Shown in pieces: positions 1 to 64,000 of a DNA stretch of 64,000 nucleotides. Position numbers and translations under genes: made by a program. The notes beneath the pieces were generated by a model. That model worked only from the letters and a program-made list of their open reading frames with translations, made no database searches and was not told the DNA's origin. This stretch comes from a virus: the IMG/VR virus record IMGVR_UViG_3300032308_001684, positions 1 to 64,000 of that record. One strand, given 5' to 3'. The number at the start of each line of letters is the position of its first letter. Position 1 is the stretch's first letter.

Positions 1-1
1 A

Positions 2-487
2 ACATTGTCACTCACAGTGCCCGCCAGCGGTGCAACCAGTCGCTGGGCCGCAGAATTTTCTGCAACTGATTTGATATTGCAATCCACAGATACTTACGAA
101 ATAACCGACTTGAATCCAATTGTTGTGGAGTTTGACACACCTGTTCCTGTAAAACGAGTGGTTGTGGTCAACGATCTAAACAGCGACACTTTCTTTATCA
201 GCCAAGCAGACATTGCCACAACTACGTTTGTCACTGATATATCTGTGTCACGTCCAGTGCAGGTCAAAGTGGGCGGAACACTGGTAGAAAGCACAGAATA
301 TTCAGTATCGTCAGTTGATCCAATTGTGGTTACTTTTGTAGTTCCACCGCCTAATGGAGTAGAAGTAGAAATCTTTATCATACAGGCAAAAGTGCTGTAT
401 GCACAAGGAGTAAATTCCGCCAGTGACGGTCGTCCATTGCAAGAACAGCCTACACTGGCAGCTTGGTTTATTGAAGGTCGGGTCTAA
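2..487 (+). CDS. C-terminal part of a phage virion/tail protein (partial at window edge)
   Basis: The frame is open to the left edge of the window, so the true start lies outside and only the last ~160 residues are seen. The sequence is rich in Val, Thr and Ser with regularly spaced beta-strand-like stretches, as in tail-fibre or baseplate-associated proteins. It precedes three further virion-like genes on the same strand. No specific family is recognised; the structural assignment comes mainly from context. Confidence 0.5.
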   Translation, partial: TLSLTVPASGATSRWAAEFSATDLILQSTDTYEITDLNPIVVEFDTPVPVKRVVVVNDLNSDTFFISQADIATTTFVTDISVSRPVQVKVGGTLVESTEYSVSSVDPIVVTFVVPPPNGVEVEIFIIQAKVLYAQGVNSASDGRPLQEQPTLAAWFIEGRV

Positions 488-494
488 TTTTTAA

Positions 495-502
495 GGTAAA
501 TA
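495..502 (+). promoter_or_regulatory. T4-late-like promoter box (GGTAAATA), 5 nt before ATG
   Basis: GGTAAATA lies in the short intergenic gap and is followed by exactly 5 nt and then the ATG at 508. The same spacing recurs at five other genes in the window. In T4 the late box ends at about -6, so transcription would start on the A of the ATG. The T4 late consensus is established; its use here is inferred. Confidence 0.5.
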
Positions 503-507
503 ATTTC

Positions 508-654
508 ATGCAAGAAAACACTGAAAAATCACAACAAACAACTCAACCTCAGCCCACAGCCAAACCCAATGATCGTGCTGGTTTTGCTGTGATGGGGCAT
601 GTGAAAATCTTTGACCCTAACACCAAAACGGTTTATGTGGAGACTCGAGGATGA
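508..654 (+). CDS. Small phage protein, 48 aa, resembles the N-terminus of the next gene
   Basis: ATG at 508, TGA at 652-654. The start of the next gene overlaps the stop as ATGA, so the two are probably translationally coupled. The N-terminal half is Gln/Thr/Pro rich and low in complexity. The C-terminal half (GHVKIFDPNT...) aligns with the N-terminus of the following protein (GFVKIFDPIT...), which suggests a shared small module or a partial duplication. Function unknown; probably virion-associated by context. Confidence 0.6.
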   Translation: MQENTEKSQQTTQPQPTAKPNDRAGFAVMGHVKIFDPNTKTVYVETRG

Positions 655-1253
655 TGCATGTACCTGTAAAAATTGAAGGTTTTGTCAAGATCTTTGACCC
701 GATCACTCAAGAGATATTTGTGGACAAAAAGAATGCCATACATTACGAAAACATTTCTGTGAGCATGGCCAACACTCTAGCCAATAAAAATATTGGTCAA
801 ATCTATGTCATGGCATTTGGTAATGGCGGAAGCAGTGTGGATCCCACAGGAGTAATCACATATTTGCCTCCCAATACAACGGGTCAAAATGCCGACCTGT
901 ACAATCCAACCTATGCCAAAGTGGTTGATAACAATTCGTCGGCCAACACAGATCCCAGCAGAAACAATCTCACAGTGTTGCATACCACAGGTCGTGTATA
1001 CACAGACATACTGGTCAGTTGCTTGTTGGATTACGGCGAACCAGCTGGTCAGCAGGCCTTTGATAATTCCACCAATTTCAACGGTGAATATGTGTTTGAT
1101 GAGCTGGGGTTAAAAACCTGGAACGGCAGTCCTACTGATTTACGGTTGATTACTCATGTGATTTTTCACCCAGTACAAAAGAGCTTGAACCGTCAAATAC
1201 AGATTGATTACACAGTGCGGATACAAACACTCACTAATTTGAGTGCCGCATAA
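651..1253 (+). CDS. Conserved virion structural protein of T4-like phages
   Basis: 200 aa. The N-terminal VKIFDP module is followed by a DKKNAIHYEN segment, an AFGNGGS motif near residue 57 and a C-terminal HPVQKSLNR segment. I recall this arrangement from uncharacterised structural proteins next to tail-fibre genes in T4-like marine phages. It lies between two other tail genes and starts by ATGA coupling to the 48-aa gene. Exact virion position unknown; a baseplate or fibre-attachment role is inference. Confidence 0.65.
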   Translation: MMHVPVKIEGFVKIFDPITQEIFVDKKNAIHYENISVSMANTLANKNIGQIYVMAFGNGGSSVDPTGVITYLPPNTTGQNADLYNPTYAKVVDNNSSANTDPSRNNLTVLHTTGRVYTDILVSCLLDYGEPAGQQAFDNSTNFNGEYVFDELGLKTWNGSPTDLRLITHVIFHPVQKSLNRQIQIDYTVRIQTLTNLSAA

Positions 1254-1281
1254 ATATGAGTAGATTACGATATGATAAATA
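1249..1281 (+). promoter_or_regulatory. Two T4-late-like boxes (CATAAATA, GATAAATA) before a tail-fibre gene
   Basis: CATAAATA lies at 1249-1256 and GATAAATA at 1274-1281, the second being 23 nt before the ATG at 1305. A purine-rich AGCGGAG sequence lies between as a possible ribosome binding site. These fit the T4 late consensus (TATAAATA) except at the first base, and a late promoter is expected for a virion gene. Confidence 0.5.
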
Positions 1282-1304
1282 TCTCTAAAGCGGAGTAGAA
1301 AAGA

Positions 1305-2738
1305 ATGGCATATACAATAAACTTAACTGATGGTACAATTTTTGCGGTAATAGCAGACGGTACTATTAACACTGATTCTAGCATGACCCTAGTGGGTAAA
1401 AACTATGCTGGTTACGGTGAATTCTTGGATGAAAACTTCATTCACTTGTTGGAAAGCGGTAGCAATACTACTGCGCCAGGGGATCCACTGGTGGGCCAAC
1501 TTTGGTGGGATAAGACCAATGGTCTAATGAAAGTGTACAACGGAACAGCTTTCAAAGTTATTTCAGCTGCCACTGCCAGCGCATCCGCTCCTACTTCCAA
1601 CGTGACCGGTGATCTTTGGTTTGACACAGTCAACGCACAGCTCAAAGTTTACAATGGCGCCAGTTTTATTCTAGTAGGCCCAGCATTTACATCAGGCACA
1701 GGTACATCAGGTGCCATTGTTGATACCATAACAGATACATCCCCGGGTGCTGATCACGTGGTGGTCAAGATATTTGTCAACAACACTATCGTTTCTATAT
1801 TTTCCAAAGACGCAACATTTACTCCTGCTGCCGCACTGTCAGGCTTTAGTACCATCAGTCCTGGCTTAAACATGAGCACCACAGTGGCTGGTGCAGTGTT
1901 CAAAGGTACTGCGACCAACGCTGATACATTGGATAGTCTTGACAGCACTGCATTCATGCGCAGTAACACCAATACATCAACTACAGGAACATTGAGCATT
2001 CTCAATGACACAGGTCTTTATGTTGGTGGCGACAGTGATGGACGTTTGTTTGTCACAGGCACAGATGTATATTTGCGCAATCAAACGCAAGACGGCGATT
2101 TAATATTCCAGGTCAACGATGGTGGGTCAACAACTACCTGCATGACCATTGACGGTGCAACTTCAAACGTCAATATTAACACTAACCTAGTGGTTTCTGG
2201 CTTGATTGCAGCCACCGGAAACTCAGTTAACTTTGGCACAGCCTCTGTTTCTTTGGGCAACATTATCAACAACAATGCCAACGGCGTTGGCAACATTGGT
2301 AGCTCAAGCACATATTTCAACACAATATTTGCCAAGGCCACATCAGCAGAATACGCTGACTTAGCCGAACGCTTTGAAGCAGATGCCGCATACCCTCCAG
2401 GTACTGTGGTCATGCTAGGCGGAGAGAAAGAAATCACAGCCGCAATGGAAGAAGCCACCGAAGAAGTGTTTGGTGTTATCAGTACCAGACCAGCATATAC
2501 TATGAATGGTGCAGCCGGCGACAATGACACACATCCACCCATTGCAATGACAGGACGTGTTCCTGTGTTGGTCATTGGACAAGTTCGCAAAGGTGATCGA
2601 TTGATCAGTGCAGGCAACGGGTTGGCCAGAGCGGCACGCCAGGGCGAAGCTACAGCGTTCAACGTCATTGGACGTGCTCTTACATCTAAGACTTCCAGTG
2701 ATGAAGGAACCGTTGAAGCCATTGTGACCATTAACTAA
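1305..2738 (+). CDS. Tail-fibre-like protein with C-terminal intramolecular-processing-type domain
   Basis: 477 aa. The first ~120 residues carry two copies of a short 'GQLWWD / GDLWFD...LKVYNG' repeat, typical of phage fibre and appendage proteins. A Ser/Thr/Gly/Asn-rich beta region follows. From about residue 350, SAEYADLAERFEAD leads into a ~130-residue domain with GTVV, TGRVPV and GDRL segments. This resembles the C-terminal domain of phage fibres related to the peptidase G2/autoprocessing group, but the proteolytic residues cannot be confirmed by eye. Likely a receptor-contacting appendage. Confidence 0.7.
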   Translation: MAYTINLTDGTIFAVIADGTINTDSSMTLVGKNYAGYGEFLDENFIHLLESGSNTTAPGDPLVGQLWWDKTNGLMKVYNGTAFKVISAATASASAPTSNVTGDLWFDTVNAQLKVYNGASFILVGPAFTSGTGTSGAIVDTITDTSPGADHVVVKIFVNNTIVSIFSKDATFTPAAALSGFSTISPGLNMSTTVAGAVFKGTATNADTLDSLDSTAFMRSNTNTSTTGTLSILNDTGLYVGGDSDGRLFVTGTDVYLRNQTQDGDLIFQVNDGGSTTTCMTIDGATSNVNINTNLVVSGLIAATGNSVNFGTASVSLGNIINNNANGVGNIGSSSTYFNTIFAKATSAEYADLAERFEADAAYPPGTVVMLGGEKEITAAMEEATEEVFGVISTRPAYTMNGAAGDNDTHPPIAMTGRVPVLVIGQVRKGDRLISAGNGLARAARQGEATAFNVIGRALTSKTSSDEGTVEAIVTIN

Positions 2739-2749
2739 GGGATTAAATT

Positions 2750-3727
2750 ATGGCGTATTCAACCGGTTCAGTAATATTAGACGACGATTATAATATCTTT
2801 GCCACAGGCAACGCTGCCGGCACAGGTGACAACAACGTTGCAAACGTCAACACTGTGTGGGGCGTAGGCAACACTGACAAAGGATATGGGCAAACAACTC
2901 TTCCTGTGTTGAGTGCTGTGACCGCAGGGCAAACAGTTACCGCCACACAATGGGCTACCATGCTCAATCGTATTTCCAGTTCTGCCAGCCAGCAAGGTTC
3001 ATCAATCACTCCTATTACCAATCCAGTAGCAGGCAACACAATCAGTGCCTATGCCGCGCTGTCAACCAACATTACCACGATCTTCAACAATCGTTTGAAT
3101 TGTGCGGCTGTTGGTACATCGATCACATCAGGCGGTGCAGTGAGTCGTACCACAAGCTGGACATCCTCGGTGACATTTACACAGACCTTTACATTTGCAT
3201 CCGGTGATGCCGCACGTTATTTCTTCAATTCGGGTGGAAGAATCACGCTGAGCTACAGCCGAACAGGCGGCAGCTCCACTGATCAAAACACAGCTATCAG
3301 TAACTTGTTGACTGCTTGTGGAACTATCAATATCACAGCAGGCACAGGCACACAGACCATTGCAGGCGGAAGTTACACTGGAACAACCAAAACTGGTGGT
3401 TCAGGATCACCCACAGTGGCCACAACCACAGGCTACTATGATTTTACCACATCCAACGTGCAAGTGTTTACACAGTCGGCTAGTTCTTACTATGGATACG
3501 AAGGCAACTCATTGACTGTCAACGTACGAACCAACGGTGCACAAGGTGCCAACGGTGACACAGGTTCCGTTATTACCATTGCTTCCACAGTGGCCAAACC
3601 AGGTGGATTGACCACAGTTGATGGCACGTTGACTGCTACGAGCACTTTAGTTCCAAGTGGTACAACCTATTTGACAACTACCAGCTGGGGAACTCCTACA
3701 CTGTCAGGATCACAATCTGGATCATAA
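2750..3727 (+). CDS. Thr/Ser-rich phage structural protein (fibre-like)
   Basis: 325 aa, starting 12 nt after the previous gene. Composition is dominated by Thr, Ser, Gly, Ala and Asn, with no signal peptide or membrane segment. An internal segment around residues 135-190 (SVTFTQTF, FFNSGG, NLLTACGTINI) has the look of a beta-structured virion protein. It is the last gene before a strong terminator, so it closes the virion transcription unit. Family not recognised; structural role inferred from composition and position. Confidence 0.6.
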   Translation: MAYSTGSVILDDDYNIFATGNAAGTGDNNVANVNTVWGVGNTDKGYGQTTLPVLSAVTAGQTVTATQWATMLNRISSSASQQGSSITPITNPVAGNTISAYAALSTNITTIFNNRLNCAAVGTSITSGGAVSRTTSWTSSVTFTQTFTFASGDAARYFFNSGGRITLSYSRTGGSSTDQNTAISNLLTACGTINITAGTGTQTIAGGSYTGTTKTGGSGSPTVATTTGYYDFTTSNVQVFTQSASSYYGYEGNSLTVNVRTNGAQGANGDTGSVITIASTVAKPGGLTTVDGTLTATSTLVPSGTTYLTTTSWGTPTLSGSQSGS

Positions 3728-3747
3728 TTGAGCAAATTGCTCAAATA

Positions 3748-3769
3748 AAAAGGGCCTCCGGGCCCTTTT
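3748..3769 (+). terminator. Rho-independent terminator after the virion gene block
   Basis: A 9-bp perfect stem AAAAGGGCC / GGCCCTTTT with loop TCCG is followed by ATTTT. A weaker hairpin (TTGAGCAAATTGCTCAA) sits just upstream. It separates the virion genes from the glycosylation operon. Confidence 0.85.
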
Positions 3770-3785
3770 ATTTTGCTACATACTC

Positions 3786-3794
3786 TGTTATAAT
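3786..3794 (+). promoter_or_regulatory. Extended -10 promoter element TGTTATAAT
   Basis: TGTTATAAT ends 5 nt before the ATG at 3800 and just after the terminator, so it probably drives the large downstream operon. No good -35 box is visible. The same TGTTATAAT recurs before the + gene at 24247. With a start point 6-7 nt after the box, the mRNA would begin at or next to the ATG. Confidence 0.5.
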
Positions 3795-3799
3795 GGAGT

Positions 3800-4114
3800 A
3801 TGAACTTGAACCCAGATCAACTAGTAAAAGAGATCAAAAATCGTTTTGATCACGCAACACAAAAAAGACTGCTCAAAGAAAAATATCATTCTAAGATGAT
3901 GTTTGCTTATAAAGGTGGAATGTGGCGAGCCGGACCGGAACTCAACGCCATGATATTCACTTGCGGCCGCATGGGCGAAACAGTGCTTCCAGATCTATAC
4001 GATAATCCTATAAAAATAGATACTCAAGAGCTGATGGCTCTCAGCCAGGAAAGATGGAACGAACAAATGAATGCCTGGCATATCGAGCATGAAGAATTGT
4101 CGAAACAAAGATGA
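3800..4114 (+). CDS. Conserved phage protein of unknown function, 104 aa
   Basis: The first gene after the terminator. It has a basic N-terminal third, a GGMWRAGPELNAM segment and an acidic helical C-terminus. The stop overlaps the next start as ATGA (4111-4114). It reminds me of small hypothetical proteins of T4-like cyanophages, but no function is known to me. Position suggests it is the leader gene of the glycosylation operon. Confidence 0.6.
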   Translation: MNLNPDQLVKEIKNRFDHATQKRLLKEKYHSKMMFAYKGGMWRAGPELNAMIFTCGRMGETVLPDLYDNPIKIDTQELMALSQERWNEQMNAWHIEHEELSKQR

Positions 4115-4932
4115 CAAAAGGTGCTGTTTTATTTGCGTTTAACAATGACCAAGTTGACTATGTGAGTCAAGCACAGTGGTCTGCGCCTCGCATAAACAGA
4201 CATCTGAATTTGCCAGTAACTCTAGTCACAGATGTCATGCCCACTGATACATCAATGTTTGATCAAGTTGTGTTGCGTGAAAGTCGAAGTGGGGGCACTC
4301 GCAAATATGATCACATGAATGCTGATTCCAGTGCCACTTGGTTCAACAGAGGACGCTGTCGCGCATATGATGTCACACCTTACAACGAAACATTGGTGTT
4401 GGACACAGACTACATTGTGGCCAGTGACCGATTAAAAATATTGTTTGAATCTGGACAAGATTTATTGTGCCATAGATATGTGTTAGATGTCACTGATCGT
4501 AGAAATTTTGCCAGCGACACACGGTTTGGCAATGTTGAAATGCCCATGTGGTGGGCCACAGTTTTGTATTTTAAAAAAAGCGCATTGGCGCAGTCTGTGT
4601 TCAACATGATGGACATGATTGAGACCAACTGGTATCATTACAGTAGACTTTACAAGTTCAGTCAGGACCTGTACCGCAACGATTATGCCATAAGCATTGC
4701 ATTGAACACAGTGTATGGGCATAGTCCCGACAGCATTCCAGATATACCTTGGCCGCTGTTTACTAGCTTTTACGATGTGTATCTCAATCAGTTAGAAGAA
4801 GATGCGTTTAAATTAAATTATGTTCGCACAGTTGATAATCAACAGCGTCACCAGTACATGATACTGAAAGATCAAGACCTTCATGTCATGAACAAACCCG
4901 ACCTAGGAAAAATCTGTGGCAGTGTTATTTGA
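4111..4932 (+). CDS. GT-A-fold-like glycosyltransferase
   Basis: 273 aa. An N-terminal nucleotide-sugar-like region (VTLVTDV) is followed by a DTDYIV motif near residue 98, which fits the DxD metal/sugar-nucleotide site of GT-A enzymes. A Trp/Tyr-rich C-terminal half may hold the acceptor. It is coupled to the gene before (ATGA) and overlaps the similar next gene, which suggests tandem duplication. Donor and acceptor unknown. Confidence 0.6.
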   Translation: MTKGAVLFAFNNDQVDYVSQAQWSAPRINRHLNLPVTLVTDVMPTDTSMFDQVVLRESRSGGTRKYDHMNADSSATWFNRGRCRAYDVTPYNETLVLDTDYIVASDRLKILFESGQDLLCHRYVLDVTDRRNFASDTRFGNVEMPMWWATVLYFKKSALAQSVFNMMDMIETNWYHYSRLYKFSQDLYRNDYAISIALNTVYGHSPDSIPDIPWPLFTSFYDVYLNQLEEDAFKLNYVRTVDNQQRHQYMILKDQDLHVMNKPDLGKICGSVI

Positions 4933-5746
4933 ACGAGGATATCTTATCATGGCCAGTAACAATGGTCGTGATGACTATGTAGCCTGTGCCAGAGCATTGG
5001 CCAAGAGTCTACGATGGTGGATGCCCGACTGCAAGATTTGTTTGGTCACAGACTCGCCAGAATCAGACCCAGTGTTTGACATTGTCAAAACATTTCCATT
5101 TGGAGATCAAGATCCCAATGGAGATTGGAAGTTAATCAATGATTGGCAAGCCTTTCATGCCAGTCCTTTTAGAGAAACCATCAAACTTGAAGCAGACATG
5201 ATCATTGTCAACGACATTTCACATTGGTGGTCATGGTTTGAACATCGCGATGTTGTGATCAGTCAAGGTATCAAAAACTATTTCAATCATGCCAGTGACT
5301 GTAGAGCGTATCGTAGATTGTTTGATGACAACGAGTTACCCGATGTGTACAATGCAATAACTTACTGGCGGTTGAGCAAAACATCAGCGGAATTTTTTCA
5401 TTTGGTGCGACAGTGTTTTGAACAATGGCCCACAGTGAGACAAACATTGAAATACTGTGATAGCTTGCCTGCCAACACTGATATGATCTACGCCATGGCA
5501 GCCAAGTACATGGGTGTTGAAAATGTAACTGTGCCCACAGCCTGGCCTACAATCACACACATGAAACCTGCTGTAAATTTTTTAAAAACTGACGCTCGTC
5601 CGTGGACCACGGAATTTGTATGGGAACTTGACAACGGGCACTTGCGTATCAACACTGTCGAACAACATGATGCAGTACATTATCATGAAAAAATCTTTGC
5701 GAAAGAACTAGAACAACACTATGACAAACTTTTGGCAAGCCGTTGA
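4916..5746 (+). CDS. Second GT-A-fold-like glycosyltransferase
   Basis: 276 aa from a GTG at 4916, overlapping the previous gene by 17 nt; an in-frame ATG at 4949 is an alternative start. Like its neighbour it has an N-terminal KICLVTDSPES segment, an EADMIIVND segment around residue 97 in place of DxD, and a Trp-rich middle. The two are probably paralogues. Likely cytoplasmic; substrate unknown. Confidence 0.6.
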   Translation: MAVLFERGYLIMASNNGRDDYVACARALAKSLRWWMPDCKICLVTDSPESDPVFDIVKTFPFGDQDPNGDWKLINDWQAFHASPFRETIKLEADMIIVNDISHWWSWFEHRDVVISQGIKNYFNHASDCRAYRRLFDDNELPDVYNAITYWRLSKTSAEFFHLVRQCFEQWPTVRQTLKYCDSLPANTDMIYAMAAKYMGVENVTVPTAWPTITHMKPAVNFLKTDARPWTTEFVWELDNGHLRINTVEQHDAVHYHEKIFAKELEQHYDKLLASR

Positions 5747-6068
5747 GGCGCACGATTGGACACCACCGGAGCTGAAACTTGAGTTCCGACTTTACTATGA
5801 CGATCAAGGACGAGTTCTTTATTACAGCATGGAAGACTTGCCCGGAACCTACATCACAGTGGACAGGCATATCTTTGAACAGCATCGATTTGATATAAGA
5901 ATCAAAGATGGAAAAATAATAAAACAAAATCATCCATCAAGTTGGAAATTGGTACCCAGTGACACTGCCAGCTACAGTTGTCACGCAAACGATGTTTCTA
6001 TAGTTGTGCCGGAAACATATGAAAACAAACAACATTGGAAAGTAGAAACCACACATGAAGCAGATTGA
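5721..6068 (+). CDS. Unknown phage protein, 115 aa
   Basis: Overlaps the genes on both sides (26 nt and 14 nt), so it belongs to the same translationally coupled chain. It contains a repeated-looking RLYYDDQGRVLYYS segment near residue 23 and a VDRHIFEQ segment. No signal peptide or membrane segment. I do not recognise the family; a role beside the flanking glycosyltransferases is likely from context only. Confidence 0.55.
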   Translation: MTNFWQAVEAHDWTPPELKLEFRLYYDDQGRVLYYSMEDLPGTYITVDRHIFEQHRFDIRIKDGKIIKQNHPSSWKLVPSDTASYSCHANDVSIVVPETYENKQHWKVETTHEAD

Positions 6069-6984
6069 CATAGCAGACTTAGATTGCATTTATCTTTCAT
6101 ACGATGAGCCACAAAAAGAAGAATTTTGGGTACGCATCAAAAACATGGTACCTTGGGCCAAACGTGTGGATGGAGTCAAAGGCAGCGATGCCGCACACAA
6201 GGCTGCCGCTGATGTCAGTGATACAGAACGTTTTATCCTTATTGATGGCGACAATTTGCCCGACGAAAAGTTTTTTAACTTGACACTGGAATACCACAAT
6301 GACGATTGGGAGCATGCTGTGTATCGCTGGCGTGCTAAAAATCATATCAACGGGTTGATGTATGGCAACGGTGGCCTCAGTAGCTGGACCCGAGAATTTG
6401 TGTTGAATATGAAAACGCATGAAGCCACAGATGGCCGCACAGAAACAGAAGTGGAGTTTTGTTTTGATCCGCTGTACTGGCCCATGCATGATTGTTATTC
6501 GACCACATACCCTAACGGATCACCTTTCCATGCGTGGCGGGCAGGATTCCGAGAAGGTGTCAAGATGTGTTTGAATCGTGGACGTAAACCCACAGTTGTT
6601 GAATTCAAAGAACAAGTACACAAACGCAATTTTGATCACTTGTCAATTTGGCACAATGTAGGCAGTGATGTAGAAAATGGATTCTGGGCCATAGCCGGAG
6701 CACGTCAAGGAACATATATGACCATGCTTAGTGAATGGGACTACAGAGAAGTACAGAACTTTGATTGTTTAAAAAATATTTGGGACGCAGTGGCAGCTCC
6801 TCGTGAACCAGCGGACCTTATTGATCAATACCATGAGCCGTTGTTGACACAGTTAGGACTGCCTATGGCATTTATGCCCCCGTTTCAGAGTGCATTCTTC
6901 AAAGATCATTATCGTAGCAATTGGCACAACCGTGGTGTTATGACTAGAGAAATGGATGTAATTCGGAGTCAAGAGGGATGGTAA
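6055..6984 (+). CDS. GT-A-like protein sharing a domain with the protein at 24247-25848
   Basis: 309 aa. DLDCIYLSYDEP opens the protein, then RVDGVKGSDAAHKAA and ILIDGDNLPD (DxD-like, near residue 65), NGLMYGNGG (~100) and a C-terminal WRAGFREGVK (~160). The same order of motifs occurs in the third repeat of the + gene at 24247, so the two share this domain. A sugar-nucleotide-binding role is inferred from the DGDN motif and the operon. Confidence 0.6.
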   Translation: MKQIDIADLDCIYLSYDEPQKEEFWVRIKNMVPWAKRVDGVKGSDAAHKAAADVSDTERFILIDGDNLPDEKFFNLTLEYHNDDWEHAVYRWRAKNHINGLMYGNGGLSSWTREFVLNMKTHEATDGRTETEVEFCFDPLYWPMHDCYSTTYPNGSPFHAWRAGFREGVKMCLNRGRKPTVVEFKEQVHKRNFDHLSIWHNVGSDVENGFWAIAGARQGTYMTMLSEWDYREVQNFDCLKNIWDAVAAPREPADLIDQYHEPLLTQLGLPMAFMPPFQSAFFKDHYRSNWHNRGVMTREMDVIRSQEGW

Positions 6985-7964
6985 ATGTTAGAGTGATATC
7001 TAGTGATTGCAAAGTTTGGAATCGAGATCAAGTTATTGTAGAAATCGGCCATGCTATGTCTATCAATGAAGATATCACTGTGGATCTCATAAGCGAAGGT
7101 CCTTGTTTCACTTCGCTGGATCTAACCCAGTTGATTTCTCAGATGAGATCGTTGTATAATTATCAAAAAGATATATCGGTAAAAACTTGTAACCTCTCTC
7201 AACAAACATGCGACGGATTTCAATTTGATATTGAGCCTCCTATGCACTTTGTAACAAATACCAAAAATAAGTTATCGGAAAATATTCAGGTAAAACACAT
7301 CACAAAAAAGTTTGGATTGTTTGTTGGTAGAGCCAACGCACCTCGGCTTGACTTATCTAGTTATATTTGGAAAAATCACAGAGAAGATGCTGTGATGACC
7401 TATCATTTTGATATAGAGATAGATTATCACAGAAACAATATTGGATTAGACGATTTGGTTAGATGGCAAAACACCAAAGATTTACACGACGCAGTTGATT
7501 TAATAAAGTCATCGCCGTTGAAGTTTGAGGAAGTAAAATATCCTATACTCATGGATCAACACTGCAATATCAGTTGTTTGTCAAATGATTTTCTAATAGA
7601 AATAGTGTGCGAAACATATTACACTGGAAAAACTTTCTTTCCTACAGAAAAAATATGGAGGCCGATCATGTCTGGATCTCCGTTTATTGTGCAAGGACCA
7701 AAGTATTTTTTACATAAACTAAGAGACCTTGGATTCAAGACGTTTGAAAGATGGTGGGACGAAGGTTACGGCGAAGATCCAGCTGCCTGGCAAATAACAG
7801 AAATAAAAAAAGTGCTAGATTATGTTGCTTCTTTTGATTACGATACTATACAACAATGGTATCGTGAAATGACTCCGTCATTAGATCATAATCGCAAAAG
7901 ATTTTTAGAGCTAAACAAAGAGGATTTATCCTCAATCTACAAGGATTTATCAAAGTATGATTGA
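6978..7964 (+). CDS. TEK-motif glycosyltransferase (GT10/fucosyltransferase-like C-terminus)
   Basis: 328 aa. The conserved C-terminal block reads IVCETYY, then FFPTEKIWRPIMSGSPFIV (about residues 220-238), LRDLGFKTF and WWDEGYGED. The order 'ETxxx...TEKxxxPxxxxxPF...LGFxTF...DE' is shared with the genes at 10310, 12096, 22018 and 23187 and recalls the donor-binding half of GT10-type enzymes. The AT-rich coding sequence differs from the neighbouring GT-A genes. Donor unknown. Confidence 0.65.
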   Translation: MVNVRVISSDCKVWNRDQVIVEIGHAMSINEDITVDLISEGPCFTSLDLTQLISQMRSLYNYQKDISVKTCNLSQQTCDGFQFDIEPPMHFVTNTKNKLSENIQVKHITKKFGLFVGRANAPRLDLSSYIWKNHREDAVMTYHFDIEIDYHRNNIGLDDLVRWQNTKDLHDAVDLIKSSPLKFEEVKYPILMDQHCNISCLSNDFLIEIVCETYYTGKTFFPTEKIWRPIMSGSPFIVQGPKYFLHKLRDLGFKTFERWWDEGYGEDPAAWQITEIKKVLDYVASFDYDTIQQWYREMTPSLDHNRKRFLELNKEDLSSIYKDLSKYD

Positions 7965-9384
7965 TCAGAACAAAGGTGATGAAGTCTCAACAGATTTCAA
8001 ATCTAAATTTCTCAGCGATGCAGAAATAATGAAGCAACGTCTGGACTCTGTTAGTCCCAGCATGTGCTTGGCCAAATGGAAACAGGTTAGTCTACATTTG
8101 ACCACAGGCCACACAAACTCATGTTATCATCCCCCTTTACACAAAATCCGTATGGAAGATATTCAACGAGCACCGTCGGGCATTCATAACACCGAACATA
8201 AAAAACAACAGAGAAAGTTAATGTTAGAAGGCACCCGTCCGGGAGAATGTCAATACTGCTGGACCATGGAAGACAACGGCAAGCTCAGTGATCGTCATTA
8301 TCGTAGTGGCGAGCCTTGGGCCGCCAAAGATTTTACAAAGATTGTGTCAGCGCCCTGGGACCAGGATATATTACCTAGCTATGTTGAAGTAAACTTCAAC
8401 TCAGCCTGTAATCTAAAATGTAGTTATTGTAGCCCACAGTTTAGTTCTAGTTGGATGGACGAAGCCGACCGTCTAGGTGCTTTCCCTACATCAACCCCAC
8501 ACAACGACCCTGCGTATTTTACAGGCGAACGCAGACCCATTCCCAATAGAGAAGATAATCCTTATGTGGATGCTTTTTGGACTTGGTGGCCGGATCTTTA
8601 TCCAGAACTGGAACATTTCCGCATGACCGGTGGCGAGCCCTTGTTGGACAAGAATACCTATCGTGTGTTTGATTATGTGCTGGCCAATCCTAAACCAGAT
8701 CTACATTTGAATGTGACCAGTAACTTCAGCGTGGATGAAAAGTCGTGGCAAAAGTATTTGGGTTATGTCAAGCAGTTGTGTGAAGACGAAAAGATTGAAC
8801 ACTTTATGCAGTATGTCAGCCTGGATGCATGGGGTGATCAAGCAGAGTATATTCGCAACGGACTAGACTTTGAACTACTGTGGAAACGAGTCAACCAGTT
8901 CTTGACTGAAGTTCCTGGACGGTCTAGTATCACATTTATTGTTACAATGAATAATCTTTCAGTGATCAGCTTCCAGGATCTCATGATTGCTATATTAGGA
9001 CTACGACAAACATACTCGAAAACCTATCAACGTGTGTGGTTTGATACACCTGTATTGCGTACACCTTCATGGCAGAGTATGCAACTGTTGCCCGAAAGCT
9101 ATGCTGACAGGTTGGAATCTACATGGAGATGGATGATGACGAATCTTGAAACAGAACAAACACGATTTAAAGGTTTCAAAGATTACGAGCTCAGCCGTCT
9201 GGACAGAGACATTGTCTGGATGCGTGATGGTGCCAAACTAGATCCTGCCTATGTGCGTAGACAACAAGCAGATTTCTATAGATTTTTCAATGAACATGAT
9301 GGTAGACGCGGCACAGATTTTTTAAAGACTTTTCCAGAAATGGGTGAGTGGTGGGCAGGTTGCAGACACTGGAGTACACAATGA
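7957..9384 (+). CDS. Radical SAM protein with N-terminal Cys cluster (copy 1 of 5)
   Basis: 475 aa, overlapping the previous stop by 8 nt. The core [4Fe-4S]/SAM motif is CNLKCSYC (C151, C155, C158), followed by an MTGGEPLLD motif (the GGE methionine site). An N-terminal set (C37, C56, C98, C101, with CYHPP and CQYCW) precedes the core, where SPASM/twitch clusters normally follow it. It lies between a TEK glycosyltransferase and an epimerase. Substrate unknown; a sugar or peptide is possible. Confidence 0.8.
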
Positions 9385-10319
9385 AACGTATTTTAGTTAC
9401 TGGTGGCGCAGGGTTTATCGGCAGTCATCTATGTAAAAATCTATTAGATGCTGGCAATCAAGTGTATTGTCTTGACAACTTTTTTACTGGACATAAAAAA
9501 AATATAGCAAACATACAACACAACAGAAACTTTTCCTTGATTGAACACGATGTAAAAGAAAAGTTTTTTATTGATGTTGATGAAATCTATAACTTGGCGT
9601 GTCCAGCCAGCCCAAAAAACTATCAAATTGACCCAGTGGATACTATACAGACTTGTGTGCTAGGAGCAATCAATGTTCTTGCGTTGGCCAAAAGCTGTGA
9701 CGCAAAAATACTACAAACCAGCACATCCGAAGTGTACGGAGACCCGTTGCTTTCTCCGCAGACCGAAGAATATTGGGGCAATGTTAATCCTCTTGGTCCG
9801 CGAAGTTGTTACGACGAAGGCAAGCGTTGTGCTGAGAGTTTGTTTATAAACTATCACAAAGAATACAATACACAAATAAAAATTGCTAGAATCTTCAATA
9901 CATTTGGTCCAAACCTCTCTGTCGACGACGGCCGGGTGATCAGCAATTTTATAGTACAATCTCTACTAGGACAAGACATCACCATCTATGGAACTGGAGA
10001 GCAAACAAGAAGTTTTTGCTATGTTGACGACACTGTGAGAGGACTGATAGCATTGATGGAAACAGATAGATCTGTCACTGGACCAGTAAACATTGGGAAT
10101 CCCCAAGAATTCAGTGTCAACGAAATAGCAAATAAGATTATTAATCTAACAGGATCATTGAGCAAAATTATTTTTTGTGAAAATCAAATTGACGATCCAA
10201 AGCGTCGACTGCCTGACATAACCAAAGCAATAGAGCTTTTGTCCTGGCAGCCCGAGGTTTCTCTAGATGTTGGCTTGCTCAAAACTATCAATTATTTCAA
10301 GGAAGTGCTATGTCTTTGA
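9381..10319 (+). CDS. NAD-dependent UDP-glucuronate decarboxylase-like (UDP-xylose synthase) enzyme
   Basis: 312 aa from the ATG at 9381 (ATGA overlap with the previous stop); a longer reading from 9348 is less likely. GGAGFIG (8-14) is the Rossmann motif, TSTSEVYG carries the catalytic Ser/Glu region, and SCYDEGKR gives Y144xxxK148. The YNLACPASP and [16 protein letters not shown] blocks are typical of UDP-glucuronate decarboxylases of the extended SDR family. It would supply a UDP-pentose for the neighbouring transferases. Confidence 0.85.
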
Positions 10320-11332
10320 AATTCATTGGCACAGGATTCCCAGTCAGCCACGATTATGGAGTTGAAGAAAGACAATGCTGGGCTAGTATATCTCAACAGA
10401 TACAAGAAAAATTTCCTGATCAAAAAAATCTATTGATCAGTCTTACTTGGTTTGGACCCCAGTTTGATAATGATGGCTGGAGTGATCTAATTGCTTTAAA
10501 AAACCAGCAAGAAGAATTTGACAATCTATTCTTAGTAGCCACCGTTGATCCTTCCTACCTAAACGTAACAGAACTACAAGAAGTCAAAAACTTAGCAAAT
10601 GCTCTGTGTGTATACTATCTTGGAAATTTTGATGGGCCACATCAGTTCAACTTTTTTGCTCCAGTGATTGCAGAAAAGTTTACTAGATATTCAGACGAGG
10701 AGATATTACTACAAAATTTAAAGCATCTTTATGTAAACTACAATCGTAAACCCAAATCTCATAGAGTTAATTTTGTACAAAAACTAAAAAATGAAAATCT
10801 TTTCTCTGACGGTGTGGTTACATTAGGAAAGGAAAAAGAGTCTGACCCTTATATCAGTATTGGGGAAACACACGAGAAGTATCTTGAATTGGGCAATAAA
10901 CCTGATGTTTGGAGCTTTGGAATACCGCAGGACTATTACAGTTTGCATAACATGGATGTGTGGAAACATACTTTTCTCTACATCAATGCAGCCACAGAGT
11001 TTGATCCATTGAACGATTTATTTTGTCAACAAGACACTTTCAAACCCATGATAGGACTCAGGCCATTTGTGATCAACGGTGTGCAACGTACCTATCGGTG
11101 GTTAAGAAACAATGGATTCAGAACGTTCAATCATTATTGGCCGCACATTGACATAGAGCACGGTGATGTACACGATACTTTGATAGAACTGGTCAAATTT
11201 TTGAAAGAGCAATCGCCAGATGAACTATTGCACATGTATCAAGACATGTTGCCAGATTTACGTTTTAATCAGCAAAGATTTTATGAATTCGCTCAAGAAC
11301 AGCAATACAAAATTCAACACCTATTTGACTAA
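10310..11332 (+). CDS. TEK-family glycosyltransferase homologue (divergent)
   Basis: 340 aa, overlapping the epimerase by 10 nt. The C-terminal block reads [19 protein letters not shown] (about 240-258), then [13 protein letters not shown]. The TEK triplet is replaced by DTF, but the KPMIGLRPF and GFRTF parts are retained, so it belongs with the other TEK proteins. The N-terminal half is unlike theirs. Probably another donor or acceptor specificity; activity is unproven given the altered motif. Confidence 0.55.
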
Positions 11333-11335
11333 GCT

Positions 11336-12055
11336 ATGAAATTTTTTATATTAGGCGATAGTTGGGGTGTAGGTGAATGGACCAAAAAAAGCGGCATATT
11401 TGAATCAATACCTGACACTGGATTAGATTACCACCTTAGTCAACTTGGGCACACAGTAACAAACATATCAGCTGGATCAGCTGGAAACTTTGGTCAGCTT
11501 AGACAAGCCTATTGGACTCTTAAAGAAAATTCAGACTACGATTATATTATTTGGTTTCACACAGAATCCATGAGAGACATAGAAGAAATTATTATAAATG
11601 ACCCCAGCGAAGGTCAAAAATATTTTCCGGATTTTGATATAAGCAATTTTGAATCTGCACTAGATTATCTAGATTTTGAAAATTACAAATATGCACAAAC
11701 AATCACAGACGAATATAATATTCCTTTTATTGTGATTGGAGGTCAATGCCCAGTCAACCCAGTGATTAATCAATTTTCTTTTGCACAGCACATCATACAC
11801 AGCTGGCTGGCAGAATTGTTAAATTTAAATTTTACCCCACCAAAAAATACTTTTTTTTCATGGGATAAAATTAAAAGAATATTAGATCATTACAACGTCA
11901 ACGAAAAAGAATTTATTATTGACAATATCAATCAATTGGATCGTGCCAAAGAGATACAACAACTAGCTACAGAAAGTCCGTTGTTTCCGGATAACGGTCA
12001 TCCTTCAAGTGGTTGTTTAAAACAATTGGCACAGAGAATACTGGCGATAGTATGA
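11336..12055 (+). CDS. SGNH/GDSL-like hydrolase
   Basis: 239 aa. Block I is GDSWG (residues 7-11, nucleophile Ser9), a GSAGN segment serves as block III, and a C-terminal DNGHPSS gives the Asp/His pair. No signal peptide, so it acts in the cytoplasm or on the virion. Such enzymes add or remove acyl groups on sugars. Two other SGNH-like proteins occur at 27839 and 47440, sharing little beyond the motifs. Confidence 0.7.
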   Translation: MKFFILGDSWGVGEWTKKSGIFESIPDTGLDYHLSQLGHTVTNISAGSAGNFGQLRQAYWTLKENSDYDYIIWFHTESMRDIEEIIINDPSEGQKYFPDFDISNFESALDYLDFENYKYAQTITDEYNIPFIVIGGQCPVNPVINQFSFAQHIIHSWLAELLNLNFTPPKNTFFSWDKIKRILDHYNVNEKEFIIDNINQLDRAKEIQQLATESPLFPDNGHPSSGCLKQLAQRILAIV

Positions 12056-12095
12056 CCAGCATGCATAAATTTACCATGGATACAGTAAGATTTTT

Positions 12096-13109
12096 GTGCA
12101 AATTATAATTGAACCAGGTCTAGCTCTCAACTATCTCAGGACCGACAATGATATCACTGTGGGAGGTCTTGCCACAACAGCTGACATCTATGTGATTAGT
12201 CTTAAAACACTAACACAACATTGGCCCAGGATTCATGACATACTGGAACTAGGCGGCCGTGTTATCATAGAAAAAACCGATGAAAGTGTAATAACCCAAT
12301 GGCACGTTATTCAGAATCAACGTTATCAGCCATGGATTTTGCAAGGTCGATTGAAATTCGTCACTGGCGGAGATGCACCCACCAACATTGATAATCTTAA
12401 TAGTGAACATTTTTTAGCCGCAACCATGGGCAGTCAACCCCATGGTATGCCCTTGCTAAATTACCAACCATATGCTAGACCTTATAAGTTTTTGTTTACT
12501 AACCGTAAAGTAAGACCTCACCGCAGATATCTCATACACAGATTGCATCAGGAAGGATTGCTTGCCAACTCATTATGGTGTAATCATGATGAACACACTA
12601 CCTGGTACCATTCAGATTTTAATGTTAACTATACCGATGAAAATATTCCAGTACAGCAGTTACCACAGGACTATGATCTCAAAGATCCTCCGCCCTGGGT
12701 CGATGGTGTGATAGTAAAACAACAGTTTTTGGATACATGGTTTACTTTGGTACCAGAAACTGTGTTTGAGTCGGGTGCTAGTTTTAGAACTGAAAAATTT
12801 TATAAACCAGTGCTGGCCGGTCATCCATTTGTGATCTGTGCCAATTCAGGATTTTATCGAGACTTGCACAATCTTGGATTTAGATCATTTGGCCACTTGA
12901 TTGATGAGAGCTTTGATGTTATAATAAATGGTAAAGACCGCATGGATAGATTGGTAAGCACTGTGCAATGGCTTTGTCAACAGGATCTAGCACAGTTTTG
13001 GAATGCAGCCAAGGAAGTGTGTTTATACAACCAGCATCGTGCTTTAGAGCTACATAATAGCCAGCACCATAGTTTTACACAACAGTTAAAAGAATTTACA
13101 AATGCCTAG
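12096..13109 (+). CDS. TEK-motif glycosyltransferase
   Basis: 337 aa from a GTG at 12096; the nearer ATG codons are out of frame. The C-terminal block is LVPETVFES, FRTEKFYKPVLAGHPFVIC (about 235-253), LHNLGFRSFGHL and DESFD. It overlaps the next radical SAM gene by 8 nt. It alternates with radical SAM genes, which suggests that the two families act on the same glycan or carrier. Confidence 0.65.
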   Translation: MQIIIEPGLALNYLRTDNDITVGGLATTADIYVISLKTLTQHWPRIHDILELGGRVIIEKTDESVITQWHVIQNQRYQPWILQGRLKFVTGGDAPTNIDNLNSEHFLAATMGSQPHGMPLLNYQPYARPYKFLFTNRKVRPHRRYLIHRLHQEGLLANSLWCNHDEHTTWYHSDFNVNYTDENIPVQQLPQDYDLKDPPPWVDGVIVKQQFLDTWFTLVPETVFESGASFRTEKFYKPVLAGHPFVICANSGFYRDLHNLGFRSFGHLIDESFDVIINGKDRMDRLVSTVQWLCQQDLAQFWNAAKEVCLYNQHRALELHNSQHHSFTQQLKEFTNA

Positions 13110-14460
13110 ACTAAACAACGAAACAGATCTTGAATACAAACGCAGAGTAATTGACATCAAGTCAGATTCATTCTGTGCGGCCAAATGGTACAACGCTACC
13201 ATATGGTTGGGATCAGGCATGACCACAAGCTGTCATCATCCACTGCCACACCGTGTTGAAGTAGCCGACGTTGAAGCCAATCCCAAGGCATTACACAATA
13301 CTGCTAAGAAAAAAGCAGAGCGTGAAATGATGCAACGTGGTGAACGCCCACAAGGATGTGAGTATTGTTGGAAGATTGAAGATATTGGGCGAGACAATGT
13401 ATCTGATCGAGTGTATAAAACTGTGCTGTATTTAGATGAGGATTTACAACATGCTTTTCAGACTCCAGCCAGTGAAGATGTGGATTTGCAAACACTGGAA
13501 ATTGCTTTCGATAGAACTTGTCAGTTTGCTTGTTCTTATTGCAATCCGGCATTCTCAAGCACATGGGTGCGTGATATCAAGCAACACGGAGCCTACCAAG
13601 GACTGATCAGCGATGGGCGAAATCATTTCACTCACACACACGATTCTGCACAACGCTACACCATCAATGATGTAAACCCTTATGTAGAAGCATTTTTTAA
13701 ATGGTGGGAGTCCGACCTACACCGCACACTCAAAGAACTACGCATCACTGGAGGTGAACCATTGATGTCAGGCTACACATGGCAGTTGCTGGATTGGTTC
13801 AAGGTCAACAAAGGCCGATCACAAACACGATTAGCTATAAATTCAAATCTAGGTATGAGTACCGAAGACGTGATTAAATTGCTAGACAGGGCCGACGGAG
13901 TTGAGTTGGATTTATATACATCTAATGAAAGTCTCACAAATCATGCAGAATATATTCGCGATGGTCTAGAGTGGACACAATGGATTACCAACATGCACAT
14001 GCTGGCCGGCAGTGGCAGACTTCGCGGACTACATGTAATGTGTACTGTCAACGCACTGTGCCTTGAATCATTGCCAGAGTTTTTGGATCTCATGCTGGAA
14101 TTCAAACAACAATATGGTAGAGACTTTCCAACTTTTACATTGAACATTTTGCGTTTTCCAAGTTTTCAGTCGCCATTGATATTGCCTGACAATATACGAC
14201 AAGCTCAAGGTAATAAATTACAAGCATGGTACAACGTCAACAAACACAGTGACTTATTGCATCAGATGGAACTTAATCAGGTACAGCGATTAATAGATTA
14301 TCTTGACGTGGTCAAAACACCACATTCAGACACATTTGATCGTGCAAGTTTGTACAACGATTTCAAGCAATTTCACGAACAGTACGATCAACGTCGCGGA
14401 AAAGATTTCCGCAAAACATTTCCTTCATTGGCCACATGGTATGACTCAATACAAGTATAA
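13102..14460 (+). CDS. Radical SAM protein with N-terminal Cys cluster (copy 2 of 5)
   Basis: 452 aa. Core motif CQFACSYC (C140, C144, C147) and ITGGEPLMS. The N-terminal cluster is C25, C44, C86, C89, with CHHPLP and CEYCW matching copy 1 (CYHPP, CQYCW), so copies 1 and 2 are the closest pair. It overlaps the genes on both sides by 8 and 20 nt. Substrate unknown. Confidence 0.8.
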   Translation: MPRLNNETDLEYKRRVIDIKSDSFCAAKWYNATIWLGSGMTTSCHHPLPHRVEVADVEANPKALHNTAKKKAEREMMQRGERPQGCEYCWKIEDIGRDNVSDRVYKTVLYLDEDLQHAFQTPASEDVDLQTLEIAFDRTCQFACSYCNPAFSSTWVRDIKQHGAYQGLISDGRNHFTHTHDSAQRYTINDVNPYVEAFFKWWESDLHRTLKELRITGGEPLMSGYTWQLLDWFKVNKGRSQTRLAINSNLGMSTEDVIKLLDRADGVELDLYTSNESLTNHAEYIRDGLEWTQWITNMHMLAGSGRLRGLHVMCTVNALCLESLPEFLDLMLEFKQQYGRDFPTFTLNILRFPSFQSPLILPDNIRQAQGNKLQAWYNVNKHSDLLHQMELNQVQRLIDYLDVVKTPHSDTFDRASLYNDFKQFHEQYDQRRGKDFRKTFPSLATWYDSIQV

Positions 14461-15703
14461 CTCAGCAGATCTGGTTCGTCCAGTTGAACTTACAGAACGT
14501 GAAGAATTCTTATTAAAGGATTCAAAAACATTCTGCATCTATCCGTGGATACACTTACACGCTTACCCCACAGGCGAAGCCTATCCCTGCTGTCATGCTG
14601 AAATGGCCTATCCTGTGGGCAATGCCCGCTTTAAAACATTAGAAGAAATTTATCGTGATGCACCCATGCGCGAACTACGCAAGGATATGTTGAATGAGCG
14701 GCCAAACCCTGCATGCGGCCGCTGTTACGAACAAGAAGAGTCTGGATTCTTCAGTGGTCGACGCAGTGCCAACAAGCATCACGGACATCACGTCAAACGC
14801 ATAGATGATGACAAGTTCCAGATGAGTTATTGGGACATACGTTTCAGTAACTTGTGCAATCTCAGTTGCCGTAGCTGTGGGCATATCTTTAGCTCAAGTT
14901 GGTATCAAGATCAAGCCAAGTTGGCCGGTGGGGATTGGAAAGATCGTAACCAAGTGCTGAACTTTGCTGGACGCACAGAAATTGACATGTGGGAACAGTT
15001 GGTACCTCACTTGGATTATGTAGAGCAGATTTATTTTGCTGGCGGCGAACCGCTGATGATGGCTGAACACTATAATATTTTAGATGAACTAGAACGTCGT
15101 GGACGTTTTGATGTACGTCTAATATACAATACTAATTTTACACACACCAAACTCAAAGATCGAGAAGTATTTGACTATTGGCGCAAATTTAAAAGTGTAG
15201 CAGTTGGCGCAAGTCTGGATGCCATGGGTCCGCGGGCAGAGTACATACGTCGAGGCACCAACTGGGATCAAGTTGAACGCAATCGTGAAAAAATGATAGA
15301 AGTATGCCCCGACGTGGATTTTTATATCAGCCCCACACTCAGTATCATGAATGCCCTGCATTTGCCTGATTTTCACCGTGACTGGACTGAACGTGGTCTG
15401 ATACGTGCTCAAGATCTCAATGTCAATATTCTTCAAGATCCTGCGCACTATCGTATTGATATTGCACCAATGAATTACAAGCAACGAGTTAAACAAAAAT
15501 TTGAAGAACACATCAATTGGTTACGTCCGCAAGATTCTCTACAGAGAGCCACTGTTGGGTTTGAATCAGCAATCAACTTTCTGATGTCCACAGACAACAC
15601 TCATCTCATTGACACATTTTGGCGCAAAACACACGAACTTGATTCTATTAGAGGTGAGCAAATATCCAACATTATACCTGAACTAGAAATACTAAAAATA
15701 TGA
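14441..15703 (+). CDS. Radical SAM protein with N-terminal SPASM-like cluster (copy 3 of 5)
   Basis: 420 aa from the ATG at 14441; a longer frame from 14303 would overlap the previous gene by 158 nt and is rejected. N-terminal FCIYPWIHLHAYPTG...CC (C32, C50, C51) plus C92xxC95 look like a SPASM-type auxiliary cluster placed before the core. Core CNLSCRSC is C139, C143, C146, with FAGGEPLMM after it. The stop overlaps the next start as ATGA. Confidence 0.8.
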   Translation: MTQYKYNSADLVRPVELTEREEFLLKDSKTFCIYPWIHLHAYPTGEAYPCCHAEMAYPVGNARFKTLEEIYRDAPMRELRKDMLNERPNPACGRCYEQEESGFFSGRRSANKHHGHHVKRIDDDKFQMSYWDIRFSNLCNLSCRSCGHIFSSSWYQDQAKLAGGDWKDRNQVLNFAGRTEIDMWEQLVPHLDYVEQIYFAGGEPLMMAEHYNILDELERRGRFDVRLIYNTNFTHTKLKDREVFDYWRKFKSVAVGASLDAMGPRAEYIRRGTNWDQVERNREKMIEVCPDVDFYISPTLSIMNALHLPDFHRDWTERGLIRAQDLNVNILQDPAHYRIDIAPMNYKQRVKQKFEEHINWLRPQDSLQRATVGFESAINFLMSTDNTHLIDTFWRKTHELDSIRGEQISNIIPELEILKI

Positions 15704-16908
15704 AAATTCCACACGATAAATTTTGTGTATTGCCCTGGGTGTCAATTGAAGCCAGTCCCATTGGCACAGTAAGACCTTGCTGTCTGGCCACAGACGAAAT
15801 AGTTGATGACACAGGAAATAAGTTTAAACTTAGTCAAGCATCTTTTGAAGACATACAAAACAGTCAACACATGCAGTCACTTCGACAAGAGTTTCTAGAT
15901 GGTAAACAACCACAGACTTGTCGTCGTTGCTGGAATGAAGAACGTGCTGGCCGTACCTCCAAGCGTATGCACACACTGGATAGACTCAAGCACATGGGAA
16001 TCAGTGACAACTGGACCACAGATGCCAAGCCCTTGATGTTTTTGGATCTCAAACTAGGAAACATCTGCAACCTTAAATGTCGCATCTGTGGATCATGGTC
16101 CAGCTCACAGTTTGCCACAGAAGAGCTCAACTTCATTATAGACAAGGAAGAAAAGAAAACATCATTTCATTATCAGATGTTGAGAGATGGTGCCTGGCCT
16201 AGAGAGAGTGAACAGTTTTGGGCACAGCTAGACTCTGCAATGAGTGAAGTTCGATACATTGAATTCACTGGTGGTGAACCATTCATGATCAAAGAACATT
16301 TTGATCTGTTGAAAAAATTAATCGAACGTAACTACGCACATCAAATTGAAATACACTACAATACCAACGGCACACAGTATCCAGAAGAGGCTGAAGAAAT
16401 TTGGCAGTATTTCAAACATGTTGAAGTTGCATTCAGCATCGATGATGTAGGTGCTAGATTTGAATATCAACGTACCAATGCAGTCTGGTCTGAAGTTTGT
16501 GAAAATATTGCTCGCTTTAGAGACATGCGCGATCGTAATCTAAATATGAGTCTACAGGTATGTTGTACAGTGAATGTGTTTAATGTGATGTATCTTGAAG
16601 ATGTGGCAAATTGGATTGACACACAAGATTTTGATTTTGTGTATTGGAACATGTTACACGATGCTTATTATTTCAGCATAGGTACCATGCCCACAGAGGC
16701 CAAGCATGTGGCTACCGCAAGATTACAACACGCCAATATTCCAGAAAAGTTCAGAGCTGAGATTGGTCGCATCATAGACTTTATGAACAACGGTGTCAGT
16801 CTGGATGGACAATTATTACGTATGAAGATTGAAGATCTTGATTTCAAAAGAAAACAGCAACTAGTGGATTATCTGCCTGACCTGGCACATGCAATCGAAT
16901 ATGAATAA
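15700..16908 (+). CDS. Radical SAM protein with N-terminal SPASM-like cluster (copy 4 of 5)
   Basis: 402 aa. FCVLPWVSIEASPIG...CC (C9, C27, C28) and C74xxC77W are followed by core CNLKCRIC (C123, C127, C130) and FTGGEPFMI. The layout is the same as copy 3, with a shorter N-terminus. Such proteins can modify peptides or small carriers; no precursor peptide is obvious beside it, unless it is the 33-residue basic ORF at 19250. Confidence 0.8.
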   Translation: MKIPHDKFCVLPWVSIEASPIGTVRPCCLATDEIVDDTGNKFKLSQASFEDIQNSQHMQSLRQEFLDGKQPQTCRRCWNEERAGRTSKRMHTLDRLKHMGISDNWTTDAKPLMFLDLKLGNICNLKCRICGSWSSSQFATEELNFIIDKEEKKTSFHYQMLRDGAWPRESEQFWAQLDSAMSEVRYIEFTGGEPFMIKEHFDLLKKLIERNYAHQIEIHYNTNGTQYPEEAEEIWQYFKHVEVAFSIDDVGARFEYQRTNAVWSEVCENIARFRDMRDRNLNMSLQVCCTVNVFNVMYLEDVANWIDTQDFDFVYWNMLHDAYYFSIGTMPTEAKHVATARLQHANIPEKFRAEIGRIIDFMNNGVSLDGQLLRMKIEDLDFKRKQQLVDYLPDLAHAIEYE

Positions 16909-18202
16909 GCCAGAAACACTGTGCATGGCACCGTGGACGCACACTTACCTTAGTCCACAAACAGAACGCAGACTGTGTTGTGCGTCACGTGAACCTGCAC
17001 AAAATTTTGAGCAGTACATAGACACTGCCGCTGGCACAGGTCGATACATTCCTGTGACACTGGAACAACATTGGAACAGCGAGCACATGCGATCAGTACG
17101 TCAACGTATGATGTCTGGGGAAACCTTGCCTGAATGTGATGTATGCAACAGCAAACTATTAAATACAGACGTCTATCGCAGTTATTTTTGGGGGTTGTTT
17201 GGTCACAAATATGATGAAGCCATGCAGTCAACTACTCCAGATGGATTCACCACAATGAAACCTGTGAGCTGGGATTATAGATTTAGTAATCTCTGCAACT
17301 TTAAATGTCGGATGTGCGGAGATATGTTGTCAAGCTCTTGGGAAACTGAGCAACGACGGCATGACATGATTGATTGGGCCAATCCTAAAAACAACTGGAT
17401 GCGCCCTGAAGTCAAGCGTGAAATCACACAGTTCCAAGACACACAGATAGAAGCAGAGTTTGCTGAAGCAGTAGAACAACATCGTATAGAAGAAATCTAC
17501 TGGGTAGGCGGAGAGCCGCTGATGTATGAACAACATTGGCGCTATATGAAAAGAATTATTGAATTAAATGATGGACCAAAACTTTATGCAAGATACAACA
17601 CTAACCTTTCTCGTGTGGACTATAATGGCTGCAATCTTTATAGTGATTTGCTGGCAAATATACGTGACTGGCAAATCTGCGCCAGCATCGACGGAACAGG
17701 ACAAGTCGGAGAATACATCAGAACCGGTCTGGCCTGGCCCGTATTTTTAGAAAACTTCCGTCGCGGTTTAGAAATTGCACGGCACCGCAGACAAATGCGT
17801 CTGGACTTTACGCTGACATTGCCTGGCTTGTTTGAAGTAGATGCAATGCAACGCACGGCTGACGAACTAGGCGTTGATATTCTAGCCAAAGTGGTATTTG
17901 CTTTTACACCTGACATTGTAATGAGTCCGTTGGCTTTGCCCAGAGACATATTGAATCGTAAAGTTGATGAACTGGTACCGTTGACACGCGGTGCTTTACA
18001 AGATGTACTACTGCAACTCAAGCAAAGACCCACGTTTGCGGAACAATGGCCAGATCAATATCAACAAGGTCTTGCACAAGGCAAGGCTCGTGTGTTAAAA
18101 TTAGAACACATAAGAAATGATTCATTTACAATGAACAACATATTGGAAAAAGATGCAGACATACATCGCTGGTGGCAAGACATTAGACCAAGTAACAATT
18201 GA
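16901..18202 (+). CDS. Radical SAM protein with N-terminal SPASM-like cluster (copy 5 of 5)
   Basis: 433 aa from the ATG at 16901 (8-nt overlap with the previous gene); an upstream in-frame ATG at 16889 adds four residues. LCMAPWTHTYLSPQ...CC (C8, C26, C27), C79xxC82, core CNFKCRMC (C132, C136, C139) and WVGGEPLMY. It follows copy 4 directly, so copies 3-5 are a tandem expansion. Confidence 0.8.
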   Translation: MNKPETLCMAPWTHTYLSPQTERRLCCASREPAQNFEQYIDTAAGTGRYIPVTLEQHWNSEHMRSVRQRMMSGETLPECDVCNSKLLNTDVYRSYFWGLFGHKYDEAMQSTTPDGFTTMKPVSWDYRFSNLCNFKCRMCGDMLSSSWETEQRRHDMIDWANPKNNWMRPEVKREITQFQDTQIEAEFAEAVEQHRIEEIYWVGGEPLMYEQHWRYMKRIIELNDGPKLYARYNTNLSRVDYNGCNLYSDLLANIRDWQICASIDGTGQVGEYIRTGLAWPVFLENFRRGLEIARHRRQMRLDFTLTLPGLFEVDAMQRTADELGVDILAKVVFAFTPDIVMSPLALPRDILNRKVDELVPLTRGALQDVLLQLKQRPTFAEQWPDQYQQGLAQGKARVLKLEHIRNDSFTMNNILEKDADIHRWWQDIRPSNN

Positions 18203-19253
18203 GCTTAAGAACAGACAAACACAAGAGTTGTTTCCTGTTCGTATCAATGTGTTTGATAATTCGTTGAGTCACAAGTGGCTCACGGCTCTCAATGACGTAC
18301 TTCGTAACAACTATCATTTAGAAAAAAACTACTGCTTTTTTGGATTTGTTGACCACAAACGCAATGGGTGGCATATACTCAACGAAGTAAACCGTAGCAT
18401 TGATGCCATCAACCAGGCCAATCTAGGATATCAAATTGACGATTATTTTGATATGTCAAATACTATCACAGACGAGCCCTTGGATGGTCGCACAGCAGGT
18501 CGTAATATACGTCAAGAAAAACTCAACTGGTTACACAGATACTTTGAAGATCTTCAAGGAGTCAGTGGTGCTCCCAAAGAGTATTACCTACGTGCCAATG
18601 CTGAAACACGTTGGCATATACGACAACTCAATCTACTGTGTCATGAATTTGAATCCTGGGCATTGAGCTATCGTAAACAAATAGAAGCACCCGAGTGGCA
18701 ACGTCCCAGTCAATTGATGTGCTGGTTAAATGCGCCTAGATTTGTGCTAGATGAAAAAGACTATGAGTTGTTTGGTATTGAAACAATCAACCGGCCGCTG
18801 GGCGGAGTATTTGTTGGAGTAAACAAAGCCGTGGGCAAGCATCATTGGGAGGTGTTTCAAGATGAAGGCCGAGACAGCAGAGTTGGAGAGTTGATATCAA
18901 CTACGCTTCGAAGTCAAACTGAAGCCGCCGGCGACTTTGACATAGAATGGGCCAACAATCCTGGCAACTATGAATGGCAAAAAATACGGCTTAAAGAGTT
19001 TAGAGAGTGGTTGCTGATCAACGGGTTTGATCCCGAGGATCCTGCGTTGACCATTGGGCATCCACAGGTCGGACAAGTTGATCTCATTGATACTTTCTGG
19101 ACAAATGATTATCAGGCCATCTGGAGTCGTTTAAATACACAACTTGATGTGTACAGCGTGAGTACCACGGATGCTCGTGCTGTGTATGATTACTGCTGGA
19201 GTGACCGCAATTACGCACAACAACAAATTGACATTATAGGAAATACAAAATGA
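18153..19253 (+). CDS. Unknown phage protein downstream of the radical SAM genes
   Basis: 366 aa; the ATG at 18153 overlaps the previous gene by 50 nt, so the true start may be later. It is soluble, rich in Trp/Tyr/Asn, with segments WLTALNDVLRNNYHLEKNY near residue 43 and NRPLGGVFVGVNKAVGKHHW near 211. No catalytic motif recognised. Its place between radical SAM and carbamoyltransferase genes suggests a partner role. The stop overlaps the next ATG (ATGA). Confidence 0.6.
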   Translation: MQTYIAGGKTLDQVTIELKNRQTQELFPVRINVFDNSLSHKWLTALNDVLRNNYHLEKNYCFFGFVDHKRNGWHILNEVNRSIDAINQANLGYQIDDYFDMSNTITDEPLDGRTAGRNIRQEKLNWLHRYFEDLQGVSGAPKEYYLRANAETRWHIRQLNLLCHEFESWALSYRKQIEAPEWQRPSQLMCWLNAPRFVLDEKDYELFGIETINRPLGGVFVGVNKAVGKHHWEVFQDEGRDSRVGELISTTLRSQTEAAGDFDIEWANNPGNYEWQKIRLKEFREWLLINGFDPEDPALTIGHPQVGQVDLIDTFWTNDYQAIWSRLNTQLDVYSVSTTDARAVYDYCWSDRNYAQQQIDIIGNTK

Positions 19254-19351
19254 AATGGTTACGCAACTTGATCAATAGAATCAAACTTGAAATACGCTAT
19301 CGTAAAAAACTAAAAGAACTTCGTAAACGAGATCCTTTTATCTATAAATGA
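19250..19351 (+). CDS. Tiny highly basic peptide, 33 aa, coupled at both ends
   Basis: ATG at 19250 overlaps the previous stop (ATGA) and its own TGA overlaps the next ATG (ATGA). About 14 of 33 residues are Lys or Arg; it starts MKWLRNLINRIKLE and ends KRDPFIYK, which predicts an amphipathic basic helix. Coupling at both ends makes chance unlikely. It could be an RNA- or membrane-binding peptide, a carbamoyltransferase partner or a radical SAM substrate; none is shown. Confidence 0.65.
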   Translation: MKWLRNLINRIKLEIRYRKKLKELRKRDPFIYK

Positions 19352-20835
19352 AACATATCTTAGGTATTAGTGCAGGGTTCCATGATGCCGCAGTCACTGT
19401 CATTGACTCGGATGGTGAAATAGTCTTTGCTGGCCACTCAGAACGCTATAGTAAAAAGAAAAATGATGCCACTATTGCCCCAGAGTTGCTACAAGAACTC
19501 TGTCAGTGGGACTACGATACCGTAGCGTTCTACGAACGTCCATGGGTACACAATGTTCAACAGATTTACTCTGGACAACGACACTTTGGTCCTTGGACCA
19601 CCAGAGGTGCATTAAAACAACACCTTGGCTCATGGTATCAAACTCCGGCTCGCAGAGAAGTTAGTTTTAATCATCATCTAAGTCATGCGGCCGCTGGGTT
19701 TCAAACAAGTCCGTACAACAGTGCAGTGGTCGTGGTCATAGATGCCATTGGCGAACTAGATACCATAAGCATATTTCAAGCGCACTACAATAACAAAGGG
19801 CAGGCACAATATAAACGAGTTTGGCGGCAACGATATCCGCATAGCATTGGATTATTTTATAGTGCAATGACAGATCGTGTGGGTTTACGACCCATGGACG
19901 AAGAATATATTACCATGGGCATGGCCGCCTGGGGTCAGGACTCTTGGTATTCTGCGCTGTACAATCGTGTGGTCAGAGATCCAAAAAACATTGAACTAAC
20001 CGAAAACTTTCACATAGGCGTCGAATCAACGTTTTTAGAAGCAGCCACTCATGAGGATATTGCTTGCGCCGCACAGATGGTGGCCGAAGACCTCATAATG
20101 AATGTGATGAAAAAAGCTAAAGAGCTCACAGGAGAAACTAATCTTGTGTACATGGGCGGTGTTGCCCTAAATTGTTTGGCAAATAGAAACCTAGGAAATT
20201 ATTTTGATAACATTTGGATTATGCCTAATCCTGGCGATGCTGGTAGTAGTCTGGGCAGTGCGGCGCTGGCTTACGGAAAACAGATACATTGGAAAAACGC
20301 CTTTCTTGGTCACAACATTCCTGGTGCTTACCCTGTCAATGGTATTATTGACGAGCTTTTGGTCAATAAAATTGTTGGTGTGGCCAGTGGTCGTGCAGAG
20401 TTTGGTCCCCGAGCCCTGGGCAACAGAAGTCTGCTCGCAGATCCAAGAGGCTCGGAGATAAAAGATCAAGTAAATGAAATCAAACGTAGACAACAGTTTA
20501 GGCCGTTTGCTCCTGTAATACTTGAAGAATGTGTCAATGACTACTTTGAAATGCCTTCAAGTTACACATCCAGTCCGTACATGCAGGTAGTGGCACGTTG
20601 TCGACATCCTGATCAGTTTCCGGCAATCATTCACGTAGATGGTACCAGCCGTGTACAAACTGTGAGTAAAGATTGTGGATCGGGCATTCGACAACTGTTA
20701 GAGCGGTGGTATGTGGAAACAGGATGTCCTATGTTGCTCAACACCAGTCTCAACATCAGAGGTGAACCCATGGTCAACGATCGAGCGGATGCTGATCGTT
20801 TTGAACAACTGTATGGTGTAAAAGTTTGTAGTTAG
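19348..20835 (+). CDS. Carbamoyltransferase (NodU/CmcH family)
   Basis: 495 aa. The N-terminal Kae1/ASKHA-like domain starts ILGISAGFHDAA and has FNHHLSHAAAGF (metal-binding His region) and VVVIDAIGELDT. The C-terminal domain has RAEFGPRALGNRS and LLNTSLNIRGEP, hallmark blocks of NodU-type O-carbamoyltransferases that use carbamoyl phosphate and ATP. It probably carbamoylates a sugar hydroxyl on the glycan made by this operon. It is slightly shorter than typical members. Confidence 0.9.
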   Translation: MKHILGISAGFHDAAVTVIDSDGEIVFAGHSERYSKKKNDATIAPELLQELCQWDYDTVAFYERPWVHNVQQIYSGQRHFGPWTTRGALKQHLGSWYQTPARREVSFNHHLSHAAAGFQTSPYNSAVVVVIDAIGELDTISIFQAHYNNKGQAQYKRVWRQRYPHSIGLFYSAMTDRVGLRPMDEEYITMGMAAWGQDSWYSALYNRVVRDPKNIELTENFHIGVESTFLEAATHEDIACAAQMVAEDLIMNVMKKAKELTGETNLVYMGGVALNCLANRNLGNYFDNIWIMPNPGDAGSSLGSAALAYGKQIHWKNAFLGHNIPGAYPVNGIIDELLVNKIVGVASGRAEFGPRALGNRSLLADPRGSEIKDQVNEIKRRQQFRPFAPVILEECVNDYFEMPSSYTSSPYMQVVARCRHPDQFPAIIHVDGTSRVQTVSKDCGSGIRQLLERWYVETGCPMLLNTSLNIRGEPMVNDRADADRFEQLYGVKVCS

Positions 20836-20996
20836 TTCCAGTGTCTGATTACACCCGCAATAATAAATGCATTGGTAATCAAGTAACTAATAACAATTAA
20901 AGAGCGAATCATGGCCACACGATCCGCTTCTTGTTTTGTAGCTCCAGCCTTTTCGCCCAAAGCCTTGGCCCATAATCTCCAAAACCGACGAATCAT
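20832..20996 (-). CDS. Small membrane protein, 54 aa
   Basis: The ATG at 20996 overlaps the stop of the upstream amidinotransferase gene (ATGA), and its TAA overlaps the end of the convergent carbamoyltransferase gene by 4 nt. A basic/amphipathic N-terminus (MIRRFWRLWAKALGEKAG) precedes one hydrophobic segment (~residues 29-50). It resembles short membrane proteins of marine T4-like phages; function unknown. Confidence 0.65.
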   Translation of the reverse strand: MIRRFWRLWAKALGEKAGATKQEADRVAMIRSLIVISYLITNAFIIAGVIRHWN

Positions 20997-22021
20997 AGAT
21001 ATGTTTCTAAGCCGCCGCGACGACGAATATCTTGGGTACAACAACTTACACCCCCATCCCAAAAGTAACTGTGTCGTAGCTCGCTGATGATGGGTTCAAT
21101 CTTGTGCCGGCCACAGAAGTCAAACACTTCTTTGTTGTAGGCTGAAAAGATAACATGGCTTTCGTCTAGCACCAAACAGTTAACGTCAAACACAGTTTCG
21201 CTGACAAAGCCTGTCCATTTCTTGAGATAGGTATCTACAAATTTAGTAAACTGTTCTGTGGGAGTTTGTCCTTGTACATACCAGGCTCCGTTAAAATTTT
21301 CTTCCTTGAATTTGCCAACTTCCATGGCAGCCCAAATGCTCGAATCCCATATTTTACAAACATCCCATCCTGGAAAGTCGTTGGCAAGATCTAAGTTTAC
21401 ATCATGCTTGCTACTCAATATAACACCAGGCTTGAGAATGGCAAATACAGCATCACCGTGTCCGTCAGTGATAGCTTCGTGAATGCGATAGTCTGGCCCC
21501 AATACATTATCTACAATCCAACGAGTTTGTTCTGGTTTAAGAAAGTCTGAGTTGTCAAAAAATACATCTTGCCCTACACGCACAATACAACTGGCTGATG
21601 CACCGTTGAGTATACAGTTGGGATCCCATGTTCCGTTGTGTGGGTCTACCACTTGATCTCCGTACAGCGCACAGATATCATTGAGTTCAGCCACTGGTAA
21701 CACACGTAGCAATTTATCTCCCAATGTGATTTGCCAGTCTCTTGGGGTAAGAGGTGGGAGAGGAGCACCATCTCCAGACGTTTGCCAAGTTTGAAACTGA
21801 TCTTTGTTTGGCAAATTGGGACGACGTACTGTGGCGCCATAGGTTTCTATTGTGCGTTGAAGATTGTTTAAGTCTTCAGCAGTCTCCAACAATATGTGTT
21901 GTAGTTGATTTCTTACCTGATGGTCGTCAATGAAATCAAAGTATTCTGGATCGTAGGCACGACCCACTATGACCTCTTCAAGAGGCTGCCAACTGGTATA
22001 ACTGTTTACGATATTTGTCAT
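20993..22021 (-). CDS. Amidinotransferase (AGAT/StrB-like pentein)
   Basis: 342 aa. DGHGDAVFAILKPGVILSS holds the His-x-Asp of guanidino-modifying enzymes. The C-terminus GGVSCCTQDIRRRGGLETYL aligns with the active-site end of L-arginine:glycine amidinotransferase, placing the nucleophile at C327. Such enzymes move an amidino group from arginine to an amine, for example an amino sugar or inosamine. With the aminotransferase at 25820 it could make guanidino sugars. Coupled by ATGA to the upstream TEK gene. Confidence 0.8.
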   Translation of the reverse strand: MTNIVNSYTSWQPLEEVIVGRAYDPEYFDFIDDHQVRNQLQHILLETAEDLNNLQRTIETYGATVRRPNLPNKDQFQTWQTSGDGAPLPPLTPRDWQITLGDKLLRVLPVAELNDICALYGDQVVDPHNGTWDPNCILNGASASCIVRVGQDVFFDNSDFLKPEQTRWIVDNVLGPDYRIHEAITDGHGDAVFAILKPGVILSSKHDVNLDLANDFPGWDVCKIWDSSIWAAMEVGKFKEENFNGAWYVQGQTPTEQFTKFVDTYLKKWTGFVSETVFDVNCLVLDESHVIFSAYNKEVFDFCGRHKIEPIISELRHSYFWDGGVSCCTQDIRRRGGLETYL

Positions 22022-23223
22022 TGTGTAAGTTTCATAATTAAGGTATTTAAACGATCAGTTTTACTGCTTAAAAATAATTGTTGATTGTGTTCTAAATCAT
22101 CACGGCAGGATAGATACAGAGAGTGTAAATCTATAGACATCAATCGTTCTACTTCAGAGCACACTGCATGCCATCGTTGAGTGTTATTGTTAATAGTATC
22201 GTAGCTGTGATTGATCGCATGATCAAATGTACGATATCCCATTTTTTTCAATTGTTCAACGCTGCCAGCCGCGCCTACTATAACAAAAGGTTGGCAATTT
22301 TTAATAGGTTTGAATGTTTTTTCTGTGAGAAAAACTCCGCCGCTCTGATCAACATCCATGTGAGTTTCTAAAATGACATTGAGATAGCTGTTACTAAAAT
22401 GTTCTTGTACTGTGGTAGCATATAGATTGTGTTGATCACTGGACAGATTGTCACTGGCAAACGGACAGCTTTCCAGAAATTTATATGTAGTAGATCGCAA
22501 GTTTTCAAAGCTGTCAATTTCAATAGGATTGTCTTGCTCAAGATCGTTGACTGATATTTCGTGATTGTAACTAAAATAGCCTTGTTTGTGAAATCCTTGC
22601 CTCCAGAATCGTGCCATGGTTGTGGCTCTCCACCATTTGCCTGTGCGCACCAGCGCAGTGAATTTTTTTGTTCGGACATTTTCGTGATATGGCACAGGTT
22701 GATCTTGATTTCTTAATTGAAACAAACATTCATCGTCGACAAAATGAGAAAAGTTTTTTATATTGTCGGCAGCAGAATTTGCACTGGTAAAGCGTATTAG
22801 ATCTACATTTATTTCATGTTTGTGTGCTTGTTGATACAAATGATCTCGTATGCGCTCAGGGTTGTCGCCCTCACTGTAAAAAAACCAAAGTGTAATACTT
22901 TTTGATCTGAGTTTCTCTCTTATCATGATGGGTATTGTTTCAAACCAATCAATGCCAAAGTCAAAATAACTGATGCTGATGGGATATAATGTTTTGCGAT
23001 CGGCTTGTGTCCATTCCACGCACGAGTATTGGATTCCATGCTGATCAAGATATTCTAAAAAATGCAAGGGCTCTGAGTACGGCCAATTCACAGAAAATTC
23101 ACGCCACTCTTGCGTATAAGGAGTTGCTTGCCAACGTGCGGCATTGGGGTATGGCTTGCCGTCGACAAATTGGTCAATACAAAATTTTACCATTGCCTGA
23201 TCATACCAGTGAGCTCGTTCCAT
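22018..23223 (-). CDS. TEK-motif glycosyltransferase
   Basis: 401 aa. The C-terminal block reads VILETHMD, FLTEKTFKPIKNCQPFVIVG (about 307-326), LKKMGYRTFDHA and NHSYD. The N-terminal half is longer than in the + strand copies. It overlaps the next gene upstream by 37 nt and the amidinotransferase by 4 nt, forming a three-gene unit. Probably cytoplasmic; donor unknown. Confidence 0.65.
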   Translation of the reverse strand: MERAHWYDQAMVKFCIDQFVDGKPYPNAARWQATPYTQEWREFSVNWPYSEPLHFLEYLDQHGIQYSCVEWTQADRKTLYPISISYFDFGIDWFETIPIMIREKLRSKSITLWFFYSEGDNPERIRDHLYQQAHKHEINVDLIRFTSANSAADNIKNFSHFVDDECLFQLRNQDQPVPYHENVRTKKFTALVRTGKWWRATTMARFWRQGFHKQGYFSYNHEISVNDLEQDNPIEIDSFENLRSTTYKFLESCPFASDNLSSDQHNLYATTVQEHFSNSYLNVILETHMDVDQSGGVFLTEKTFKPIKNCQPFVIVGAAGSVEQLKKMGYRTFDHAINHSYDTINNNTQRWHAVCSEVERLMSIDLHSLYLSCRDDLEHNQQLFLSSKTDRLNTLIMKLTQ

Positions 23224-24248
23224 AATAGTTGTTCAAATTCACGACTATAGAACCAATTGTAATTGTGCTCAACAGTATCGACCAAGTGCCGCTGTAGTTG
23301 AGCTTTTTCTCTAACACCGAGTGATTCAATATCAGCTAGTAGTTTACCTATACGAGATATTCTTAGATCATCGTCCTTGTCATCGTAGTCTTCATTCCAA
23401 AACTTCCCAAAGGTTTTAAATCCATAGCGCCGCAGATACTCCAGGCTGCCTTGACAAGACACCAGAACAAATGGTTGTTGCATCACAATAGGTTTAAAAG
23501 TTTTTTCTGTTAGGTGCTGTCTACGTCCGTGATACACAGTTTCAGTGACCACGTTCAACAGACTGCGATTGGCCAAGTCCCACATATCTATACAGTGACT
23601 ATTACCAGCATGGTTCGCTCCGTGATCAATGATCAATGGCAAGTCAACATGCCCTAGGTGAATGTTATACTCTTGACACAACTCAGCCACAGTTTTATTT
23701 TCGTAAGGACAGCGTTCAGGAAAACTGATAAAATTTGAATACACAAGTTCTCGATCAACCAGCTCATTTAACAATGCCACTCTGTGATGTCTTTGGCCGC
23801 CAATGATGTTGTTGGGGCAAAGAAAGGTGCGTTCAATCTTTCTATCCTGAAATGGTTGTGATAAAAATGTACGATTGTATCCTCGATACCAGTCCAATGC
23901 CGCCCAGGCATGAAAGAAATAATAACCAGAAGTCATGTTATAAGTATCACATGCCCATTTTACATATTCACTGTTGTACTCTGAAGTTATTAACCAAAAT
24001 GGACCAGAGTTCCAGTCATTGCGATACACCGGAACAAACTGATCAAAAAGAAGTTTTACTCGATCTAGATGTAAAGGTTCCTGGTCCCAAAAAAAGATTC
24101 GACCCTGACTTTCATTTAACAACGGATAATTTTTTATGTCTTTAAAACTGGTAGAGCCAAATGGATCAAACCAATGTAAGCCTATGTCGGCTCGGTGTTG
24201 CAGAGCAGACGCAAATGTGTTATAATATATTTCATCGATACGAATCAT
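23187..24248 (-). CDS. TEK-motif glycosyltransferase
   Basis: 353 aa. NVVTETVYHG, LTEKTFKPIVMQQPFVLVSC (about 248-267), LRRYGFKTFGKFW and NEDYDD. It is the closest match to the copy at 22018, so this pair is probably a tandem duplication. Its ATG (24248-24246) shares the tetranucleotide CATG with the start codon of the divergent + gene, so its own promoter must lie inside that neighbour. Confidence 0.65.
   Translation of the reverse strand: MIRIDEIYYNTFASALQHRADIGLHWFDPFGSTSFKDIKNYPLLNESQGRIFFWDQEPLHLDRVKLLFDQFVPVYRNDWNSGPFWLITSEYNSEYVKWACDTYNMTSGYYFFHAWAALDWYRGYNRTFLSQPFQDRKIERTFLCPNNIIGGQRHHRVALLNELVDRELVYSNFISFPERCPYENKTVAELCQEYNIHLGHVDLPLIIDHGANHAGNSHCIDMWDLANRSLLNVVTETVYHGRRQHLTEKTFKPIVMQQPFVLVSCQGSLEYLRRYGFKTFGKFWNEDYDDKDDDLRISRIGKLLADIESLGVREKAQLQRHLVDTVEHNYNWFYSREFEQLLWNELTGMIRQW
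24199..24226 (+). promoter_or_regulatory. Sigma70-like promoter with extended -10, inside the divergent gene
   Basis: TTGCAG (24199-24204), 16-nt spacer, then TGTTATAAT (24218-24226) about 20 nt before the ATG at 24247. It lies wholly inside the 5' coding end of the - strand gene 23187-24248. The TGTTATAAT element is identical to the one at 3786. Confidence 0.55.
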
Positions 24249-25848
24249 GTTTGATATTTTTTACCTAAACTACCCTACACACTTATTTCCACATGAACGC
24301 AAAGTGGATAGTATTCAGCAGGCCTGCGAGCTCAGTCGCACTCGATACTTATGGGTAGTCGATGGACGCAATGACTATTCTCGGTTTGACTGGACCTGGG
24401 AACCTGTGCCCTGGGAAGCTGACCAAACTCATGTATGGCCCAGCCAACATCAAGCCAATGGTGGAACATATTTGATTCCCAAAACTGGTGTCAATGATAT
24501 CAATAGAGATCACCCTGTTGTACGTAGAATTGGATCTGCCATTAGAGTTGGTGTTGATCACGGCAACGGGCTTGACATTGCTTGCCGAGAAAAAACTCGC
24601 TATATATCAGACTATCTTGGTACGCTGAGACGCATACTGTCAAAAACATCTCATGAGTATGTGTGGATTGTGAGCAGTGTATGTGATTACACAAGATTTG
24701 ATTTTACTTGGCATCCCTCGGAATGGCAGACAGACATGTTGCATGTTTTTGCCAGCAATGAACAAAAATTTGGTGACACATTCTATGTTCATGTGCCTAC
24801 ATTTATGTCTAAAACTTCTGAACTGGCTTTATTGGAATGGTTTGATACCATACACTTTGTCGAAGATATTTCTGTGCCACGTCGTGCTGTGCCTGTGGTT
24901 CGGCACCAGCATGACAGTCAAGTTCCGTCTGTGTGGGCACATGACTTTCAGGATCCAGTGGTACAATTTGTGCGGCATGATGCCGTTGACAATCCGCCTG
25001 CTATCAACCTATGGCGTGAAAAGATGAAGACCATAGTGCCACTCACACCAGGCGGCAGCTCTGTGCTGGTTCCTAGAGAAGCCAAAAACTATTTAAAGAA
25101 GCAACTGTACGATTATCCCAACATAGACAAAACACAAAAAACATTGGGGCAGGATCAACCCTTGGACATTGTGTTTATTAGCAATGGCGAGTCCAACGCA
25201 GAAACAAACTGGAACATACTGCAGGATTCAGTCGATGGCTTGCCTAATAGACTGGTGCGAAGCAACGGAGTAAATGGTCGTGCGGCAGCCTATCATGCGG
25301 CAGCACAAGCCAGTGAAACTGATTGGTTCTTTGCTGTGTTTGCCAAGCTAAGAGTGAGATCTGAGTTTGACTGGTCATGGCAACCAGACCGCATGCAGGC
25401 CTCCAAACACTATATCTTTCATGCCTACAACCCTGTAAACGGATTGACATACGGTCATCAAGCCATGATTGCCTACAACAAGAGATTGGTGTTGGCCAAC
25501 CCTGGACGTGGACTAGACTTTACCTTGGATGACGAACATGAAGTAGTTCCTGTGATATCAGGCACAGCTGAGTATGCAGATACCAAGTGGAGTGCATGGC
25601 GTACAGCATTCCGTGAATGTTTGAAACTCAAAGGCCAGGCAGATGTAGAAAGCAAATATCGGTTAAGCAAATGGCTGGATGTCAACAGCGATGAAGCAGA
25701 TCCTCAGTGGAGCCGATGGGGTGCAGAGGATGCTGTAGCTTATTATGAAGAAGTGGACGGTGACTTTGATGCTCTCAAGAAGAGCTATGAATGGTCCTGG
25801 TTGGCCAGCTATGCTTTACTCAAGCGCAATCTAACACCTGATCAATAA
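24247..25848 (+). CDS. Three-repeat glycosyltransferase-like protein
   Basis: 533 aa. Three copies of a ~45-residue unit: YLWVVDGRNDYSRFDWTWEP (~36-55), YVWIVSSVCDYTRFDFTWHP (~138-157) and a third at ~360 (WFFAVFAKL...FDWSWQP). The third continues as NGLTYGHQ and WRTAFRECLK, matching the 6055-6984 protein. The first two copies lack the DxD-like site seen in the 6055 protein. It is the only + gene in this stretch and ends over the convergent aminotransferase (29-nt overlap). Function unproven. Confidence 0.6.
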   Translation: MFDIFYLNYPTHLFPHERKVDSIQQACELSRTRYLWVVDGRNDYSRFDWTWEPVPWEADQTHVWPSQHQANGGTYLIPKTGVNDINRDHPVVRRIGSAIRVGVDHGNGLDIACREKTRYISDYLGTLRRILSKTSHEYVWIVSSVCDYTRFDFTWHPSEWQTDMLHVFASNEQKFGDTFYVHVPTFMSKTSELALLEWFDTIHFVEDISVPRRAVPVVRHQHDSQVPSVWAHDFQDPVVQFVRHDAVDNPPAINLWREKMKTIVPLTPGGSSVLVPREAKNYLKKQLYDYPNIDKTQKTLGQDQPLDIVFISNGESNAETNWNILQDSVDGLPNRLVRSNGVNGRAAAYHAAAQASETDWFFAVFAKLRVRSEFDWSWQPDRMQASKHYIFHAYNPVNGLTYGHQAMIAYNKRLVLANPGRGLDFTLDDEHEVVPVISGTAEYADTKWSAWRTAFRECLKLKGQADVESKYRLSKWLDVNSDEADPQWSRWGAEDAVAYYEEVDGDFDALKKSYEWSWLASYALLKRNLTPDQ

Positions 25849-26917
25849 CGTATTCAACTTCGAGATCTGACAGTTCAGGATACAACGGTAAGGTCAACAC
25901 ACGTCGACTCAAGGCCGATGAACAGCTCAAGATATCTGGACCCGGATACTGTCTAAATGTACCAAGTTCGTGTAGCGGTTGTACATAGTGTATCTTGGTT
26001 TCTATCTTGCGTATGGCAAGATTTTTTTGTAAGATATCTCTGTTGTTGATATCTATAACAAACTTATGATAAGCATGATCGTGGCAGTTTTCCTGATCTA
26101 TTAGACAACGAATGTCTGACTTTCTAAGTCGTTCCCGCCAGTAACCAGCAATCTTTGCTCTGCGCACTTGCCATGTATCAATGTGTTGCGCCTTGACCAT
26201 CATATGAGCACAATCTAGTTCACTCATACGACTATTGGTTCCTGTTTCGTTGTGTGCGGACTTGCCGTTGTCTCTCCAGGCGCGAACAAAATCAAATATG
26301 TCACTGTCATTTGTGACCACTGCACCACCGTTGCCGTAGGCTGGCAGGTTCTTCATAGGATCAAAACTGATGGCAGCGGCCTTGCCTATCCTAGTGCAGT
26401 CAGCGGCCAACCAGTGCTGTGCGGCATCTTCAATGATCATTTTATCATTGAGCATCCATTTTCGCCAGGTGTTTACATCGCCCATGTGTGCAATACTGGC
26501 TCCGTACAAGCCGACCAATACTATGGCTTGATAGCTGACATCCTGTGGAATTTTTTTAACATCAAACACGCCATGATGATCAACATCAATAAAATGTACA
26601 TTCCATCCTGCACGAATAAACGCATTGGCAGTGGCCGCATAGGTAAGACTGGGTATTAGCACAGTGGGTGGATTAGGGACAACATTGTCCGCTACGTAAT
26701 ACTCAGCAATGGCTTCCAGGGCCGAAGTTCCGGAGTGTACACACACAGCGTACTTTACACCATTCTTTTTGGCCAACCAAGCTTCAAACTCGGCTGTGTT
26801 GTTGCCATTCATCAAGATACCACTGCGCAGAACTTCGTCTGTGGCATCCAGTATCTCTTGACGGAGATTGTTATACTGTTTTTTTAGACCAGTAAAGGGA
26901 ATTGTTAAACCACTCAT
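25820..26917 (-). CDS. DegT/DnrJ/EryC1/StrS-type PLP sugar aminotransferase
   Basis: 365 aa. HSGTSALEA (61-69) binds PLP phosphate, IEDAAQ carries D164, and SFDPMKNLPAYGNGG holds the PLP lysine K189. These are the classic blocks of NDP-keto-sugar aminotransferases. It would make an amino sugar, a natural substrate for the amidinotransferase at 20993. It overlaps the epimerase gene upstream by 47 nt. Confidence 0.85.
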   Translation of the reverse strand: MSGLTIPFTGLKKQYNNLRQEILDATDEVLRSGILMNGNNTAEFEAWLAKKNGVKYAVCVHSGTSALEAIAEYYVADNVVPNPPTVLIPSLTYAATANAFIRAGWNVHFIDVDHHGVFDVKKIPQDVSYQAIVLVGLYGASIAHMGDVNTWRKWMLNDKMIIEDAAQHWLAADCTRIGKAAAISFDPMKNLPAYGNGGAVVTNDSDIFDFVRAWRDNGKSAHNETGTNSRMSELDCAHMMVKAQHIDTWQVRRAKIAGYWRERLRKSDIRCLIDQENCHDHAYHKFVIDINNRDILQKNLAIRKIETKIHYVQPLHELGTFRQYPGPDILSCSSALSRRVLTLPLYPELSDLEVEYVIDQVLDCA

Positions 26918-27842
26918 AGTACCTTTGGAAACCTTCTTCTACATCTACTCGGGGATCGTAGTCAAAATCTCTACGGGCGGCATCAATGTTCAACGCACCT
27001 CTGCTGGGGAAGTCTTGATCTCTATCGCGCACTTCAATGGTACCTTGTCCGACAATTTTCACAGCCAGCTTGGCAGCGTCAAGCAGTGTACGACTATGAC
27101 TCTTGGTAATGTTATAGGTTTTGTTTGCTGTATTGTTGCTTAATGCGGCGGCAACAATGCCATCAGCGGCATCTTCCACATAGGTAAAGTCCAGAGTTTC
27201 GTTAGCACCATTGACTTTAATTACACCGTTGCGCATGGCAGTCAATAAGAACTTTGATACCACACGATCTTCAACATCGTATTCACCGTAAACCGCACTG
27301 GGCCGAATAATAGTATGAGCCATGCCCGTACTACGAGTGTAGTCACGCACCAACCACTCACCGGCCAACTTCATGATACCGTACTGGCCTTGTGGTCTGC
27401 ACACTGCATCTTCTGTTACGTCGTCGGTGAAGTCACCGTAGACCATTGAGCTTGAAATATAAAGAAATTTACAAACTTGATGACGCTTGCTGGCTTCTAG
27501 TAAATTCAATAATCCTTCGCTCATGGTCCGAGATCCTGTCATTGGGTCAACGTTCACAACCTTTTGTCGGGGAAAGCTGGCAAGGTGTATCACAGTATCA
27601 GGCTGGTACTGTCGCATCATCCAGTCAATGCCTTCACGATCTGCTATGTCAATACCATGCACTCTTGCATCAGGAATCTTTTTCCTGCGTTCTGCCATGA
27701 GATAATCTAGCTCATCCTGCGGCACTAGTCCATAATTGGTTTTGATATCTGTCACTGACACTTCATGTCCTTGTGCCATTAGACGTTGCACTACATTGTG
27801 CCCAATAAGGCCCAATCCGCCTGTGACTAAAATTTTTTTCAT
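26871..27842 (-). CDS. NAD-dependent nucleotide-sugar epimerase/dehydratase
   Basis: 323 aa extended SDR. GGLGLIG (8-14) is the NAD motif; SSSMVYG and YGIMKLAGE supply the Ser/Tyr/Lys triad; RPSAVYGEYD follows. It is general 4-epimerase/4,6-dehydratase-like and cannot be assigned to one reaction by eye. Placed before the aminotransferase, it may create the keto sugar. Coupled by ATGA to the SGNH gene upstream. Confidence 0.8.
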   Translation of the reverse strand: MKKILVTGGLGLIGHNVVQRLMAQGHEVSVTDIKTNYGLVPQDELDYLMAERRKKIPDARVHGIDIADREGIDWMMRQYQPDTVIHLASFPRQKVVNVDPMTGSRTMSEGLLNLLEASKRHQVCKFLYISSSMVYGDFTDDVTEDAVCRPQGQYGIMKLAGEWLVRDYTRSTGMAHTIIRPSAVYGEYDVEDRVVSKFLLTAMRNGVIKVNGANETLDFTYVEDAADGIVAAALSNNTANKTYNITKSHSRTLLDAAKLAVKIVGQGTIEVRDRDQDFPSRGALNIDAARRDFDYDPRVDVEEGFQRYYEWFNNSLYWSKKTV

Positions 27843-28489
27843 ACTAAATTTCTTTCTTTGATAACTTTAATTATTTCATTGGCCCACGCCTTGTGAGTAT
27901 TTGGGCCCGGATGAATGCCGTCACTGCCAAAATCTAAATACCTTCTGTTGGTAATTGGCCATTGGCCATTCCAAGTCAAGCTGTTGTTGCTTGGAATGAG
28001 TACGTGTTCACTCGTTGAAAACTCTTTAAGAAACATTTCACCATGCTCAAGCAACGACAGTTCAGGGTGAAAACATAAGATTAGTTTTGTGCTATTTCTG
28101 TCCAATAGAACTTGTATTTGTTTAATTAAGTTAATATTTGTAATAGTATAGTGGTTGCTGGTAAACAGTAGTTTTAAAGCATTGTTGTATTCTTGAAACA
28201 TATTCTTTGAAAGATTCATTGAGTTGACAAACTGTTCATCAGGATTAAAAAAACTAAATCTTTCTAGACCAGTTACACCCCATATCACAATGTCATTGGG
28301 TTTTATATCGCTGTGTATTATTTGATTATGCGCCCACGCAATGGTACTACCAGGCTCAGTTAAAAATGTACTGTTATAGTTTATATGGTCTGCTACAATT
28401 TGTCCGTACCGCTGATTTAGATCAGTTAATCCAAATCCGTGAGCAAAACTACATCCAGCAATCCATAATGTTGGTGTTAGTTTTGCCAT
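27839..28489 (-). CDS. SGNH-like hydrolase
   Basis: 216 aa. GCSFAHGFG (11-19) is a block I variant with Ser nucleophile, and GSDGIHPGPNTH near the C-terminus gives the Asp/His pair. No signal peptide. It overlaps the genes on both sides (4 and 13 nt). With the sugar genes around it, sugar O-acyl transfer or esterase activity is plausible but unproven. Confidence 0.65.
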   Translation of the reverse strand: MAKLTPTLWIAGCSFAHGFGLTDLNQRYGQIVADHINYNSTFLTEPGSTIAWAHNQIIHSDIKPNDIVIWGVTGLERFSFFNPDEQFVNSMNLSKNMFQEYNNALKLLFTSNHYTITNINLIKQIQVLLDRNSTKLILCFHPELSLLEHGEMFLKEFSTSEHVLIPSNNSLTWNGQWPITNRRYLDFGSDGIHPGPNTHKAWANEIIKVIKERNLV

Positions 28490-28719
28490 TTTAAATAATA
28501 CTCCGTTGCTTTAATTTCTTCAAGATCGCCTGTGATTGTGATACGATGCCCAAATGTATTAGCATCAGCGCCAGTATGATATTTAAGGTTGCTGGCATTA
28601 GCCATGGCCCATTTTCCCTGTTCCGTTTGTTGCCATTCATATAGAGGTTGAGCAACGTAGATATCAATGTCATCTACGTCGCCCATAGTAAAAGAATGAA
28701 ATATGACTTGCACAGTCAT
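28477..28719 (-). CDS. Unknown small phage protein, 80 aa
   Basis: Reads MTVQVIFHSF... and ends EYYLKWQN. A promoter (TTGCAA-17-TATACT) abuts the ATG at 28719, so mRNA would begin near codon 3 (a GTG at 28713) unless translation starts at M12 (28686). The start is therefore uncertain. The 'TxYYLKW' end recalls other small proteins of this window that finish with LKY or LRW. Function unknown. Confidence 0.6.
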   Translation of the reverse strand: MTVQVIFHSFTMGDVDDIDIYVAQPLYEWQQTEQGKWAMANASNLKYHTGADANTFGHRITITGDLEEIKATEYYLKWQN

Positions 28720-28748
28720 AGTATAGCAGATGTACTAGTCGTTTGCAA
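28720..28748 (-). promoter_or_regulatory. Sigma70-like promoter TTGCAA-17-TATACT
   Basis: On the - strand, TTGCAA (28748-28743), a 17-nt spacer with TG before the box, and TATACT (28725-28720) overlap the 3' end of thyX. It would drive the 28477 gene and the sugar genes downstream of it. Confidence 0.6.
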
Positions 28749-29406
28749 CTAGATCGGTGGCCATGGGAAATATTTTGGCAATAACTTCGGCGCAGGCGCG
28801 AGCCACTTTCATGTGTTCTTGTTGGGTGCCATTGCCACTACGAAGTTCAATAAAATGGATCCATGATCGCAGTGTTCCGTTCATGTACAAGCGACTTTCT
28901 GTAAGCCCTTCGGGTAGCACAGCACGAGCTTGTTCTTTGGCAATGCCACGTTCAATAGCTTCTTGATATACTAAACGACTATGTTCAATGATGAACTTTT
29001 GTTTGGCATCCCACCATGACTGTAACTCTGAATCATCCGTGGCAATACTGTTCTGTCTGTTTTTTGTATCCTGGAGTCGTGCTTCTCTACATACAAACGA
29101 CAGGTCTCGAGTAGGATCAGCATATCGCTGACTGAACTCTTGAAAGCTGAAACTTCTGTGTCGCAAGATTTGACGAGCAATGTCTCTTGTGGTGGTGATT
29201 TCGCAACAGGCTGACACCATTTCCAGTGGGCTCCAGTGTTGGTGTCGGACCAAGTATCTGATGAGTTTTTCTGATGATTCGGTGTTGAGTTGGTTGCTGG
29301 GGTTGCTGACACGGGCGCAATACGCAATGAGTTCCTGCGCATCCGCGATACCGTGAGATCTAAATTGTTCAGTGGGTTGGGAGTAACTGACGAGACGAAC
29401 ATTCAT
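28735..29406 (-). CDS. thyX: Flavin-dependent thymidylate synthase ThyX
   Basis: 223 aa, normal length for the family. The signature RHRSFSFQEFSQRY (82-95) is a perfect ThyX motif (RHRxxSxxxxSxRY). It makes dTMP from dUMP with CH2-THF and FAD, supplying DNA precursors during phage replication. The start overlaps the stop of the upstream gene (ATGA). Confidence 0.97.
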   Translation of the reverse strand: MNVRLVSYSQPTEQFRSHGIADAQELIAYCARVSNPSNQLNTESSEKLIRYLVRHQHWSPLEMVSACCEITTTRDIARQILRHRSFSFQEFSQRYADPTRDLSFVCREARLQDTKNRQNSIATDDSELQSWWDAKQKFIIEHSRLVYQEAIERGIAKEQARAVLPEGLTESRLYMNGTLRSWIHFIELRSGNGTQQEHMKVARACAEVIAKIFPMATDLVAND

Positions 29407-29705
29407 AACTGCCTTAAAAATTTATCGGTCATGGGCTGTACATGTTCAGCCACAGTTTTAACATCTATAACAAAGTCAACATTGAGAGTAATTGGCCCAA
29501 GTTCTGTCATGGTCCTGGACAACACACTTTCAATCTCTTCAATGTCAAGACCGTTGCGTCGCAAAGTCTCAAGGTTAATGGTCTTTTGACGATTGCCCTT
29601 GAGTTTCAGTGTGACCTTTTTTACACAATCAATGGGAATATGTTCTTTGTCCACAGACGATACAACATTTTCCCATTTTTCAATTTCATCAAGCCTGAGT
29701 TGCAT
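29403..29705 (-). CDS. Conserved small phage protein, 100 aa
   Basis: Start taken at the ATG at 29705 (MQLRLDEIEKWENV); a longer frame from 29768 would run far into the upstream gene. It has a KKVTLKLKGNRQKTINLE segment and an acidic helical middle; no known motif. It is coupled to thyX by ATGA. I recall similar proteins from T4-like cyanophages without a function. Confidence 0.6.
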   Translation of the reverse strand: MQLRLDEIEKWENVVSSVDKEHIPIDCVKKVTLKLKGNRQKTINLETLRRNGLDIEEIESVLSRTMTELGPITLNVDFVIDVKTVAEHVQPMTDKFLRQL

Positions 29706-30369
29706 CGGCTGCCTTTGATTTAGCAGGACGACCACGTTTGGGCTCAGTGGCAACTGGTGTACCAACAAGCGCAGACGCTTCTTTCATAATTCTGGCACTC
29801 TCGGCCAATAGACCCTTGGCTTCGTTTTCCATCTTGACAGCTTGTTGACGTAAGTTTTCAGCCAATGCAACATCATCTAACACTTGATTGCTACCTGCCA
29901 AATTGGTACGTGCAGTAGGAGGAGCTTGTAGTTCACGACCATAATCATCGCGGCGTGATGCTTTGCCTGTGTAACCTGAGTTGGCATCAAGTTCTGCCAA
30001 CTTGTTAATAGCCTGCTGACCAGTTTTCATTTCTCTCAGTATGTTGTTGAGTTCACTGAGTCTGACGGTAGCAGTGGGTGTGGGTGTGACCAAGATCTGT
30101 TCAGTTTGAACTTTTTTGATCATTCCTTCGGCATGCAATGCTGTGAGCATGGGACGACCATCTGGAAACAACTTGCTATGGATAGCATCGGCCAACTGTT
30201 CAGCCTGTTGTGCTTCTGGCGTTTCAATGGCCTTGATAATGGCATCGTGCATGTGAGTGGGCATGATGTCTGGATATACTACCAGACACATATGGTCTTC
30301 ACCGGGTACTTCTCTAAATAATACAGCAACCTTGCGGTCGCCTTGTTTGCCTACGTGTTTGATAAACAT
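29689..30369 (-). CDS. Conserved T4-like phage protein, 226 aa
   Basis: Start taken at the ATG at 30369, preceded by AAGGAG 10 nt upstream; the longer frame from 30465 lacks a site and overlaps the next gene. N-terminus MFIKHVGKQGDRKVAVLFRE, then PTHMHDAI and LHAEGMIKK segments, a coiled-coil-like region (~165-205) and a basic tail KRGRPAKSK. I recall it as a conserved hypothetical of marine T4-like phages; the tail suggests nucleic-acid contact. Confidence 0.7.
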   Translation of the reverse strand: MFIKHVGKQGDRKVAVLFREVPGEDHMCLVVYPDIMPTHMHDAIIKAIETPEAQQAEQLADAIHSKLFPDGRPMLTALHAEGMIKKVQTEQILVTPTPTATVRLSELNNILREMKTGQQAINKLAELDANSGYTGKASRRDDYGRELQAPPTARTNLAGSNQVLDDVALAENLRQQAVKMENEAKGLLAESARIMKEASALVGTPVATEPKRGRPAKSKAADATQA

Positions 30370-30380
30370 TGTGATTCTCC

Positions 30381-30581
30381 TTAGGATTGTTCGGGGGGCT
30401 GTGATGCAGTGGTATCTTGTGACGGAGTCATGTGTGCCAACCATGCACCGAGACGATCGTAACACTGTCCAATTTGACTCATTTCATCAGCGCGGAATGC
30501 GCCTCGTTCACAGGCCACTTGTACTATGCTTTGTAGCATGATAAGATCAGATACTGCTAAATTTACGGGTTGAGTTTCCAT
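30381..30581 (-). CDS. Conserved small phage protein, 66 aa
   Basis: METQPVNLAVSDL..., with an ERGAFRADEM segment that I recall from short T4-like phage hypotheticals. A TAAATA box lies exactly 5 nt before its ATG, and it is the first gene of the leftward run 30369-29403. Function unknown. Confidence 0.65.
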   Translation of the reverse strand: METQPVNLAVSDLIMLQSIVQVACERGAFRADEMSQIGQCYDRLGAWLAHMTPSQDTTASQPPEQS

Positions 30582-30586
30582 ACATC

Positions 30587-30593
30587 TATTTAA
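30587..30593 (-). promoter_or_regulatory. T4-late-like box TTAAATA, 5 nt before ATG
   Basis: TTAAATA then GATGT then ATG at 30581, in intergenic DNA. Same geometry as at 508, 40849, 45191, 60572 and 61308. Confidence 0.55.
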
Positions 30594-30626
30594 TGTGAAA
30601 AAAGAAATAGGCGTAGTTTATGCCAC

Positions 30627-30646
30627 AAAAAAACCGCCTTTGCGGC
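30627..30646 (-). terminator. Rho-independent terminator
   Basis: On the - strand GCCGC-AAAG-GCGG is followed by seven T. It lies between the 30718 gene and the TAAATA box of the next unit. Confidence 0.75.
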
Positions 30647-30717
30647 AGTTGTAGAAAGGGTTTTATGTCAGTTTAACCTTTTTAATTTTATTTTGCTGTT
30701 TTTAGACACTTTGACTA

Positions 30718-31044
30718 CTATGACTGCTTCATTGATTCCAAAGTGATCATTTTACCAAGTTCTTTTTCAAACTCTTGTTCGTCGGTGATGATATAATGAC
30801 GCTCATTGTTACGATCGGTCTTACGATCGTAGTGGCGAAAGCTCACTATAAATCCCCCGATGACTTTCTTAACATTGATACGTAGACCGTCTTCCCAGCC
30901 TAGCGAATCTTCTACTGCAATCGTATTCATACCCATACCTCTTGAAACTTTGATTGAGTCTTCTTCAAGATAGTGACTGTAATGGTGTTTGTTATCCCAC
31001 ATGTCTCGAAGTTTGCGATACAAAAATTTGTCAAACCACTTCAT
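30718..31044 (-). CDS. Unknown phage protein, 108 aa
   Basis: MKWFDKFLYRKLRDMW... with a GLRINVKKVIGGFIVSFRHYD segment and an acidic C-terminus. The upstream small gene ends TAA and this ATG follows as TAATG, so the two are coupled. The type is familiar from T4-like phages but has no known role. It is the last gene before the terminator at 30627. Confidence 0.6.
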   Translation of the reverse strand: MKWFDKFLYRKLRDMWDNKHHYSHYLEEDSIKVSRGMGMNTIAVEDSLGWEDGLRINVKKVIGGFIVSFRHYDRKTDRNNERHYIITDEQEFEKELGKMITLESMKQS

Positions 31045-31169
31045 TACCGCCTCCAGCGTGTTTCACGAATCTCACGAACAATTTTGGGAATGATATCAGC
31101 AACAGCTGGTCCTAAAAACCAGCCCGCCCAACATCCTACTGCAAAGTAAACGAAGTTGACAAAGGTCAT
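31044..31169 (-). CDS. Small membrane protein, 41 aa
   Basis: The ATG at 31169 overlaps the stop of the VWA gene (ATGA), and its TAA overlaps the next ATG. Residues 3-27 are hydrophobic (FVNFVYFAVGCWAGWFLG), followed by a basic tail ending RETRWRR. Coupling at both ends supports it as real. Confidence 0.65.
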   Translation of the reverse strand: MTFVNFVYFAVGCWAGWFLGPAVADIIPKIVREIRETRWRR

Positions 31170-32446
31170 TTGTCTTCCTCATACAGAGCAAAGGTACCAA
31201 ATGGTGGATTGGGATTCTTGTCACCGTGTATGATCCATACTGTGTCGCAGTAGTTGGGATCTCCCCAGCTACCACAAGGATAACCGTCTGTGAATACTAC
31301 CAAGCGTTTGGGTTCGATCTGCTCGTCTTTTAAGTGTTTAAAGATTGAATCAAAGTCAGTACCGCCACCGCCTGCCAACTCATAGTCTTCAATGCTATCA
31401 AGATTTTCTGAATTGTATTGCTGTGGATTGTACACTTCAGTATCAAAGCAAGCAACATGAATCTTGTAGGATTCAAATGCCTCCATGATACCCTTGACTT
31501 CGCTGAGAAAGTCTTTGCCTTGTGCTTCACCAATGGAACCAGACATGTCAATATAGATAGCAATGTCAATGGCATCAGTACGATTCATACCAGGCAACAC
31601 AGCATCCATGTCCCAACCTCGGCGACTTGGACGCATCCATGTAAAGTCACTCTTGATCGTTGATTCCAACTGCATGCGAAGCAGTTCGCGCCAGTTCATT
31701 TTAGGATCTGTGAGATCCTGAATCATGCGTTTAACACCCAGCGGAATCGATCCAGCATCAGATGCCTGGGCGGCTGCCAACATGGCTTCCTTGATTTCGT
31801 CTTTGATCTTTTGACGTTCTTCTGCTGAAAGTTTGGGACGACCTTTGCCTTGATCACTTTCCTCATCGCCGTTGCCATCACTGTCGCCTTCACCATCTAA
31901 ATGGTCATCCAGCAATTTGTCAATCAAACTACCAATGTCAATTTTTTCAGCATTCTCATACAAGATGTCATAGATTTCTTCTGAGCTCTTGTTTTCGTAT
32001 TTTTGATCATACAGGCAAGGCACTGATGTAATGAACTCGCCCACACGATGTTTCTTCAAGTCTGCATTGACACAATAGTCATTGGCAATGTTGAACAGCA
32101 TTGGGTCGCGATCGCCACGACGTCCAAAGTGATCATACACACAATGCAGGACCTCATGCCCAAACAAGAATTCAATCTCTTTGGGTTTGAGCATTTCAAT
32201 AAAACGGGTATTGTAATAAAAGTGGCGACCATCTGTGGCGGCAGTGCTACACCACTCATCTGCGTTTACCAACTTCAAACGGGTGGCCAAGTTACCAAAG
32301 AAACTGGCACGGAGCAACAAGCCCACACGAGCAGTGACCAATTTTTCACGCACAATCTTGTCCAGTTTGGGATCCATAGGACCCAGTAGATTGGCAAATT
32401 TTTTAGCGTCGTCTTTGTTTGTGGAAGTTGCGGTTTTTGTAGACAT
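31166..32446 (-). CDS. VWA-domain protein with N-terminal metallopeptidase-like motif
   Basis: 426 aa. HEVLH at 97-101 is an HExxH zinc motif in a DUF2201-like N-terminal domain. An acidic Asp/Glu/Gly linker (~183-200) follows, then a VWA-like domain with MIDAS motif DMSGS (300-304). MoxR ATPases pair with VWA proteins to load metals or remodel complexes; the MoxR gene at 33123 lies just upstream. I recall this pair from T4-like cyanophages. A promoter sits before it. Confidence 0.8.
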   Translation of the reverse strand: MSTKTATSTNKDDAKKFANLLGPMDPKLDKIVREKLVTARVGLLLRASFFGNLATRLKLVNADEWCSTAATDGRHFYYNTRFIEMLKPKEIEFLFGHEVLHCVYDHFGRRGDRDPMLFNIANDYCVNADLKKHRVGEFITSVPCLYDQKYENKSSEEIYDILYENAEKIDIGSLIDKLLDDHLDGEGDSDGNGDEESDQGKGRPKLSAEERQKIKDEIKEAMLAAAQASDAGSIPLGVKRMIQDLTDPKMNWRELLRMQLESTIKSDFTWMRPSRRGWDMDAVLPGMNRTDAIDIAIYIDMSGSIGEAQGKDFLSEVKGIMEAFESYKIHVACFDTEVYNPQQYNSENLDSIEDYELAGGGGTDFDSIFKHLKDEQIEPKRLVVFTDGYPCGSWGDPNYCDTVWIIHGDKNPNPPFGTFALYEEDK

Positions 32447-32470
32447 GAATGCTCCTTAACTGTATGTAAT

Positions 32471-32499
32471 ATTATAGCAAAAATGCCATTATCGGTCAA
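32471..32499 (-). promoter_or_regulatory. Sigma70 promoter TTGACC-17-TATAAT
   Basis: TTGACC (32499-32494), 17-nt spacer ending TGC, then TATAAT (32476-32471), 24 nt before the VWA gene. The -35 box overlaps the last codons of the 32489 gene. AAGGAG precedes the ATG. Confidence 0.8.
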
Positions 32500-32842
32500 C
32501 CGGGTACTTTAGGGTAAAAAGCGTGAGTTCTTGCTGGCTTTTTACGTAGATACGTAGATCGTTGTGGCCATTGGTCCAACTCCAGTTGATGTTTACTGCA
32601 TCAGGTTGGCTGGGCTCAGTGCCTGGATTACTGTACCTGTGGATCACAGAGAGATATTCTTTGATGTCAGCCCATTGGCGTATTTCGGCACTCCAGCCAT
32701 AGATGTCAAAAAAGTATTTCTGCGCTTCAGTAAAATGCATAGGGCCATTCCAGGCGCTCATGCGGTTAGAGAAGATTATCGCATATTCAAAATACTTGCG
32801 ATAACTCCAGCGTCCGTCCAGTTTGACTATTTTATATTTCAT
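32489..32842 (-). CDS. Unknown small phage protein, 117 aa
   Basis: MKYKIVKLDGRWSYRKYF... with WNGPMHFTEAQKYFFDIYG near residue 32, ending FTLKYPVDR. Its ATG overlaps the previous stop (ATGA). The aromatic-rich C-terminal LKY end resembles the end of the 32839 protein. Function unknown. Confidence 0.6.
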   Translation of the reverse strand: MKYKIVKLDGRWSYRKYFEYAIIFSNRMSAWNGPMHFTEAQKYFFDIYGWSAEIRQWADIKEYLSVIHRYSNPGTEPSQPDAVNINWSWTNGHNDLRIYVKSQQELTLFTLKYPVDR

Positions 32843-33078
32843 CGTTGGTATTTAAGGCCAAAAATGATTGCATCATGCGGACTGGCAAAATAGAAATCTA
32901 ACTGCCAAACATTGGTCTCATGTTTACCCAGTGCAGGTGTTAGATAATGCCAACGATCACTGGGTCGACCAAAATCTTTGACCACAGCTCGAAGCATCGA
33001 TTGTACTTCATTGTGATTGTATGGTGCAAAAACCACCCGGATGGGTGGTGGGTAAGAAGAGTGGGTTGAGTCCGACAT
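32839..33078 (-). CDS. Unknown small phage protein with C-terminal PHDA motif; start uncertain
   Basis: Most of the protein (from VVFAPYNHNEV) reads well and ends DFYFASPHDAIIFGLKYQR. The same ending pattern (F.NPHDAMLFALRW) occurs in the 61600 protein, so these are paralogues. The ATG at 33078 lies inside a hairpin, and a terminator-like hairpin (33028-33048) covers codons ~10-17, so a later GTG near 33041 is possible. Function unknown. Confidence 0.55.
   Translation of the reverse strand: MSDSTHSSYPPPIRVVFAPYNHNEVQSMLRAVVKDFGRPSDRWHYLTPALGKHETNVWQLDFYFASPHDAIIFGLKYQR
33028..33048 (-). terminator. Terminator-like hairpin over a gene start
   Basis: On the - strand CCACCC-ATCC-GGGTGG is followed by five T. 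It would end the MoxR transcript but lies inside the 5' part of the next reading frame, so it may act as an attenuator. Confidence 0.55.
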
Positions 33079-33114
33079 AGCCCTATGTCTCGTTTCCGAT
33101 AGTGGACTCAACCC
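33063..33114. repeat. Long inverted repeat with nested hairpin after the MoxR gene
   Basis: GGGTTGAGTCC (33063-33073) pairs with GGACTCAACCC (33104-33114), and GACATA/TATGTC pairs inside it. No T run follows on either strand. It sits just after the MoxR stop (33123). Confidence 0.7.
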
Positions 33115-33122
33115 TGAACCAA

Positions 33123-34217
33123 TTAAGAGTTCTGACTTGCGCTGAGAATGTACTTGCCGTACCGCTGGTGAAACTCGTCAAAGTTCTTGAGTTTGGTAGG
33201 CTGGAACGGTAAGTTGTATGTGGTCAGTGCAATACGAGCACCCATCACAACCAACTCTGTTTCAAAATTGTCCATCATGTAGCGGAAGAAATTGTCCGAC
33301 ATGGCATGGAAGTCCTTGTCAGCAACCTTGCGTTCAATGGCACCCTTGAGCTCGTAGCACATGCTGATAACCAAACTGTACATGGCTGACACTTCTTTGA
33401 TCTGCAGATCCTTGACCTTGCCTGCTAGAATATCTTCAGGCTTGGGCATGCGACCAGCAATCTTGCGGTGTGCCATGAACTTCACTGCCAGACCTTCGCC
33501 CACAGCACCAGCAATCAAGTCAGTGTAAGTGGTTTCGTCCACATCTTCATCGGCTAACAATTCACTGACAAAGGTCCACGAACGTGGTGTGGCAAAACTA
33601 CGGCTTGCAGATTTTGCATCAAAGTCGTACAAATCTTGCTTGGCAAAACTCAAGTAACCAACCACGTCTTTGTGGATGTCATTGCTTACTGCCCACTCTT
33701 GCCACACAGGAAAGTCAACTCGCATTTCCAAGTGAACGAAACGGTTTGCCAGTGGAGTGGGCATACGATAGGTAACGCCTTTGTCACTCTCACGATTACC
33801 AGCCGCAACCATGACCACATTGTCAGGCAACATGTATTTGCCCACACGGCGATTCAGCACCAGCTGATAGGCCGCGGCCTGTACAGCAGGAGCCGCAGAG
33901 TTCATCTCGTCCAGGAACAATACTACCACAGGATACTGAGCAGCCGTTTCTGCATCGGGCAAGTCAATGGGAGGAGCCCAGTCCATGACATTCTTTTCTT
34001 TGTTATAGAAAGGAATACCGCGGATGTCTGTGGGGTCCATCTGTCCCAAACGCAGGTCGATCATGAGACCGCCAAGTTCGCGAGTGATGTCTGCCACAAC
34101 TTCTGATTTGCCAATACCGGGAGGGCCCCAGAGGAATAGTGGACGCTTTTTAGAAAAGCATTTTTTGATGGATTTGCGGGCACCAGTCGCGGTTACGGTG
34201 CGGTGTTCAAATGACAT
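33123..34217 (-). CDS. MoxR-type AAA+ ATPase
   Basis: 364 aa. Walker A GPPGIGKS (31-38), Walker B VVLFLDEMN (D103, E104) and an AAGNRESDKG sensor-1 region with Asn. A lid domain follows. Length and motifs fit the MoxR family, which works with VWA proteins; the VWA gene lies 677 nt downstream. It has its own promoter at 34250. The substrate in the phage cycle is unknown. Confidence 0.9.
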   Translation of the reverse strand: MSFEHRTVTATGARKSIKKCFSKKRPLFLWGPPGIGKSEVVADITRELGGLMIDLRLGQMDPTDIRGIPFYNKEKNVMDWAPPIDLPDAETAAQYPVVVLFLDEMNSAAPAVQAAAYQLVLNRRVGKYMLPDNVVMVAAGNRESDKGVTYRMPTPLANRFVHLEMRVDFPVWQEWAVSNDIHKDVVGYLSFAKQDLYDFDAKSASRSFATPRSWTFVSELLADEDVDETTYTDLIAGAVGEGLAVKFMAHRKIAGRMPKPEDILAGKVKDLQIKEVSAMYSLVISMCYELKGAIERKVADKDFHAMSDNFFRYMMDNFETELVVMGARIALTTYNLPFQPTKLKNFDEFHQRYGKYILSASQNS

Positions 34218-34249
34218 AGGGCTTGGTCCTTGTTGTTGATGATTCTACT

Positions 34250-34278
34250 ATTGTATGTGAAGTTGATTTTTCAGTCAA
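34250..34278 (-). promoter_or_regulatory. Sigma70 promoter TTGACT-17-TACAAT
   Basis: TTGACT (34278-34273), 17-nt spacer, TACAAT (34255-34250). It lies between the stop of the 34281 gene and the MoxR ATG at 34217. Confidence 0.8.
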
Positions 34279-34280
34279 CC

Positions 34281-34532
34281 TTAGCTAAACTCGTAAAATT
34301 TAACTGTGGGATCTAGACTACGAAGTTCTTGCGCCGCGGCAGTGAGTTGACGGTAGCGAGCTTGTACTTGACTGCGAGGCAGTTCGCCATCGCAAGTGAG
34401 ATTTTCTGGTGAAAGATCGCTGTCGATCATGTTGGCAATGCGTTGATTGTCTTGACCAATGACCATGGGCTTGCCGCCAAAGATAGCGTTCCATTGATTC
34501 TTTTGATCTAGGTATTTTTGCAGTGATTTCAC
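34281..34532 (-). CDS. Conserved small phage protein, 83 aa (GTG start)
   Basis: A GTG at 34532 with AGGAG 8 nt upstream decides the start. MKSLQKYLDQKNQWNAIFGG, SDLSPENLTCDGE and a helical QARYRQLTAAAQELR segment. I recall homologues in T4-like cyanophages without a function. It has its own promoter and is a single-gene unit. Confidence 0.65.
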   Translation of the reverse strand: MKSLQKYLDQKNQWNAIFGGKPMVIGQDNQRIANMIDSDLSPENLTCDGELPRSQVQARYRQLTAAAQELRSLDPTVKFYEFS

Positions 34533-34564
34533 AGTAGGGCTCCTGTTTGTTTAACTTAGCCTAT

Positions 34565-34593
34565 AGTATAGCAAAATGGGTATTTCTGGTCAA
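34565..34593 (-). promoter_or_regulatory. Sigma70 promoter TTGACC-17-TATACT
   Basis: TTGACC (34593-34588), spacer ending TTTTGC, TATACT (34570-34565). It starts 5 nt after the terminator hairpin of the upstream unit. Confidence 0.8.
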
Positions 34594-34597
34594 CCCC

Positions 34598-34624
34598 GTA
34601 AAAAACCCTGCATACAGCAGGGTT
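34598..34624 (-). terminator. Rho-independent terminator
   Basis: AACCCTGC-TGTAT-GCAGGGTT then TTT on the - strand, overlapping the stop codon of the 34623 gene by 2 nt. Confidence 0.85.
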
Positions 34625-35834
34625 ATTCTAGGTAATACTTTATTTGTAATCGTTTGATGCCTTGTTCTAAGCCGCCTCTGTGTTTGACCCACTCGTCAGG
34701 TAAAGCACTGTAAGTTTTTATATAACCGTTAAACCAATTCTTGGTTTCATTGGGAGCTTGTTTTTGCATCCATTTGTACGACGGGTGTATAAGTCGACCA
34801 CCTTGTTTGTCCTCGTGATAAGTCAAAAAATTCCAATCGGGATAAATGGTGCAGTTGATGGCATTTCGATCCAGCCACCACTTCTTGTCATTAAACCAAG
34901 TGTTGACATGCAGTGCTCTGGCAGTTTTGATATCGAATCCTCTAGGCCCAATTATAGGAACAGATTTGTCTTTTTCAAAATCAACAAAGATGTCTGTGCG
35001 ATAGCGTATCTGTGACAACGTTTTCAACAAAAGATGACATTGTTTTATCTTCAACTCAGGATGGTCGGGATCGTCATAGAACTGTTCGTGATGCACCAAC
35101 GGATCGGGATTTTCTTGATCTCTAGGCTGTGGAGCATGAGCATAATGATCTTCAAAATAAAAATAATGCTTCTGTGCATCAATATCGTAATCTATATGTG
35201 GCTTGGCTTCTCCCCAGACAAAGCAGATTTTTTTACCTTGTTGTCTAACCTTGTGCCATCTTTCAAATCGATTTTCTAAATCGTAGTGTACATGTATCTG
35301 TCCAAGATTATGAATGTTATTGCATTCTCGATATGAACGTTGTCGTAGATCTGAATCTTGAATACATGACAACATCAAATCACTTATGTCATTGACAGTG
35401 ACCAATGTTTCAGAATCCGCAGGTAGTTTTTGTTCTAGGTAAGGCAGTGCCGCTTGAAATATTTCGCTAGCCATGAATTGATCCTCACCACCCAGTCCTT
35501 TGGCCCAATGTTGTAGATATATTTCGTCAATGTGTATACCATTGTTAATAAAGCTATCCAGTACTGTGGTACTGTCTGCGCCACCACTGAACATGATAAC
35601 CACATAATCAAATTGATCTCTAATGGCCTGCGCTCGTTCGCGATACATTGTTCTGATATCTTTTTCTGGCTCTGCGGTCCAGTCTTGTTTAGAAAAAACT
35701 TCATTGTTAAAATTCCAGGCAACTTCTTGACCTGTGGCCATGCTGTGTTTGATAGCATCTAGTTTGCTATAGAACTTTTCTTCGCCTACTTCAAAGAATC
35801 CATGTTTGTTTAAGTGACTGTTGGTGTGAAACAT
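34623..35834 (-). CDS. PP-loop ATP-pyrophosphatase-like protein (paralogue 1)
   Basis: 403 aa. FSGGADS (82-88) is the PP-loop (SGGxDS) of ATP pyrophosphatases such as asparagine synthetase and tRNA/nucleotide-modifying enzymes. The first ~115 residues align closely with the protein at 52667 (shared FYSK, TGQ, WNFN, EVFS, RAQ.RD and SFINN.IH.DE segments). The reaction is unknown: an adenylating step on an acid, amide, nucleoside or sugar is possible. It ends at a terminator. Confidence 0.75.
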   Translation of the reverse strand: MFHTNSHLNKHGFFEVGEEKFYSKLDAIKHSMATGQEVAWNFNNEVFSKQDWTAEPEKDIRTMYRERAQAIRDQFDYVVIMFSGGADSTTVLDSFINNGIHIDEIYLQHWAKGLGGEDQFMASEIFQAALPYLEQKLPADSETLVTVNDISDLMLSCIQDSDLRQRSYRECNNIHNLGQIHVHYDLENRFERWHKVRQQGKKICFVWGEAKPHIDYDIDAQKHYFYFEDHYAHAPQPRDQENPDPLVHHEQFYDDPDHPELKIKQCHLLLKTLSQIRYRTDIFVDFEKDKSVPIIGPRGFDIKTARALHVNTWFNDKKWWLDRNAINCTIYPDWNFLTYHEDKQGGRLIHPSYKWMQKQAPNETKNWFNGYIKTYSALPDEWVKHRGGLEQGIKRLQIKYYLE

Positions 35835-35835
35835 A

Positions 35836-36747
35836 TCAGTATTTTAAAAAGGCTACCAAGCCGACACGATGCTGATCAGTGGTTTTTTTAACTCCGTGAA
35901 AAGTTGCAGGGGTCATGCACTGTGCTTGATCACAGTAATCAAATCCAGGAAACAATATGATTTGTTTGCGCTGGTCAAACAAAGAATCTATGGGACGAGC
36001 AGGTTCTTCATGCTCCTGGCCCAAATCAATAAATCCCCCAGGTTGATTTTCAAACACCCATGCAGTGAGTATGCTGTTGTCAGCGTGACGGTTGACCAGT
36101 GAATCATCAACAAAAACACTTCCTGGTGGATTGTGATTGAGTCTGAACATGAGATTAGACCTCAGAATATTAGCACTCATGCCTATCTTGCTTGCCACAG
36201 GCTCTAATATATCAACTAACTGATCAAACAGTTTTTGAAACTCTGTGTATAGTGTTTGATGTGCTGGTCCAGGCGCCGCCGGCATTTCTTGGCCAAATTG
36301 ATACCAGTGTCTTTTTACCGAATCAAAATATCCATGATCACGATCGTGAAACTTGTAACTGTAACGATGACTAAACTTTGGCAGACTTTGATATAACTCA
36401 AGATACATGTTGATCAACTGACTGGCGTCAAATGCCCAGGGTTTGGGAACAACTGCATATCCATTTTTAAACACAGGATCAGCTGAGTTATACAGAGTTG
36501 CAGATGAGTCGACGATCACTGTGGAGTAGTGTTTTTCGATGATGTGCTTGACAGCTACACTACGGCTAACAGGCTCACCGTTGTTGACCAAGCACACAGA
36601 GTGATCTGTTGGAATCTTGTCTAAAAACTCTGACAGATATTTCTGTGTGCCATGGCTGTATTGATTGTAACTATTTCCAAAGTAAGGCAAATGCAAATCA
36701 TAGTTTGAATGCATTGGCCTTGGATGAACATTGACTCGTGTGGTCAC
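35836..36747 (-). CDS. 2-oxoglutarate/Fe(II) oxygenase-like protein
   Basis: 303 aa. H221-A-D223 and H284, with R294 ten residues later, give the 2-His-1-carboxylate and the 2OG-binding Arg of the double-stranded beta-helix fold. No signal peptide. It starts 1 nt before the end of the TctC gene region and precedes the PP-loop gene. A second such oxygenase is at 40277. Substrate unknown. Confidence 0.6.
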   Translation of the reverse strand: MTTRVNVHPRPMHSNYDLHLPYFGNSYNQYSHGTQKYLSEFLDKIPTDHSVCLVNNGEPVSRSVAVKHIIEKHYSTVIVDSSATLYNSADPVFKNGYAVVPKPWAFDASQLINMYLELYQSLPKFSHRYSYKFHDRDHGYFDSVKRHWYQFGQEMPAAPGPAHQTLYTEFQKLFDQLVDILEPVASKIGMSANILRSNLMFRLNHNPPGSVFVDDSLVNRHADNSILTAWVFENQPGGFIDLGQEHEEPARPIDSLFDQRKQIILFPGFDYCDQAQCMTPATFHGVKKTTDQHRVGLVAFLKY

Positions 36748-36748
36748 T

Positions 36749-37645
36749 TTATTTTTTGAAGGACTTGAAATAGTCTTCTACCAGCTTGAACTGTTGTGCA
36801 GGAGTTGCCCCAGCTGGCACACCACGTTTGTCTGCACCTGTGGCAAAGTGTTGCACAAATACTGGGTTTTTGTCGATGACATTGGTGATGATAGGACGAA
36901 TTTTATCAGTGTCAACGTTTAATCCAACTGCCACACCCATGTACCCGGCACCGGCCACAGAGCTATTTTTGCGAAAATCGTCAATGCTGATTTGATTGTT
37001 GCGGGCGGCCTTGCCAATGCCAGCTGTGGTAAAGAAACATGTGCCACCAGCTTGCACCACAGATGCCGCGTTGGAGAACTGTCCAACAAAATCAACTTCT
37101 TTGGAAATCAAGGCCTGCATGAGTGCAGGGTTTCCTTTGTATTTGACCACTTGGATATTTTTGTTGACATCGGCCACGATCTGTTCTGCAATGGAGCCAT
37201 TGATGTCAGGCGCGGCAGTGATGCCCAATTTGCCCTTGCCACTCTTCCATTGATCCATGGCGTCACGCACAGGTTTCATGCTACAGGCCTGAAACTGACT
37301 TTGATAGGTAATGACCAACACTGTTTTTTCTGTCAGTGGCACAGTGCATGCGCCAGGATGACCTGGTTCAATCATGCCCAAAGCCTGATTGCCAAGTAGA
37401 TATTCAAACACAGCAGGCTTGTCGGAGTTGGACTTGATCCAGTTTTCCAGTCCTTTACAGTTGTCAAATCTAACTAAATTAGTTTTGTATCCATTTTTTT
37501 CCAACTCATCCTTGAAGGCCAAGTTGATTCTATCTGTCAGCCCACCTGGCGGCAAGCTAACAATTACATTGATTGGCTCCTGCGCCATCACAGTCATTGC
37601 CATTACGGACAATAGTCCAGTTAAAAAAAGTTTAAGTGCTTTCAT
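36749..37645 (-). CDS. tctC: TctC/Bug-type periplasmic solute-binding protein (copy 1)
   Basis: 298 aa. A signal peptide (MKALKLFLTGLLSVMAMTVMAQ) ends in an AQ cleavage site. INVIVSLPPGGLTDR is the typical Bug ligand-loop region. This is the extracytoplasmic receptor of tripartite tricarboxylate transporters. It lies 8 nt after the TctA gene, whereas TctC normally precedes TctB-TctA. No TctB is present. Ligand unknown (carboxylates are usual). Confidence 0.85.
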   Translation of the reverse strand: MKALKLFLTGLLSVMAMTVMAQEPINVIVSLPPGGLTDRINLAFKDELEKNGYKTNLVRFDNCKGLENWIKSNSDKPAVFEYLLGNQALGMIEPGHPGACTVPLTEKTVLVITYQSQFQACSMKPVRDAMDQWKSGKGKLGITAAPDINGSIAEQIVADVNKNIQVVKYKGNPALMQALISKEVDFVGQFSNAASVVQAGGTCFFTTAGIGKAARNNQISIDDFRKNSSVAGAGYMGVAVGLNVDTDKIRPIITNVIDKNPVFVQHFATGADKRGVPAGATPAQQFKLVEDYFKSFKK

Positions 37646-37653
37646 TTTTTTCC

Positions 37654-38967
37654 TTAAAAGTAAAGTTGTATCAAGTTGTAAACCACGGATTGCATACTGG
37701 CTCCTAAAACAAATACAAACACCATGGGCATGACGTCTTTGTTACGCAGAGCAAATCCCACAATCAAGCTCACAATTAGGGTTGATAGATACAGCAGTAG
37801 TTTCTGTGAGGACCATGCTTCCACACCCAAACTTAAAACTATCACAGCTATCAACATCCATATAAATCTCTTATCCAAGAGTTTTTGTGCCACGGTTCGA
37901 CCCAGGGTAGCCAAGGGCCAAGACAGTGTCAGTCCCACAGCACAAGCTGCCATGAACCATGACGCTAGTATAACATAATTATTGATCAAGAACGACCCCA
38001 GTGTAAAAATTGCACCAGAATCAATCATGAGATCATAGATAATGGCTTCGCTGGCAATGATAGGAATACCAAACAACAACAGTGGAATCAGCACACTCAT
38101 GGATCCGGCATTGCTGGCTGTTTCACTAGCCACAACAGCGGCTAGATTGGGGTTTTGTTTGCTGGGACGGTGTTTCTGCAACCATTTTTCAGATGTGTAT
38201 GCGGCACTGCTACCCATGATGTAACTCATTCCAGGCACCAGGCCTAGAACGTAACCTATCACAGAACCTCTGATCATTGGGCCGACATACTGTTTGTGAT
38301 GATCCACAGTGCGTATTTCATTGTTGGATGGTTTGATTTCTAAGTTTCTCAACAGTTGAGGTATGACATAGATGCCGATTAGAAATGGCAACAAGGGTAG
38401 GCCACTGTACAAGTCTGCCCATCCGCCGGTAAAGTAAATTTTTTGAGTGTAGTAGTTATAGCCCACAGCACTGAGCGCAAATCCTGTCAGCATAAATGCA
38501 GTGTTTTCCCACCAGCGATTGGCGCCTGACAGTGCAATACAGATCACTGTGACAGTGTAAAAAACTATCTGCCAACGGCTGGCAAAGATTTCTGGAAACG
38601 ACAACAACCAGCTGACAATAAAATAACTGGCACCCAGCGCAATCACACTGCCCAACATTCTGCCCAGAGCAGTGAGTTGGATGGCATGTTGGGTAAGACC
38701 GGCCTGTGCTAGATTACTGCTTTCCTTGCTGGCCGGTATGGCGCTGACTTCGCCCGGTACCCCAAAATACAAACTGGGGATGATGTCAACAAAGTTTGAT
38801 ATGGTAATATAAGCCACATAGAAGATCATGAGATGCAGTGGGTTCCATCCCACCATCCATGTGTACAAGATGGCCAATAGATGTGCAGGCCCCAGCCCAG
38901 GCACAATGCCAGTGGCCACTCCAGCCAGACAACCGGCAACAAATATAGATATAGTAATCAGATCCAT
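37654..38967 (-). CDS. tctA: TctA-type large membrane subunit of a TTT transporter
   Basis: 437 aa from the ATG at 38967; an upstream in-frame start at 38994 would add 9 residues over a hairpin. At least nine hydrophobic segments. GIVPGLGPAHLLAIL near residue 20 and SLYFGVPGEVSAIPA near 66 are conserved TctA blocks; YVLGLVPGM and LLLFGIPIIAS belong to the second inverted half. It is somewhat short for the family (~500 aa). It would sit in the inner membrane and use the TctC at 36749. Confidence 0.85.
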   Translation of the reverse strand: MDLITISIFVAGCLAGVATGIVPGLGPAHLLAILYTWMVGWNPLHLMIFYVAYITISNFVDIIPSLYFGVPGEVSAIPASKESSNLAQAGLTQHAIQLTALGRMLGSVIALGASYFIVSWLLSFPEIFASRWQIVFYTVTVICIALSGANRWWENTAFMLTGFALSAVGYNYYTQKIYFTGGWADLYSGLPLLPFLIGIYVIPQLLRNLEIKPSNNEIRTVDHHKQYVGPMIRGSVIGYVLGLVPGMSYIMGSSAAYTSEKWLQKHRPSKQNPNLAAVVASETASNAGSMSVLIPLLLFGIPIIASEAIIYDLMIDSGAIFTLGSFLINNYVILASWFMAACAVGLTLSWPLATLGRTVAQKLLDKRFIWMLIAVIVLSLGVEAWSSQKLLLYLSTLIVSLIVGFALRNKDVMPMVFVFVLGASMQSVVYNLIQLYF

Positions 38968-38983
38968 AAAACTTATATATAGG

Positions 38984-39006
38984 AACAGGTGCACAAGGCA
39001 CCTGTT
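38984..39006. repeat. Perfect hairpin between porin and tctA
   Basis: AACAGGTGC (38984-38992) pairs with GCACCTGTT (38998-39006). The T run follows on the + strand, not on the coding strand, so it is a poor terminator for the porin mRNA. It may stabilise the porin message or reduce read-through into tctA. Confidence 0.6.
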
Positions 39007-39028
39007 TTTGTCATTCTAAAAATTCAAA

Positions 39029-40177
39029 TTAGAATGTGTGTGTGATACCTACACCATACGCTGTTTGCTTGCCACCTGCATTTACTACAGATTGATACTG
39101 GCTGGAGCTCAAACTATTAACGTTTGCACCACCACCACCGTAGGCAGCAAATCCAGCTGTACCGTTGTTGTCTTGCTGAGAAACAAGAGCGTAAATTTTG
39201 GTACGCTTGCTCAAGTCCTTTTCAACGCCAGTGCTCCACATCTTGCTTTGGTTGGCAGTTGTGACTTTATCGTTGAACTGATAGTGACCCAAGAACACAG
39301 CGGTATCAGATGTTACTTGATAACGAGTGCTGAGCTGTTTGAGATCAAACTCGGAATTGGCCTGTCCTGAGATTGAAGGATTTTCAATCTGTGTGTAACC
39401 ACCGCGCACGATCCAACGATCAGTGATACGATAGCCGCCGCCCAGGAACTGATACTGGCCAGTTTTTACACCTGTGGCGCTCTTGACTTCGTAGTAACCT
39501 GCTGTGGCAATATACGGGCCTTTATCATACAAAGCACCAATGCCAATGCGCTGACCGTAGTCCATGTCGCCGGCTGTGTTACCAAAACCATACATGGTAC
39601 GCACAGTGAGACCGTTCCAGTTGGGTGATTGCCAAGAAGCAATGTTAGAACCATATGTTCCACCGGTCATTGCGCTGACACCAGTTTTGGCAGTGGCAGT
39701 GCCGTTGAAGGTAGAACCATCGGCAAAGTACACCAATGAGCTACCAAATCCCATGCCACCACGAACGTCCTGCGCATTGAAATATTGATAGATTGGCATG
39801 ACCTGACGACCCAGGCGCAGTGTACCTAGATCTTTGTTGGCCAAAAACACATTGGATTCACGAGCAAATACACCATTGGCAGCGCCTGTACCAGAGCTGA
39901 CACCTTGTGTACCATCAGCTGGATTGATTTGGCTTTCAAGCAAGAAACCTGCTGAGTTGCCGCCACCAAGATCTTCTGTGCCACGGAATCCTAAGAAACT
40001 GGTAGAAATAGGTGAGCTGGTGATGTGTGTAAGACTTTGCTTGTTTGTTCCCACGTTGTTGGCATTGATGACTCCTAAATCAAGTCGACCAAATACTTGA
40101 ACATTGGATGATTGTGCTAGGGCAGAGCCTGCAACGGCCGTTGCCATGGCACCTGCGATAACGAGTTTTTTAAACAT
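39029..40177 (-). CDS. Gram-negative outer-membrane porin (Burkholderiales type)
   Basis: 382 aa, full length. Signal peptide MFKKLVIAGAMATAVAGSALAQ, then SSNVQVFGRLDLGV, the usual first strand of betaproteobacterial trimeric porins. FLGFRGTEDLGGG and LGTLRLGRQ follow, and the protein ends GITHTF, whose final Phe is the BAM insertion signal. No frameshift is seen. It has its own promoter and the SD AAAGGA. It would form a diffusion pore in the host outer membrane. Confidence 0.92.
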   Translation of the reverse strand: MFKKLVIAGAMATAVAGSALAQSSNVQVFGRLDLGVINANNVGTNKQSLTHITSSPISTSFLGFRGTEDLGGGNSAGFLLESQINPADGTQGVSSGTGAANGVFARESNVFLANKDLGTLRLGRQVMPIYQYFNAQDVRGGMGFGSSLVYFADGSTFNGTATAKTGVSAMTGGTYGSNIASWQSPNWNGLTVRTMYGFGNTAGDMDYGQRIGIGALYDKGPYIATAGYYEVKSATGVKTGQYQFLGGGYRITDRWIVRGGYTQIENPSISGQANSEFDLKQLSTRYQVTSDTAVFLGHYQFNDKVTTANQSKMWSTGVEKDLSKRTKIYALVSQQDNNGTAGFAAYGGGGANVNSLSSSQYQSVVNAGGKQTAYGVGITHTF

Positions 40178-40219
40178 TAAATTTTCCTTTCGAAAGTTGT
40201 TAAAATTACTACCAAAGTA

Positions 40220-40248
40220 ATTCTAACAGATTACTTACCAGGAGTCAA
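40220..40248 (-). promoter_or_regulatory. Sigma70 promoter TTGACT-17-TAGAAT for the porin
   Basis: TTGACT (40248-40243), spacer of 17, TAGAAT (40225-40220). The leader is about 35 nt and ends with GAAAGGAAAA before the ATG. Confidence 0.75.
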
Positions 40249-40276
40249 GCACTGGCAGTAATTTTTCTTTAGGAAA

Positions 40277-40849
40277 TTAGCCAAAGGTAAACAGCACACT
40301 TTCTCTGCTGAGTCCTGGCGCTATACGGCGTGTTCCGTGGGCTTTTTTAATGGTATTGTCATTGACGTAGCCTGCGTTGGGTGCATAAGGACTTTCTACA
40401 ATGTCCAACCCAGACATATCTACAATGGAGTCCACTCCGTGCTGGGAAAATAAACTAGGGTTTTTATCACCCACATACCACTGTGTGCCCATGTTGGGCT
40501 GAGCAATGTCACCACAGTAGACTTGTAGCAATACCCGATAGTTGTTGTTGTCAAAGTGCCAGGTCAGTTGATGTCCTGGGAGATCAATGAATATTTCTTG
40601 ATTGAGTGGGCGCAGTTGATGCCCTGTGAGTTCGCTGACAGCGAGATTGATGTCCATGGCTACATCTTGGAGATAGCTGTAGTCTGGATTGTTTGGCAGG
40701 CTCATGAGCCTGTTGGGCACAAGACATTGCCATCCTGTCACAGTTTCTCGATAACATTGACGTATCTCCCGATAGGTCTGATTATCAAAAACTTGAGATA
40801 GATACCAAAGTCCTGGACCCAAGGTCTGAGCAGTTTCTGTGTGTAGCAT
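40277..40849 (-). CDS. 2OG-Fe(II) oxygenase
   Basis: 190 aa. H98-F-D100 (WHFDNNNYRV), H171 (KKAHGTRR) and R182 match the metal and 2OG sites of small phage 2OG oxygenases. A TAAATA box lies 5 nt before the ATG. Phage members may hydroxylate proteins or nucleobases; the substrate here is unknown. Confidence 0.75.
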   Translation of the reverse strand: MLHTETAQTLGPGLWYLSQVFDNQTYREIRQCYRETVTGWQCLVPNRLMSLPNNPDYSYLQDVAMDINLAVSELTGHQLRPLNQEIFIDLPGHQLTWHFDNNNYRVLLQVYCGDIAQPNMGTQWYVGDKNPSLFSQHGVDSIVDMSGLDIVESPYAPNAGYVNDNTIKKAHGTRRIAPGLSRESVLFTFG

Positions 40850-40853
40850 GCCT

Positions 40854-41072
40854 TTATTTAATACGGCCTGCTAGTCTTTCTACTATAAATGTTTCTTTGG
40901 CAAGATACTCGTATTCGTCTATTGGATCTCCAGGCCCTGTGATAAAGATGTTGCCGCGATAACACCATTCCCACCATATTCTACGATGAGTAAGTTCACA
41001 ACGTCGAGGCCATATAACAAATACAAGATCCCATTTGATTACTCGATTGTACAGAGCCCAATGGTCGTCCAT
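40854..41072 (-). CDS. Conserved small phage protein, 72 aa
   Basis: Start taken at the ATG at 41072 (MDDHWALYNRVIKWDLVF); a TTG at 41087 adds five residues. WPRRCELTHRRIWWEWCYRG and TGPGDPIDEYEY segments recall hypothetical proteins of T4-like cyanophages. Function unknown. Confidence 0.6.
   Translation of the reverse strand: MDDHWALYNRVIKWDLVFVIWPRRCELTHRRIWWEWCYRGNIFITGPGDPIDEYEYLAKETFIVERLAGRIK
40855..40861 (-). promoter_or_regulatory. T4-late-like box TTAAATA, 5 nt before ATG
   Basis: TTAAATA then AAGGC then ATG at 40849. It overlaps the last codons of the upstream gene (stop at 40854). Confidence 0.5.
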
Positions 41073-41087
41073 GCCGGGTATGGGCAA

Positions 41088-41246
41088 TTACTTGCGATCG
41101 CCTTTGGGTTGACGTACTTGCTGTTGGCTGGCCAGTTCAGCCTGCACAGTGCCTCTCTTGATTTCGCCTCGTTTGTGAGTATCAACGATTGTTGCTAGAT
41201 ATCGTTTGCTTTGTTTAGACATTTTGAAGTTTGAGCCCGATTTCAT
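41088..41246 (-). CDS. Small basic phage protein, 52 aa
   Basis: ATG at 41246 with AAAGGAAA upstream. MKSGSNFKMSKQSKRYLATI..., with KRGEIKRGTVQAEL and a basic end GDRK. It lies between tRNA-Thr and the 40854 gene. The composition fits a nucleic-acid-binding or virion peptide. Function unknown. Confidence 0.6.
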   Translation of the reverse strand: MKSGSNFKMSKQSKRYLATIVDTHKRGEIKRGTVQAELASQQQVRQPKGDRK

Positions 41247-41265
41247 GATTTTCCTTTACGGTAGT

Positions 41266-41339
41266 TGGTGCCCCTTGACAGAATCGAACTGCCAATTGAT
41301 GATTACAAATCAACTGTTATACCATTTAACTAAAAGGGC
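41266..41339 (-). tRNA. tRNA-Thr(TGT)
   Basis: 7-bp acceptor GCCCTTT/AAGGGGC, D arm GTTA/TAAC, anticodon loop TTTGTAA (TGT), T arm with TTCGATT, CCA encoded. One T-T mismatch in the anticodon stem. It stands alone, away from the main array. Confidence 0.85.
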
Positions 41340-41345
41340 TGTGTG

Positions 41346-41540
41346 TTATTCTGACGCTGGTTGTTCTTGAATTGGTGCCACATATCCAAAGTGAGTGAGC
41401 CTACGACTAATTTTGGCTTTGATTTTTTTCTTTTGTGTACGATCTAGCTCGGCGACAAGTTGCTTGACGCTCATGCTAACAATCTTGGCCACACCTGCTT
41501 TGGTAAATCCGGGTTTTTTACGATTAAGTTTTTTTGACAT
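41346..41540 (-). CDS. Small basic phage protein, 64 aa
   Basis: MSKKLNRKKPGFTKAGVAKI... about a quarter Lys/Arg, with KIKAKISRRL. A promoter lies at 41563 and the SD-like GAGGA is near the ATG. No known family; a DNA- or RNA-binding role is possible from charge only. Confidence 0.6.
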   Translation of the reverse strand: MSKKLNRKKPGFTKAGVAKIVSMSVKQLVAELDRTQKKKIKAKISRRLTHFGYVAPIQEQPASE

Positions 41541-41562
41541 ATTATCCTCGCTCTAAGCAGTA

Positions 41563-41591
41563 ATTATATACTACTACAGACAGAGATGCAA
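41563..41591 (-). promoter_or_regulatory. Sigma70-like promoter TTGCAT-17-TATAAT
   Basis: TTGCAT (41591-41586), 17-nt spacer, TATAAT (41568-41563), 22 nt before the 41346 gene and reading toward tRNA-Thr. The rest of 41592-41730 holds no gene that I can see. Confidence 0.65.
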
Positions 41592-41730
41592 CCATTGATA
41601 TTGCCGGTTACCCAGTCCGGCGCAGTCTTGTGGTATCTGCGGCTCTTGTTACCTCGCGGTAATCGTCACCCAATCATTTCGCTATCAGCACTTATTGACG
41701 TTGGCCGAGTGAGCGAGGCTGATTGCCACC

Positions 41731-41880
41731 TTAGCTGGGAATTATATGTGGAATGTAAGGAACATTCCTGGGGCCATGCCGCTGTTCCAGCAGTTGCCGT
41801 GCTTCTTGTAAATCCTTGGCATATACACGATCTTTCTTATCGCCTTGGGGTGTTCTCACAGTTGCTTCATACATTGGCAT
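41731..41880 (-). CDS. Small phage protein, 49 aa
   Basis: ATG at 41880, preceded by AAGGAG 8 nt upstream. MPMYEATVRTPQGDKKDRVYA, then DLQEARQLLEQ and an end VPYIPHIIPS. It follows the phosphoesterase gene by 10 nt. Function unknown. Confidence 0.65.
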   Translation of the reverse strand: MPMYEATVRTPQGDKKDRVYAKDLQEARQLLEQRHGPRNVPYIPHIIPS

Positions 41881-41890
41881 TGCATGCTCC

Positions 41891-42475
41891 TTACATTGTT
41901 GGCCCGTTACCGTTTTGAAAACCTACTACACCACCTTCTGCTTCAATGCGTTTGATTACGTCCTCAAACAGGATGGGTGCAAAATCAGTTTGTTCTACAC
42001 AAACACAGTGATAGCGTGGATCAATCATGTCAGGACGGTATGCCGGTGGCATGGCCTTCATCACACGATTGGCATGCAAGTGTCCGTGAATGTTGACACC
42101 AAAACGACCAAGACTTTCTGGGTGAATAGGAATATGACTCAAGATCATTCCATTCATTACATGATAAGCCCGAAGCTCACGAAAGTGTTCACGATATTCT
42201 TCATCACGAAAGATGTCGTGGTTACCGCGTATCAACACCTTGTCGCCGTTGAGCCTGCGCATGATACCCAAGGCCTTGCGGTTAATAACCACATCGCCCA
42301 AATGGTAAACTTTATCAGTGGGCCGGACTCGCTCGTTCCAGGCCTTGACCATGAACTCATCCATTTCATCTGCGTTGTCCCATGGACGCAATTTTGTAAC
42401 ACCATCGTTGCGTGTGAAGCGACATACACCTGCGTGACCAAAGTGCGTGTCGCTGACTAAAAATACGCTAGGCAT
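41891..42475 (-). CDS. Calcineurin-like metallophosphoesterase
   Basis: 194 aa. SDTHFGH (8-14), GDVV (~60), RGNHD (~82) and the GHLH pair at ~130 are the metal-binding motifs in order. AAAGGAG precedes the ATG. Small phage members often hydrolyse nucleotides or cyclic phosphates; the substrate is not evident. It lacks the extra features of the LpxH-like protein at 59796. Confidence 0.85.
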   Translation of the reverse strand: MPSVFLVSDTHFGHAGVCRFTRNDGVTKLRPWDNADEMDEFMVKAWNERVRPTDKVYHLGDVVINRKALGIMRRLNGDKVLIRGNHDIFRDEEYREHFRELRAYHVMNGMILSHIPIHPESLGRFGVNIHGHLHANRVMKAMPPAYRPDMIDPRYHCVCVEQTDFAPILFEDVIKRIEAEGGVVGFQNGNGPTM

Positions 42476-42496
42476 AATGTGCTCCTTTCATGTCGG

Positions 42497-42658
42497 TTAA
42501 TGAACTGCTTCTTTTACTTCGCATTCTACCACCCAGTTTTCAAACTGAGTAGCACCCGATACATCTACTCCCAACCCCACTGCTTCATGCACAAAATGTT
42601 TTAGCAGTGCATTATACAGCTCGTCGGGCATGGTATCTTTGCTAAATTGAATTTTCAA
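42497..42658 (-). CDS. Small phage protein, 53 aa (TTG start)
   Basis: TTG at 42658 preceded by GGAG 7 nt upstream; reads (M)KIQFSKDTMPDELYNALL, then a Val-rich middle and FENWVVECEVKEAVH. It follows the 42668 gene by 9 nt. Unknown function. Confidence 0.55.
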   Translation of the reverse strand: MKIQFSKDTMPDELYNALLKHFVHEAVGLGVDVSGATQFENWVVECEVKEAVH

Positions 42659-42667
42659 TCTATACTC

Positions 42668-43021
42668 CTACTCTTGTTGTTTTAAATATTTTCTCTGAAA
42701 CTTTAAATGGTGCTTCATGGCCGCCGCACATGAAAACTGATCGTTCTTTTTAAACTTGACACCATTCAATGAAAATGGTTTTAACACACGATCTCCGTTC
42801 CACCAGCCTCGTTCGACCTGTATGTATCCATCACGCTCTAGTTGTTCGCGAAGCTGGGCAAACTCAGGGTGATCTTTGGTACCAACGCTGACCATGGAAC
42901 TGGGATTTTTAATCACTGAAATTAGTTCTTCTGCAGTGAGATCTGTGCGATCGTTGTAGCAAGGATATTCAGTCCGCACTACAACATCAGTAATATATGA
43001 TTCGTCTATGTAAAAGTCCAT
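42668..43021 (-). CDS. Unknown phage protein, 117 aa, predicted leaderless mRNA
   Basis: MDFYIDESYITDVVVRTEYP..., GYIQVERGWWNGDRVLKPFSL near residue 65, and a basic helical end. A perfect sigma70 promoter ends 6 nt before the ATG, so the transcript should start on the ATG. Function unknown. Confidence 0.6.
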   Translation of the reverse strand: MDFYIDESYITDVVVRTEYPCYNDRTDLTAEELISVIKNPSSMVSVGTKDHPEFAQLREQLERDGYIQVERGWWNGDRVLKPFSLNGVKFKKNDQFSCAAAMKHHLKFQRKYLKQQE

Positions 43022-43027
43022 GCAAGT

Positions 43028-43056
43028 ATTATACTGGCAAAGACATTTCTAGTCAA
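43028..43056 (-). promoter_or_regulatory. Sigma70 promoter TTGACT-17-TATAAT, 6 nt before ATG
   Basis: TTGACT (43056-43051), 17-nt spacer, TATAAT (43033-43028), then ACTTGC and the ATG at 43021. No room for a ribosome binding site. Confidence 0.8.
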
Positions 43057-43061
43057 CCGTT

Positions 43062-43229
43062 TTATCGGCCGCGTCCGGTGACTTTTTTAACAGGTTTTCC
43101 TGTGACCACAGGCACGGGTCGTTTGGTCTTTGATTTGCCATCTTCTTTGGCATCCGACTTGGTGTCAGGATGTGCCGCGGCATGTTTTTTCTCCAGCGCG
43201 GCCTTTAGAGTGTCTGTTAATTTGCTCAT
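43062..43229 (-). CDS. Small basic phage protein, 55 aa
   Basis: ATG at 43229 overlaps the GNAT stop (ATGA). MSKLTDTLKAALEKKHAAAH, then Lys/Asp-rich sequence and an end KKVTGRGR. I recall this gene next to the GNAT-like gene in T4-like cyanophages. Probably nucleic-acid or capsid associated; unproven. Confidence 0.65.
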   Translation of the reverse strand: MSKLTDTLKAALEKKHAAAHPDTKSDAKEDGKSKTKRPVPVVTGKPVKKVTGRGR

Positions 43230-43660
43230 GCCAGTATGTATTCGTAGTTCACAGTGCTGTCATTTTCTCTCAACACATGAGCACCATTTTTGATATGGAA
43301 GCGTCGAGCCATTTCAGTTTTTGGACTCAGTGTAACAAAGCGGGTGACAGTGGGAAACTGTCTGCGTATTTCATCCACAGTGGCAAACAACAGTTCACCA
43401 GCCGCGCCAGGCACATAGCTCCAAATGGTGTAGAATATGGCTGTGTTGGGTTCGGTGGAATCTTGAGATAAATCTTCCACAGTTTCAGGTACAAAATCAT
43501 GTAGGCTTACACACACCATGGCTCTAGGCTTTTCTTCTACCAGCGCCGAAACAAAACGCTGACCGCTTACACGGAACTCGCGTGAAATTTCAGGACGCAC
43601 AGGGTCGTCTTTGAGATAGTCTAGCAAGGGATCGGTGAGTTCGTGAATGAATGACAGCAT
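43226..43660 (-). CDS. GNAT-like acetyltransferase-fold phage protein
   Basis: 144 aa from the ATG at 43660; the longer frame from 43837 runs through rpoZ in another frame and is rejected. KPRAMVCVSLHDFVP and TIWSYVPGAAGELL are beta-strand/loop segments of GNAT type. RFVTLSPKTEMARRFHIKNG near the C-terminus resembles the acetyl-CoA end. I recall homologues in T4-like marine phages. Substrate unknown. Confidence 0.65.
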   Translation of the reverse strand: MLSFIHELTDPLLDYLKDDPVRPEISREFRVSGQRFVSALVEEKPRAMVCVSLHDFVPETVEDLSQDSTEPNTAIFYTIWSYVPGAAGELLFATVDEIRRQFPTVTRFVTLSPKTEMARRFHIKNGAHVLRENDSTVNYEYILA

Positions 43661-43691
43661 AATATGTGTATATATCTCTTTTGTTGAAAAT

Positions 43692-43919
43692 CTATGATTT
43701 ACGAGATTTTTTATCAACGTATTGGCTCTTGTAGAGATAGTCGCGGCCAATATGACCTTGTTCAACTTCTCTAATGGCCTTGACCACGGTGGTGTCATCT
43801 GTTGTGATATGAGGAGCATAGCCGTTGGACAACTCACGAGCTCGACGACTAGCGATCAACACTAGATCATAACGATTACCTACTTGTTCTACTGCTTTTT
43901 CTGATGTGATTCTTGCCAT
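43692..43919 (-). CDS. rpoZ: RNA polymerase omega subunit-like protein
   Basis: 75 aa. MARITSEKAVEQVGNRYDLV and LIASRRARELSNG match the conserved N-terminal half of bacterial omega (MARxT...NRFxLVLxAxRRAR). TTVVKAIREVEQG follows the family pattern of T-V-x-A-L-R-E-I-x-x-G. The C-terminus is short and basic. AAGGAG lies 7 nt before the ATG. It could replace host omega in RNA polymerase and so alter promoter choice. Confidence 0.85.
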   Translation of the reverse strand: MARITSEKAVEQVGNRYDLVLIASRRARELSNGYAPHITTDDTTVVKAIREVEQGHIGRDYLYKSQYVDKKSRKS

Positions 43920-43924
43920 GCTAT

Positions 43925-44293
43925 TCTCCTTGGTTATTAAAATGCTCTGCGACCCTCGGCGGTATAAAAATTAGCGACCTGGTTGGATTTTGTATCTACC
44001 TTCCACCCATCGGCTTCCGGTCCCTCAGTAGGTCAATCAAAGGCTAAAATTTACCCGCTTCCCGACGGGGCCCGTTCTCGCATTGCCAGCGGCCTTTCGG
44101 TTGGAAGACTACCACCCGTGGTTGCTACACCACTTCTTGTCATCTGGGTCAGACTAGCTGTTGCTACACAGCACGTAAAGTAGCTCAGGCGGCGCTTGAA
44201 TCCACGGTAGCCCTACTCTTCATGGCCGGTCCTTGTACATGGTCGACATTGACAAGTATTTCGGTGTTCCACTGTAGCTACTACCTGAGCAAA
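43925..44293 (-). ncRNA. Gene-free block, candidate large structured RNA (3' block)
   Basis: 370 nt with no credible ORF between tRNA-Gly and rpoZ. Two hairpins have different stems but an identical six-base loop: 44118-44133 (GTGGT/ACCAC) and 44157-44172 (GCTGT/ACAGC), both with loop GTAGCA on the - strand. GCTAC segments elsewhere in the block could pair with these loops. Strand is inferred from the flanking tRNAs and promoter. Location beside tRNAs recalls GOLLD and ROOL RNAs of phages. Confidence 0.5.
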
Positions 44294-44295
44294 CT

Positions 44296-44369
44296 TGGAG
44301 CAGGGTAAGAGAATCGAACTCTCCGCATCAGCTTGGAAGGCTGAGGTATTACCACTATACGAACCCTGC
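44296..44369 (-). tRNA. tRNA-Gly(TCC)
   Basis: Acceptor GCAGGGT/ACCCTGC, anticodon loop CTTCCAA, T arm with TTCGATT, CCA encoded. It is embedded between two structured gene-free blocks. Confidence 0.9.
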
Positions 44370-44375
44370 ACTGCT

Positions 44376-44449
44376 TGGTTGCGGAGGAGGGAATCGAACC
44401 CCCAACACCAGCTTATGAGACTGGTAAGATACCGTTTCTATACTCCGCG
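44376..44449 (-). tRNA. tRNA-Met(CAT), initiator-like (C1-A72 mismatch)
   Basis: Acceptor CGCGGAG/CTCCGCA leaves C1 opposite A72, the hallmark of bacterial initiator tRNA. Anticodon loop CTCATAA. CCA encoded after A73. The three G-C pairs normally at 29-31/39-41 are not present (stem CCAGT/GCTGG), so initiator function is uncertain. Confidence 0.75.
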
Positions 44450-44450
44450 A

Positions 44451-45037
44451 TATTAGTTCCGCTTACGATTATGCGGAGTCTGTGTTGATGCTCAGTGACC
44501 TGCGATGCAGAGGACCAGCTGTTCAGGCCAATCATACAGAGCACAGAGTGTAGCCCAGACCGATTTGGGTTGCGAGAGGCTAGAAAACTACCGTATACTC
44601 GGATCGATCTAGCGTCGCTAAACATAGCAGTGAGTGGCCCGGGCTTGTGTAGCGCCTGGAATATAGTATGCATCACTGTGTGTCTATGTTGAAATAGTAA
44701 ATGGCACCATCACGTGTTTAAGGTCCAGACATTTTGTCCAGGGTTCCAGCCTGGTGCCCAGTCCCCCTTGGCATGCTGATCTCGTAGCCAACGAGTACGT
44801 CTCAAATTGAGTTGCAGGAGCCCAGGGTGGTGATCTCCCCTGATGGTTGGGATATTGCTGGCGAAGCATTCTTTCGCTCACACCATTTACCATATGTAAG
44901 TGCTGAGAAATACCAATTTAGGCGTCCGGCGCTAACCGTGCCACAGCCGAGGTCTGTTGTGTCAGGACCCGTCCCCGGCCGGGAGGGCCCGAATAGTGTA
45001 CACGTCTGCACACGATACCAGTATCAGCACTTACATA
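44451..45037 (-). ncRNA. Gene-free block, candidate giant struct RNA (GOLLD/ROOL-like)
   Basis: 587 nt without a credible ORF between tRNA-Met and tRNA-Glu. An 18-bp perfect inverted repeat (44889-44906 with 45024-45041) closes a ~117-nt domain; its outer arm overlaps the CCA end of tRNA-Glu. More pairing is visible (for example ACATAG/CTATGT near 44620 and 44685). It follows a strong promoter at 45147 through tRNA-Glu. Size and site match ROOL/GOLLD RNAs, but I cannot confirm their consensus. Confidence 0.55.
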
Positions 45038-45112
45038 TGGTACACGGTAGGGGAATCGAACCCCTCTTCCTGCCGTGAAAGGGCAGTGTCCTAACCGATA
45101 GACGAACCGTGC
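45038..45112 (-). tRNA. tRNA-Glu(TTC)
   Basis: Acceptor GCACGGT/ACCGTGT, anticodon loop CTTTCAC, T arm TTCGATT, CCA encoded. First element after the promoter at 45147. Confidence 0.9.
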
Positions 45113-45146
45113 ATCGAATCAATAGATTGTTAATGAGCAAGTATGT

Positions 45147-45175
45147 ATTATAATATATTTTGAGTTGCGTGTCAA
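45147..45175 (-). promoter_or_regulatory. Sigma70 promoter TTGACA-17-TATAAT for tRNA-Glu and RNA block
   Basis: TTGACA is a perfect -35 (45175-45170); 17-nt spacer; TATAAT (45152-45147), about 35 nt before tRNA-Glu. The strongest-looking promoter in the window. Confidence 0.85.
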
Positions 45176-45177
45176 CC

Positions 45178-45185
45178 TGTAAATA
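45178..45185 (+). promoter_or_regulatory. T4-late-like box TGTAAATA, 5 nt before ATG
   Basis: TGTAAATA then GATTC then ATG at 45191. It lies back to back with the - strand promoter at 45147-45175. Confidence 0.55.
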
Positions 45186-45190
45186 GATTC

Positions 45191-46090
45191 ATGCACAAAC
45201 TTTTTATAGCTACCTATTCTGGAGATCTTGCCCAGTTTGAACTGTGTTGCCATTGCATTAACAAAAACTGGAAAGGCAATCGATTCATCACAATATCCTG
45301 GGGACAACCAAATCCCTTGCAACAGGGTCAGATTTTTAATATAGAATCACTCACTAGTCTGGTAACAGACATTTTTGACAGCGACTGGCAGATAGAAATA
45401 GTAGATGGCGCTGTGCCAGGAATGTCAGGCTACTGTGAACAACAGGTCAACAAAGTTAGATTTTCTATTGATCCTAGGTTTCAAGATACCATAGTGTTTG
45501 ACTGTAAAGATTTTTTACTCAAACCTACGGGCATTGATTTTTTCAAACCCAACGGTGTTTATCGTGTGGCATATTTTAAAAATGGCAACACATTTAAAGA
45601 ACAATACATATCTGCATTGGACATCATTGATCAGGTACCCAACAATGTTCCTACACCTTTTAACACTACTCCTTGGATATGGGCCGGCGGAGAGCTTGAA
45701 AAGTTTTGGTCTTACATGCAATCAAGATTTGGCCCATATCAATCCTGGAGAACTTTTCCTGGTGCAACAGAATGGTCAAACTTTTATATCTTCAACTACT
45801 GCGACCCAGAGTCAATGATGCCCATGACTAGTGCCGAATACGAGTTTGTTAACTTTTGTGGTGTATGGCAAACTCTCAGCCTTGAAGATATACAGCAACA
45901 AATCGTTGATTTTGATGTCTGGGATTCTATGCGCATATGGAAACATACCAGAAAAGATTCTACTCTCCAAAAGGTCGAGCTCACAGAGCAGGTACTTAAA
46001 AAATATGGAATAGAACAATCAGTGATTGATCAATGGAAACAACAACATCTTGCTGAAATCTTGCAGTCTGATTATTCTAAAGAATTTTGA
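45191..46090 (+). CDS. Unknown protein inserted between tRNA-Glu and tmRNA, GT-like
   Basis: 299 aa, the only + gene in the RNA array. FDCKDFLLKP near residue 102 and a Trp-rich middle (TTPWIWAGGELEKFWSYMQ) recall GT-A-like proteins such as DUF6492, but this is tentative. No signal peptide. A late-type box precedes it and its stop lies at the edge of the tmRNA coding piece. It is AT-richer than the adjacent tRNAs. Confidence 0.55.
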   Translation: MHKLFIATYSGDLAQFELCCHCINKNWKGNRFITISWGQPNPLQQGQIFNIESLTSLVTDIFDSDWQIEIVDGAVPGMSGYCEQQVNKVRFSIDPRFQDTIVFDCKDFLLKPTGIDFFKPNGVYRVAYFKNGNTFKEQYISALDIIDQVPNNVPTPFNTTPWIWAGGELEKFWSYMQSRFGPYQSWRTFPGATEWSNFYIFNYCDPESMMPMTSAEYEFVNFCGVWQTLSLEDIQQQIVDFDVWDSMRIWKHTRKDSTLQKVELTEQVLKKYGIEQSVIDQWKQQHLAEILQSDYSKEF

Positions 46091-46276
46091 CCGGGTATTC
46101 TGTTACGAGGAACCCGGCAAACCCTAGGTTACCTTAGATCAGGCAGCCAATGCGTAAACTTCATCGTTTGCGTTTACTTTGATTTGCTTCTACGACCAGG
46201 TTACCCCAATCCTACGGGTTCTGCTTTCCCGTGTTGCCGTCTTTTCTAGCTCGCCATGTCGAAACCGGTCGAGCCC
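46091..46276 (-). ncRNA. ssrA: Permuted tmRNA, coding piece with tag ANDEVYALAA
   Basis: The 5' end GGGCTCG (from 46276) pairs with CGGGTCC of the acceptor piece in a 7-bp acceptor stem with G-U pairs, followed by GACCGGTTTCGAC as in tmRNA 5' ends. The tag frame runs 46171-46139: GCA resume codon, then ANDEVYALAA and TGA. The 3' end is set at a hairpin (46091-46117) and is approximate. It rescues stalled ribosomes and tags nascent proteins for proteolysis. Confidence 0.9.
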
Positions 46277-46277
46277 A

Positions 46278-46349
46278 TCATAAAAAGACATGTATGCAAA
46301 CAAACGCAATCAACAGTATGACTACTATAGTGTACGATGTGTTAACCAT
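46278..46349 (-). CDS. 23-aa hydrophobic peptide ORF in the tmRNA intervening segment
   Basis: AAGGAG with a 5-nt gap precedes the ATG at 46349. The product MVNTSYTIVVILLIAFVCIH plus VFL is one transmembrane segment, and its TGA ends 1 nt before the 5' end of the tmRNA coding piece. It fills nearly all of the 84-nt segment that is cut out during tmRNA maturation. It could be a toxin-like or holin-like peptide or chance; the perfect SD favours a real gene. Confidence 0.5.
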   Translation of the reverse strand: MVNTSYTIVVILLIAFVCIHVFL

Positions 46350-46360
46350 ATATCTCCTTA

Positions 46361-46548
46361 TGGTGGACCCGGGGAGAATCGAACTCCCGTCCACAGCGCC
46401 TTCAAATTGAAGGATATACAACAATTCTTTCACGAGACTATCAGGACTTGAAGGCCCTCGCGTGGCCTAGGGACTCACACCCTATCAACATTCCAGCAGA
46501 TAAATCAGCGCCACTGGGTGTATACTCCTGCTAGTTGTTTACTTATCA
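46361..46548 (-). ncRNA. ssrA: Permuted tmRNA, acceptor piece
   Basis: Ends in a tRNA-like half: T stem GGGAG/CTCCC with loop TTCGATT, 3' acceptor strand CGGGTCC, discriminator A and encoded CCA (46363-46361). Upstream segments resemble the pseudoknot region of bacterial tmRNA. It is transcribed before the coding piece, so the gene is circularly permuted. The 5' limit is approximate. Confidence 0.85.
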
Positions 46549-46551
46549 TCA

Positions 46552-46625
46552 TGGTGGAGGATGAGAGAATCGAACTCTCAATCTCGGCTTGCAAAGCCGA
46601 TGTTATCCCATTTAACTAATCCCCC
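46552..46625 (-). tRNA. tRNA-Ala(TGC)
   Basis: Acceptor GGGGGAT/ATCCTCC, anticodon loop TTTGCAA, T arm TTCGATT, CCA encoded. It lies just upstream of the tmRNA acceptor piece, probably in the same transcript. Confidence 0.9.
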
Positions 46626-46628
46626 AAA

Positions 46629-46655
46629 GAAAAAACCTGAGTCATCCCCAGGTTT
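46629..46655 (-). terminator. Terminator-like hairpin before tRNA-Ala
   Basis: AAACCTG pairs with CAGGTTT and is followed by a T run on the - strand. It contains the stop codon of the small 46642 ORF. Confidence 0.6.
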
Positions 46656-46827
46656 CTTCGTACTTCTTCATGGCCAGTTGCCTGGCCAACCACAACCTAA
46701 ACTTTACATAATCACTGAGTTCAACGTCAACTGAATTATGTATTACTTCGGGTCTACGGTATCCTACATGTAGGTAATCATCTCCTTCATATACATACTC
46801 GCAATCATCGATTGTAAGTACAATGAT
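46642..46827 (-). CDS. Small ORF, ~61 aa, no standard start codon
   Basis: A clean frame reads IVLTIDDCEYVYEGDDYLHV, then GYRRPEVIHNS, a LWLARQLAMKKYEETWG end and TGA. It looks coding by composition. No ATG, GTG or TTG occurs at its beginning; ATT at 46824 or ATC at 46827 would be needed, or a +1 shift from the preceding gene whose TAA lies just upstream. Function unknown. Confidence 0.4.
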   Translation of the reverse strand: MIVLTIDDCEYVYEGDDYLHVGYRRPEVIHNSVDVELSDYVKFRLWLARQLAMKKYEETWG

Positions 46828-46837
46828 GTGAGCAGGA

Positions 46838-47029
46838 TTACTTTTTAGGAGCGTCGGCTTTTTTGTCGTCTTTCTTAGCGTCGCTTTTGGTAGCGTCAGC
46901 GGCCTTCTTTTCAGCAGGCTTAGCAGGTGCTGCCGCGGCTGGCTTGGCTTCTTCTTTCTTGGCAGCAGGTGCCTGTGCGAAAGCGGATACAGCGAACAAT
47001 GATGCGATTAGTGTAGCTACGAGTTTCAT
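46838..47029 (-). CDS. Small secreted Ala/Lys/Pro-rich protein, 63 aa
   Basis: Signal peptide MKLVATLIASLFAVSAFAQA, then low-complexity APAAKKEEAKP... to KKADAPKK. AAAAGGAGA precedes the ATG. I recall near-identical small periplasmic proteins in Burkholderiales genomes, so this is probably host-derived. Function unknown. It lies inside the tRNA array. Confidence 0.7.
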   Translation of the reverse strand: MKLVATLIASLFAVSAFAQAPAAKKEEAKPAAAAPAKPAEKKAADATKSDAKKDDKKADAPKK

Positions 47030-47126
47030 AAAAGTCTCCTTTTGGTTATGAAATGTAGAGAATCAACCTCTACACTATAATAACGCCTGTGTTGACATCT
47101 ACGTTGACACATTTGGCAAATATTTT

Positions 47127-47201
47127 TGGTACCCAAGGGTGGGAACGATCCACCGACCCTCGCCTTATCAAGACGATGCTCTACCACTGAGCTACTTGGG
47201 C
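47127..47201 (-). tRNA. tRNA-Ile(GAT)
   Basis: Acceptor GCCCAAG/CTTGGGT, anticodon loop TTGATAA, T loop TTCG replaced by a slightly unusual ATCGTTC, CCA encoded. Confidence 0.85.
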
Positions 47202-47207
47202 ATGTCA

Positions 47208-47284
47208 TGGCCGGCCCTGAGAGATTTGAACTCCCAACTTCCAGTTTCGAAGACTGGCACTCTATCCAATTGAGTTAAGGACCG
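47208..47284 (-). tRNA. tRNA-Arg(TCG)
   Basis: Acceptor CGGTCCT/AGGGCCG, discriminator G, anticodon loop CTTCGAA, T loop TTCAAAT, CCA encoded. Confidence 0.85.
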
Positions 47285-47289
47285 ATGAT

Positions 47290-47364
47290 TGGTCCGGCCT
47301 GCAGGAATCGAACCCACATTCACGGTGTAGAAGACCGCTGTATTATCCATTATACTAAGGCCGG
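47290..47364 (-). tRNA. tRNA-Arg(TCT)
   Basis: Acceptor CCGGCCT/AGGCCGG, anticodon loop CTTCTAC, T loop TTCGATT, CCA encoded. Confidence 0.88.
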
Positions 47365-47369
47365 ATATT

Positions 47370-47444
47370 TGGTGGTAATGGTAAGAGTCGAACTTACACT
47401 GAACACCGTATGAAGGTGGAGCACTACCATTATGCTACATTACC
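47370..47444 (-). tRNA. tRNA-Met(CAT), elongator-like
   Basis: Acceptor GGTAATG/CATTACC, anticodon loop TTCATAC, T loop TTCGACT, CCA encoded. Its 5' end overlaps the stop of the 47440 gene by 5 nt. Confidence 0.8.
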
Positions 47445-48159
47445 AAAAAATATGTTCGCGGATGTATTGAGCGTAGGCCACATGAGCCGGACGTAGAAAA
47501 TGTCCCCCGGGTGCTCTAGCAAAATTACGATCCATAGCAAAATTACAAAAATCTACATTGCCCACAGGCCTGAATATGTTGTCGTTCCAGTTAAAATCTA
47601 TCACTGCTTGGAAACTGTCTATGTTGATAACCGATATCGATCGATCCAGGGCTAATTTGTTCAAGGCCAGGATGTTTTTTATTTTGTTGATACGTCCGCG
47701 GTGATCGTGTCCTTCAAACATGATCCATTCACGTCCGTATCTCTCATAACGTTCGCGATTCTTTATTAGTGGGCCTATGTTGATGCCTTGCTGTAAAACA
47801 GGATTTCCCACACGAGCATGACTGATTCCATCGCCGTAATTGATGGGTATCCAGTATTGATGTTCTTCGTGCCATACTTCGCCACGATCACAACCAGTCC
47901 AGCAGGCTATCACGATGTCTTGATCTGTAAGACCGTCAATCTGTTCCAACAACACACGGAACATAGCATCGTTGCTACCGCCCGATATAGCATGATTTAT
48001 AGACTCGTAGCCCAGTGCATCGGCCAGTAATACAGGATAACTGTTTTTGGCGCCATATTCAACCTGCATGACAGGATGCTGGATATTGTTACTGGGTTCA
48101 GACCATATCTCAGCACCTGTGGCATGACTGCATCCTAGTATAATCGCTTTGTTCATCAT
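47440..48159 (-). CDS. SGNH-like protein inside the tRNA array
   Basis: 239 aa from the ATG at 48159; the frame can be read from a TTG at 48171 that overlaps the tRNA-Lys 3' end region. ILGCSHATG gives a block I Ser, SGGSN a block III, and GGHFLRPAHVAY a C-terminal His. No signal peptide. Flanked by tRNAs on both sides, its stop lies inside tRNA-Met. Hydrolase or acyltransferase activity is unproven. Confidence 0.6.
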   Translation of the reverse strand: MMNKAIILGCSHATGAEIWSEPSNNIQHPVMQVEYGAKNSYPVLLADALGYESINHAISGGSNDAMFRVLLEQIDGLTDQDIVIACWTGCDRGEVWHEEHQYWIPINYGDGISHARVGNPVLQQGINIGPLIKNRERYERYGREWIMFEGHDHRGRINKIKNILALNKLALDRSISVINIDSFQAVIDFNWNDNIFRPVGNVDFCNFAMDRNFARAPGGHFLRPAHVAYAQYIREHIFW

Positions 48160-48171
48160 GATACTTACCAA

Positions 48172-48247
48172 TGGTAGGACGTGCGGGATTCGAACCCACC
48201 ACCAATAGATTAAAAGTCTACTGCTCTACCCAATGAGCTAACGTCCC
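48172..48247 (-). tRNA. tRNA-Lys(TTT)
   Basis: Acceptor GGGACGT/ACGTCCT, anticodon loop CTTTTAA, T loop TTCGAAT, CCA encoded. Confidence 0.9.
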
Positions 48248-48253
48248 GATGTC

Positions 48254-48327
48254 TGGCAGAGGGTATAGGAATCGAACCTATAATAACGGAATCAAAATCC
48301 GTGGTTATACCATTTAACTAACCCCCA
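48254..48327 (-). tRNA. tRNA-Gln(TTG)
   Basis: Acceptor TGGGGGT/ACCCTCT with an open first pair, discriminator G, anticodon loop TTTTGAT, CCA encoded. The weak first pair is usual for tRNA-Gln. Confidence 0.85.
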
Positions 48328-48335
48328 ACTGTGAT

Positions 48336-48411
48336 TGGTGCCGTCCCCTGGGATCGAACCAGGTTCCTCGGTGCTTCAAACCGGTGCTATGACCACATCA
48401 GCTAAAACGGC
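48336..48411 (-). tRNA. tRNA-Phe(GAA)
   Basis: Acceptor GCCGTTT/GGACGGC, anticodon loop TTGAAGC, one open pair in the anticodon stem, T loop TTCGATC, CCA encoded. Confidence 0.8.
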
Positions 48412-48413
48412 AT

Positions 48414-48487
48414 TGGTACCTCGTGACAGAATCGAACTGCCGCAACCGCCGTGTAAAAGCGGAGTTCTACCATTAAACTAACGAGGC
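48414..48487 (-). tRNA. tRNA-Val(TAC)
   Basis: Acceptor GCCTCGT/ACGAGGT, anticodon loop TTTACAC, T loop TTCGATT, CCA encoded. Confidence 0.88.
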
Positions 48488-48560
48488 AAAAAAGAAAACC
48501 CAGACGCAGTTTGCCGACATCAACGAGAGATCTATAACCGGAGGTCTGGGCCATAATACT

Positions 48561-48635
48561 TGGAGCAGGTAGTCGGGGTCGAACCGACGGCATTCTCGTT
48601 GGCAACGAGACATTCTACCACTGAATTATACCTGC
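48561..48635 (-). tRNA. tRNA-Gly(GCC)
   Basis: Acceptor GCAGGTA/TACCTGC, anticodon loop TTGCCAA, CCA encoded. Second Gly isoacceptor. Confidence 0.9.
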
Positions 48636-48638
48636 ATA

Positions 48639-48720
48639 TGGTACCCCTGCCCGGATTCGAACCGGGAAACATAGTCACTCCTTTTGAGAGAGCCGCCTTT
48701 TCCAATTTGGCCACAGGGGC
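48639..48720 (-). tRNA. tRNA-Leu(CAA)
   Basis: Class II tRNA with variable arm; acceptor GCCCCTG/CAGGGGT, anticodon loop CTCAAAA, T loop TTCGAAT, CCA encoded. Confidence 0.88.
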
Positions 48721-48728
48721 AATAAACT

Positions 48729-48805
48729 TGGTCGGAGTACAAGGATTCGAACCTTGGACCCCCTGGTCCCAAACCAGGTGCGCTACCAGGCTGCGCCACA
48801 CTCCG
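48729..48805 (-). tRNA. tRNA-Pro(TGG)
   Basis: Acceptor CGGAGTG/TACTCCG, anticodon loop TTTGGGA, T loop TTCGAAT, CCA encoded. Confidence 0.9.
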
Positions 48806-48811
48806 AATAAC

Positions 48812-48897
48812 TGGTACGACTGGCCGGACTCGAACCGGCACGCCATTAAAGACGACAGATTTTAAGTCTGTTGCGGCTACCATTACGCCACAGTCGC
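48812..48897 (-). tRNA. tRNA-Leu(TAA)
   Basis: Class II; acceptor GCGACTG/CAGTCGT, anticodon loop CTTAAAA, T loop TTCGAGT, CCA encoded. Confidence 0.9.
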
Positions 48898-48904
48898 AAA
48901 CATT

Positions 48905-48987
48905 TGGTGCCCCAGGTCGGACTCGAACCGACACGCACTAGGCACTGGCTTCTAAGACCAGCGTGGCTACCATTACACCACCGGGGC
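48905..48987 (-). tRNA. tRNA-Leu(TAG)
   Basis: Class II; acceptor GCCCCGG/CTGGGGC, anticodon loop CTTAGAA, T loop TTCGAGT, CCA encoded. Third Leu isoacceptor. Confidence 0.9.
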
Positions 48988-48996
48988 AAAATTACA

Positions 48997-49072
48997 TGGG
49001 GAGAAGTATGGGAATCGAACCCATGCTAACGGAATCACAATCCGTGGTGCTGACCGCTACACTAACGACTCC
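48997..49072 (-). tRNA. tRNA-His(GTG)
   Basis: Anticodon stem ACGGA/TCCGT with GTG, discriminator C and extra 5' G typical of tRNA-His, CCA encoded. Two mismatches in the acceptor stem suggest relaxed or divergent pairing. Confidence 0.8.
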
Positions 49073-49078
49073 ATTGAT

Positions 49079-49168
49079 TGGCGGAGAGACTGGGACTTGA
49101 ACCCAGAAAGCGGCTTTCACCACTCGACGGATTAGCAATCCGCTCCAATACCATTATGGGACCTCTCC
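49079..49168 (-). tRNA. tRNA-Ser(GCT)
   Basis: Class II with a long variable arm; acceptor GGAGAGG/TCTCTCC, anticodon loop TTGCTAA, discriminator G, CCA encoded. Confidence 0.92.
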
Positions 49169-49391
49169 ATGTTTGGTGTAGGCTACGTTTCCACATCGCC
49201 CCTACTTGAGTTGACTTCTCTGTCACTGTGTTTTATTCTCTGCCTAGTTACAGTTCTAGTCAGCGGTTCGGACTCCCTTATCTTCTATCTTACTGTAGAA
49301 AGACAGATGGGCACTCTTCTTAACGGGTCACCGCCCCCGACCCCTCTAACGACGGGCCACCGGTACAGATCACGTTCTGTACTGACGGGAT
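49169..49391. other. Gene-free gap in the tRNA array with hairpins
   Basis: 223 nt without a credible ORF or complete tRNA. GTACAGA and TCTGTAC form a 7-bp hairpin at 49362-49381. Near 49172-49205 the - strand ends in CCTACACCA, a CCA-like end opposed by GTAGG, which may be a tRNA remnant or the 3' end of another RNA. Confidence 0.4.
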
Positions 49392-49479
49392 TGGCGGAAG
49401 CGGTGAGATTCGAACTCACGGTACCTTTCGATACGCTGGTTTTCAAGACCAGAGCCATAGACCACTCGACCACACTTCC
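49392..49479 (-). tRNA. tRNA-Ser(TGA)
   Basis: Class II; acceptor GGAAGTG/CGCTTCC, anticodon loop CTTGAAA, discriminator G, CCA encoded. Confidence 0.92.
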
Positions 49480-49484
49480 TTACA

Positions 49485-49562
49485 TGGAGCAACAGGTAGG
49501 ATTCGAACCTACGACTTTACGGGTTTGCAATCCGTTGCATTTGACCACTCTGCCACTGTTGC
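49485..49562 (-). tRNA. tRNA-Cys(GCA)
   Basis: Acceptor GCAACAG/CTGTTGC, anticodon loop TTGCAAA with an A-C mismatch closing the stem, discriminator T, CCA encoded. Confidence 0.88.
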
Positions 49563-49568
49563 GTTGTT

Positions 49569-49645
49569 TGGCGACCCGGGAAGGATTTGAACCTCCGACA
49601 TTTGGTTTTGGAGACCAACGTTCTGCCAGACTGAACTACCGAGCC
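49569..49645 (-). tRNA. tRNA-Trp(CCA)
   Basis: Acceptor GGCTCGG/CCGGGTC, discriminator G, anticodon loop CTCCAAA, T loop TTCAAAT, CCA encoded. Confidence 0.9.
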
Positions 49646-49651
49646 ATTGTT

Positions 49652-49743
49652 TGGTACCCCCAGCGGGAGTCGAACCCACATGAACCAATTATCTGTTGCT
49701 TACGGGATATAAATCCGCCGTTTTACCATTAAACTATAGGGGC
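49652..49743 (-). tRNA. Class II-shaped tRNA with anticodon TAT (Ile-type codon)
   Basis: 92 nt: acceptor GCCCCTA/TGGGGGT, D stem GTTT/AAAC, anticodon loop TTTATAT with an A-C mismatch below it, T stem GTGGG/CCCGC, CCA encoded. A ~22-nt variable region sits where Ile tRNAs have 5 nt. By anticodon it reads AUA; by shape it is Leu/Ser/Tyr-like. A Tyr(GTA) exists separately. Confidence 0.65.
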
Positions 49744-49749
49744 TATATT

Positions 49750-49826
49750 TGGCTCCTCAGGGTGGGCTCGAACCACCGACACCTTGATTAACAGTCAAGT
49801 GCTTCTACCGACTGAGCTACTGAGGA
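49750..49826 (-). tRNA. tRNA-Asn(GTT)
   Basis: Acceptor TCCTCAG/CTGAGGA, discriminator G, anticodon loop CTGTTAA, CCA encoded. Confidence 0.92.
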
Positions 49827-49833
49827 ATAAACT

Positions 49834-49908
49834 TGGCGGTCCCAAGGGGAATCGAACCCCTGCCGACGGCGTGACAAGCCGCTATACTTACCGCTATACT
49901 ATGGGACC
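49834..49908 (-). tRNA. tRNA-Asp(GTC)
   Basis: Acceptor GGTCCCA/TGGGACC, discriminator G, anticodon loop TTGTCAC, CCA encoded. Confidence 0.92.
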
Positions 49909-49914
49909 AAGAAC

Positions 49915-49998
49915 TGGTGGAGACGGATGGATTCGAACCACCGTGCTGTTAAGAACAGATTTACAGTCTGCCGCAATCGACCACTCTGCCACATCTCC
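49915..49998 (-). tRNA. tRNA-Tyr(GTA)
   Basis: Class II; acceptor GGAGATG/CGTCTCC, anticodon loop CTGTAAA, T loop TTCGAAT, CCA encoded. First tRNA of the array as transcribed. Confidence 0.92.
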
Positions 49999-50007
49999 AG
50001 ATTTTTA

Positions 50008-50089
50008 ACACACTGTCGCCAGTGTGTGTATCGAAGCACACTACTCATCTGCTGACGCAATTTGATTGTTCGGCAATGTGCTTCGATAC
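50008..50089. repeat. Stacked hairpins ahead of the tRNA array
   Basis: ACACACTG/CAGTGTGT (50008-50027, 4-nt loop) directly abuts a 13-bp perfect inverted repeat GTATCGAAGCACA (50028-50040) with TGTGCTTCGATAC (50077-50089). No ORF covers it. It may be a processed leader or separate small RNA just upstream of tRNA-Tyr. Confidence 0.65.
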
Positions 50090-50193
50090 TCTGTGATTTT
50101 TCACACTACAAGAAGTGCTCCATCCCACAGGCCGCCCGTTCGTCCATGTTTAGAGTGCAGACTGGGACCTCGTTTCCCTTAACACTTTTGCTA

Positions 50194-50367
50194 TCAATTT
50201 ACACTAAACGTTGGCGCTTTGGCTAACGATTCGCGATATAGTCTAGCACGTTCAAACTTATCTTGAATAAGTTTTTGAAGCTGTTCTTGAGAGATTTCTC
50301 CAAAAGCAGTTTCATAAGCCTGTTCAACGATGCGTTCGTTTAATTTTTCGTAATCTATCTTTTCCAT
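50194..50367 (-). CDS. Small acidic helical protein, 57 aa
   Basis: ATG at 50367 with AAGGA 6 nt upstream. MEKIDYEKLNERIVEQAYET, then a QEQLQKLIQDKFERARLYRE helix. It lies between a terminator and the tRNA array. No known family. Confidence 0.6.
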   Translation of the reverse strand: MEKIDYEKLNERIVEQAYETAFGEISQEQLQKLIQDKFERARLYRESLAKAPTFSVN

Positions 50368-50390
50368 TTTTCCTTTTTGTATAAAAACAA

Positions 50391-50417
50391 AGCCCCGGAG
50401 TGTTTAGTTCCGGGGCT
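50391..50417 (-). terminator. Rho-independent terminator
   Basis: AGCCCCGGA pairs with TCCGGGGCT (9 bp), followed by TTGTTTTTAT on the - strand. It ends the short unit begun at the promoter at 50570, though some read-through would be needed for the tRNA array unless another promoter exists. Confidence 0.8.
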
Positions 50418-50563
50418 CTGTGTAGAATAAGTTACTATCTGACTTCTACTCAGAACCCCCGACCCCGATCGCATCATTACGTAGGCAGGTAGGATGCCAC
50501 AAGAGACTTGTTGGCTCCATCTGTTTAAATGATATTGAATAGGATCTTTGTGTGTTCATCATA
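50418..50563 (-). other. Promoter-to-terminator segment, candidate small RNA or 38-codon ORF
   Basis: About 145 nt lie between a strong promoter and a strong terminator. An ATGATG begins 7 nt after the -10 box, where transcription should start, and opens a 38-codon frame to a TAG. The peptide has no recognisable features, so a small RNA is equally likely. Confidence 0.4.
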
Positions 50564-50569
50564 GTATCT

Positions 50570-50598
50570 ATTGTATGCGTTTATTTATTCCTGGTCAA
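50570..50598 (-). promoter_or_regulatory. Sigma70 promoter TTGACC-17-TACAAT
   Basis: TTGACC (50598-50593), spacer of 17, TACAAT (50575-50570), 25 nt after the terminator of the TRAP gene. Confidence 0.8.
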
Positions 50599-50622
50599 CC
50601 CCTGGTTTACCTTTTTACAACA

Positions 50623-50649
50623 AAAAACCCTACACAAGGTAGGGTTTTT
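50623..50649 (-). terminator. Strong bidirectional-looking terminator
   Basis: AAAAACCCTAC pairs with GTAGGGTTTTT (11 bp, 5-nt loop). It ends the TRAP binding-protein gene. Confidence 0.85.
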
Positions 50650-50667
50650 GTTTTGCTTGTCTACCTA

Positions 50668-51627
50668 TCAAGCCTTGCGTTCAATTGCCTCAACCAGTCC
50701 TGGTGTGAACGTGTCACGGAACTGATCATAGACACCTGACAATGCTACCTTAGCGGCGTCGCGTTGTTCTTGTGTCCACTTGACAATGTTGGCACCTTCT
50801 TCTTGAACTAGACGCTGTTCGGCACGAGCACCATCACGGATGGTCTCAGCACGTTCTTCACGTCCTGCAAGAATAGCGGCTTGCTTGATCACGGCCTGAA
50901 CTTCAGGGCTCATTGTGGCCCAGAACTTGTCACCAATGATCATTGATGTGAGGAACAAGCTGTGGCCTGTGTCAATCACTGACTTGGTAACTTCATTCTG
51001 ACGCAATGGGTACATACGTGGGTAGTTGGTTTCGCCACCTTCGGCTTCGCCGTCGACCACTACTTGGCGCAGGTCTTCTACTTCAGCAACAACAGGCTTC
51101 ATGCCCAGTGCAGAAATAGTTGCTTGTGCAACAGGGTTACGGTTTGAACGAACTGCTGTACCAGCAAGCTCTTCTAAAGTGCTAACTTTCTTGTTAGCAA
51201 TCATCTGACGGAAACCGCCAGAGTATGTGAAACTCAATCCACGTACATTAGACTTGTCAGTGAGTTTGTTGAGAAGAGTCTCTCCAACTTCACCTTCTAG
51301 CACACGGGTAGCATGCTCATGATCTTTAAACAAGAAAGGAAGATCAAATACCAAGAAGTCTTGTTCATACTTCTCAGCAAGCCATGTGGTGTACATCTGG
51401 CTCATTTCAATCTTGCCTGCTTCCATGAGATCTAGCAAATCATGCTTGGTGACCACAACACCATCGTTATAACGCTGGCTGTACTCTGAAAGAGTCATGA
51501 TTTCAACTTCGATCTTGTGCTCGCTTTGTTGTTCGTTTACACGACGCTCAAAGTCTTCAGCGGCACGAAGGAAAAGGTTTAAAGGCTCATGGGCGATAAC
51601 CCAACGAATCTTAGTAGTTTTGCTCAT
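50668..51627 (-). CDS. DctP-type TRAP substrate-binding protein without a signal peptide
   Basis: 319 aa. FLVFDLPFLFKDHEHA, a GLSFTYSGGFRQM segment and TLEELAGTAVRSNRNP (the DctP Arg ligand region) are typical of TRAP solute receptors. The protein starts MSKTTKIRWVIAHEP directly at the mature domain, so no export signal is seen and no upstream in-frame start restores one. No TRAP membrane subunits are in the window. Cytoplasmic location is implied. Confidence 0.8.
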   Translation of the reverse strand: MSKTTKIRWVIAHEPLNLFLRAAEDFERRVNEQQSEHKIEVEIMTLSEYSQRYNDGVVVTKHDLLDLMEAGKIEMSQMYTTWLAEKYEQDFLVFDLPFLFKDHEHATRVLEGEVGETLLNKLTDKSNVRGLSFTYSGGFRQMIANKKVSTLEELAGTAVRSNRNPVAQATISALGMKPVVAEVEDLRQVVVDGEAEGGETNYPRMYPLRQNEVTKSVIDTGHSLFLTSMIIGDKFWATMSPEVQAVIKQAAILAGREERAETIRDGARAEQRLVQEEGANIVKWTQEQRDAAKVALSGVYDQFRDTFTPGLVEAIERKA

Positions 51628-51770
51628 TTTTTATATCCAAATTTGGTAGTTTAAATGTGCTCGCGATTGCTCGCTACGGTTCGGCGTTCTAGGCATAACA
51701 TGCTAGTAAATGGGTTTTACCCAAGGCGTCGTTGTAACCGGCGTCGATCACCTGACCGGCGCTGCCATTA

Positions 51771-52670
51771 TTATTTAGCCAGTTTCACACCTTGGCTCAG
51801 GCGTTTCCACAGGGTAACTTGTGAATCAAACCAACGCTGTGTGGCGGTAGCGTCAAGATTGCTGGGCTCGCAGTAGTCCACAGCATAAGCTCGTTGTACG
51901 CTGGCAGCTTTGGCAGCTTCAACAACCATGCCACGAAGTTCATTGTACTGTGTGTCGGGCATGGATCGGGGTACTTGTAAGCTGTGCATGTTGACCACTT
52001 CGCCTACTCCAGCAAAGCCCTGACTTTCTAAAGTAGGAACTCCACGCACAGTTCGACGTCCAGAGATGCCCAGGGCATGTAGATCGCCTTTGTCTAAGAA
52101 TCCTTCAACTTCTCCCAGGAATGCCACACTGAGTTCAATGTTGCCTGAGATGACATCCATGCTGGCTTCACGTGTGCCTTTGTAGGGCACTGGCTGTGCA
52201 TTGGGGAAACGCTTGACAATCTCCATGGCCATCAAGTGCGATGTAGCACCCAAACCAGAGATACCAATGTTGATGGGCTTTGACTTGTCAACTTCCTGCC
52301 AGCTACGATATTTTTTGCTCACAATGACCATGGGTGCGGCACACTGTGTCATCAATGGCCGGAAGTCTGCCACTGAGTGACTTTCTTCAGGATAAAAGTT
52401 TGGGCGAACAAAGAAGGCAGTAGATGCACTCAATACAGTGTTAGGGGTGGTTGCTACGTGTTTGGCACCAATGGTTGCTCCTGCTCCTGGTTTGTTTTCC
52501 AAGATGAATGTGTATTTCTTTTGATTCTTGTTGAGCTCTTCAACAAGACTACGGCTGTATTGTGCTTGTGTGTCGCCCATGCCAAAGGGCCATATGATAG
52601 ATACGGTCTGTTGTGCTTGAGACGAAAGCGATGCCAATGTGACGGCACTGGCGATTAAAAACTTTTTCAT
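51771..52670 (-). CDS. TctC/Bug-type periplasmic binding protein (copy 2)
   Basis: 299 aa. Signal peptide MKKFLIASAVTLASLSSQAQ, then VSIIWPFGMGD, ENKPGAGATIGAKHVA and NIGISGLGATSHLM, the usual Bug blocks. It overlaps the PP-loop gene upstream by 4 nt. It is clearly different from copy 1 at 36749, so not a recent duplicate. The 143 nt between it and the TRAP gene hold no gene. Ligand unknown. Confidence 0.85.
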   Translation of the reverse strand: MKKFLIASAVTLASLSSQAQQTVSIIWPFGMGDTQAQYSRSLVEELNKNQKKYTFILENKPGAGATIGAKHVATTPNTVLSASTAFFVRPNFYPEESHSVADFRPLMTQCAAPMVIVSKKYRSWQEVDKSKPINIGISGLGATSHLMAMEIVKRFPNAQPVPYKGTREASMDVISGNIELSVAFLGEVEGFLDKGDLHALGISGRRTVRGVPTLESQGFAGVGEVVNMHSLQVPRSMPDTQYNELRGMVVEAAKAASVQRAYAVDYCEPSNLDATATQRWFDSQVTLWKRLSQGVKLAK

Positions 52671-53851
52671 TTGAGTAATCCTTGTATGATGTCGGTATTT
52701 ACATAGTCTGTGGGGCCCAGGTCATAGAACTTGTCCATGAACCCAACAAAGCCCACAGCACGACCCTGTTCGTAGGTAAAGAACTTAGAGTCAATGGTGT
52801 TGACCATGTGGGCTAATCCTGCTTCCCATACTTGATAGAAGCGAGTGTCTTTGAAGTTCTTAAAGAACCACCAAGTCATTTCTGAGTAGAAGTTATTGGT
52901 TGACTTTGTGGTTTGCCAAGTTGTTGGATCGTAGTCAGGATAGATCAGCGGCTTGGCCAGTTGTTCGTAGGCACCTCGCTGTGCCACTGAGTGATTAGGC
53001 CAGCGTACCAAGAACTGCAAATGCTTGGCATGGTCTGTCATAAACCAGTTACGTATGGTATGTGCTTGTTTGATAATGAGTTCTGGCAAATCAGCTTGCC
53101 AGTAAAAATACTCTGTGGTAATGTTGTTGTAAGGACCACGTTGATTTTGACTGTGGTTGGCCTGGATGTCAAGAAAGTACATGTACCAACGACCGTCTTT
53201 GATACAGACCTTGGGCTTGTCAACACCATAAAGAACACAGATTTGTTTGCCTGATTCTGCCAACAGTTTGTGACTGCTCATGCCCAACGGATCGTGTTTG
53301 AATGTGTGTTCAGGATGTAAGTAATCTTTGGCGTTGTTGACCCAGGACTCATCACCTTTATAATCAAGTATGTTTTGACTAAAGTCATGCATGGTGATCT
53401 TGATGTTAGGGTGTGTGACCGCTAGTTTTTGTAATATGGGCTTGGCCGCAAAGTGCCACTCTGACAAAGTGTTCTCAGCTTTCATATTTTTGGCATCAGG
53501 GCCAAGATTTTTATCGCCCTGTGCTGGATAGCGAAACACCACTTCGTCTAGGTGTATGTTGTTGTTGATAAAACTGTAGAGCACTGTAGCAGAGTCTGAA
53601 CCACCTGAGAACTCTAGTCGAATGTAATCGTATCGATCTCTCAACTGTTGCGCTCGCATGCGATAGAGTTCTCGCAAGCTCAGTTGTGGTTCCTTGGTTG
53701 TGTCCATACGAGAAAAAACTTCTCGGTTAAAGTTCCAAGTTGGAAACTGGCCAGTGGCCGTGGCCTCTAGCAGAGCTTGAGGTTTGGAATAGAAGTTTTT
53801 ACCATTGACTGTGTAAAAACCAAGTTTGGGATTGTTTTCGAGAAGTTCCAT
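52667..53851 (-). CDS. PP-loop ATP-pyrophosphatase-like protein (paralogue 2)
   Basis: 394 aa. FSGGSDS (81-87) is the PP-loop. Its first ~110 residues match the 34623 protein: FYSKPQALLEA, TGQ, NFNREVFS, RAQQLRDRYDY and SFINNNIHLDEV. The C-terminal halves diverge, suggesting different acceptors. It is coupled to a TctC gene, whereas paralogue 1 follows an oxygenase and TctC, so both sit near Bug genes. Reaction unknown. Confidence 0.75.
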   Translation of the reverse strand: MELLENNPKLGFYTVNGKNFYSKPQALLEATATGQFPTWNFNREVFSRMDTTKEPQLSLRELYRMRAQQLRDRYDYIRLEFSGGSDSATVLYSFINNNIHLDEVVFRYPAQGDKNLGPDAKNMKAENTLSEWHFAAKPILQKLAVTHPNIKITMHDFSQNILDYKGDESWVNNAKDYLHPEHTFKHDPLGMSSHKLLAESGKQICVLYGVDKPKVCIKDGRWYMYFLDIQANHSQNQRGPYNNITTEYFYWQADLPELIIKQAHTIRNWFMTDHAKHLQFLVRWPNHSVAQRGAYEQLAKPLIYPDYDPTTWQTTKSTNNFYSEMTWWFFKNFKDTRFYQVWEAGLAHMVNTIDSKFFTYEQGRAVGFVGFMDKFYDLGPTDYVNTDIIQGLLK

Positions 53852-53862
53852 GAGCGGAGTAT

Positions 53863-54648
53863 TTAAAGATCAAAGCCCGTGGAGGAAACATTTAGCACTT
53901 GATTTGTTTTGGACATGTCGGCACAGGTATATCTTTGATAGCTGTTTCTAAGCTGTTCAGGCAATGGTATTTCTTCAATGGGCACATCAAACTGTTCAGC
54001 AATTTCATAAAAGCTCTTGGTCTTTCCTGTGCCTACATTAAACACACCACTGGCTGACACTTTTAAAAACTTTAGATGCATTTCAACAACTTCCTGCACA
54101 GGAATAAAATCTCGGCAAGACTCTCTACTGCCTTCAAACACCTGTATGCGGCCAGTCTCTCGAGCTTGTTTGGCAAACTGAGAAAATGGACTGGCCTGCG
54201 AGCCTTTATGGTCTTCGCCAGTACCATACACATTAAAGTATCGAAATCCTTGTACTGTGTTCTTGCCTTGATTTCTAGCATGATGCCGTTCAAACAGATA
54301 TTTAGACCAAGCATAGGGAGTTCTTGGATCTGCTGGAGCATCTTCTGTAAACACAGTACCAAGCCCATACACGCTGGCACTGCTGGAATACTGCATGTTT
54401 ACCTCATAGAATCTGCAGGCATCAAACAGCTGGCGACTAAAGTCATAGTTCTGTGTGAGTATTTTGTCAATGTCTCGCTCTGTGGTACTGCTGATGGCAC
54501 CCATGTGTATGACCCAATCTTGTTCAGCCACACTGGGCATGTTTCCATCATTCCAATCATAGGTTGAAACAGAATGGCCTTCGCGCTCAAGAGCCTGGAG
54601 CATGTTACTACCAATAAATCCTCTGTGTCCTGTAAGCAATATTTTCAT
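53863..54648 (-). CDS. hldD: ADP-L-glycero-D-manno-heptose 6-epimerase-like SDR
   Basis: 261 aa. GHRGFIGSN at the N-terminus binds NAD(P); HMGAISSTTERD, SSASVYG, PYAWSKYLFE (YxxxK) and RYFNVYGTGEDHKG are HldD hallmarks, with GVFNVGTGKTKSF near the end. HldD is usually ~310-330 aa, so this one is compact. It converts ADP-D-heptose to the L-form used in LPS core. It is clustered with the HldA- and HldC-like genes. Confidence 0.85.
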   Translation of the reverse strand: MKILLTGHRGFIGSNMLQALEREGHSVSTYDWNDGNMPSVAEQDWVIHMGAISSTTERDIDKILTQNYDFSRQLFDACRFYEVNMQYSSSASVYGLGTVFTEDAPADPRTPYAWSKYLFERHHARNQGKNTVQGFRYFNVYGTGEDHKGSQASPFSQFAKQARETGRIQVFEGSRESCRDFIPVQEVVEMHLKFLKVSASGVFNVGTGKTKSFYEIAEQFDVPIEEIPLPEQLRNSYQRYTCADMSKTNQVLNVSSTGFDL

Positions 54649-55004
54649 TGTTGACTGTCCCCTGGCACGATTCGATAGTTGTCTTCAACAGAATCAGCAG
54701 TGCTGATCTCAAGTATGGTACCAGCTTCTAGACAAGTAACACGATGTGGCACCATGGGATCATTGTGATGTGTGGCACCTTGTTGTAATATTTTTTTAGT
54801 GATTGTAGCATTGGCAGTATTGATAGTTTCTACTTCAAACTTTCCGCTTTGAACATACCATGTTTCCATCTTATCTCTATGGAAGTGCATGCTGAACTGA
54901 CCGCCTGTTTCAAAGTTTAGAAACTTACCGCAATAGCAATCGTTAGTAGCCCAGATATATTCAGAACCCCATCCTTTTGGCACTAGACCTTTTAACTGTG
55001 TCAT
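54645..55004 (-). CDS. Cupin-domain protein, mannose-6-phosphate isomerase type
   Basis: 119 aa. MHFHRDKMETWYVQSG matches the HxH(x)nE cupin metal motif, and PMVPHRV follows as the second motif. It starts MTQLKGLVPKGWGSE, as in phosphohexose isomerase type II cupins. ATGA overlaps on both sides tie it to the heptose genes. It may replace an isomerase step or act on a sugar phosphate. Confidence 0.75.
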   Translation of the reverse strand: MTQLKGLVPKGWGSEYIWATNDCYCGKFLNFETGGQFSMHFHRDKMETWYVQSGKFEVETINTANATITKKILQQGATHHNDPMVPHRVTCLEAGTILEISTADSVEDNYRIVPGDSQQ

Positions 55005-55753
55005 TGTATCTCCTCCAAGGTAGGAGCATACACTCCTAGATGTTGTACTGTGATGCCCGCGGCGCGATTAGCAAACTCAATGGCTGTCTGCATTTCTCCA
55101 GTGATTAAAAACTGGTAGCACAATGCCGCTAAAAAAGTATCTCCTGCACCAGTGACATCTGTTATCTCTACTCGCTGTGCAGAACACTGCCAACCATTCC
55201 ATTCAGCACCTTGATCACCATGTGTGATCACTAGCCATTGAGAATCGGGCAAAGTTTTTAACAAACTATGTTCAAGTTCGTTGATCTTGATGTAACAACC
55301 ATTGAGCCGTGCTAGATCAGTCTTTTTGGTATCAATAAAGATTGGAATGGTAACTGCGTTGATCAACTCTTCAATCAGGTCGTAGCTGATCGTACCTTTG
55401 TTGTAGTCACTGATCACAATGGCATCGTAAACATTGGGGATCTCAGAATCAAACTCTATGGGATTACTGATTGCATCTTGGTCAATGCGCACAATATGTT
55501 GTTTGGTACGTTGATCAATCAGTCGAGTTTTCTTGCTGATTTGGCCGTGCAAAAAATCCACATCGCATCCTAATGTTTTTAGATTTTTGCTGACATTATT
55601 GGCCATGCCGCCCAGTGTGATTTCGTTGATTGGCTCAAACACAGGCACAGGAGCTTCAGGGCTAATACGATGAACTGCTCCATAGATATAGGTATCTATG
55701 CAAGCATCACCGATTAATAATATCTTGAATTTTTTTAGTGGTTGAGTATTCAT
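55001..55753 (-). CDS. D-glycero-beta-D-manno-heptose 7-phosphate kinase domain (HldA-like)
   Basis: 250 aa from the ATG at 55753; a start at 55765 would add four residues. It overlaps the next gene by 47 nt. GDACIDTYIYG, RISPEAPVPVFEP, GGMANNV and GAGDTFLAAL are PfkB/RfaE kinase motifs. In most bacteria this is the N-terminal half of HldE; here it is a separate gene. It makes heptose 1,7-bisphosphate. Confidence 0.85.
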   Translation of the reverse strand: MNTQPLKKFKILLIGDACIDTYIYGAVHRISPEAPVPVFEPINEITLGGMANNVSKNLKTLGCDVDFLHGQISKKTRLIDQRTKQHIVRIDQDAISNPIEFDSEIPNVYDAIVISDYNKGTISYDLIEELINAVTIPIFIDTKKTDLARLNGCYIKINELEHSLLKTLPDSQWLVITHGDQGAEWNGWQCSAQRVEITDVTGAGDTFLAALCYQFLITGEMQTAIEFANRAAGITVQHLGVYAPTLEEIQ

Positions 55754-56099
55754 TGAGTCGATCAAAAAATATCAGTTGTTTGGCGTGAGTCTTGCCGATT
55801 ACAGATTGGTCTTGATAATCACTGCCTTTGACCAAAATATCTGCACTGCTGATGATATCTATCAAGTCTTGGTCAGTGTCGAATATTTTTACTTCATCCA
55901 CTGCCCGAAGATTCCTCAGCATTTCTTGACGCTCATACTCATTGTTGACAGGCCTAGTTGGCCCTTTGAGCTCTTTGACTCTACGGTCAGAATCTATAGC
56001 TACCAAAAGATGATCTCCCAAACTCCGGGCATGATTTAGCAAAGCCAAATGCCCGGAGTGCAGGATGTCAAATGTTCCATTGACTACTACTTGTTTCAT
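55707..56099 (-). CDS. Heptose 1-phosphate adenylyltransferase domain (HldC-like)
   Basis: 130 aa. NGTFDILHSGHLALL carries the HxGH nucleotidyltransferase site, and VAIDSDRRVKELKGPTRP and VKGSDY complete the RfaE C-domain pattern. It is the separate counterpart of the kinase gene. It makes ADP-D-glycero-D-manno-heptose. A glycerol-3-phosphate cytidylyltransferase is the main alternative, disfavoured by context. Confidence 0.85.
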   Translation of the reverse strand: MKQVVVNGTFDILHSGHLALLNHARSLGDHLLVAIDSDRRVKELKGPTRPVNNEYERQEMLRNLRAVDEVKIFDTDQDLIDIISSADILVKGSDYQDQSVIGKTHAKQLIFFDRLNEYSTTKKIQDIINR

Positions 56100-56611
56100 T
56101 AGCTGTTAAGCACACGAGCCACAGAAGTAATCACAGACGCAATGCGACCAATGTCACGAAGTTGCTCTACAGAGTAACCTTCTTTTCTCAAGGTTTCGTA
56201 GTGCGCTTTTACGCAGAAGTGGCACTTGCCAACGATACTGGCGGCTAGACTGTAGCTCTCAAAACGAGCCTTGGTTGTTCCACCATGGGAGCTGATAGCA
56301 TTCATGCGTAACTGCGCTGGCAAACCTGTGAGTCGCTCGTCCTCGGCCATTTCAACGTAGGGATACCATACATTGTTCATGGCCATCAAACTGGCCGCAG
56401 TCAAGGCCGCGTCTCTTTCAGTGGCATCTTCAATGCCTGACTGTATAAATGTAACGAGTTTTCCATTGCCTGTTGCCATAGCGGCTGCGAGAGCACAGCC
56501 ATTGGCTTCAACAGGATCAAGAGTGCTACGATTAACAACGCTGTCAAGATTGAGACGTGTGTCTTTTGCATATTCAGGCAATGCCTCTTTGATTTGATCT
56601 ACCCATGACAT
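56099..56611 (-). CDS. ahpD: Alkylhydroperoxidase AhpD-like protein
   Basis: 170 aa. C130-H-F-C133 followed by KAHYE (H137) is the AhpD active site. It reduces AhpC in organisms that use this pair in place of AhpF. TAATG overlap with ahpC indicates coupling. Cytoplasmic. Confidence 0.9.
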   Translation of the reverse strand: MSWVDQIKEALPEYAKDTRLNLDSVVNRSTLDPVEANGCALAAAMATGNGKLVTFIQSGIEDATERDAALTAASLMAMNNVWYPYVEMAEDERLTGLPAQLRMNAISSHGGTTKARFESYSLAASIVGKCHFCVKAHYETLRKEGYSVEQLRDIGRIASVITSVARVLNS

Positions 56612-57165
56612 TACAATGTCTCTCCGCCCACTGCACGGTTACAAGCACACTTCTCGCCAGTTTGCAATGCGTCTAATACACGCAATGTTTCTTCTGGGCT
56701 ACGACCCACGTTCAAGTTATTCACAGTAACGTGTTGGATAACGTTGTCTGGATCAACGATAAATGTAGCACGAAGTGCGGCACCTGCTGGAGCATAGAAC
56801 ACGCCTAGTTGTTCAATCAAACTTACACCACCGCGTTCTTCGCCGGGCTGATGACGTGCAGTATCTGCAAATTGAATGTGACGGATCTTGCCCAAATCTT
56901 CATGACTACGTTGCCATGCCAGTTTGCAGAACTCATTGTCTGTGCTACCTGTCAGCAATACTGCATCACGGTCAGCAAAGTCCTGGAACAGCTTATCGTA
57001 TGCAACAATCTCAGTTGGACATACAAATGTAAAGTCCTTTGGATAGTAAACGATTACTTTCCACTTGCCAGCAAATGATTCTTCAGTGATGGTAAAGAAA
57101 TCATCTTTACCTGGGTTAACGCCAGTGATGGCAAACTTTTCGATTTTATTTCCTACTGTTTTCAT
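56611..57165 (-). CDS. ahpC: Peroxiredoxin AhpC
   Basis: 184 aa. FTFVCPTEI holds peroxidatic C49; GEKCACNR gives C173 and C175 near the C-terminus, as in AhpCs served by AhpD. It reduces hydrogen peroxide and alkyl hydroperoxides. It has its own promoter, and AAGGAG lies 6 nt before the ATG, so it is likely well expressed. Confidence 0.95.
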   Translation of the reverse strand: MKTVGNKIEKFAITGVNPGKDDFFTITEESFAGKWKVIVYYPKDFTFVCPTEIVAYDKLFQDFADRDAVLLTGSTDNEFCKLAWQRSHEDLGKIRHIQFADTARHQPGEERGGVSLIEQLGVFYAPAGAALRATFIVDPDNVIQHVTVNNLNVGRSPEETLRVLDALQTGEKCACNRAVGGETL

Positions 57166-57220
57166 AACTTCTCCTTAGTGTTAAAAATTTGAAAGCTCTC
57201 AGTGTTTATACTGATGCTTT

Positions 57221-57249
57221 ATTGTAATAGTATATACCTACAAAATCAA
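57221..57249 (-). promoter_or_regulatory. Sigma70-like promoter TTGATT-17-TACAAT for ahpC-ahpD
   Basis: TTGATT (57249-57244), 17-nt spacer, TACAAT (57226-57221). Leader of ~50 nt. It probably also serves the heptose genes downstream. Confidence 0.65.
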
Positions 57250-57301
57250 CGATTCTAATAGATTTTTTCTGAATATTTTTTAATGTCAATCATAGAAAAA
57301 A

Positions 57302-57868
57302 TCAATAATCTTCGTCGGGATCAGTGACCACAGCCCAGCCTAGTTTTTGCAAATCTGCTTGTATTTCGTCGGTGACTACACTTTCTGGGACATATCCGTT
57401 TGGGTAGGCTATGTTTAATTCTGGATCGTAATTGTTATCGTTTCGAATGCCACTACAGTACCAGTCAATGTAGTCACCTTCGCCACGCATGTCAGCAATG
57501 ATCCCACCAGCATGGCGCCATGAGCAAGCATACTTCTGATCTTTGAGTACAGGCCAAACATCCTGACTCTGAAAATCATTGTTACACAAGGCCGCATAGA
57601 GATTTTGAGCATAGCTCTCATTGGCACGAACCTTCTCTACCATCCAATCAGTACTACGAAGATCGTATTCAAGATTGTTCTTTTGCCACTCAGGATCAGC
57701 TTCTTGCTTTTGAGATTCTTCGCTCCAGGAATCATACCAGTGGATCATGGCCTTGACATCAGGATCGTCTAGACTGCGACCTTCTTTGAGTTGTCTCTCA
57801 ATGTAACCGTCACGCTGAAACGTGTTTCTTTGAGGACTTGCGCTGAGTTTTGGAAGTTTTTGACTCAT
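57302..57868 (-). CDS. Conserved phage protein, 188 aa
   Basis: MSQKLPKLSASPQRNTFQRDGY, a Trp-rich middle and SWRHAGGIIADMRGEGDYIDW at ~117-137 that I recall from hypothetical proteins of marine T4-like phages. It overlaps the next gene by 59 nt. Acidic end. Function unknown. Confidence 0.65.
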   Translation of the reverse strand: MSQKLPKLSASPQRNTFQRDGYIERQLKEGRSLDDPDVKAMIHWYDSWSEESQKQEADPEWQKNNLEYDLRSTDWMVEKVRANESYAQNLYAALCNNDFQSQDVWPVLKDQKYACSWRHAGGIIADMRGEGDYIDWYCSGIRNDNNYDPELNIAYPNGYVPESVVTDEIQADLQKLGWAVVTDPDEDY

Positions 57869-58079
57869 CTGTTTTTTTAAATTCTTTATCGATATAATAG
57901 CTGACCAGTTGTCGTTGCATCATGGTGATTAGCTCACCCTCGGCTTCGCCTACTACAAATCGTACCGGACAGCCGCCCCAGGTTCTATTTCTTTGAAAAT
58001 CTGCAAACCACTTGCGATGTTGTTTGTTTGTGACATCAAATACCACCCAGGGGCGTCCCCAGTAACTAAGTCTACTCAT
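57810..58079 (-). CDS. Conserved small phage protein, 89 aa
   Basis: MSRLSYWGRPWVVFDVTNKQHRKWFADF..., ending in a Lys/Ser-rich tail. The RTWGGCPVRFVV segment looks conserved. The ATG overlaps the stop of the gene before (ATGA). I recall similar short proteins in T4-like phages. Unknown function. Confidence 0.65.
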   Translation of the reverse strand: MSRLSYWGRPWVVFDVTNKQHRKWFADFQRNRTWGGCPVRFVVGEAEGELITMMQRQLVSYYIDKEFKKTDESKTSKTQRKSSKKHVSA

Positions 58080-58384
58080 TGTAGTCGGTTCTTTCTCTCA
58101 TCTAAGTGAATATCATTCAATGCTTGTAGTACTATTTCTCGTTCTGTGGGATCCATGTCTGCAATGTCTTCATCAGTGAGTTGCCTGCTGTTGGCCTCAA
58201 GCTCTTCTTTGGACATTGTGGCAAACATGCTAGTGAGTTCAGCCATGATGGCATCTAGTTCTTCTTGACTGTCAACATCAAGATGATCAAAGCAACCCGG
58301 TGCAAACTCAACTTTTAACGGTTCGCCTTCTACAGGCTTGACTCGGGCCTTGGCCGAGAGTTTGAGTTTTTTGTTTTCAGACAT
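58076..58384 (-). CDS. Unknown acidic phage protein, 102 aa
   Basis: Start taken at the ATG at 58384 (MSENKKLKLS); an in-frame start at 58408 overlaps the gene before further. A basic first 15 residues precede a Glu/Asp-rich helical region (EELDAIMAELTSMFATMS) and ERKNRLQ. No motif known. Confidence 0.6.
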   Translation of the reverse strand: MSENKKLKLSAKARVKPVEGEPLKVEFAPGCFDHLDVDSQEELDAIMAELTSMFATMSKEELEANSRQLTDEDIADMDPTEREIVLQALNDIHLDERKNRLQ

Positions 58385-58634
58385 TGGGTTCTTTCTTGTC
58401 TTGATCATACTGCATGACCATGCGAGTCAGGGGTTCCATGCGTTCTTGGAAAACTTCCGGGCAAGCATCTGCGGCACGTTTCATATCATATGATCCAGGG
58501 TAATGTCGCAAACAACCTGAAGCACGTTGACGAATATTTTTTGGTACCCGAGGTGTCTTTGACGCATCACAGAGATCTTTGAGTAGTTGTTCTGCCTGCT
58601 TAACAGCTCGATATCTTTCGTCTGGCAATGTCAT
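58377..58634 (-). CDS. BPSL0761-like protein, 85 aa
   Basis: Start taken at the ATG at 58634; a longer frame runs into the tRNA. MTLPDERYRAVKQAEQLLKD, TPRVPKNIRQRASGCLRHYP and SYDMKRAADACPEVF match the short BPSL0761-type family that I know from Burkholderiales. This supports a betaproteobacterial host. Function unknown. Confidence 0.7.
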   Translation of the reverse strand: MTLPDERYRAVKQAEQLLKDLCDASKTPRVPKNIRQRASGCLRHYPGSYDMKRAADACPEVFQERMEPLTRMVMQYDQDKKEPNV

Positions 58635-58648
58635 ATGTTTCCTTAATA

Positions 58649-58725
58649 TGGTGGGCCCACCAGGACTTGAACCTGGGACCAAAGGATTATGAGTCCTCTG
58701 CTCTAACCAACTGAGCTATAGGCCC
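58649..58725 (-). tRNA. tRNA-Ile2(CAT), lysidine type
   Basis: GGGCCTA/TGGGCCC acceptor, anticodon loop CTCATAA, D arm AGCTCAGTTGGTTAGAGC, T loop TTCAAGT, CCA encoded. The body is very like bacterial tRNA-Ile2, so the C34 is probably modified to read AUA. It lies far from the main array with its own promoter. Confidence 0.85.
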
Positions 58726-58733
58726 ATGTGTAT

Positions 58734-58762
58734 ATTGTAGCAGACTAGAGATTATTTGTCAA
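58734..58762 (-). promoter_or_regulatory. Sigma70 promoter TTGACA-17-TACAAT for tRNA-Ile2
   Basis: Perfect TTGACA (58762-58757), 17-nt spacer, TACAAT (58739-58734), 9 nt before tRNA-Ile2. Confidence 0.85.
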
Positions 58763-58770
58763 CAAAAAAA

Positions 58771-58790
58771 TAGGACCCAATTGGGTCCTA
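58771..58790 (-). terminator. Palindromic rho-independent terminator
   Basis: TAGGACCCAATTGGGTCCTA is a perfect 20-nt palindrome followed by seven T on the - strand; the next -35 box starts 8 nt later. It ends the GT4 gene. Confidence 0.88.
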
Positions 58791-58831
58791 TACTGGTAAC
58801 TTATCCTATTTTACGCCACCAGCCGGGCGAG

Positions 58832-59824
58832 TTACTTTACTAGGTTATCTCTAAAGATTTCCCATGCTCTTTCCCATGTCCAGCGTTGGCTCCCTTGGGC
58901 CACTAGATTTCGATCCATGAGCAGACACTGATCCACAGCCGTGCGCAGGTTGGGTACCATGTATCCGGTTATGCCTTGATCAATGACATCTTCTGGACCT
59001 TGCACAGGGTAAGCCGCCACTGGTGTGCCACAGGCCATGGCTTCAATCATCACAATACCAAATGTTTCCCAACAGCTGGGAAATACAAATACGTCGGCCA
59101 TGCGATAGTAATCAGCAAGATCCTTGCCTGTTTTGAATCCTACAAATTCTACATCAGGATACTGTTGCTGATATTGTTCACGCATGGGGCCATCTCCGAC
59201 CATGATCTTGCGGGCACCAGGGTAATCTAATGAAAAAAAGTCTTCCAAGTTCTTTTCTTTACTCACACGACTCACGCACAATAGCATGGGATTTTGATTA
59301 GGACCTCGAGGGTTAGGATAAAATACATCACGATCAACACCACGAGTCCACGAAATAACTTCTCCATCAAACCCATGTGCCTGCAACTCTGCAACCATTG
59401 TGTCAGTGGTAGTCAACACTCTACCTGAGTGCTTGTGAAACCAGCGTACTAGAGGCCAAGTAAGAGCCTCAGGGATTCCAAATAAGGCTCTAAGTCCTTC
59501 AGGGAACTTAGTATGATAAGCAGTATTGTAGCGAATACCATGTTTTGAAAGATATTTTCTAGCAGACAGACCAACAGGACCCTCTGTGGCGATATGGTAA
59601 TAATCCGCACCGATCTCCTCAATCTTCTGGCCCATCGCCCTGGGATAGGCAATCTTGACTTCGTTGTAGCCAGGACAATCAAAGTGGCGGAAGTCCCCGG
59701 GAGTAATGTAAACAACGCGATAACCATCCAGAACCGCACAAGCCTCAATGTTTTTGTAAGTTGTAACCACGCCATTGATCTGCTCCGGTAAGTTATCAGT
59801 TATTATCAATATCTTCTTTGTCAT
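58832..59824 (-). CDS. GT4-family glycosyltransferase (GT-B fold)
   Basis: 330 aa from the ATG at 59824 (MTKKILIITDNLPEQINGVV); longer starts run deeper into the next gene. LCVSRVSKEKNLEDFF (~200) and ETFGIVMIEAMACGTPVAA (~270) are the donor-binding GT4 blocks. It resembles mannosyl/glucosyl lipid transferases found next to LpxH-like phosphoesterases, as here (29-nt overlap). Acceptor unknown. Confidence 0.85.
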   Translation of the reverse strand: MTKKILIITDNLPEQINGVVTTYKNIEACAVLDGYRVVYITPGDFRHFDCPGYNEVKIAYPRAMGQKIEEIGADYYHIATEGPVGLSARKYLSKHGIRYNTAYHTKFPEGLRALFGIPEALTWPLVRWFHKHSGRVLTTTDTMVAELQAHGFDGEVISWTRGVDRDVFYPNPRGPNQNPMLLCVSRVSKEKNLEDFFSLDYPGARKIMVGDGPMREQYQQQYPDVEFVGFKTGKDLADYYRMADVFVFPSCWETFGIVMIEAMACGTPVAAYPVQGPEDVIDQGITGYMVPNLRTAVDQCLLMDRNLVAQGSQRWTWERAWEIFRDNLVK

Positions 59825-60572
59825 TCTGTTTAGTCCATGTAACAATTTCCCATGTACCATCATGATGTTCTACCAATGCAGTACAGCTTTCAACCCAGTC
59901 TCCGTCATTCATGTATGTGACGCCGTCTATGATTTTAATTTCAGCATGATGAATATGTCCACATATGACACCATCGTAGCCACGTTTTTTGCAGTATCCT
60001 GCTAGATTCTTTTCGAATTGAAACATAAAGTCGCTGGCCTTCTTGACTCTGTGCTTGAGATACTTGCTAAGACTCCAGTATCCAAAGCCCAGTTTATGAC
60101 GTATCCAATTGAACTTGCTGTTCCAGGATAACACTAGGTCGTACAGTTTGTCGCCCAAAAATGCCAGCCACGGAGCAAGACGAGTAATACCGTCGAATAA
60201 ATCACCATGTGTGACCAAATAGTGTCGACCATCGGCGCCTATGTGTTCGGTCTGATTTTGTATTTCAATTAGACCAAATGAAAAACCATAGGGTATCATT
60301 GGCCTTAAAAACTCATCATGATTGCCTGCTACGTAGATTACTCGTGTGCCACGTTTGGCATGTCCAAGTATACGGCGGACAACATTGGTGTGGCTTTGTT
60401 TCCAACGCCACTTGTTTTGTTGTATCTTCCACGCATCGATGATATCTCCTACAAGATACAGTGTGTCGCAGGTGTTGTGTTTGAGAAAGTTGTTGAGCTT
60501 GTCTGCTTGACAGTCTCTAGTACCAAGATGCACATCAGAAATAAAGATAGATCTGTAGATTTTTTCTGGCAT
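59796..60572 (-). CDS. UDP-2,3-diacylglucosamine diphosphatase-like phosphoesterase
   Basis: 258 aa. SDVHLGTRDC, GDIIDAW, GNHDE, THGDLFD and GHIHHAE are the five metallophosphoesterase motifs in order. The length and the LpxH-like extra helices fit the family. A TAAATA box lies 5 nt before its ATG. In bacteria it cleaves a UDP-sugar lipid in lipid A synthesis; the phage substrate is unknown. Confidence 0.8.
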   Translation of the reverse strand: MPEKIYRSIFISDVHLGTRDCQADKLNNFLKHNTCDTLYLVGDIIDAWKIQQNKWRWKQSHTNVVRRILGHAKRGTRVIYVAGNHDEFLRPMIPYGFSFGLIEIQNQTEHIGADGRHYLVTHGDLFDGITRLAPWLAFLGDKLYDLVLSWNSKFNWIRHKLGFGYWSLSKYLKHRVKKASDFMFQFEKNLAGYCKKRGYDGVICGHIHHAEIKIIDGVTYMNDGDWVESCTALVEHHDGTWEIVTWTKQNDKEDIDNN

Positions 60573-60577
60573 GCACT

Positions 60578-60584
60578 TATTTAC
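60578..60584 (-). promoter_or_regulatory. T4-late-like box GTAAATA, 5 nt before ATG
   Basis: GTAAATA then AGTGC then ATG at 60572, in intergenic DNA. Confidence 0.55.
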
Positions 60585-60628
60585 TGCGATGCCAGAAAAA
60601 GTTTATGACTGTTGTGTTACAGTCTATG

Positions 60629-60787
60629 TTAGACGTTTACCAGCGTCCATTTGGTTGTAAATGGTTTGCCTTCGGCCTTGTGTTTCGCAATCTTGCGGAA
60701 TTCTTCTTGTTGAAGTTTTGCAATCTTTTTGGCATCGTGGTCGACGCAAGCCTTGTACAGTTCAACTAGTAGTTTACTCTGTTTCAT
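60629..60787 (-). CDS. Small basic phage protein, 52 aa
   Basis: ATG at 60787 with AGGAGG 9 nt upstream; a longer frame from 60928 is rejected. [20 protein letters not shown], a [11 protein letters not shown] helix and TTKWTLVNV. It has a late-type box and a strong SD, so probably an abundant late protein. Unknown function. Confidence 0.65.
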
Positions 60788-60807
60788 GGTTGTGTCCTCC
60801 TGACAAA

Positions 60808-60815
60808 TATTTATG
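60808..60815 (-). promoter_or_regulatory. T4-late-like box CATAAATA, with leader and SD
   Basis: CATAAATA is 20 nt before the ATG at 60787, with AGGAGG between, so this mRNA would have a normal leader, unlike the N5 group. Confidence 0.5.
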
Positions 60816-60830
60816 TAAAAATTTCTTTTA

Positions 60831-61034
60831 CTATCTGTCTGTGCCGTTGATCTTTTGTTGCCGTGTGATTTTTTCAAAATCCTCACCGCATTCTTTGGAA
60901 CAAAATGCACCTGGGGTCGGCTCTTCACAGACCAGGCAGTACCCAGTGAGAGCTGGTACCTTGGGTCTACGGTTTAGGTTTGCTTGTAGCCAAAGTTCGG
61001 TTGCGGCATCTGCATCATCAAATAAATCACTCAT
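60831..61034 (-). CDS. Small zinc-ribbon-like protein, 67 aa
   Basis: [18 protein letters not shown] near residues 33-50 gives a four-Cys zinc-binding site. The N-terminus is acidic ([15 protein letters not shown]). It overlaps the next gene by 8 nt. Similar treble-clef/ribbon proteins occur in T4-like phages; role unknown. Confidence 0.7.
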
Positions 61035-61308
61035 CAGTTTTTAGTCCATTACTTTTTCGGTCAGTGGGTGTGTCAATGTCTTGAAACAGTCGTTTTTCTT
61101 GCACTGTGGGCTCTTTGAAAAACTTTCTAGGATTACCACACATGGCACAGTTGGGATCGCCGCAGGTTGTGGCATGAACTTTGGCTAGTCTATGTTCTGG
61201 ACCTGTTGGAAATCCATGGGCCTTGGCAATCTTAGATTGTTTTTTAATAGCATTGTCATCCTTTAACAAACGCCGTGAATGCTTGATTTTATCTTCGTCT
61301 TTGCTCAT
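61027..61308 (-). CDS. Conserved phage protein with Cys motif, 93 aa
   Basis: Start at the ATG at 61308, 5 nt after a TAAATA box; the longer frame from 61374 is rejected. MSKDEDKIKHSRRLLKDDN, then TTCGDPNCAMCGNPRK (three Cys, possible zinc or metal site near residue 50). I recall it from T4-like cyanophages. Function unknown. Confidence 0.65.
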   Translation of the reverse strand: MSKDEDKIKHSRRLLKDDNAIKKQSKIAKAHGFPTGPEHRLAKVHATTCGDPNCAMCGNPRKFFKEPTVQEKRLFQDIDTPTDRKSNGLKTDE

Positions 61309-61313
61309 ACCAA

Positions 61314-61320
61314 TATTTAA
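61314..61320 (-). promoter_or_regulatory. T4-late-like box TTAAATA, 5 nt before ATG
   Basis: TTAAATA then TTGGT then ATG at 61308, in intergenic DNA. It sets the start of the 61027 gene. Confidence 0.6.
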
Positions 61321-61334
61321 CCTCCTGTCATAAT

Positions 61335-61607
61335 TTACAAGATTTCCAGCTCTCGAGCTTGTAGTTTGATCCATGTTAGCTCCTTGGGCCGGATTTTTTC
61401 ATGAGTGTCTCGTCCGTGTTGTCTTACAAGCACAGCACCATTGGCATTTTCCAACCATATACGAGTGGCATGCTCATAGCATTGTCCGTGCAAAGTACGC
61501 TGATACTGAGTACTGTATTCTGGATGATACCCACGCTGGATAGCATATCGTGTGGGTTGGTCAAACATCTTTATTCCCTGAGGAAACTCGTAATAATAAT
61601 CAATCAT
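61335..61607 (-). CDS. Unknown phage protein, 90 aa
   Basis: MIDYYYEFPQGIKMFDQPTR..., with ARIWLENANGAVLVRQHGRD-like central sequence. It overlaps the gene before by 8 nt. No motif recognised. Confidence 0.6.
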   Translation of the reverse strand: MIDYYYEFPQGIKMFDQPTRYAIQRGYHPEYSTQYQRTLHGQCYEHATRIWLENANGAVLVRQHGRDTHEKIRPKELTWIKLQARELEIL

Positions 61608-61851
61608 GCTTACTCCATCTCAATGCAAACAACATGGCATCATGCGGGTTTTCAAAACGAAAAGCAAATCCTTCTGTTGATTTCCAACCGTGTAAATGAT
61701 AACATTTTCCAGGAGTTTTGTCAAGCCATTTGATTATATTGTTAGGAGCATGGTCTGCATTCTCCAGCATGGTCTGCCAAGAAACCACTATTTCTGTCCA
61801 ATCTTCAGGAGGTGGCCATGTTTCAATCTGTGTCACGTAGTTGATCTGCAA
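61600..61851 (-). CDS. Small phage protein with C-terminal PHDA motif, 83 aa
   Basis: MQINYVTQIETWPPPEDWTE..., ending FAFRFENPHDAMLFALRWSK. The ending matches the 32839 protein. Tryptophan-rich. It overlaps neighbours on both sides. Function unknown. Confidence 0.6.
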   Translation of the reverse strand: MQINYVTQIETWPPPEDWTEIVVSWQTMLENADHAPNNIIKWLDKTPGKCYHLHGWKSTEGFAFRFENPHDAMLFALRWSKHD

Positions 61852-62098
61852 ACTTGATCAGGAACCAGCTTCGAGCTGACTCATTGTAAAAGTCTAGCAC
61901 AGTGTATTCTTGATAGAATCCATAGGCTTGTCCGTTTTCTCTCTTACCTGTTTCTACCCACTGTTTGTGATAACGCTGAGTAAATCCTAACACCCGACGC
62001 ATCTTGCTTCTAATCAGCAGAACGCTGGGTTCATTGAGATACTCTTGTGTGAGTACCAACATGATGTCCTGCCACACTTGATGTGGCATTGTGATCAT
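61823..62098 (-). CDS. Unknown phage protein, 91 aa
   Basis: Start taken at the ATG at 62098, which overlaps the upstream stop (ATGA). MITMPHQVWQDIMLVLTQEY, a basic middle and YTVLDFYNESARSWFLIKFAD at the end, loosely like the PHDA proteins. Function unknown. Confidence 0.6.
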   Translation of the reverse strand: MITMPHQVWQDIMLVLTQEYLNEPSVLLIRSKMRRVLGFTQRYHKQWVETGKRENGQAYGFYQEYTVLDFYNESARSWFLIKFADQLRDTD

Positions 62099-62550
62099 GC
62101 CGTTTGTTTTTTTGATAGTTCGCATACCAGTAAAAAATGATCATAGGCTCGGCGAACACTTTCGTGTTCCATGAGTTTGTCTGCTTCTGCAATCATGGCC
62201 TGCACACCTGCTTCTGCACAGTCGTGAACACTGAGTCCTCTGAGAGTGGTAAGCTCGTCACCAAATGCTTCTGCCAACTCCTCCCAGGCCTTTTTCTGTC
62301 GTGGGGTCAATGGTATACGTTGCGGGCGCAGTTCACTGGCACGGCTGATGGCACGGCAAATGGCATCTTCGGCCACTCGCCCAGCCGCAATCATGGGAGC
62401 CAATGCAGGATCGATGTTGAAACGTCGACTTTGCCCACCCGGGTAACACATCACAAGATGTGTGCCCTTGGGAAAACTGTCTATGGCTTCGTTGCTGTAT
62501 TCAGCAACAGGCTCATATCTACGTCCAACTTTTTTGTATAATGTGGTCAT
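62095..62550 (-). CDS. Conserved T4-like phage protein, 151 aa
   Basis: Start at the ATG at 62550 (ATGA with the upstream stop); a longer start at 62571 is less likely. MTTLYKKVGRRYEPVAEYS, KGTHLVMCYPGGQSRRFNID and ASELRPQRIPLTPRQKKAW blocks are ones that I recall from marine T4-like phages. No known function. Confidence 0.7.
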   Translation of the reverse strand: MTTLYKKVGRRYEPVAEYSNEAIDSFPKGTHLVMCYPGGQSRRFNIDPALAPMIAAGRVAEDAICRAISRASELRPQRIPLTPRQKKAWEELAEAFGDELTTLRGLSVHDCAEAGVQAMIAEADKLMEHESVRRAYDHFLLVCELSKKQTA

Positions 62551-62750
62551 GGTCGATTCAGCTGACTCCATGTTAAGAATTCTTTCATAGCATTATACAC
62601 TATTTCAGCTTCTCTGTCATCCTGTTCAACCTTGACACCACGTACCCAAAAGCCGTCAGGACCTATTCGTAGCATTTCTTCACTGCCTGCCAGGCAGGTT
62701 ATGGTGTTGGGTTGATTAGAACTCTGTAGAGTGTATTCTTCTTGATTCAC
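62547..62750 (-). CDS. Conserved small phage protein, 67 aa
   Basis: MNQEEYTLQSSNQPNTITCL, EEMLRIGPDGFWVRG and a helical C-terminus. The 'DGFWVRGxKV' block is familiar from cyanophage hypotheticals. It is coupled to the next gene by ATGA. Unknown function. Confidence 0.65.
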   Translation of the reverse strand: MNQEEYTLQSSNQPNTITCLAGSEEMLRIGPDGFWVRGVKVEQDDREAEIVYNAMKEFLTWSQLNRP

Positions 62751-62753
62751 TAT

Positions 62754-62876
62754 TCAACTCCGAGGTAGGTCGTACAATATTCGCCACACAGTGTCAGTGA
62801 GTTTATACATTCCAAAACGCTTGCCGCTAGGAAATCTTTTACCATCATTCAAATAATACAATAATTTAGGTTTCAT
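62754..62876 (-). CDS. Small phage protein, 40 aa
   Basis: ATG at 62876 overlaps a TGA (ATGA) that ends an in-frame relic coding KQHFGVEE. MKPKLLYYLNDGKRFPSGKR, then FGMYKLTDTVWRILYDLPRS. Basic and aromatic. Function unknown. Confidence 0.55.
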   Translation of the reverse strand: MKPKLLYYLNDGKRFPSGKRFGMYKLTDTVWRILYDLPRS

Positions 62877-62929
62877 TCTTCAACTCCAAAATGTTGTTTA
62901 ATCTCATCTCTGATTTGTTTCAATGATCC
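62873..62929 (-). pseudogene. C-terminal relic of an MNERIR...HFGVEE family gene
   Basis: In a different frame from the 62904 gene, the - strand reads GSLKQIRDEIKQHFGVEE then TGA at 62873. This is the usual C-terminus of the family seen intact at 63271 (IREHFGVES). Its N-terminus (MNERIRELAEKA) lies at 63158 in the frame of the 62904 gene. Confidence 0.5.
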
Positions 62930-63158
62930 TGCCGTAGTACACAGCCTGCAACTCTTCACCTTTTTGCTTTGCTCGACCGTTACGAATGTCTACCCAAGTC
63001 AGTGCATTAAAATGTGATTCAAACTCTTTTTCTTCCTTGACCTTTGTCAAGTTAGGTTCACCCAGTTCTACGGGGTGAACATAAACGATGTGAACATATC
63101 GGGTCATTGTTAACTCCTTGTTTGCTTTTTCAGCAAGTTCTCGAATTCGTTCGTTCAT
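62904..63158 (-). CDS. Small phage protein, 84 aa (or 67 aa from an internal ATG)
   Basis: Starts MNERIRELAEKANKELT at 63158, coupled by ATGA to the gene before. AAGGAG lies 8 nt before an internal ATG at 63107 (MTRYVHIVYVHPVELGEPN), which may be the true start. The first 16 residues look like the start of the MNERIR family, the rest does not. Function unknown. Confidence 0.55.
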   Translation of the reverse strand: MNERIRELAEKANKELTMTRYVHIVYVHPVELGEPNLTKVKEEKEFESHFNALTWVDIRNGRAKQKGEELQAVYYGRIIETNQR

Positions 63159-63274
63159 AAAAACCATTCCCGGATGTGCCAAACCGCAATGGCAACAATA
63201 TTAAACCATAAAGCAAACAACGCCGTATAGAGATATATCATAGCCCAGCGTCCTGCTCGTTCTCCTTCGGTCAT
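63155..63274 (-). CDS. Small membrane protein, 39 aa
   Basis: ATG at 63274 and TGA at 63155 both overlap neighbours as ATGA. MTEGERAGRWAMIYLYTALF, then a hydrophobic stretch and HIREWFL. One transmembrane segment. Function unknown. Confidence 0.6.
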   Translation of the reverse strand: MTEGERAGRWAMIYLYTALFALWFNIVAIAVWHIREWFL

Positions 63275-63477
63275 GATTCAACTCCAAAATGTTCTCGAAT
63301 CAAATCACCCTGTGTCCCACCACCTTCAGCAAGTATCCAATCAACTCGGCCGGCACATTCTCGAACAATCAACTCGGCAAACTTTTCCAAAGAAGCTTCC
63401 CATTTAGCTCGATCCAGGCCAAGAGCATACACATCGATATGGCTTTCTCTTTCAAATGTTCTAATACGTTCGTTCAT
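63271..63477 (-). CDS. MNERIR...HFGVE-family small phage protein, 68 aa
   Basis: Start at the ATG at 63477 (TAATG with the upstream stop); a longer frame from 63531 is rejected. MNERIRTFERESH, FAELIVRECAG and a C-terminal IREHFGVES. This family is common and variable in T4-like phage genomes. Function unknown. Confidence 0.65.
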   Translation of the reverse strand: MNERIRTFERESHIDVYALGLDRAKWEASLEKFAELIVRECAGRVDWILAEGGGTQGDLIREHFGVES

Positions 63478-63995
63478 TACCAAGATCCTGGCCAAGCACA
63501 ATAGCGATTGATTGCTGTATAAGCAGAACACATCTTTTTGGCCATGTCACTCTTGTGACGTCGACTCCAATAGCGATCAGCAATCTTGACAAGATCTTCT
63601 AGATCTTCTCTAGAGCCAGACCATTTGATATTGGCCACAGCAAGAGGTCGTCCGCGCCAGGCCGCAAAGCCATGATCCCAAATGCGCTGTATAATATCCT
63701 GACGATTGGTCAGTCTGGTGCCAGTGGCCAAGTCATAGATGCCGTGTGTTTTGCGTGTGGCAAAAGCACGACGCCAAGTTCTAAAACTGTGACAAAAACT
63801 CTGCCCAGAGTCTTGTACAGCAAAATCTAGATTTTTAGATTCCAACCATTCTTGATATTGTTGAGTCCACTCCGTGGGCAAAAGGTCTTGTTCTATACCA
63901 TTGGTGTCATCATTGGCTAGGTATTGGATTTTGTTTGCATGCAGAACAAGATGAGTAGCACTGTGCTTCTTGCCCAAGCTCAGCAAGAAATCCAA
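63477..63995 (-). CDS. Unknown phage protein, at window edge (possibly partial)
   Basis: 172 aa are visible from a TTG at the right edge, so the true start may lie outside. Contains RTWRRAFATRKTHGIYD and LAVANIKWSGSREDLEDL, and a Tyr/Trp-rich end. It overlaps the MNERIR gene as TAATG. No motif recognised. Confidence 0.55.
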   Translation of the reverse strand: MDFLLSLGKKHSATHLVLHANKIQYLANDDTNGIEQDLLPTEWTQQYQEWLESKNLDFAVQDSGQSFCHSFRTWRRAFATRKTHGIYDLATGTRLTNRQDIIQRIWDHGFAAWRGRPLAVANIKWSGSREDLEDLVKIADRYWSRRHKSDMAKKMCSAYTAINRYCAWPGSW

Positions 63996-64000
63996 ATTGT

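Follow-up and report, generated by a model that had tools for sequence, protein, structure and literature searches.

Introduction

Several structured phage RNAs of unexplained role, including GOLLD, ROOL and the RNAs C and D of phage T4, have long been a puzzle, and GOLLD is known to assemble into an RNA nanocage. The put antiterminators of phage HK022 bind the zinc-binding domain of the RNA polymerase β′ subunit and suppress termination in cis, while read-through of rrn-type antiterminated units depends on NusB/S10. GOLLD is composed of a variable 5′ part and a conserved 3′ part (PMC12286853), and the put RNA is a phage-borne element of ~70 nt with two adjacent stem-loops that acts in cis at varied distances from its promoter (PMC9378689).

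The stretch of DNA considered here (the window) comprises positions 1–64000 of a 95,848-base virus record, in which 28 tRNAs and a permuted tmRNA were found. A preliminary description of the window singled out a region between two minus-strand tRNA genes, tRNA-Glu and tRNA-Met, as a candidate giant RNA of the GOLLD or ROOL kind, lying behind the window's best promoter and closed by an 18-bp stem. This region, 44451–45041, is referred to below as block B, and its features are collected in Table 1.

Table 1. Features of the block B locus, in window coordinates
Feature	Position	Strand	Remarks
Sigma-70 consensus promoter, TTGACA-17-TATAAT	45147..45175	−	12/12 matches
boxA-like antitermination element, TGCTCATTAACAA	45127..45139	−	between promoter and tRNA-Glu
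tRNA-Glu(UUC)	45038..45112	−	ARAGORN and Rfam
Long hairpin from the tRNA CCA	44889..45041	−	stem of 18 bp enclosing a hypervariable 117-nt loop; probably a processing stem
Middle domain of the large RNA	44567..44888	−	~320 nt, alignable in relatives
Compact 3′ RNA motif (model R1)	44456..44566	−	75.7 bits; window among R1's own sequences
Motif P1	44555-44560/44478-44484	−	bulged A44483
Motif P2	44552-44554/44490-44492	−	extended by variable arm
Motif AUCAA bulge	44485-44489	−	
Motif P3 hairpin	44458-44477	−	loop AUAAUCGUAA
tRNA-Met(CAU)	44376..44449	−	6 nt past compact motif
tRNA-Gly(UCC)	44296..44369	−	
Block A, second conserved structured RNA	43935..44180	−	between tRNA-Gly and omega-like gene
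RNA polymerase omega-like protein (Rpb6/omega family)	43692..43919	−	Pfam PF01192, E 3.9e-14

Organization of the Locus

No credible gene was found in block B, in agreement with the earlier remark that no ORF fits there. Its ORFs reach at most 88 aa and have no Pfam or PHROG match, and a protein-coding explanation was rejected on these grounds; the convincing protein match that, according to the preliminary description, would speak against an RNA did not emerge. The minus strand of the block folds at −203 kcal/mol (z = −3.0, with none of 100 shuffles as good), and the plus strand is marginal relative to its shuffles (z = −1.6).

The promoter upstream of tRNA-Glu is directed into block B and, matching at all 12 positions, is not just the best in the window but the best possible sigma-70 match. 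Promoter-like sequence also occurs at the equivalent position in four relatives (L003, L030, L032 and L056), which carry boxA matches at a fixed offset, scoring 9, 11, 11 and 11 of 13, respectively. A boxA score of at least 11 was reached by 7 of 2000 random 85-nt stretches. The window's own element agrees with the rrn boxA string used at 12 of 13 positions, although by itself such a match is at chance level, with three sites (two mismatches or fewer) in 64 kb versus 2.5 expected; the boxA evidence counts because the position is fixed across relatives. The resulting arrangement resembles an rrn operon leader, with boxA between a strong promoter and a long untranslated RNA amid tRNAs, together with a processing-like stem, but the RNAs of the window are phage-encoded and are not rRNA.

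Beyond tRNA-Met and tRNA-Gly lies block A, where double changes were observed in 17 of 48 consensus pairs (six sequences) and for which Rfam holds no match. Among the loci searched, a model of its 5′ part (R2) was found in the clade of the window phage only. The window copy has an extra insert of ~110 nt at about 44185–44295. The next gene downstream of block A, directly past the RNA genes, is that of the omega-like protein. Elsewhere in the window, the same phage carries a permuted, beta-type tmRNA with the tag ANDEVYALAA (46048–46465, minus strand), two radical-SAM proteins and a Nol-like carbamoyltransferase (7957–9384, 13102–14460 and 19348–20835).

The Long Hairpin at the tRNA-Glu CCA End

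The 18-bp perfect inverted repeat of the preliminary description is real (44889–44906/45024–45041). It forms part of a 25-nt repeat at 92% and has, by our own estimate, a chance expectation of about 3e-6 in 590 nt. Its outer end does cover the CCA of tRNA-Glu, as had been stated. It is not, however, the closing stem of the 590-nt block: it encloses 117 nt in the quarter proximal to tRNA-Glu and leaves ~430 nt outside, and the RNA of L056 is present without any long stem.

Comparison of the window with L013/L003, L017/L032 and L021/L030 revealed that 17–18 pairs are kept while most of the stem sequence has been replaced. The hairpin is an optional part of the RNA whose sequence is almost fully replaced between relatives with pairing retained, and it is probably a processing stem. 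The proposed coupling of RNA folding to tRNA processing is plausible, because four relatives have a stem that starts at the CCA and comparable hairpins occur elsewhere. Such hairpins, of 16–21 bp, follow tRNAs in L043 (8003 and 6679, both minus strand) and L048 (10709 and 4760, both minus strand), and some of them directly precede a permuted tmRNA. The intervening segment of the permuted tmRNA of L056 also resembles a long CCA-hairpin.

Relatives and the Middle Domain

The relative L003 was found by tblastn with a neighbouring 299-aa ORF, and its flanks are about 77–80% identical to those of the window. Its interval from tRNA-Glu to tRNA-Gly is short and keeps an 18-bp CCA hairpin of different stem sequence, with a perfectly conserved 29-mer at the far end. 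Scanning for a 22-mer taken from within this 29-mer located the whole block in the huge-phage contigs L018/L030 (316 kb), L019/L031 (105 kb) and L017/L032 (344 kb), while L012/L034 and L016/L033 contain a part; the block is present in L056 without the long hairpin. Synteny around it is conserved in L030/L031, L032, L034 and L056.

The middle domain is common to five phage lineages, on contigs of up to 344 kb, and could be aligned in L030/L031, L032, L034 (part) and L056. An alignment of the middle domain plus the 3′ module (A2; five sequences, one of them partial) gave a consensus fold in which 14 of 87 predicted pairs have double compensatory changes, evidence that is supportive rather than conclusive for the structure of the middle domain. 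L003 itself (5022–5172, minus strand) is a natural deletion derivative of block B, in which the long hairpin and the 3′ terminal hairpin are retained. Since it has lost most of the middle domain and the 5′ half of the motif described below, the block and the motif appear to be dispensable in at least one relative.

A Compact, Covarying 3′ Motif

The most striking part of block B is the compact motif at its 3′ end, which the preliminary description missed. An 18-mer from the 3′ hairpin matched 31 viral contigs, most of them unrelated to the window phage, and 36 distinct viral sequences were aligned (A1). The motif measures 57–115 nt and begins with AAUCG, followed by a 6-bp P1 with a single bulged A and by the 5-nt AUCAA bulge. 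It ends with a 3-bp P2, usually bearing a variable arm, and immediately thereafter a 5-bp P3 capped by the loop AUAAUCGUAA.

Compensatory change is pervasive in this alignment. Standard pairs occupy 97.2% of cells, 12 of the 14 pairs have double changes, and the covariation score is 0.551, versus 0.163 for shuffled and no more than 0.071 for slid partners. The eight top-scoring pairs by mutual information, computed with no structure supplied, are all helix pairs. Among them is pair 12–88, which played no role in selecting the sequences; extraction favoured UCG and P1 pairing. A looser pattern, which put no constraint on the P1 and P3 stems, also recovered members with P3 changed on both sides. 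The motif has many conserved unpaired bases, and the invariance of its loop and CAUCAA letters is partly ascertainment, as both were in the search patterns. The case for the motif rests on covariation because folding energy by itself gives an unimpressive z-score for five of six members. On this comparative evidence, the motif is an independent phage RNA module that also occurs alone.

The distribution of the motif points to phages. Of 25 viral records searched with model R1, 24 each yielded a single strong match and that of L003 yielded a degenerate copy, a figure that gives copy number and not prevalence, as all 25 were reached through loci already holding motif letters. The first exact pattern had no matches in bacterial genomes, and R1 did not match any of 274 bacterial genomes, all from one class. 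Essentially the same looser pattern, run on bacterial genomes as a control for the selection biases noted above, picked out 45 stretches, and in no case were P1 and P3 both present. BLAST searches of INPHARED with block B, block A and the motif, and of plasmids with a 48-nt motif query, returned chance-level matches only. One match in Agrobacterium phage Atu_ph07 was rejected, as it lies within a coding gene and scores 5.8 bits with R1.

The genomic surroundings of the motif are varied. It sits 1–7 nt from tRNAs in L054, L063, L067, L030, L032 and the window: 1 nt after and 4 nt before tRNA-Ser in L054, 1 nt away in L063 and 3 nt in L067. Many other copies are flanked by protein genes and not by tRNAs, a few nt past stop codons or a short way ahead of a start with a Shine–Dalgarno sequence. 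The closest downstream ORF is on the strand of the motif in 24 of 32 cases (p = 0.007). Immediately ahead of the motif there is no enrichment of sigma-70 promoters: 2 of 31 copies have at least nine matches, about the chance level. Directly ahead of the motif, tRNA-like RNAs ending in CCACCA were noted in L035 (1703–1830, minus strand) and L062 (3000–3082, plus strand), neither of which ARAGORN calls as a tRNA. Others, ending in CAACG(A) and having a long closing stem, occupy the same place in L039, L040, L051 and L052.

Comparison with Known RNAs

A scan of 43900–45200 against Rfam 15, with a cut-off of E = 10, gave no match to block B or the motif, and a literature search for the loop AUAAUCGUAA found none, though a description in a subscription journal or preprint is possible. 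The motif family is new relative to Rfam; large and small phage non-coding RNAs as a kind are already known. Judged by sequence and covariance searches, the block B family is distinct from the known phage RNAs with which it was compared.

Block B has much in common with GOLLD (RF02032): it is phage-encoded, large and structured, lies in a tRNA array, and has a variable 5′ and a conserved 3′ part. It nevertheless lacks any sequence or covariance match, and its 3′ module is ~110 nt long, versus the 416 positions of the GOLLD model. This model had no match at gathering or at E ≤ 10 over 43900–45200 and none in the 95.8-kb record, and that of ROOL (RF03087), a large RNA likewise found near phage tRNA islands, had no match in any record tested. 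The membership suggested in the preliminary description was thus not borne out, and neither was its global closing stem. Its idea of a large structured RNA beside tRNAs did stand, with strong conservation and, in the covariation analysis of relatives for which it had called, strong compensatory changes. Two records that bear the motif, G006 and G024, also hold a true GOLLD as a separate RNA. The huge phage of L032, which has the full block B, also carries a GOLLD with a tRNA-Arg inside it (3121–3581, plus strand; tRNA-Arg at 3184–3257).

Among smaller RNAs, the motif shares with putL and putR of HK022 a phage-borne character, a comparable size (57–115 nt versus ~70 nt) and two adjacent stem-loops with bulges (here P1/P2 and P3), but it is not promoter-proximal. 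Homology to put was rejected, because R1, run on HK022 with filters off, gave at best 14 bits at 30043–30102, outside the expected put positions. The rnaC and rnaD of T4 are likewise small and stable, immediately adjoin phage tRNAs and have an unexplained role; they were rejected as homologues, with R1 reaching no more than 7.3 bits in the T4 tRNA region (68000–75000). Membership among the known small self-cleaving ribozymes of Rfam was rejected as well, as covariance scans at E ≤ 10 of the window region and of L042 (4500–5000) were empty.

Possible Functions

It is established that block B is a conserved, structured minus-strand sequence behind a promoter and boxA, and it is very probably a real, transcribed, structured non-coding RNA of a family absent from Rfam. 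A single minus-strand precursor could run through tRNA-Glu, block B, tRNA-Met, tRNA-Gly, block A and rpoZ, with boxA allowing RNA polymerase to cross the long untranslated stretch. The hairpin at the CCA end would then act as a cleavage stem, of the RNase III type, that parts block B from tRNA-Glu. On the other side, a cut by RNase P at tRNA-Met would release a discrete RNA of roughly 430–590 nt.

Two quite different accounts of the block can be largely set aside. That it is a divergent GOLLD or ROOL RNA is suggested by its tRNA-adjacent position in a phage and its variable 5′ and conserved 3′ parts (PMC12286853), but the empty searches, and the occurrence of GOLLD in other motif-bearing records as a separate RNA, largely refute this. 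It is also highly improbable that the repeat and the conservation reflect a DNA element, such as an origin, an attachment site or a mobile hairpin. Template switching can indeed create long perfect inverted repeats, yet the promoter, boxA and tRNA context share one strand, the motif is single-copy per contig and mostly on the strand of the downstream gene, and a few G-U cells occur within its covarying helices.

As for the motif itself, the evidence is not decisive among four readings. The favoured one, held tentatively, is that the 3′ module is a stable, phage-encoded RNA acting in trans, perhaps by binding a protein or as a decoy, with the AUCAA bulge and the AUAAUCGUAA loop as points of contact. 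Where the motif is squeezed between tRNAs, as in some phages, tRNA processing would free it; the many copies between protein genes are more in line with a cis element than with a free RNA. Ranked next, and rather doubtful, is a cis-acting antiterminator or antipause RNA that binds host RNA polymerase during transcription in the manner of put. The resemblance in size and in the bulged pair of stem-loops (PMC9378689) argues for it, an operon element of general use would be consistent with the varied downstream genes and the same-strand bias, and the window operon carries boxA too. On the other hand, the lack of promoter enrichment, the failure of R1 to find putL or putR, and the mid-array position between tRNAs in some phages all count against it. 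It is unlikely that the motif serves as processing punctuation that parts neighbours in polycistronic transcripts, whether by cleaving itself or by being cut by a nuclease of the phage or its host. It does often begin 0–4 nt past a tRNA CCA or stop codon and end just ahead of the next gene or RNA, and it is compact with many conserved unpaired bases, like small ribozymes, but a single strong copy per contig is at odds with the dozens of junctions in a tRNA array, and no Rfam ribozyme matched. Least probable of the four is a metabolite-sensing riboswitch of the next gene: in several phages the motif is followed, after 9–23 nt, by a start codon that has a Shine–Dalgarno sequence, but the downstream genes look mutually unrelated, and many copies precede tRNAs or no gene at all.

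It is a real possibility, if short of an even chance, that the motif represents a type of phage RNA not described before and with a biochemically new role, for instance as an RNA that acts directly on the RNA polymerase or the ribosomes of the host, or as a small ribozyme of a new kind. On this reading, many uncultivated phages carry it in one copy, and huge phages have elaborated it into a multi-domain RNA of ~500 nt within an rrn-like operon. The finding adds a family absent from Rfam to structured phage RNAs such as GOLLD, ROOL and T4 RNA C/D, and its minimal version, 57–75 nt with strong covariation, is small enough for synthesis, probing and direct assay. Its restriction to phages, in a single copy per genome, points to some general role during infection, and the rrn-like layout of promoter, boxA, tRNA and RNA offers a testable picture of how long stable RNAs may be produced in huge phages.
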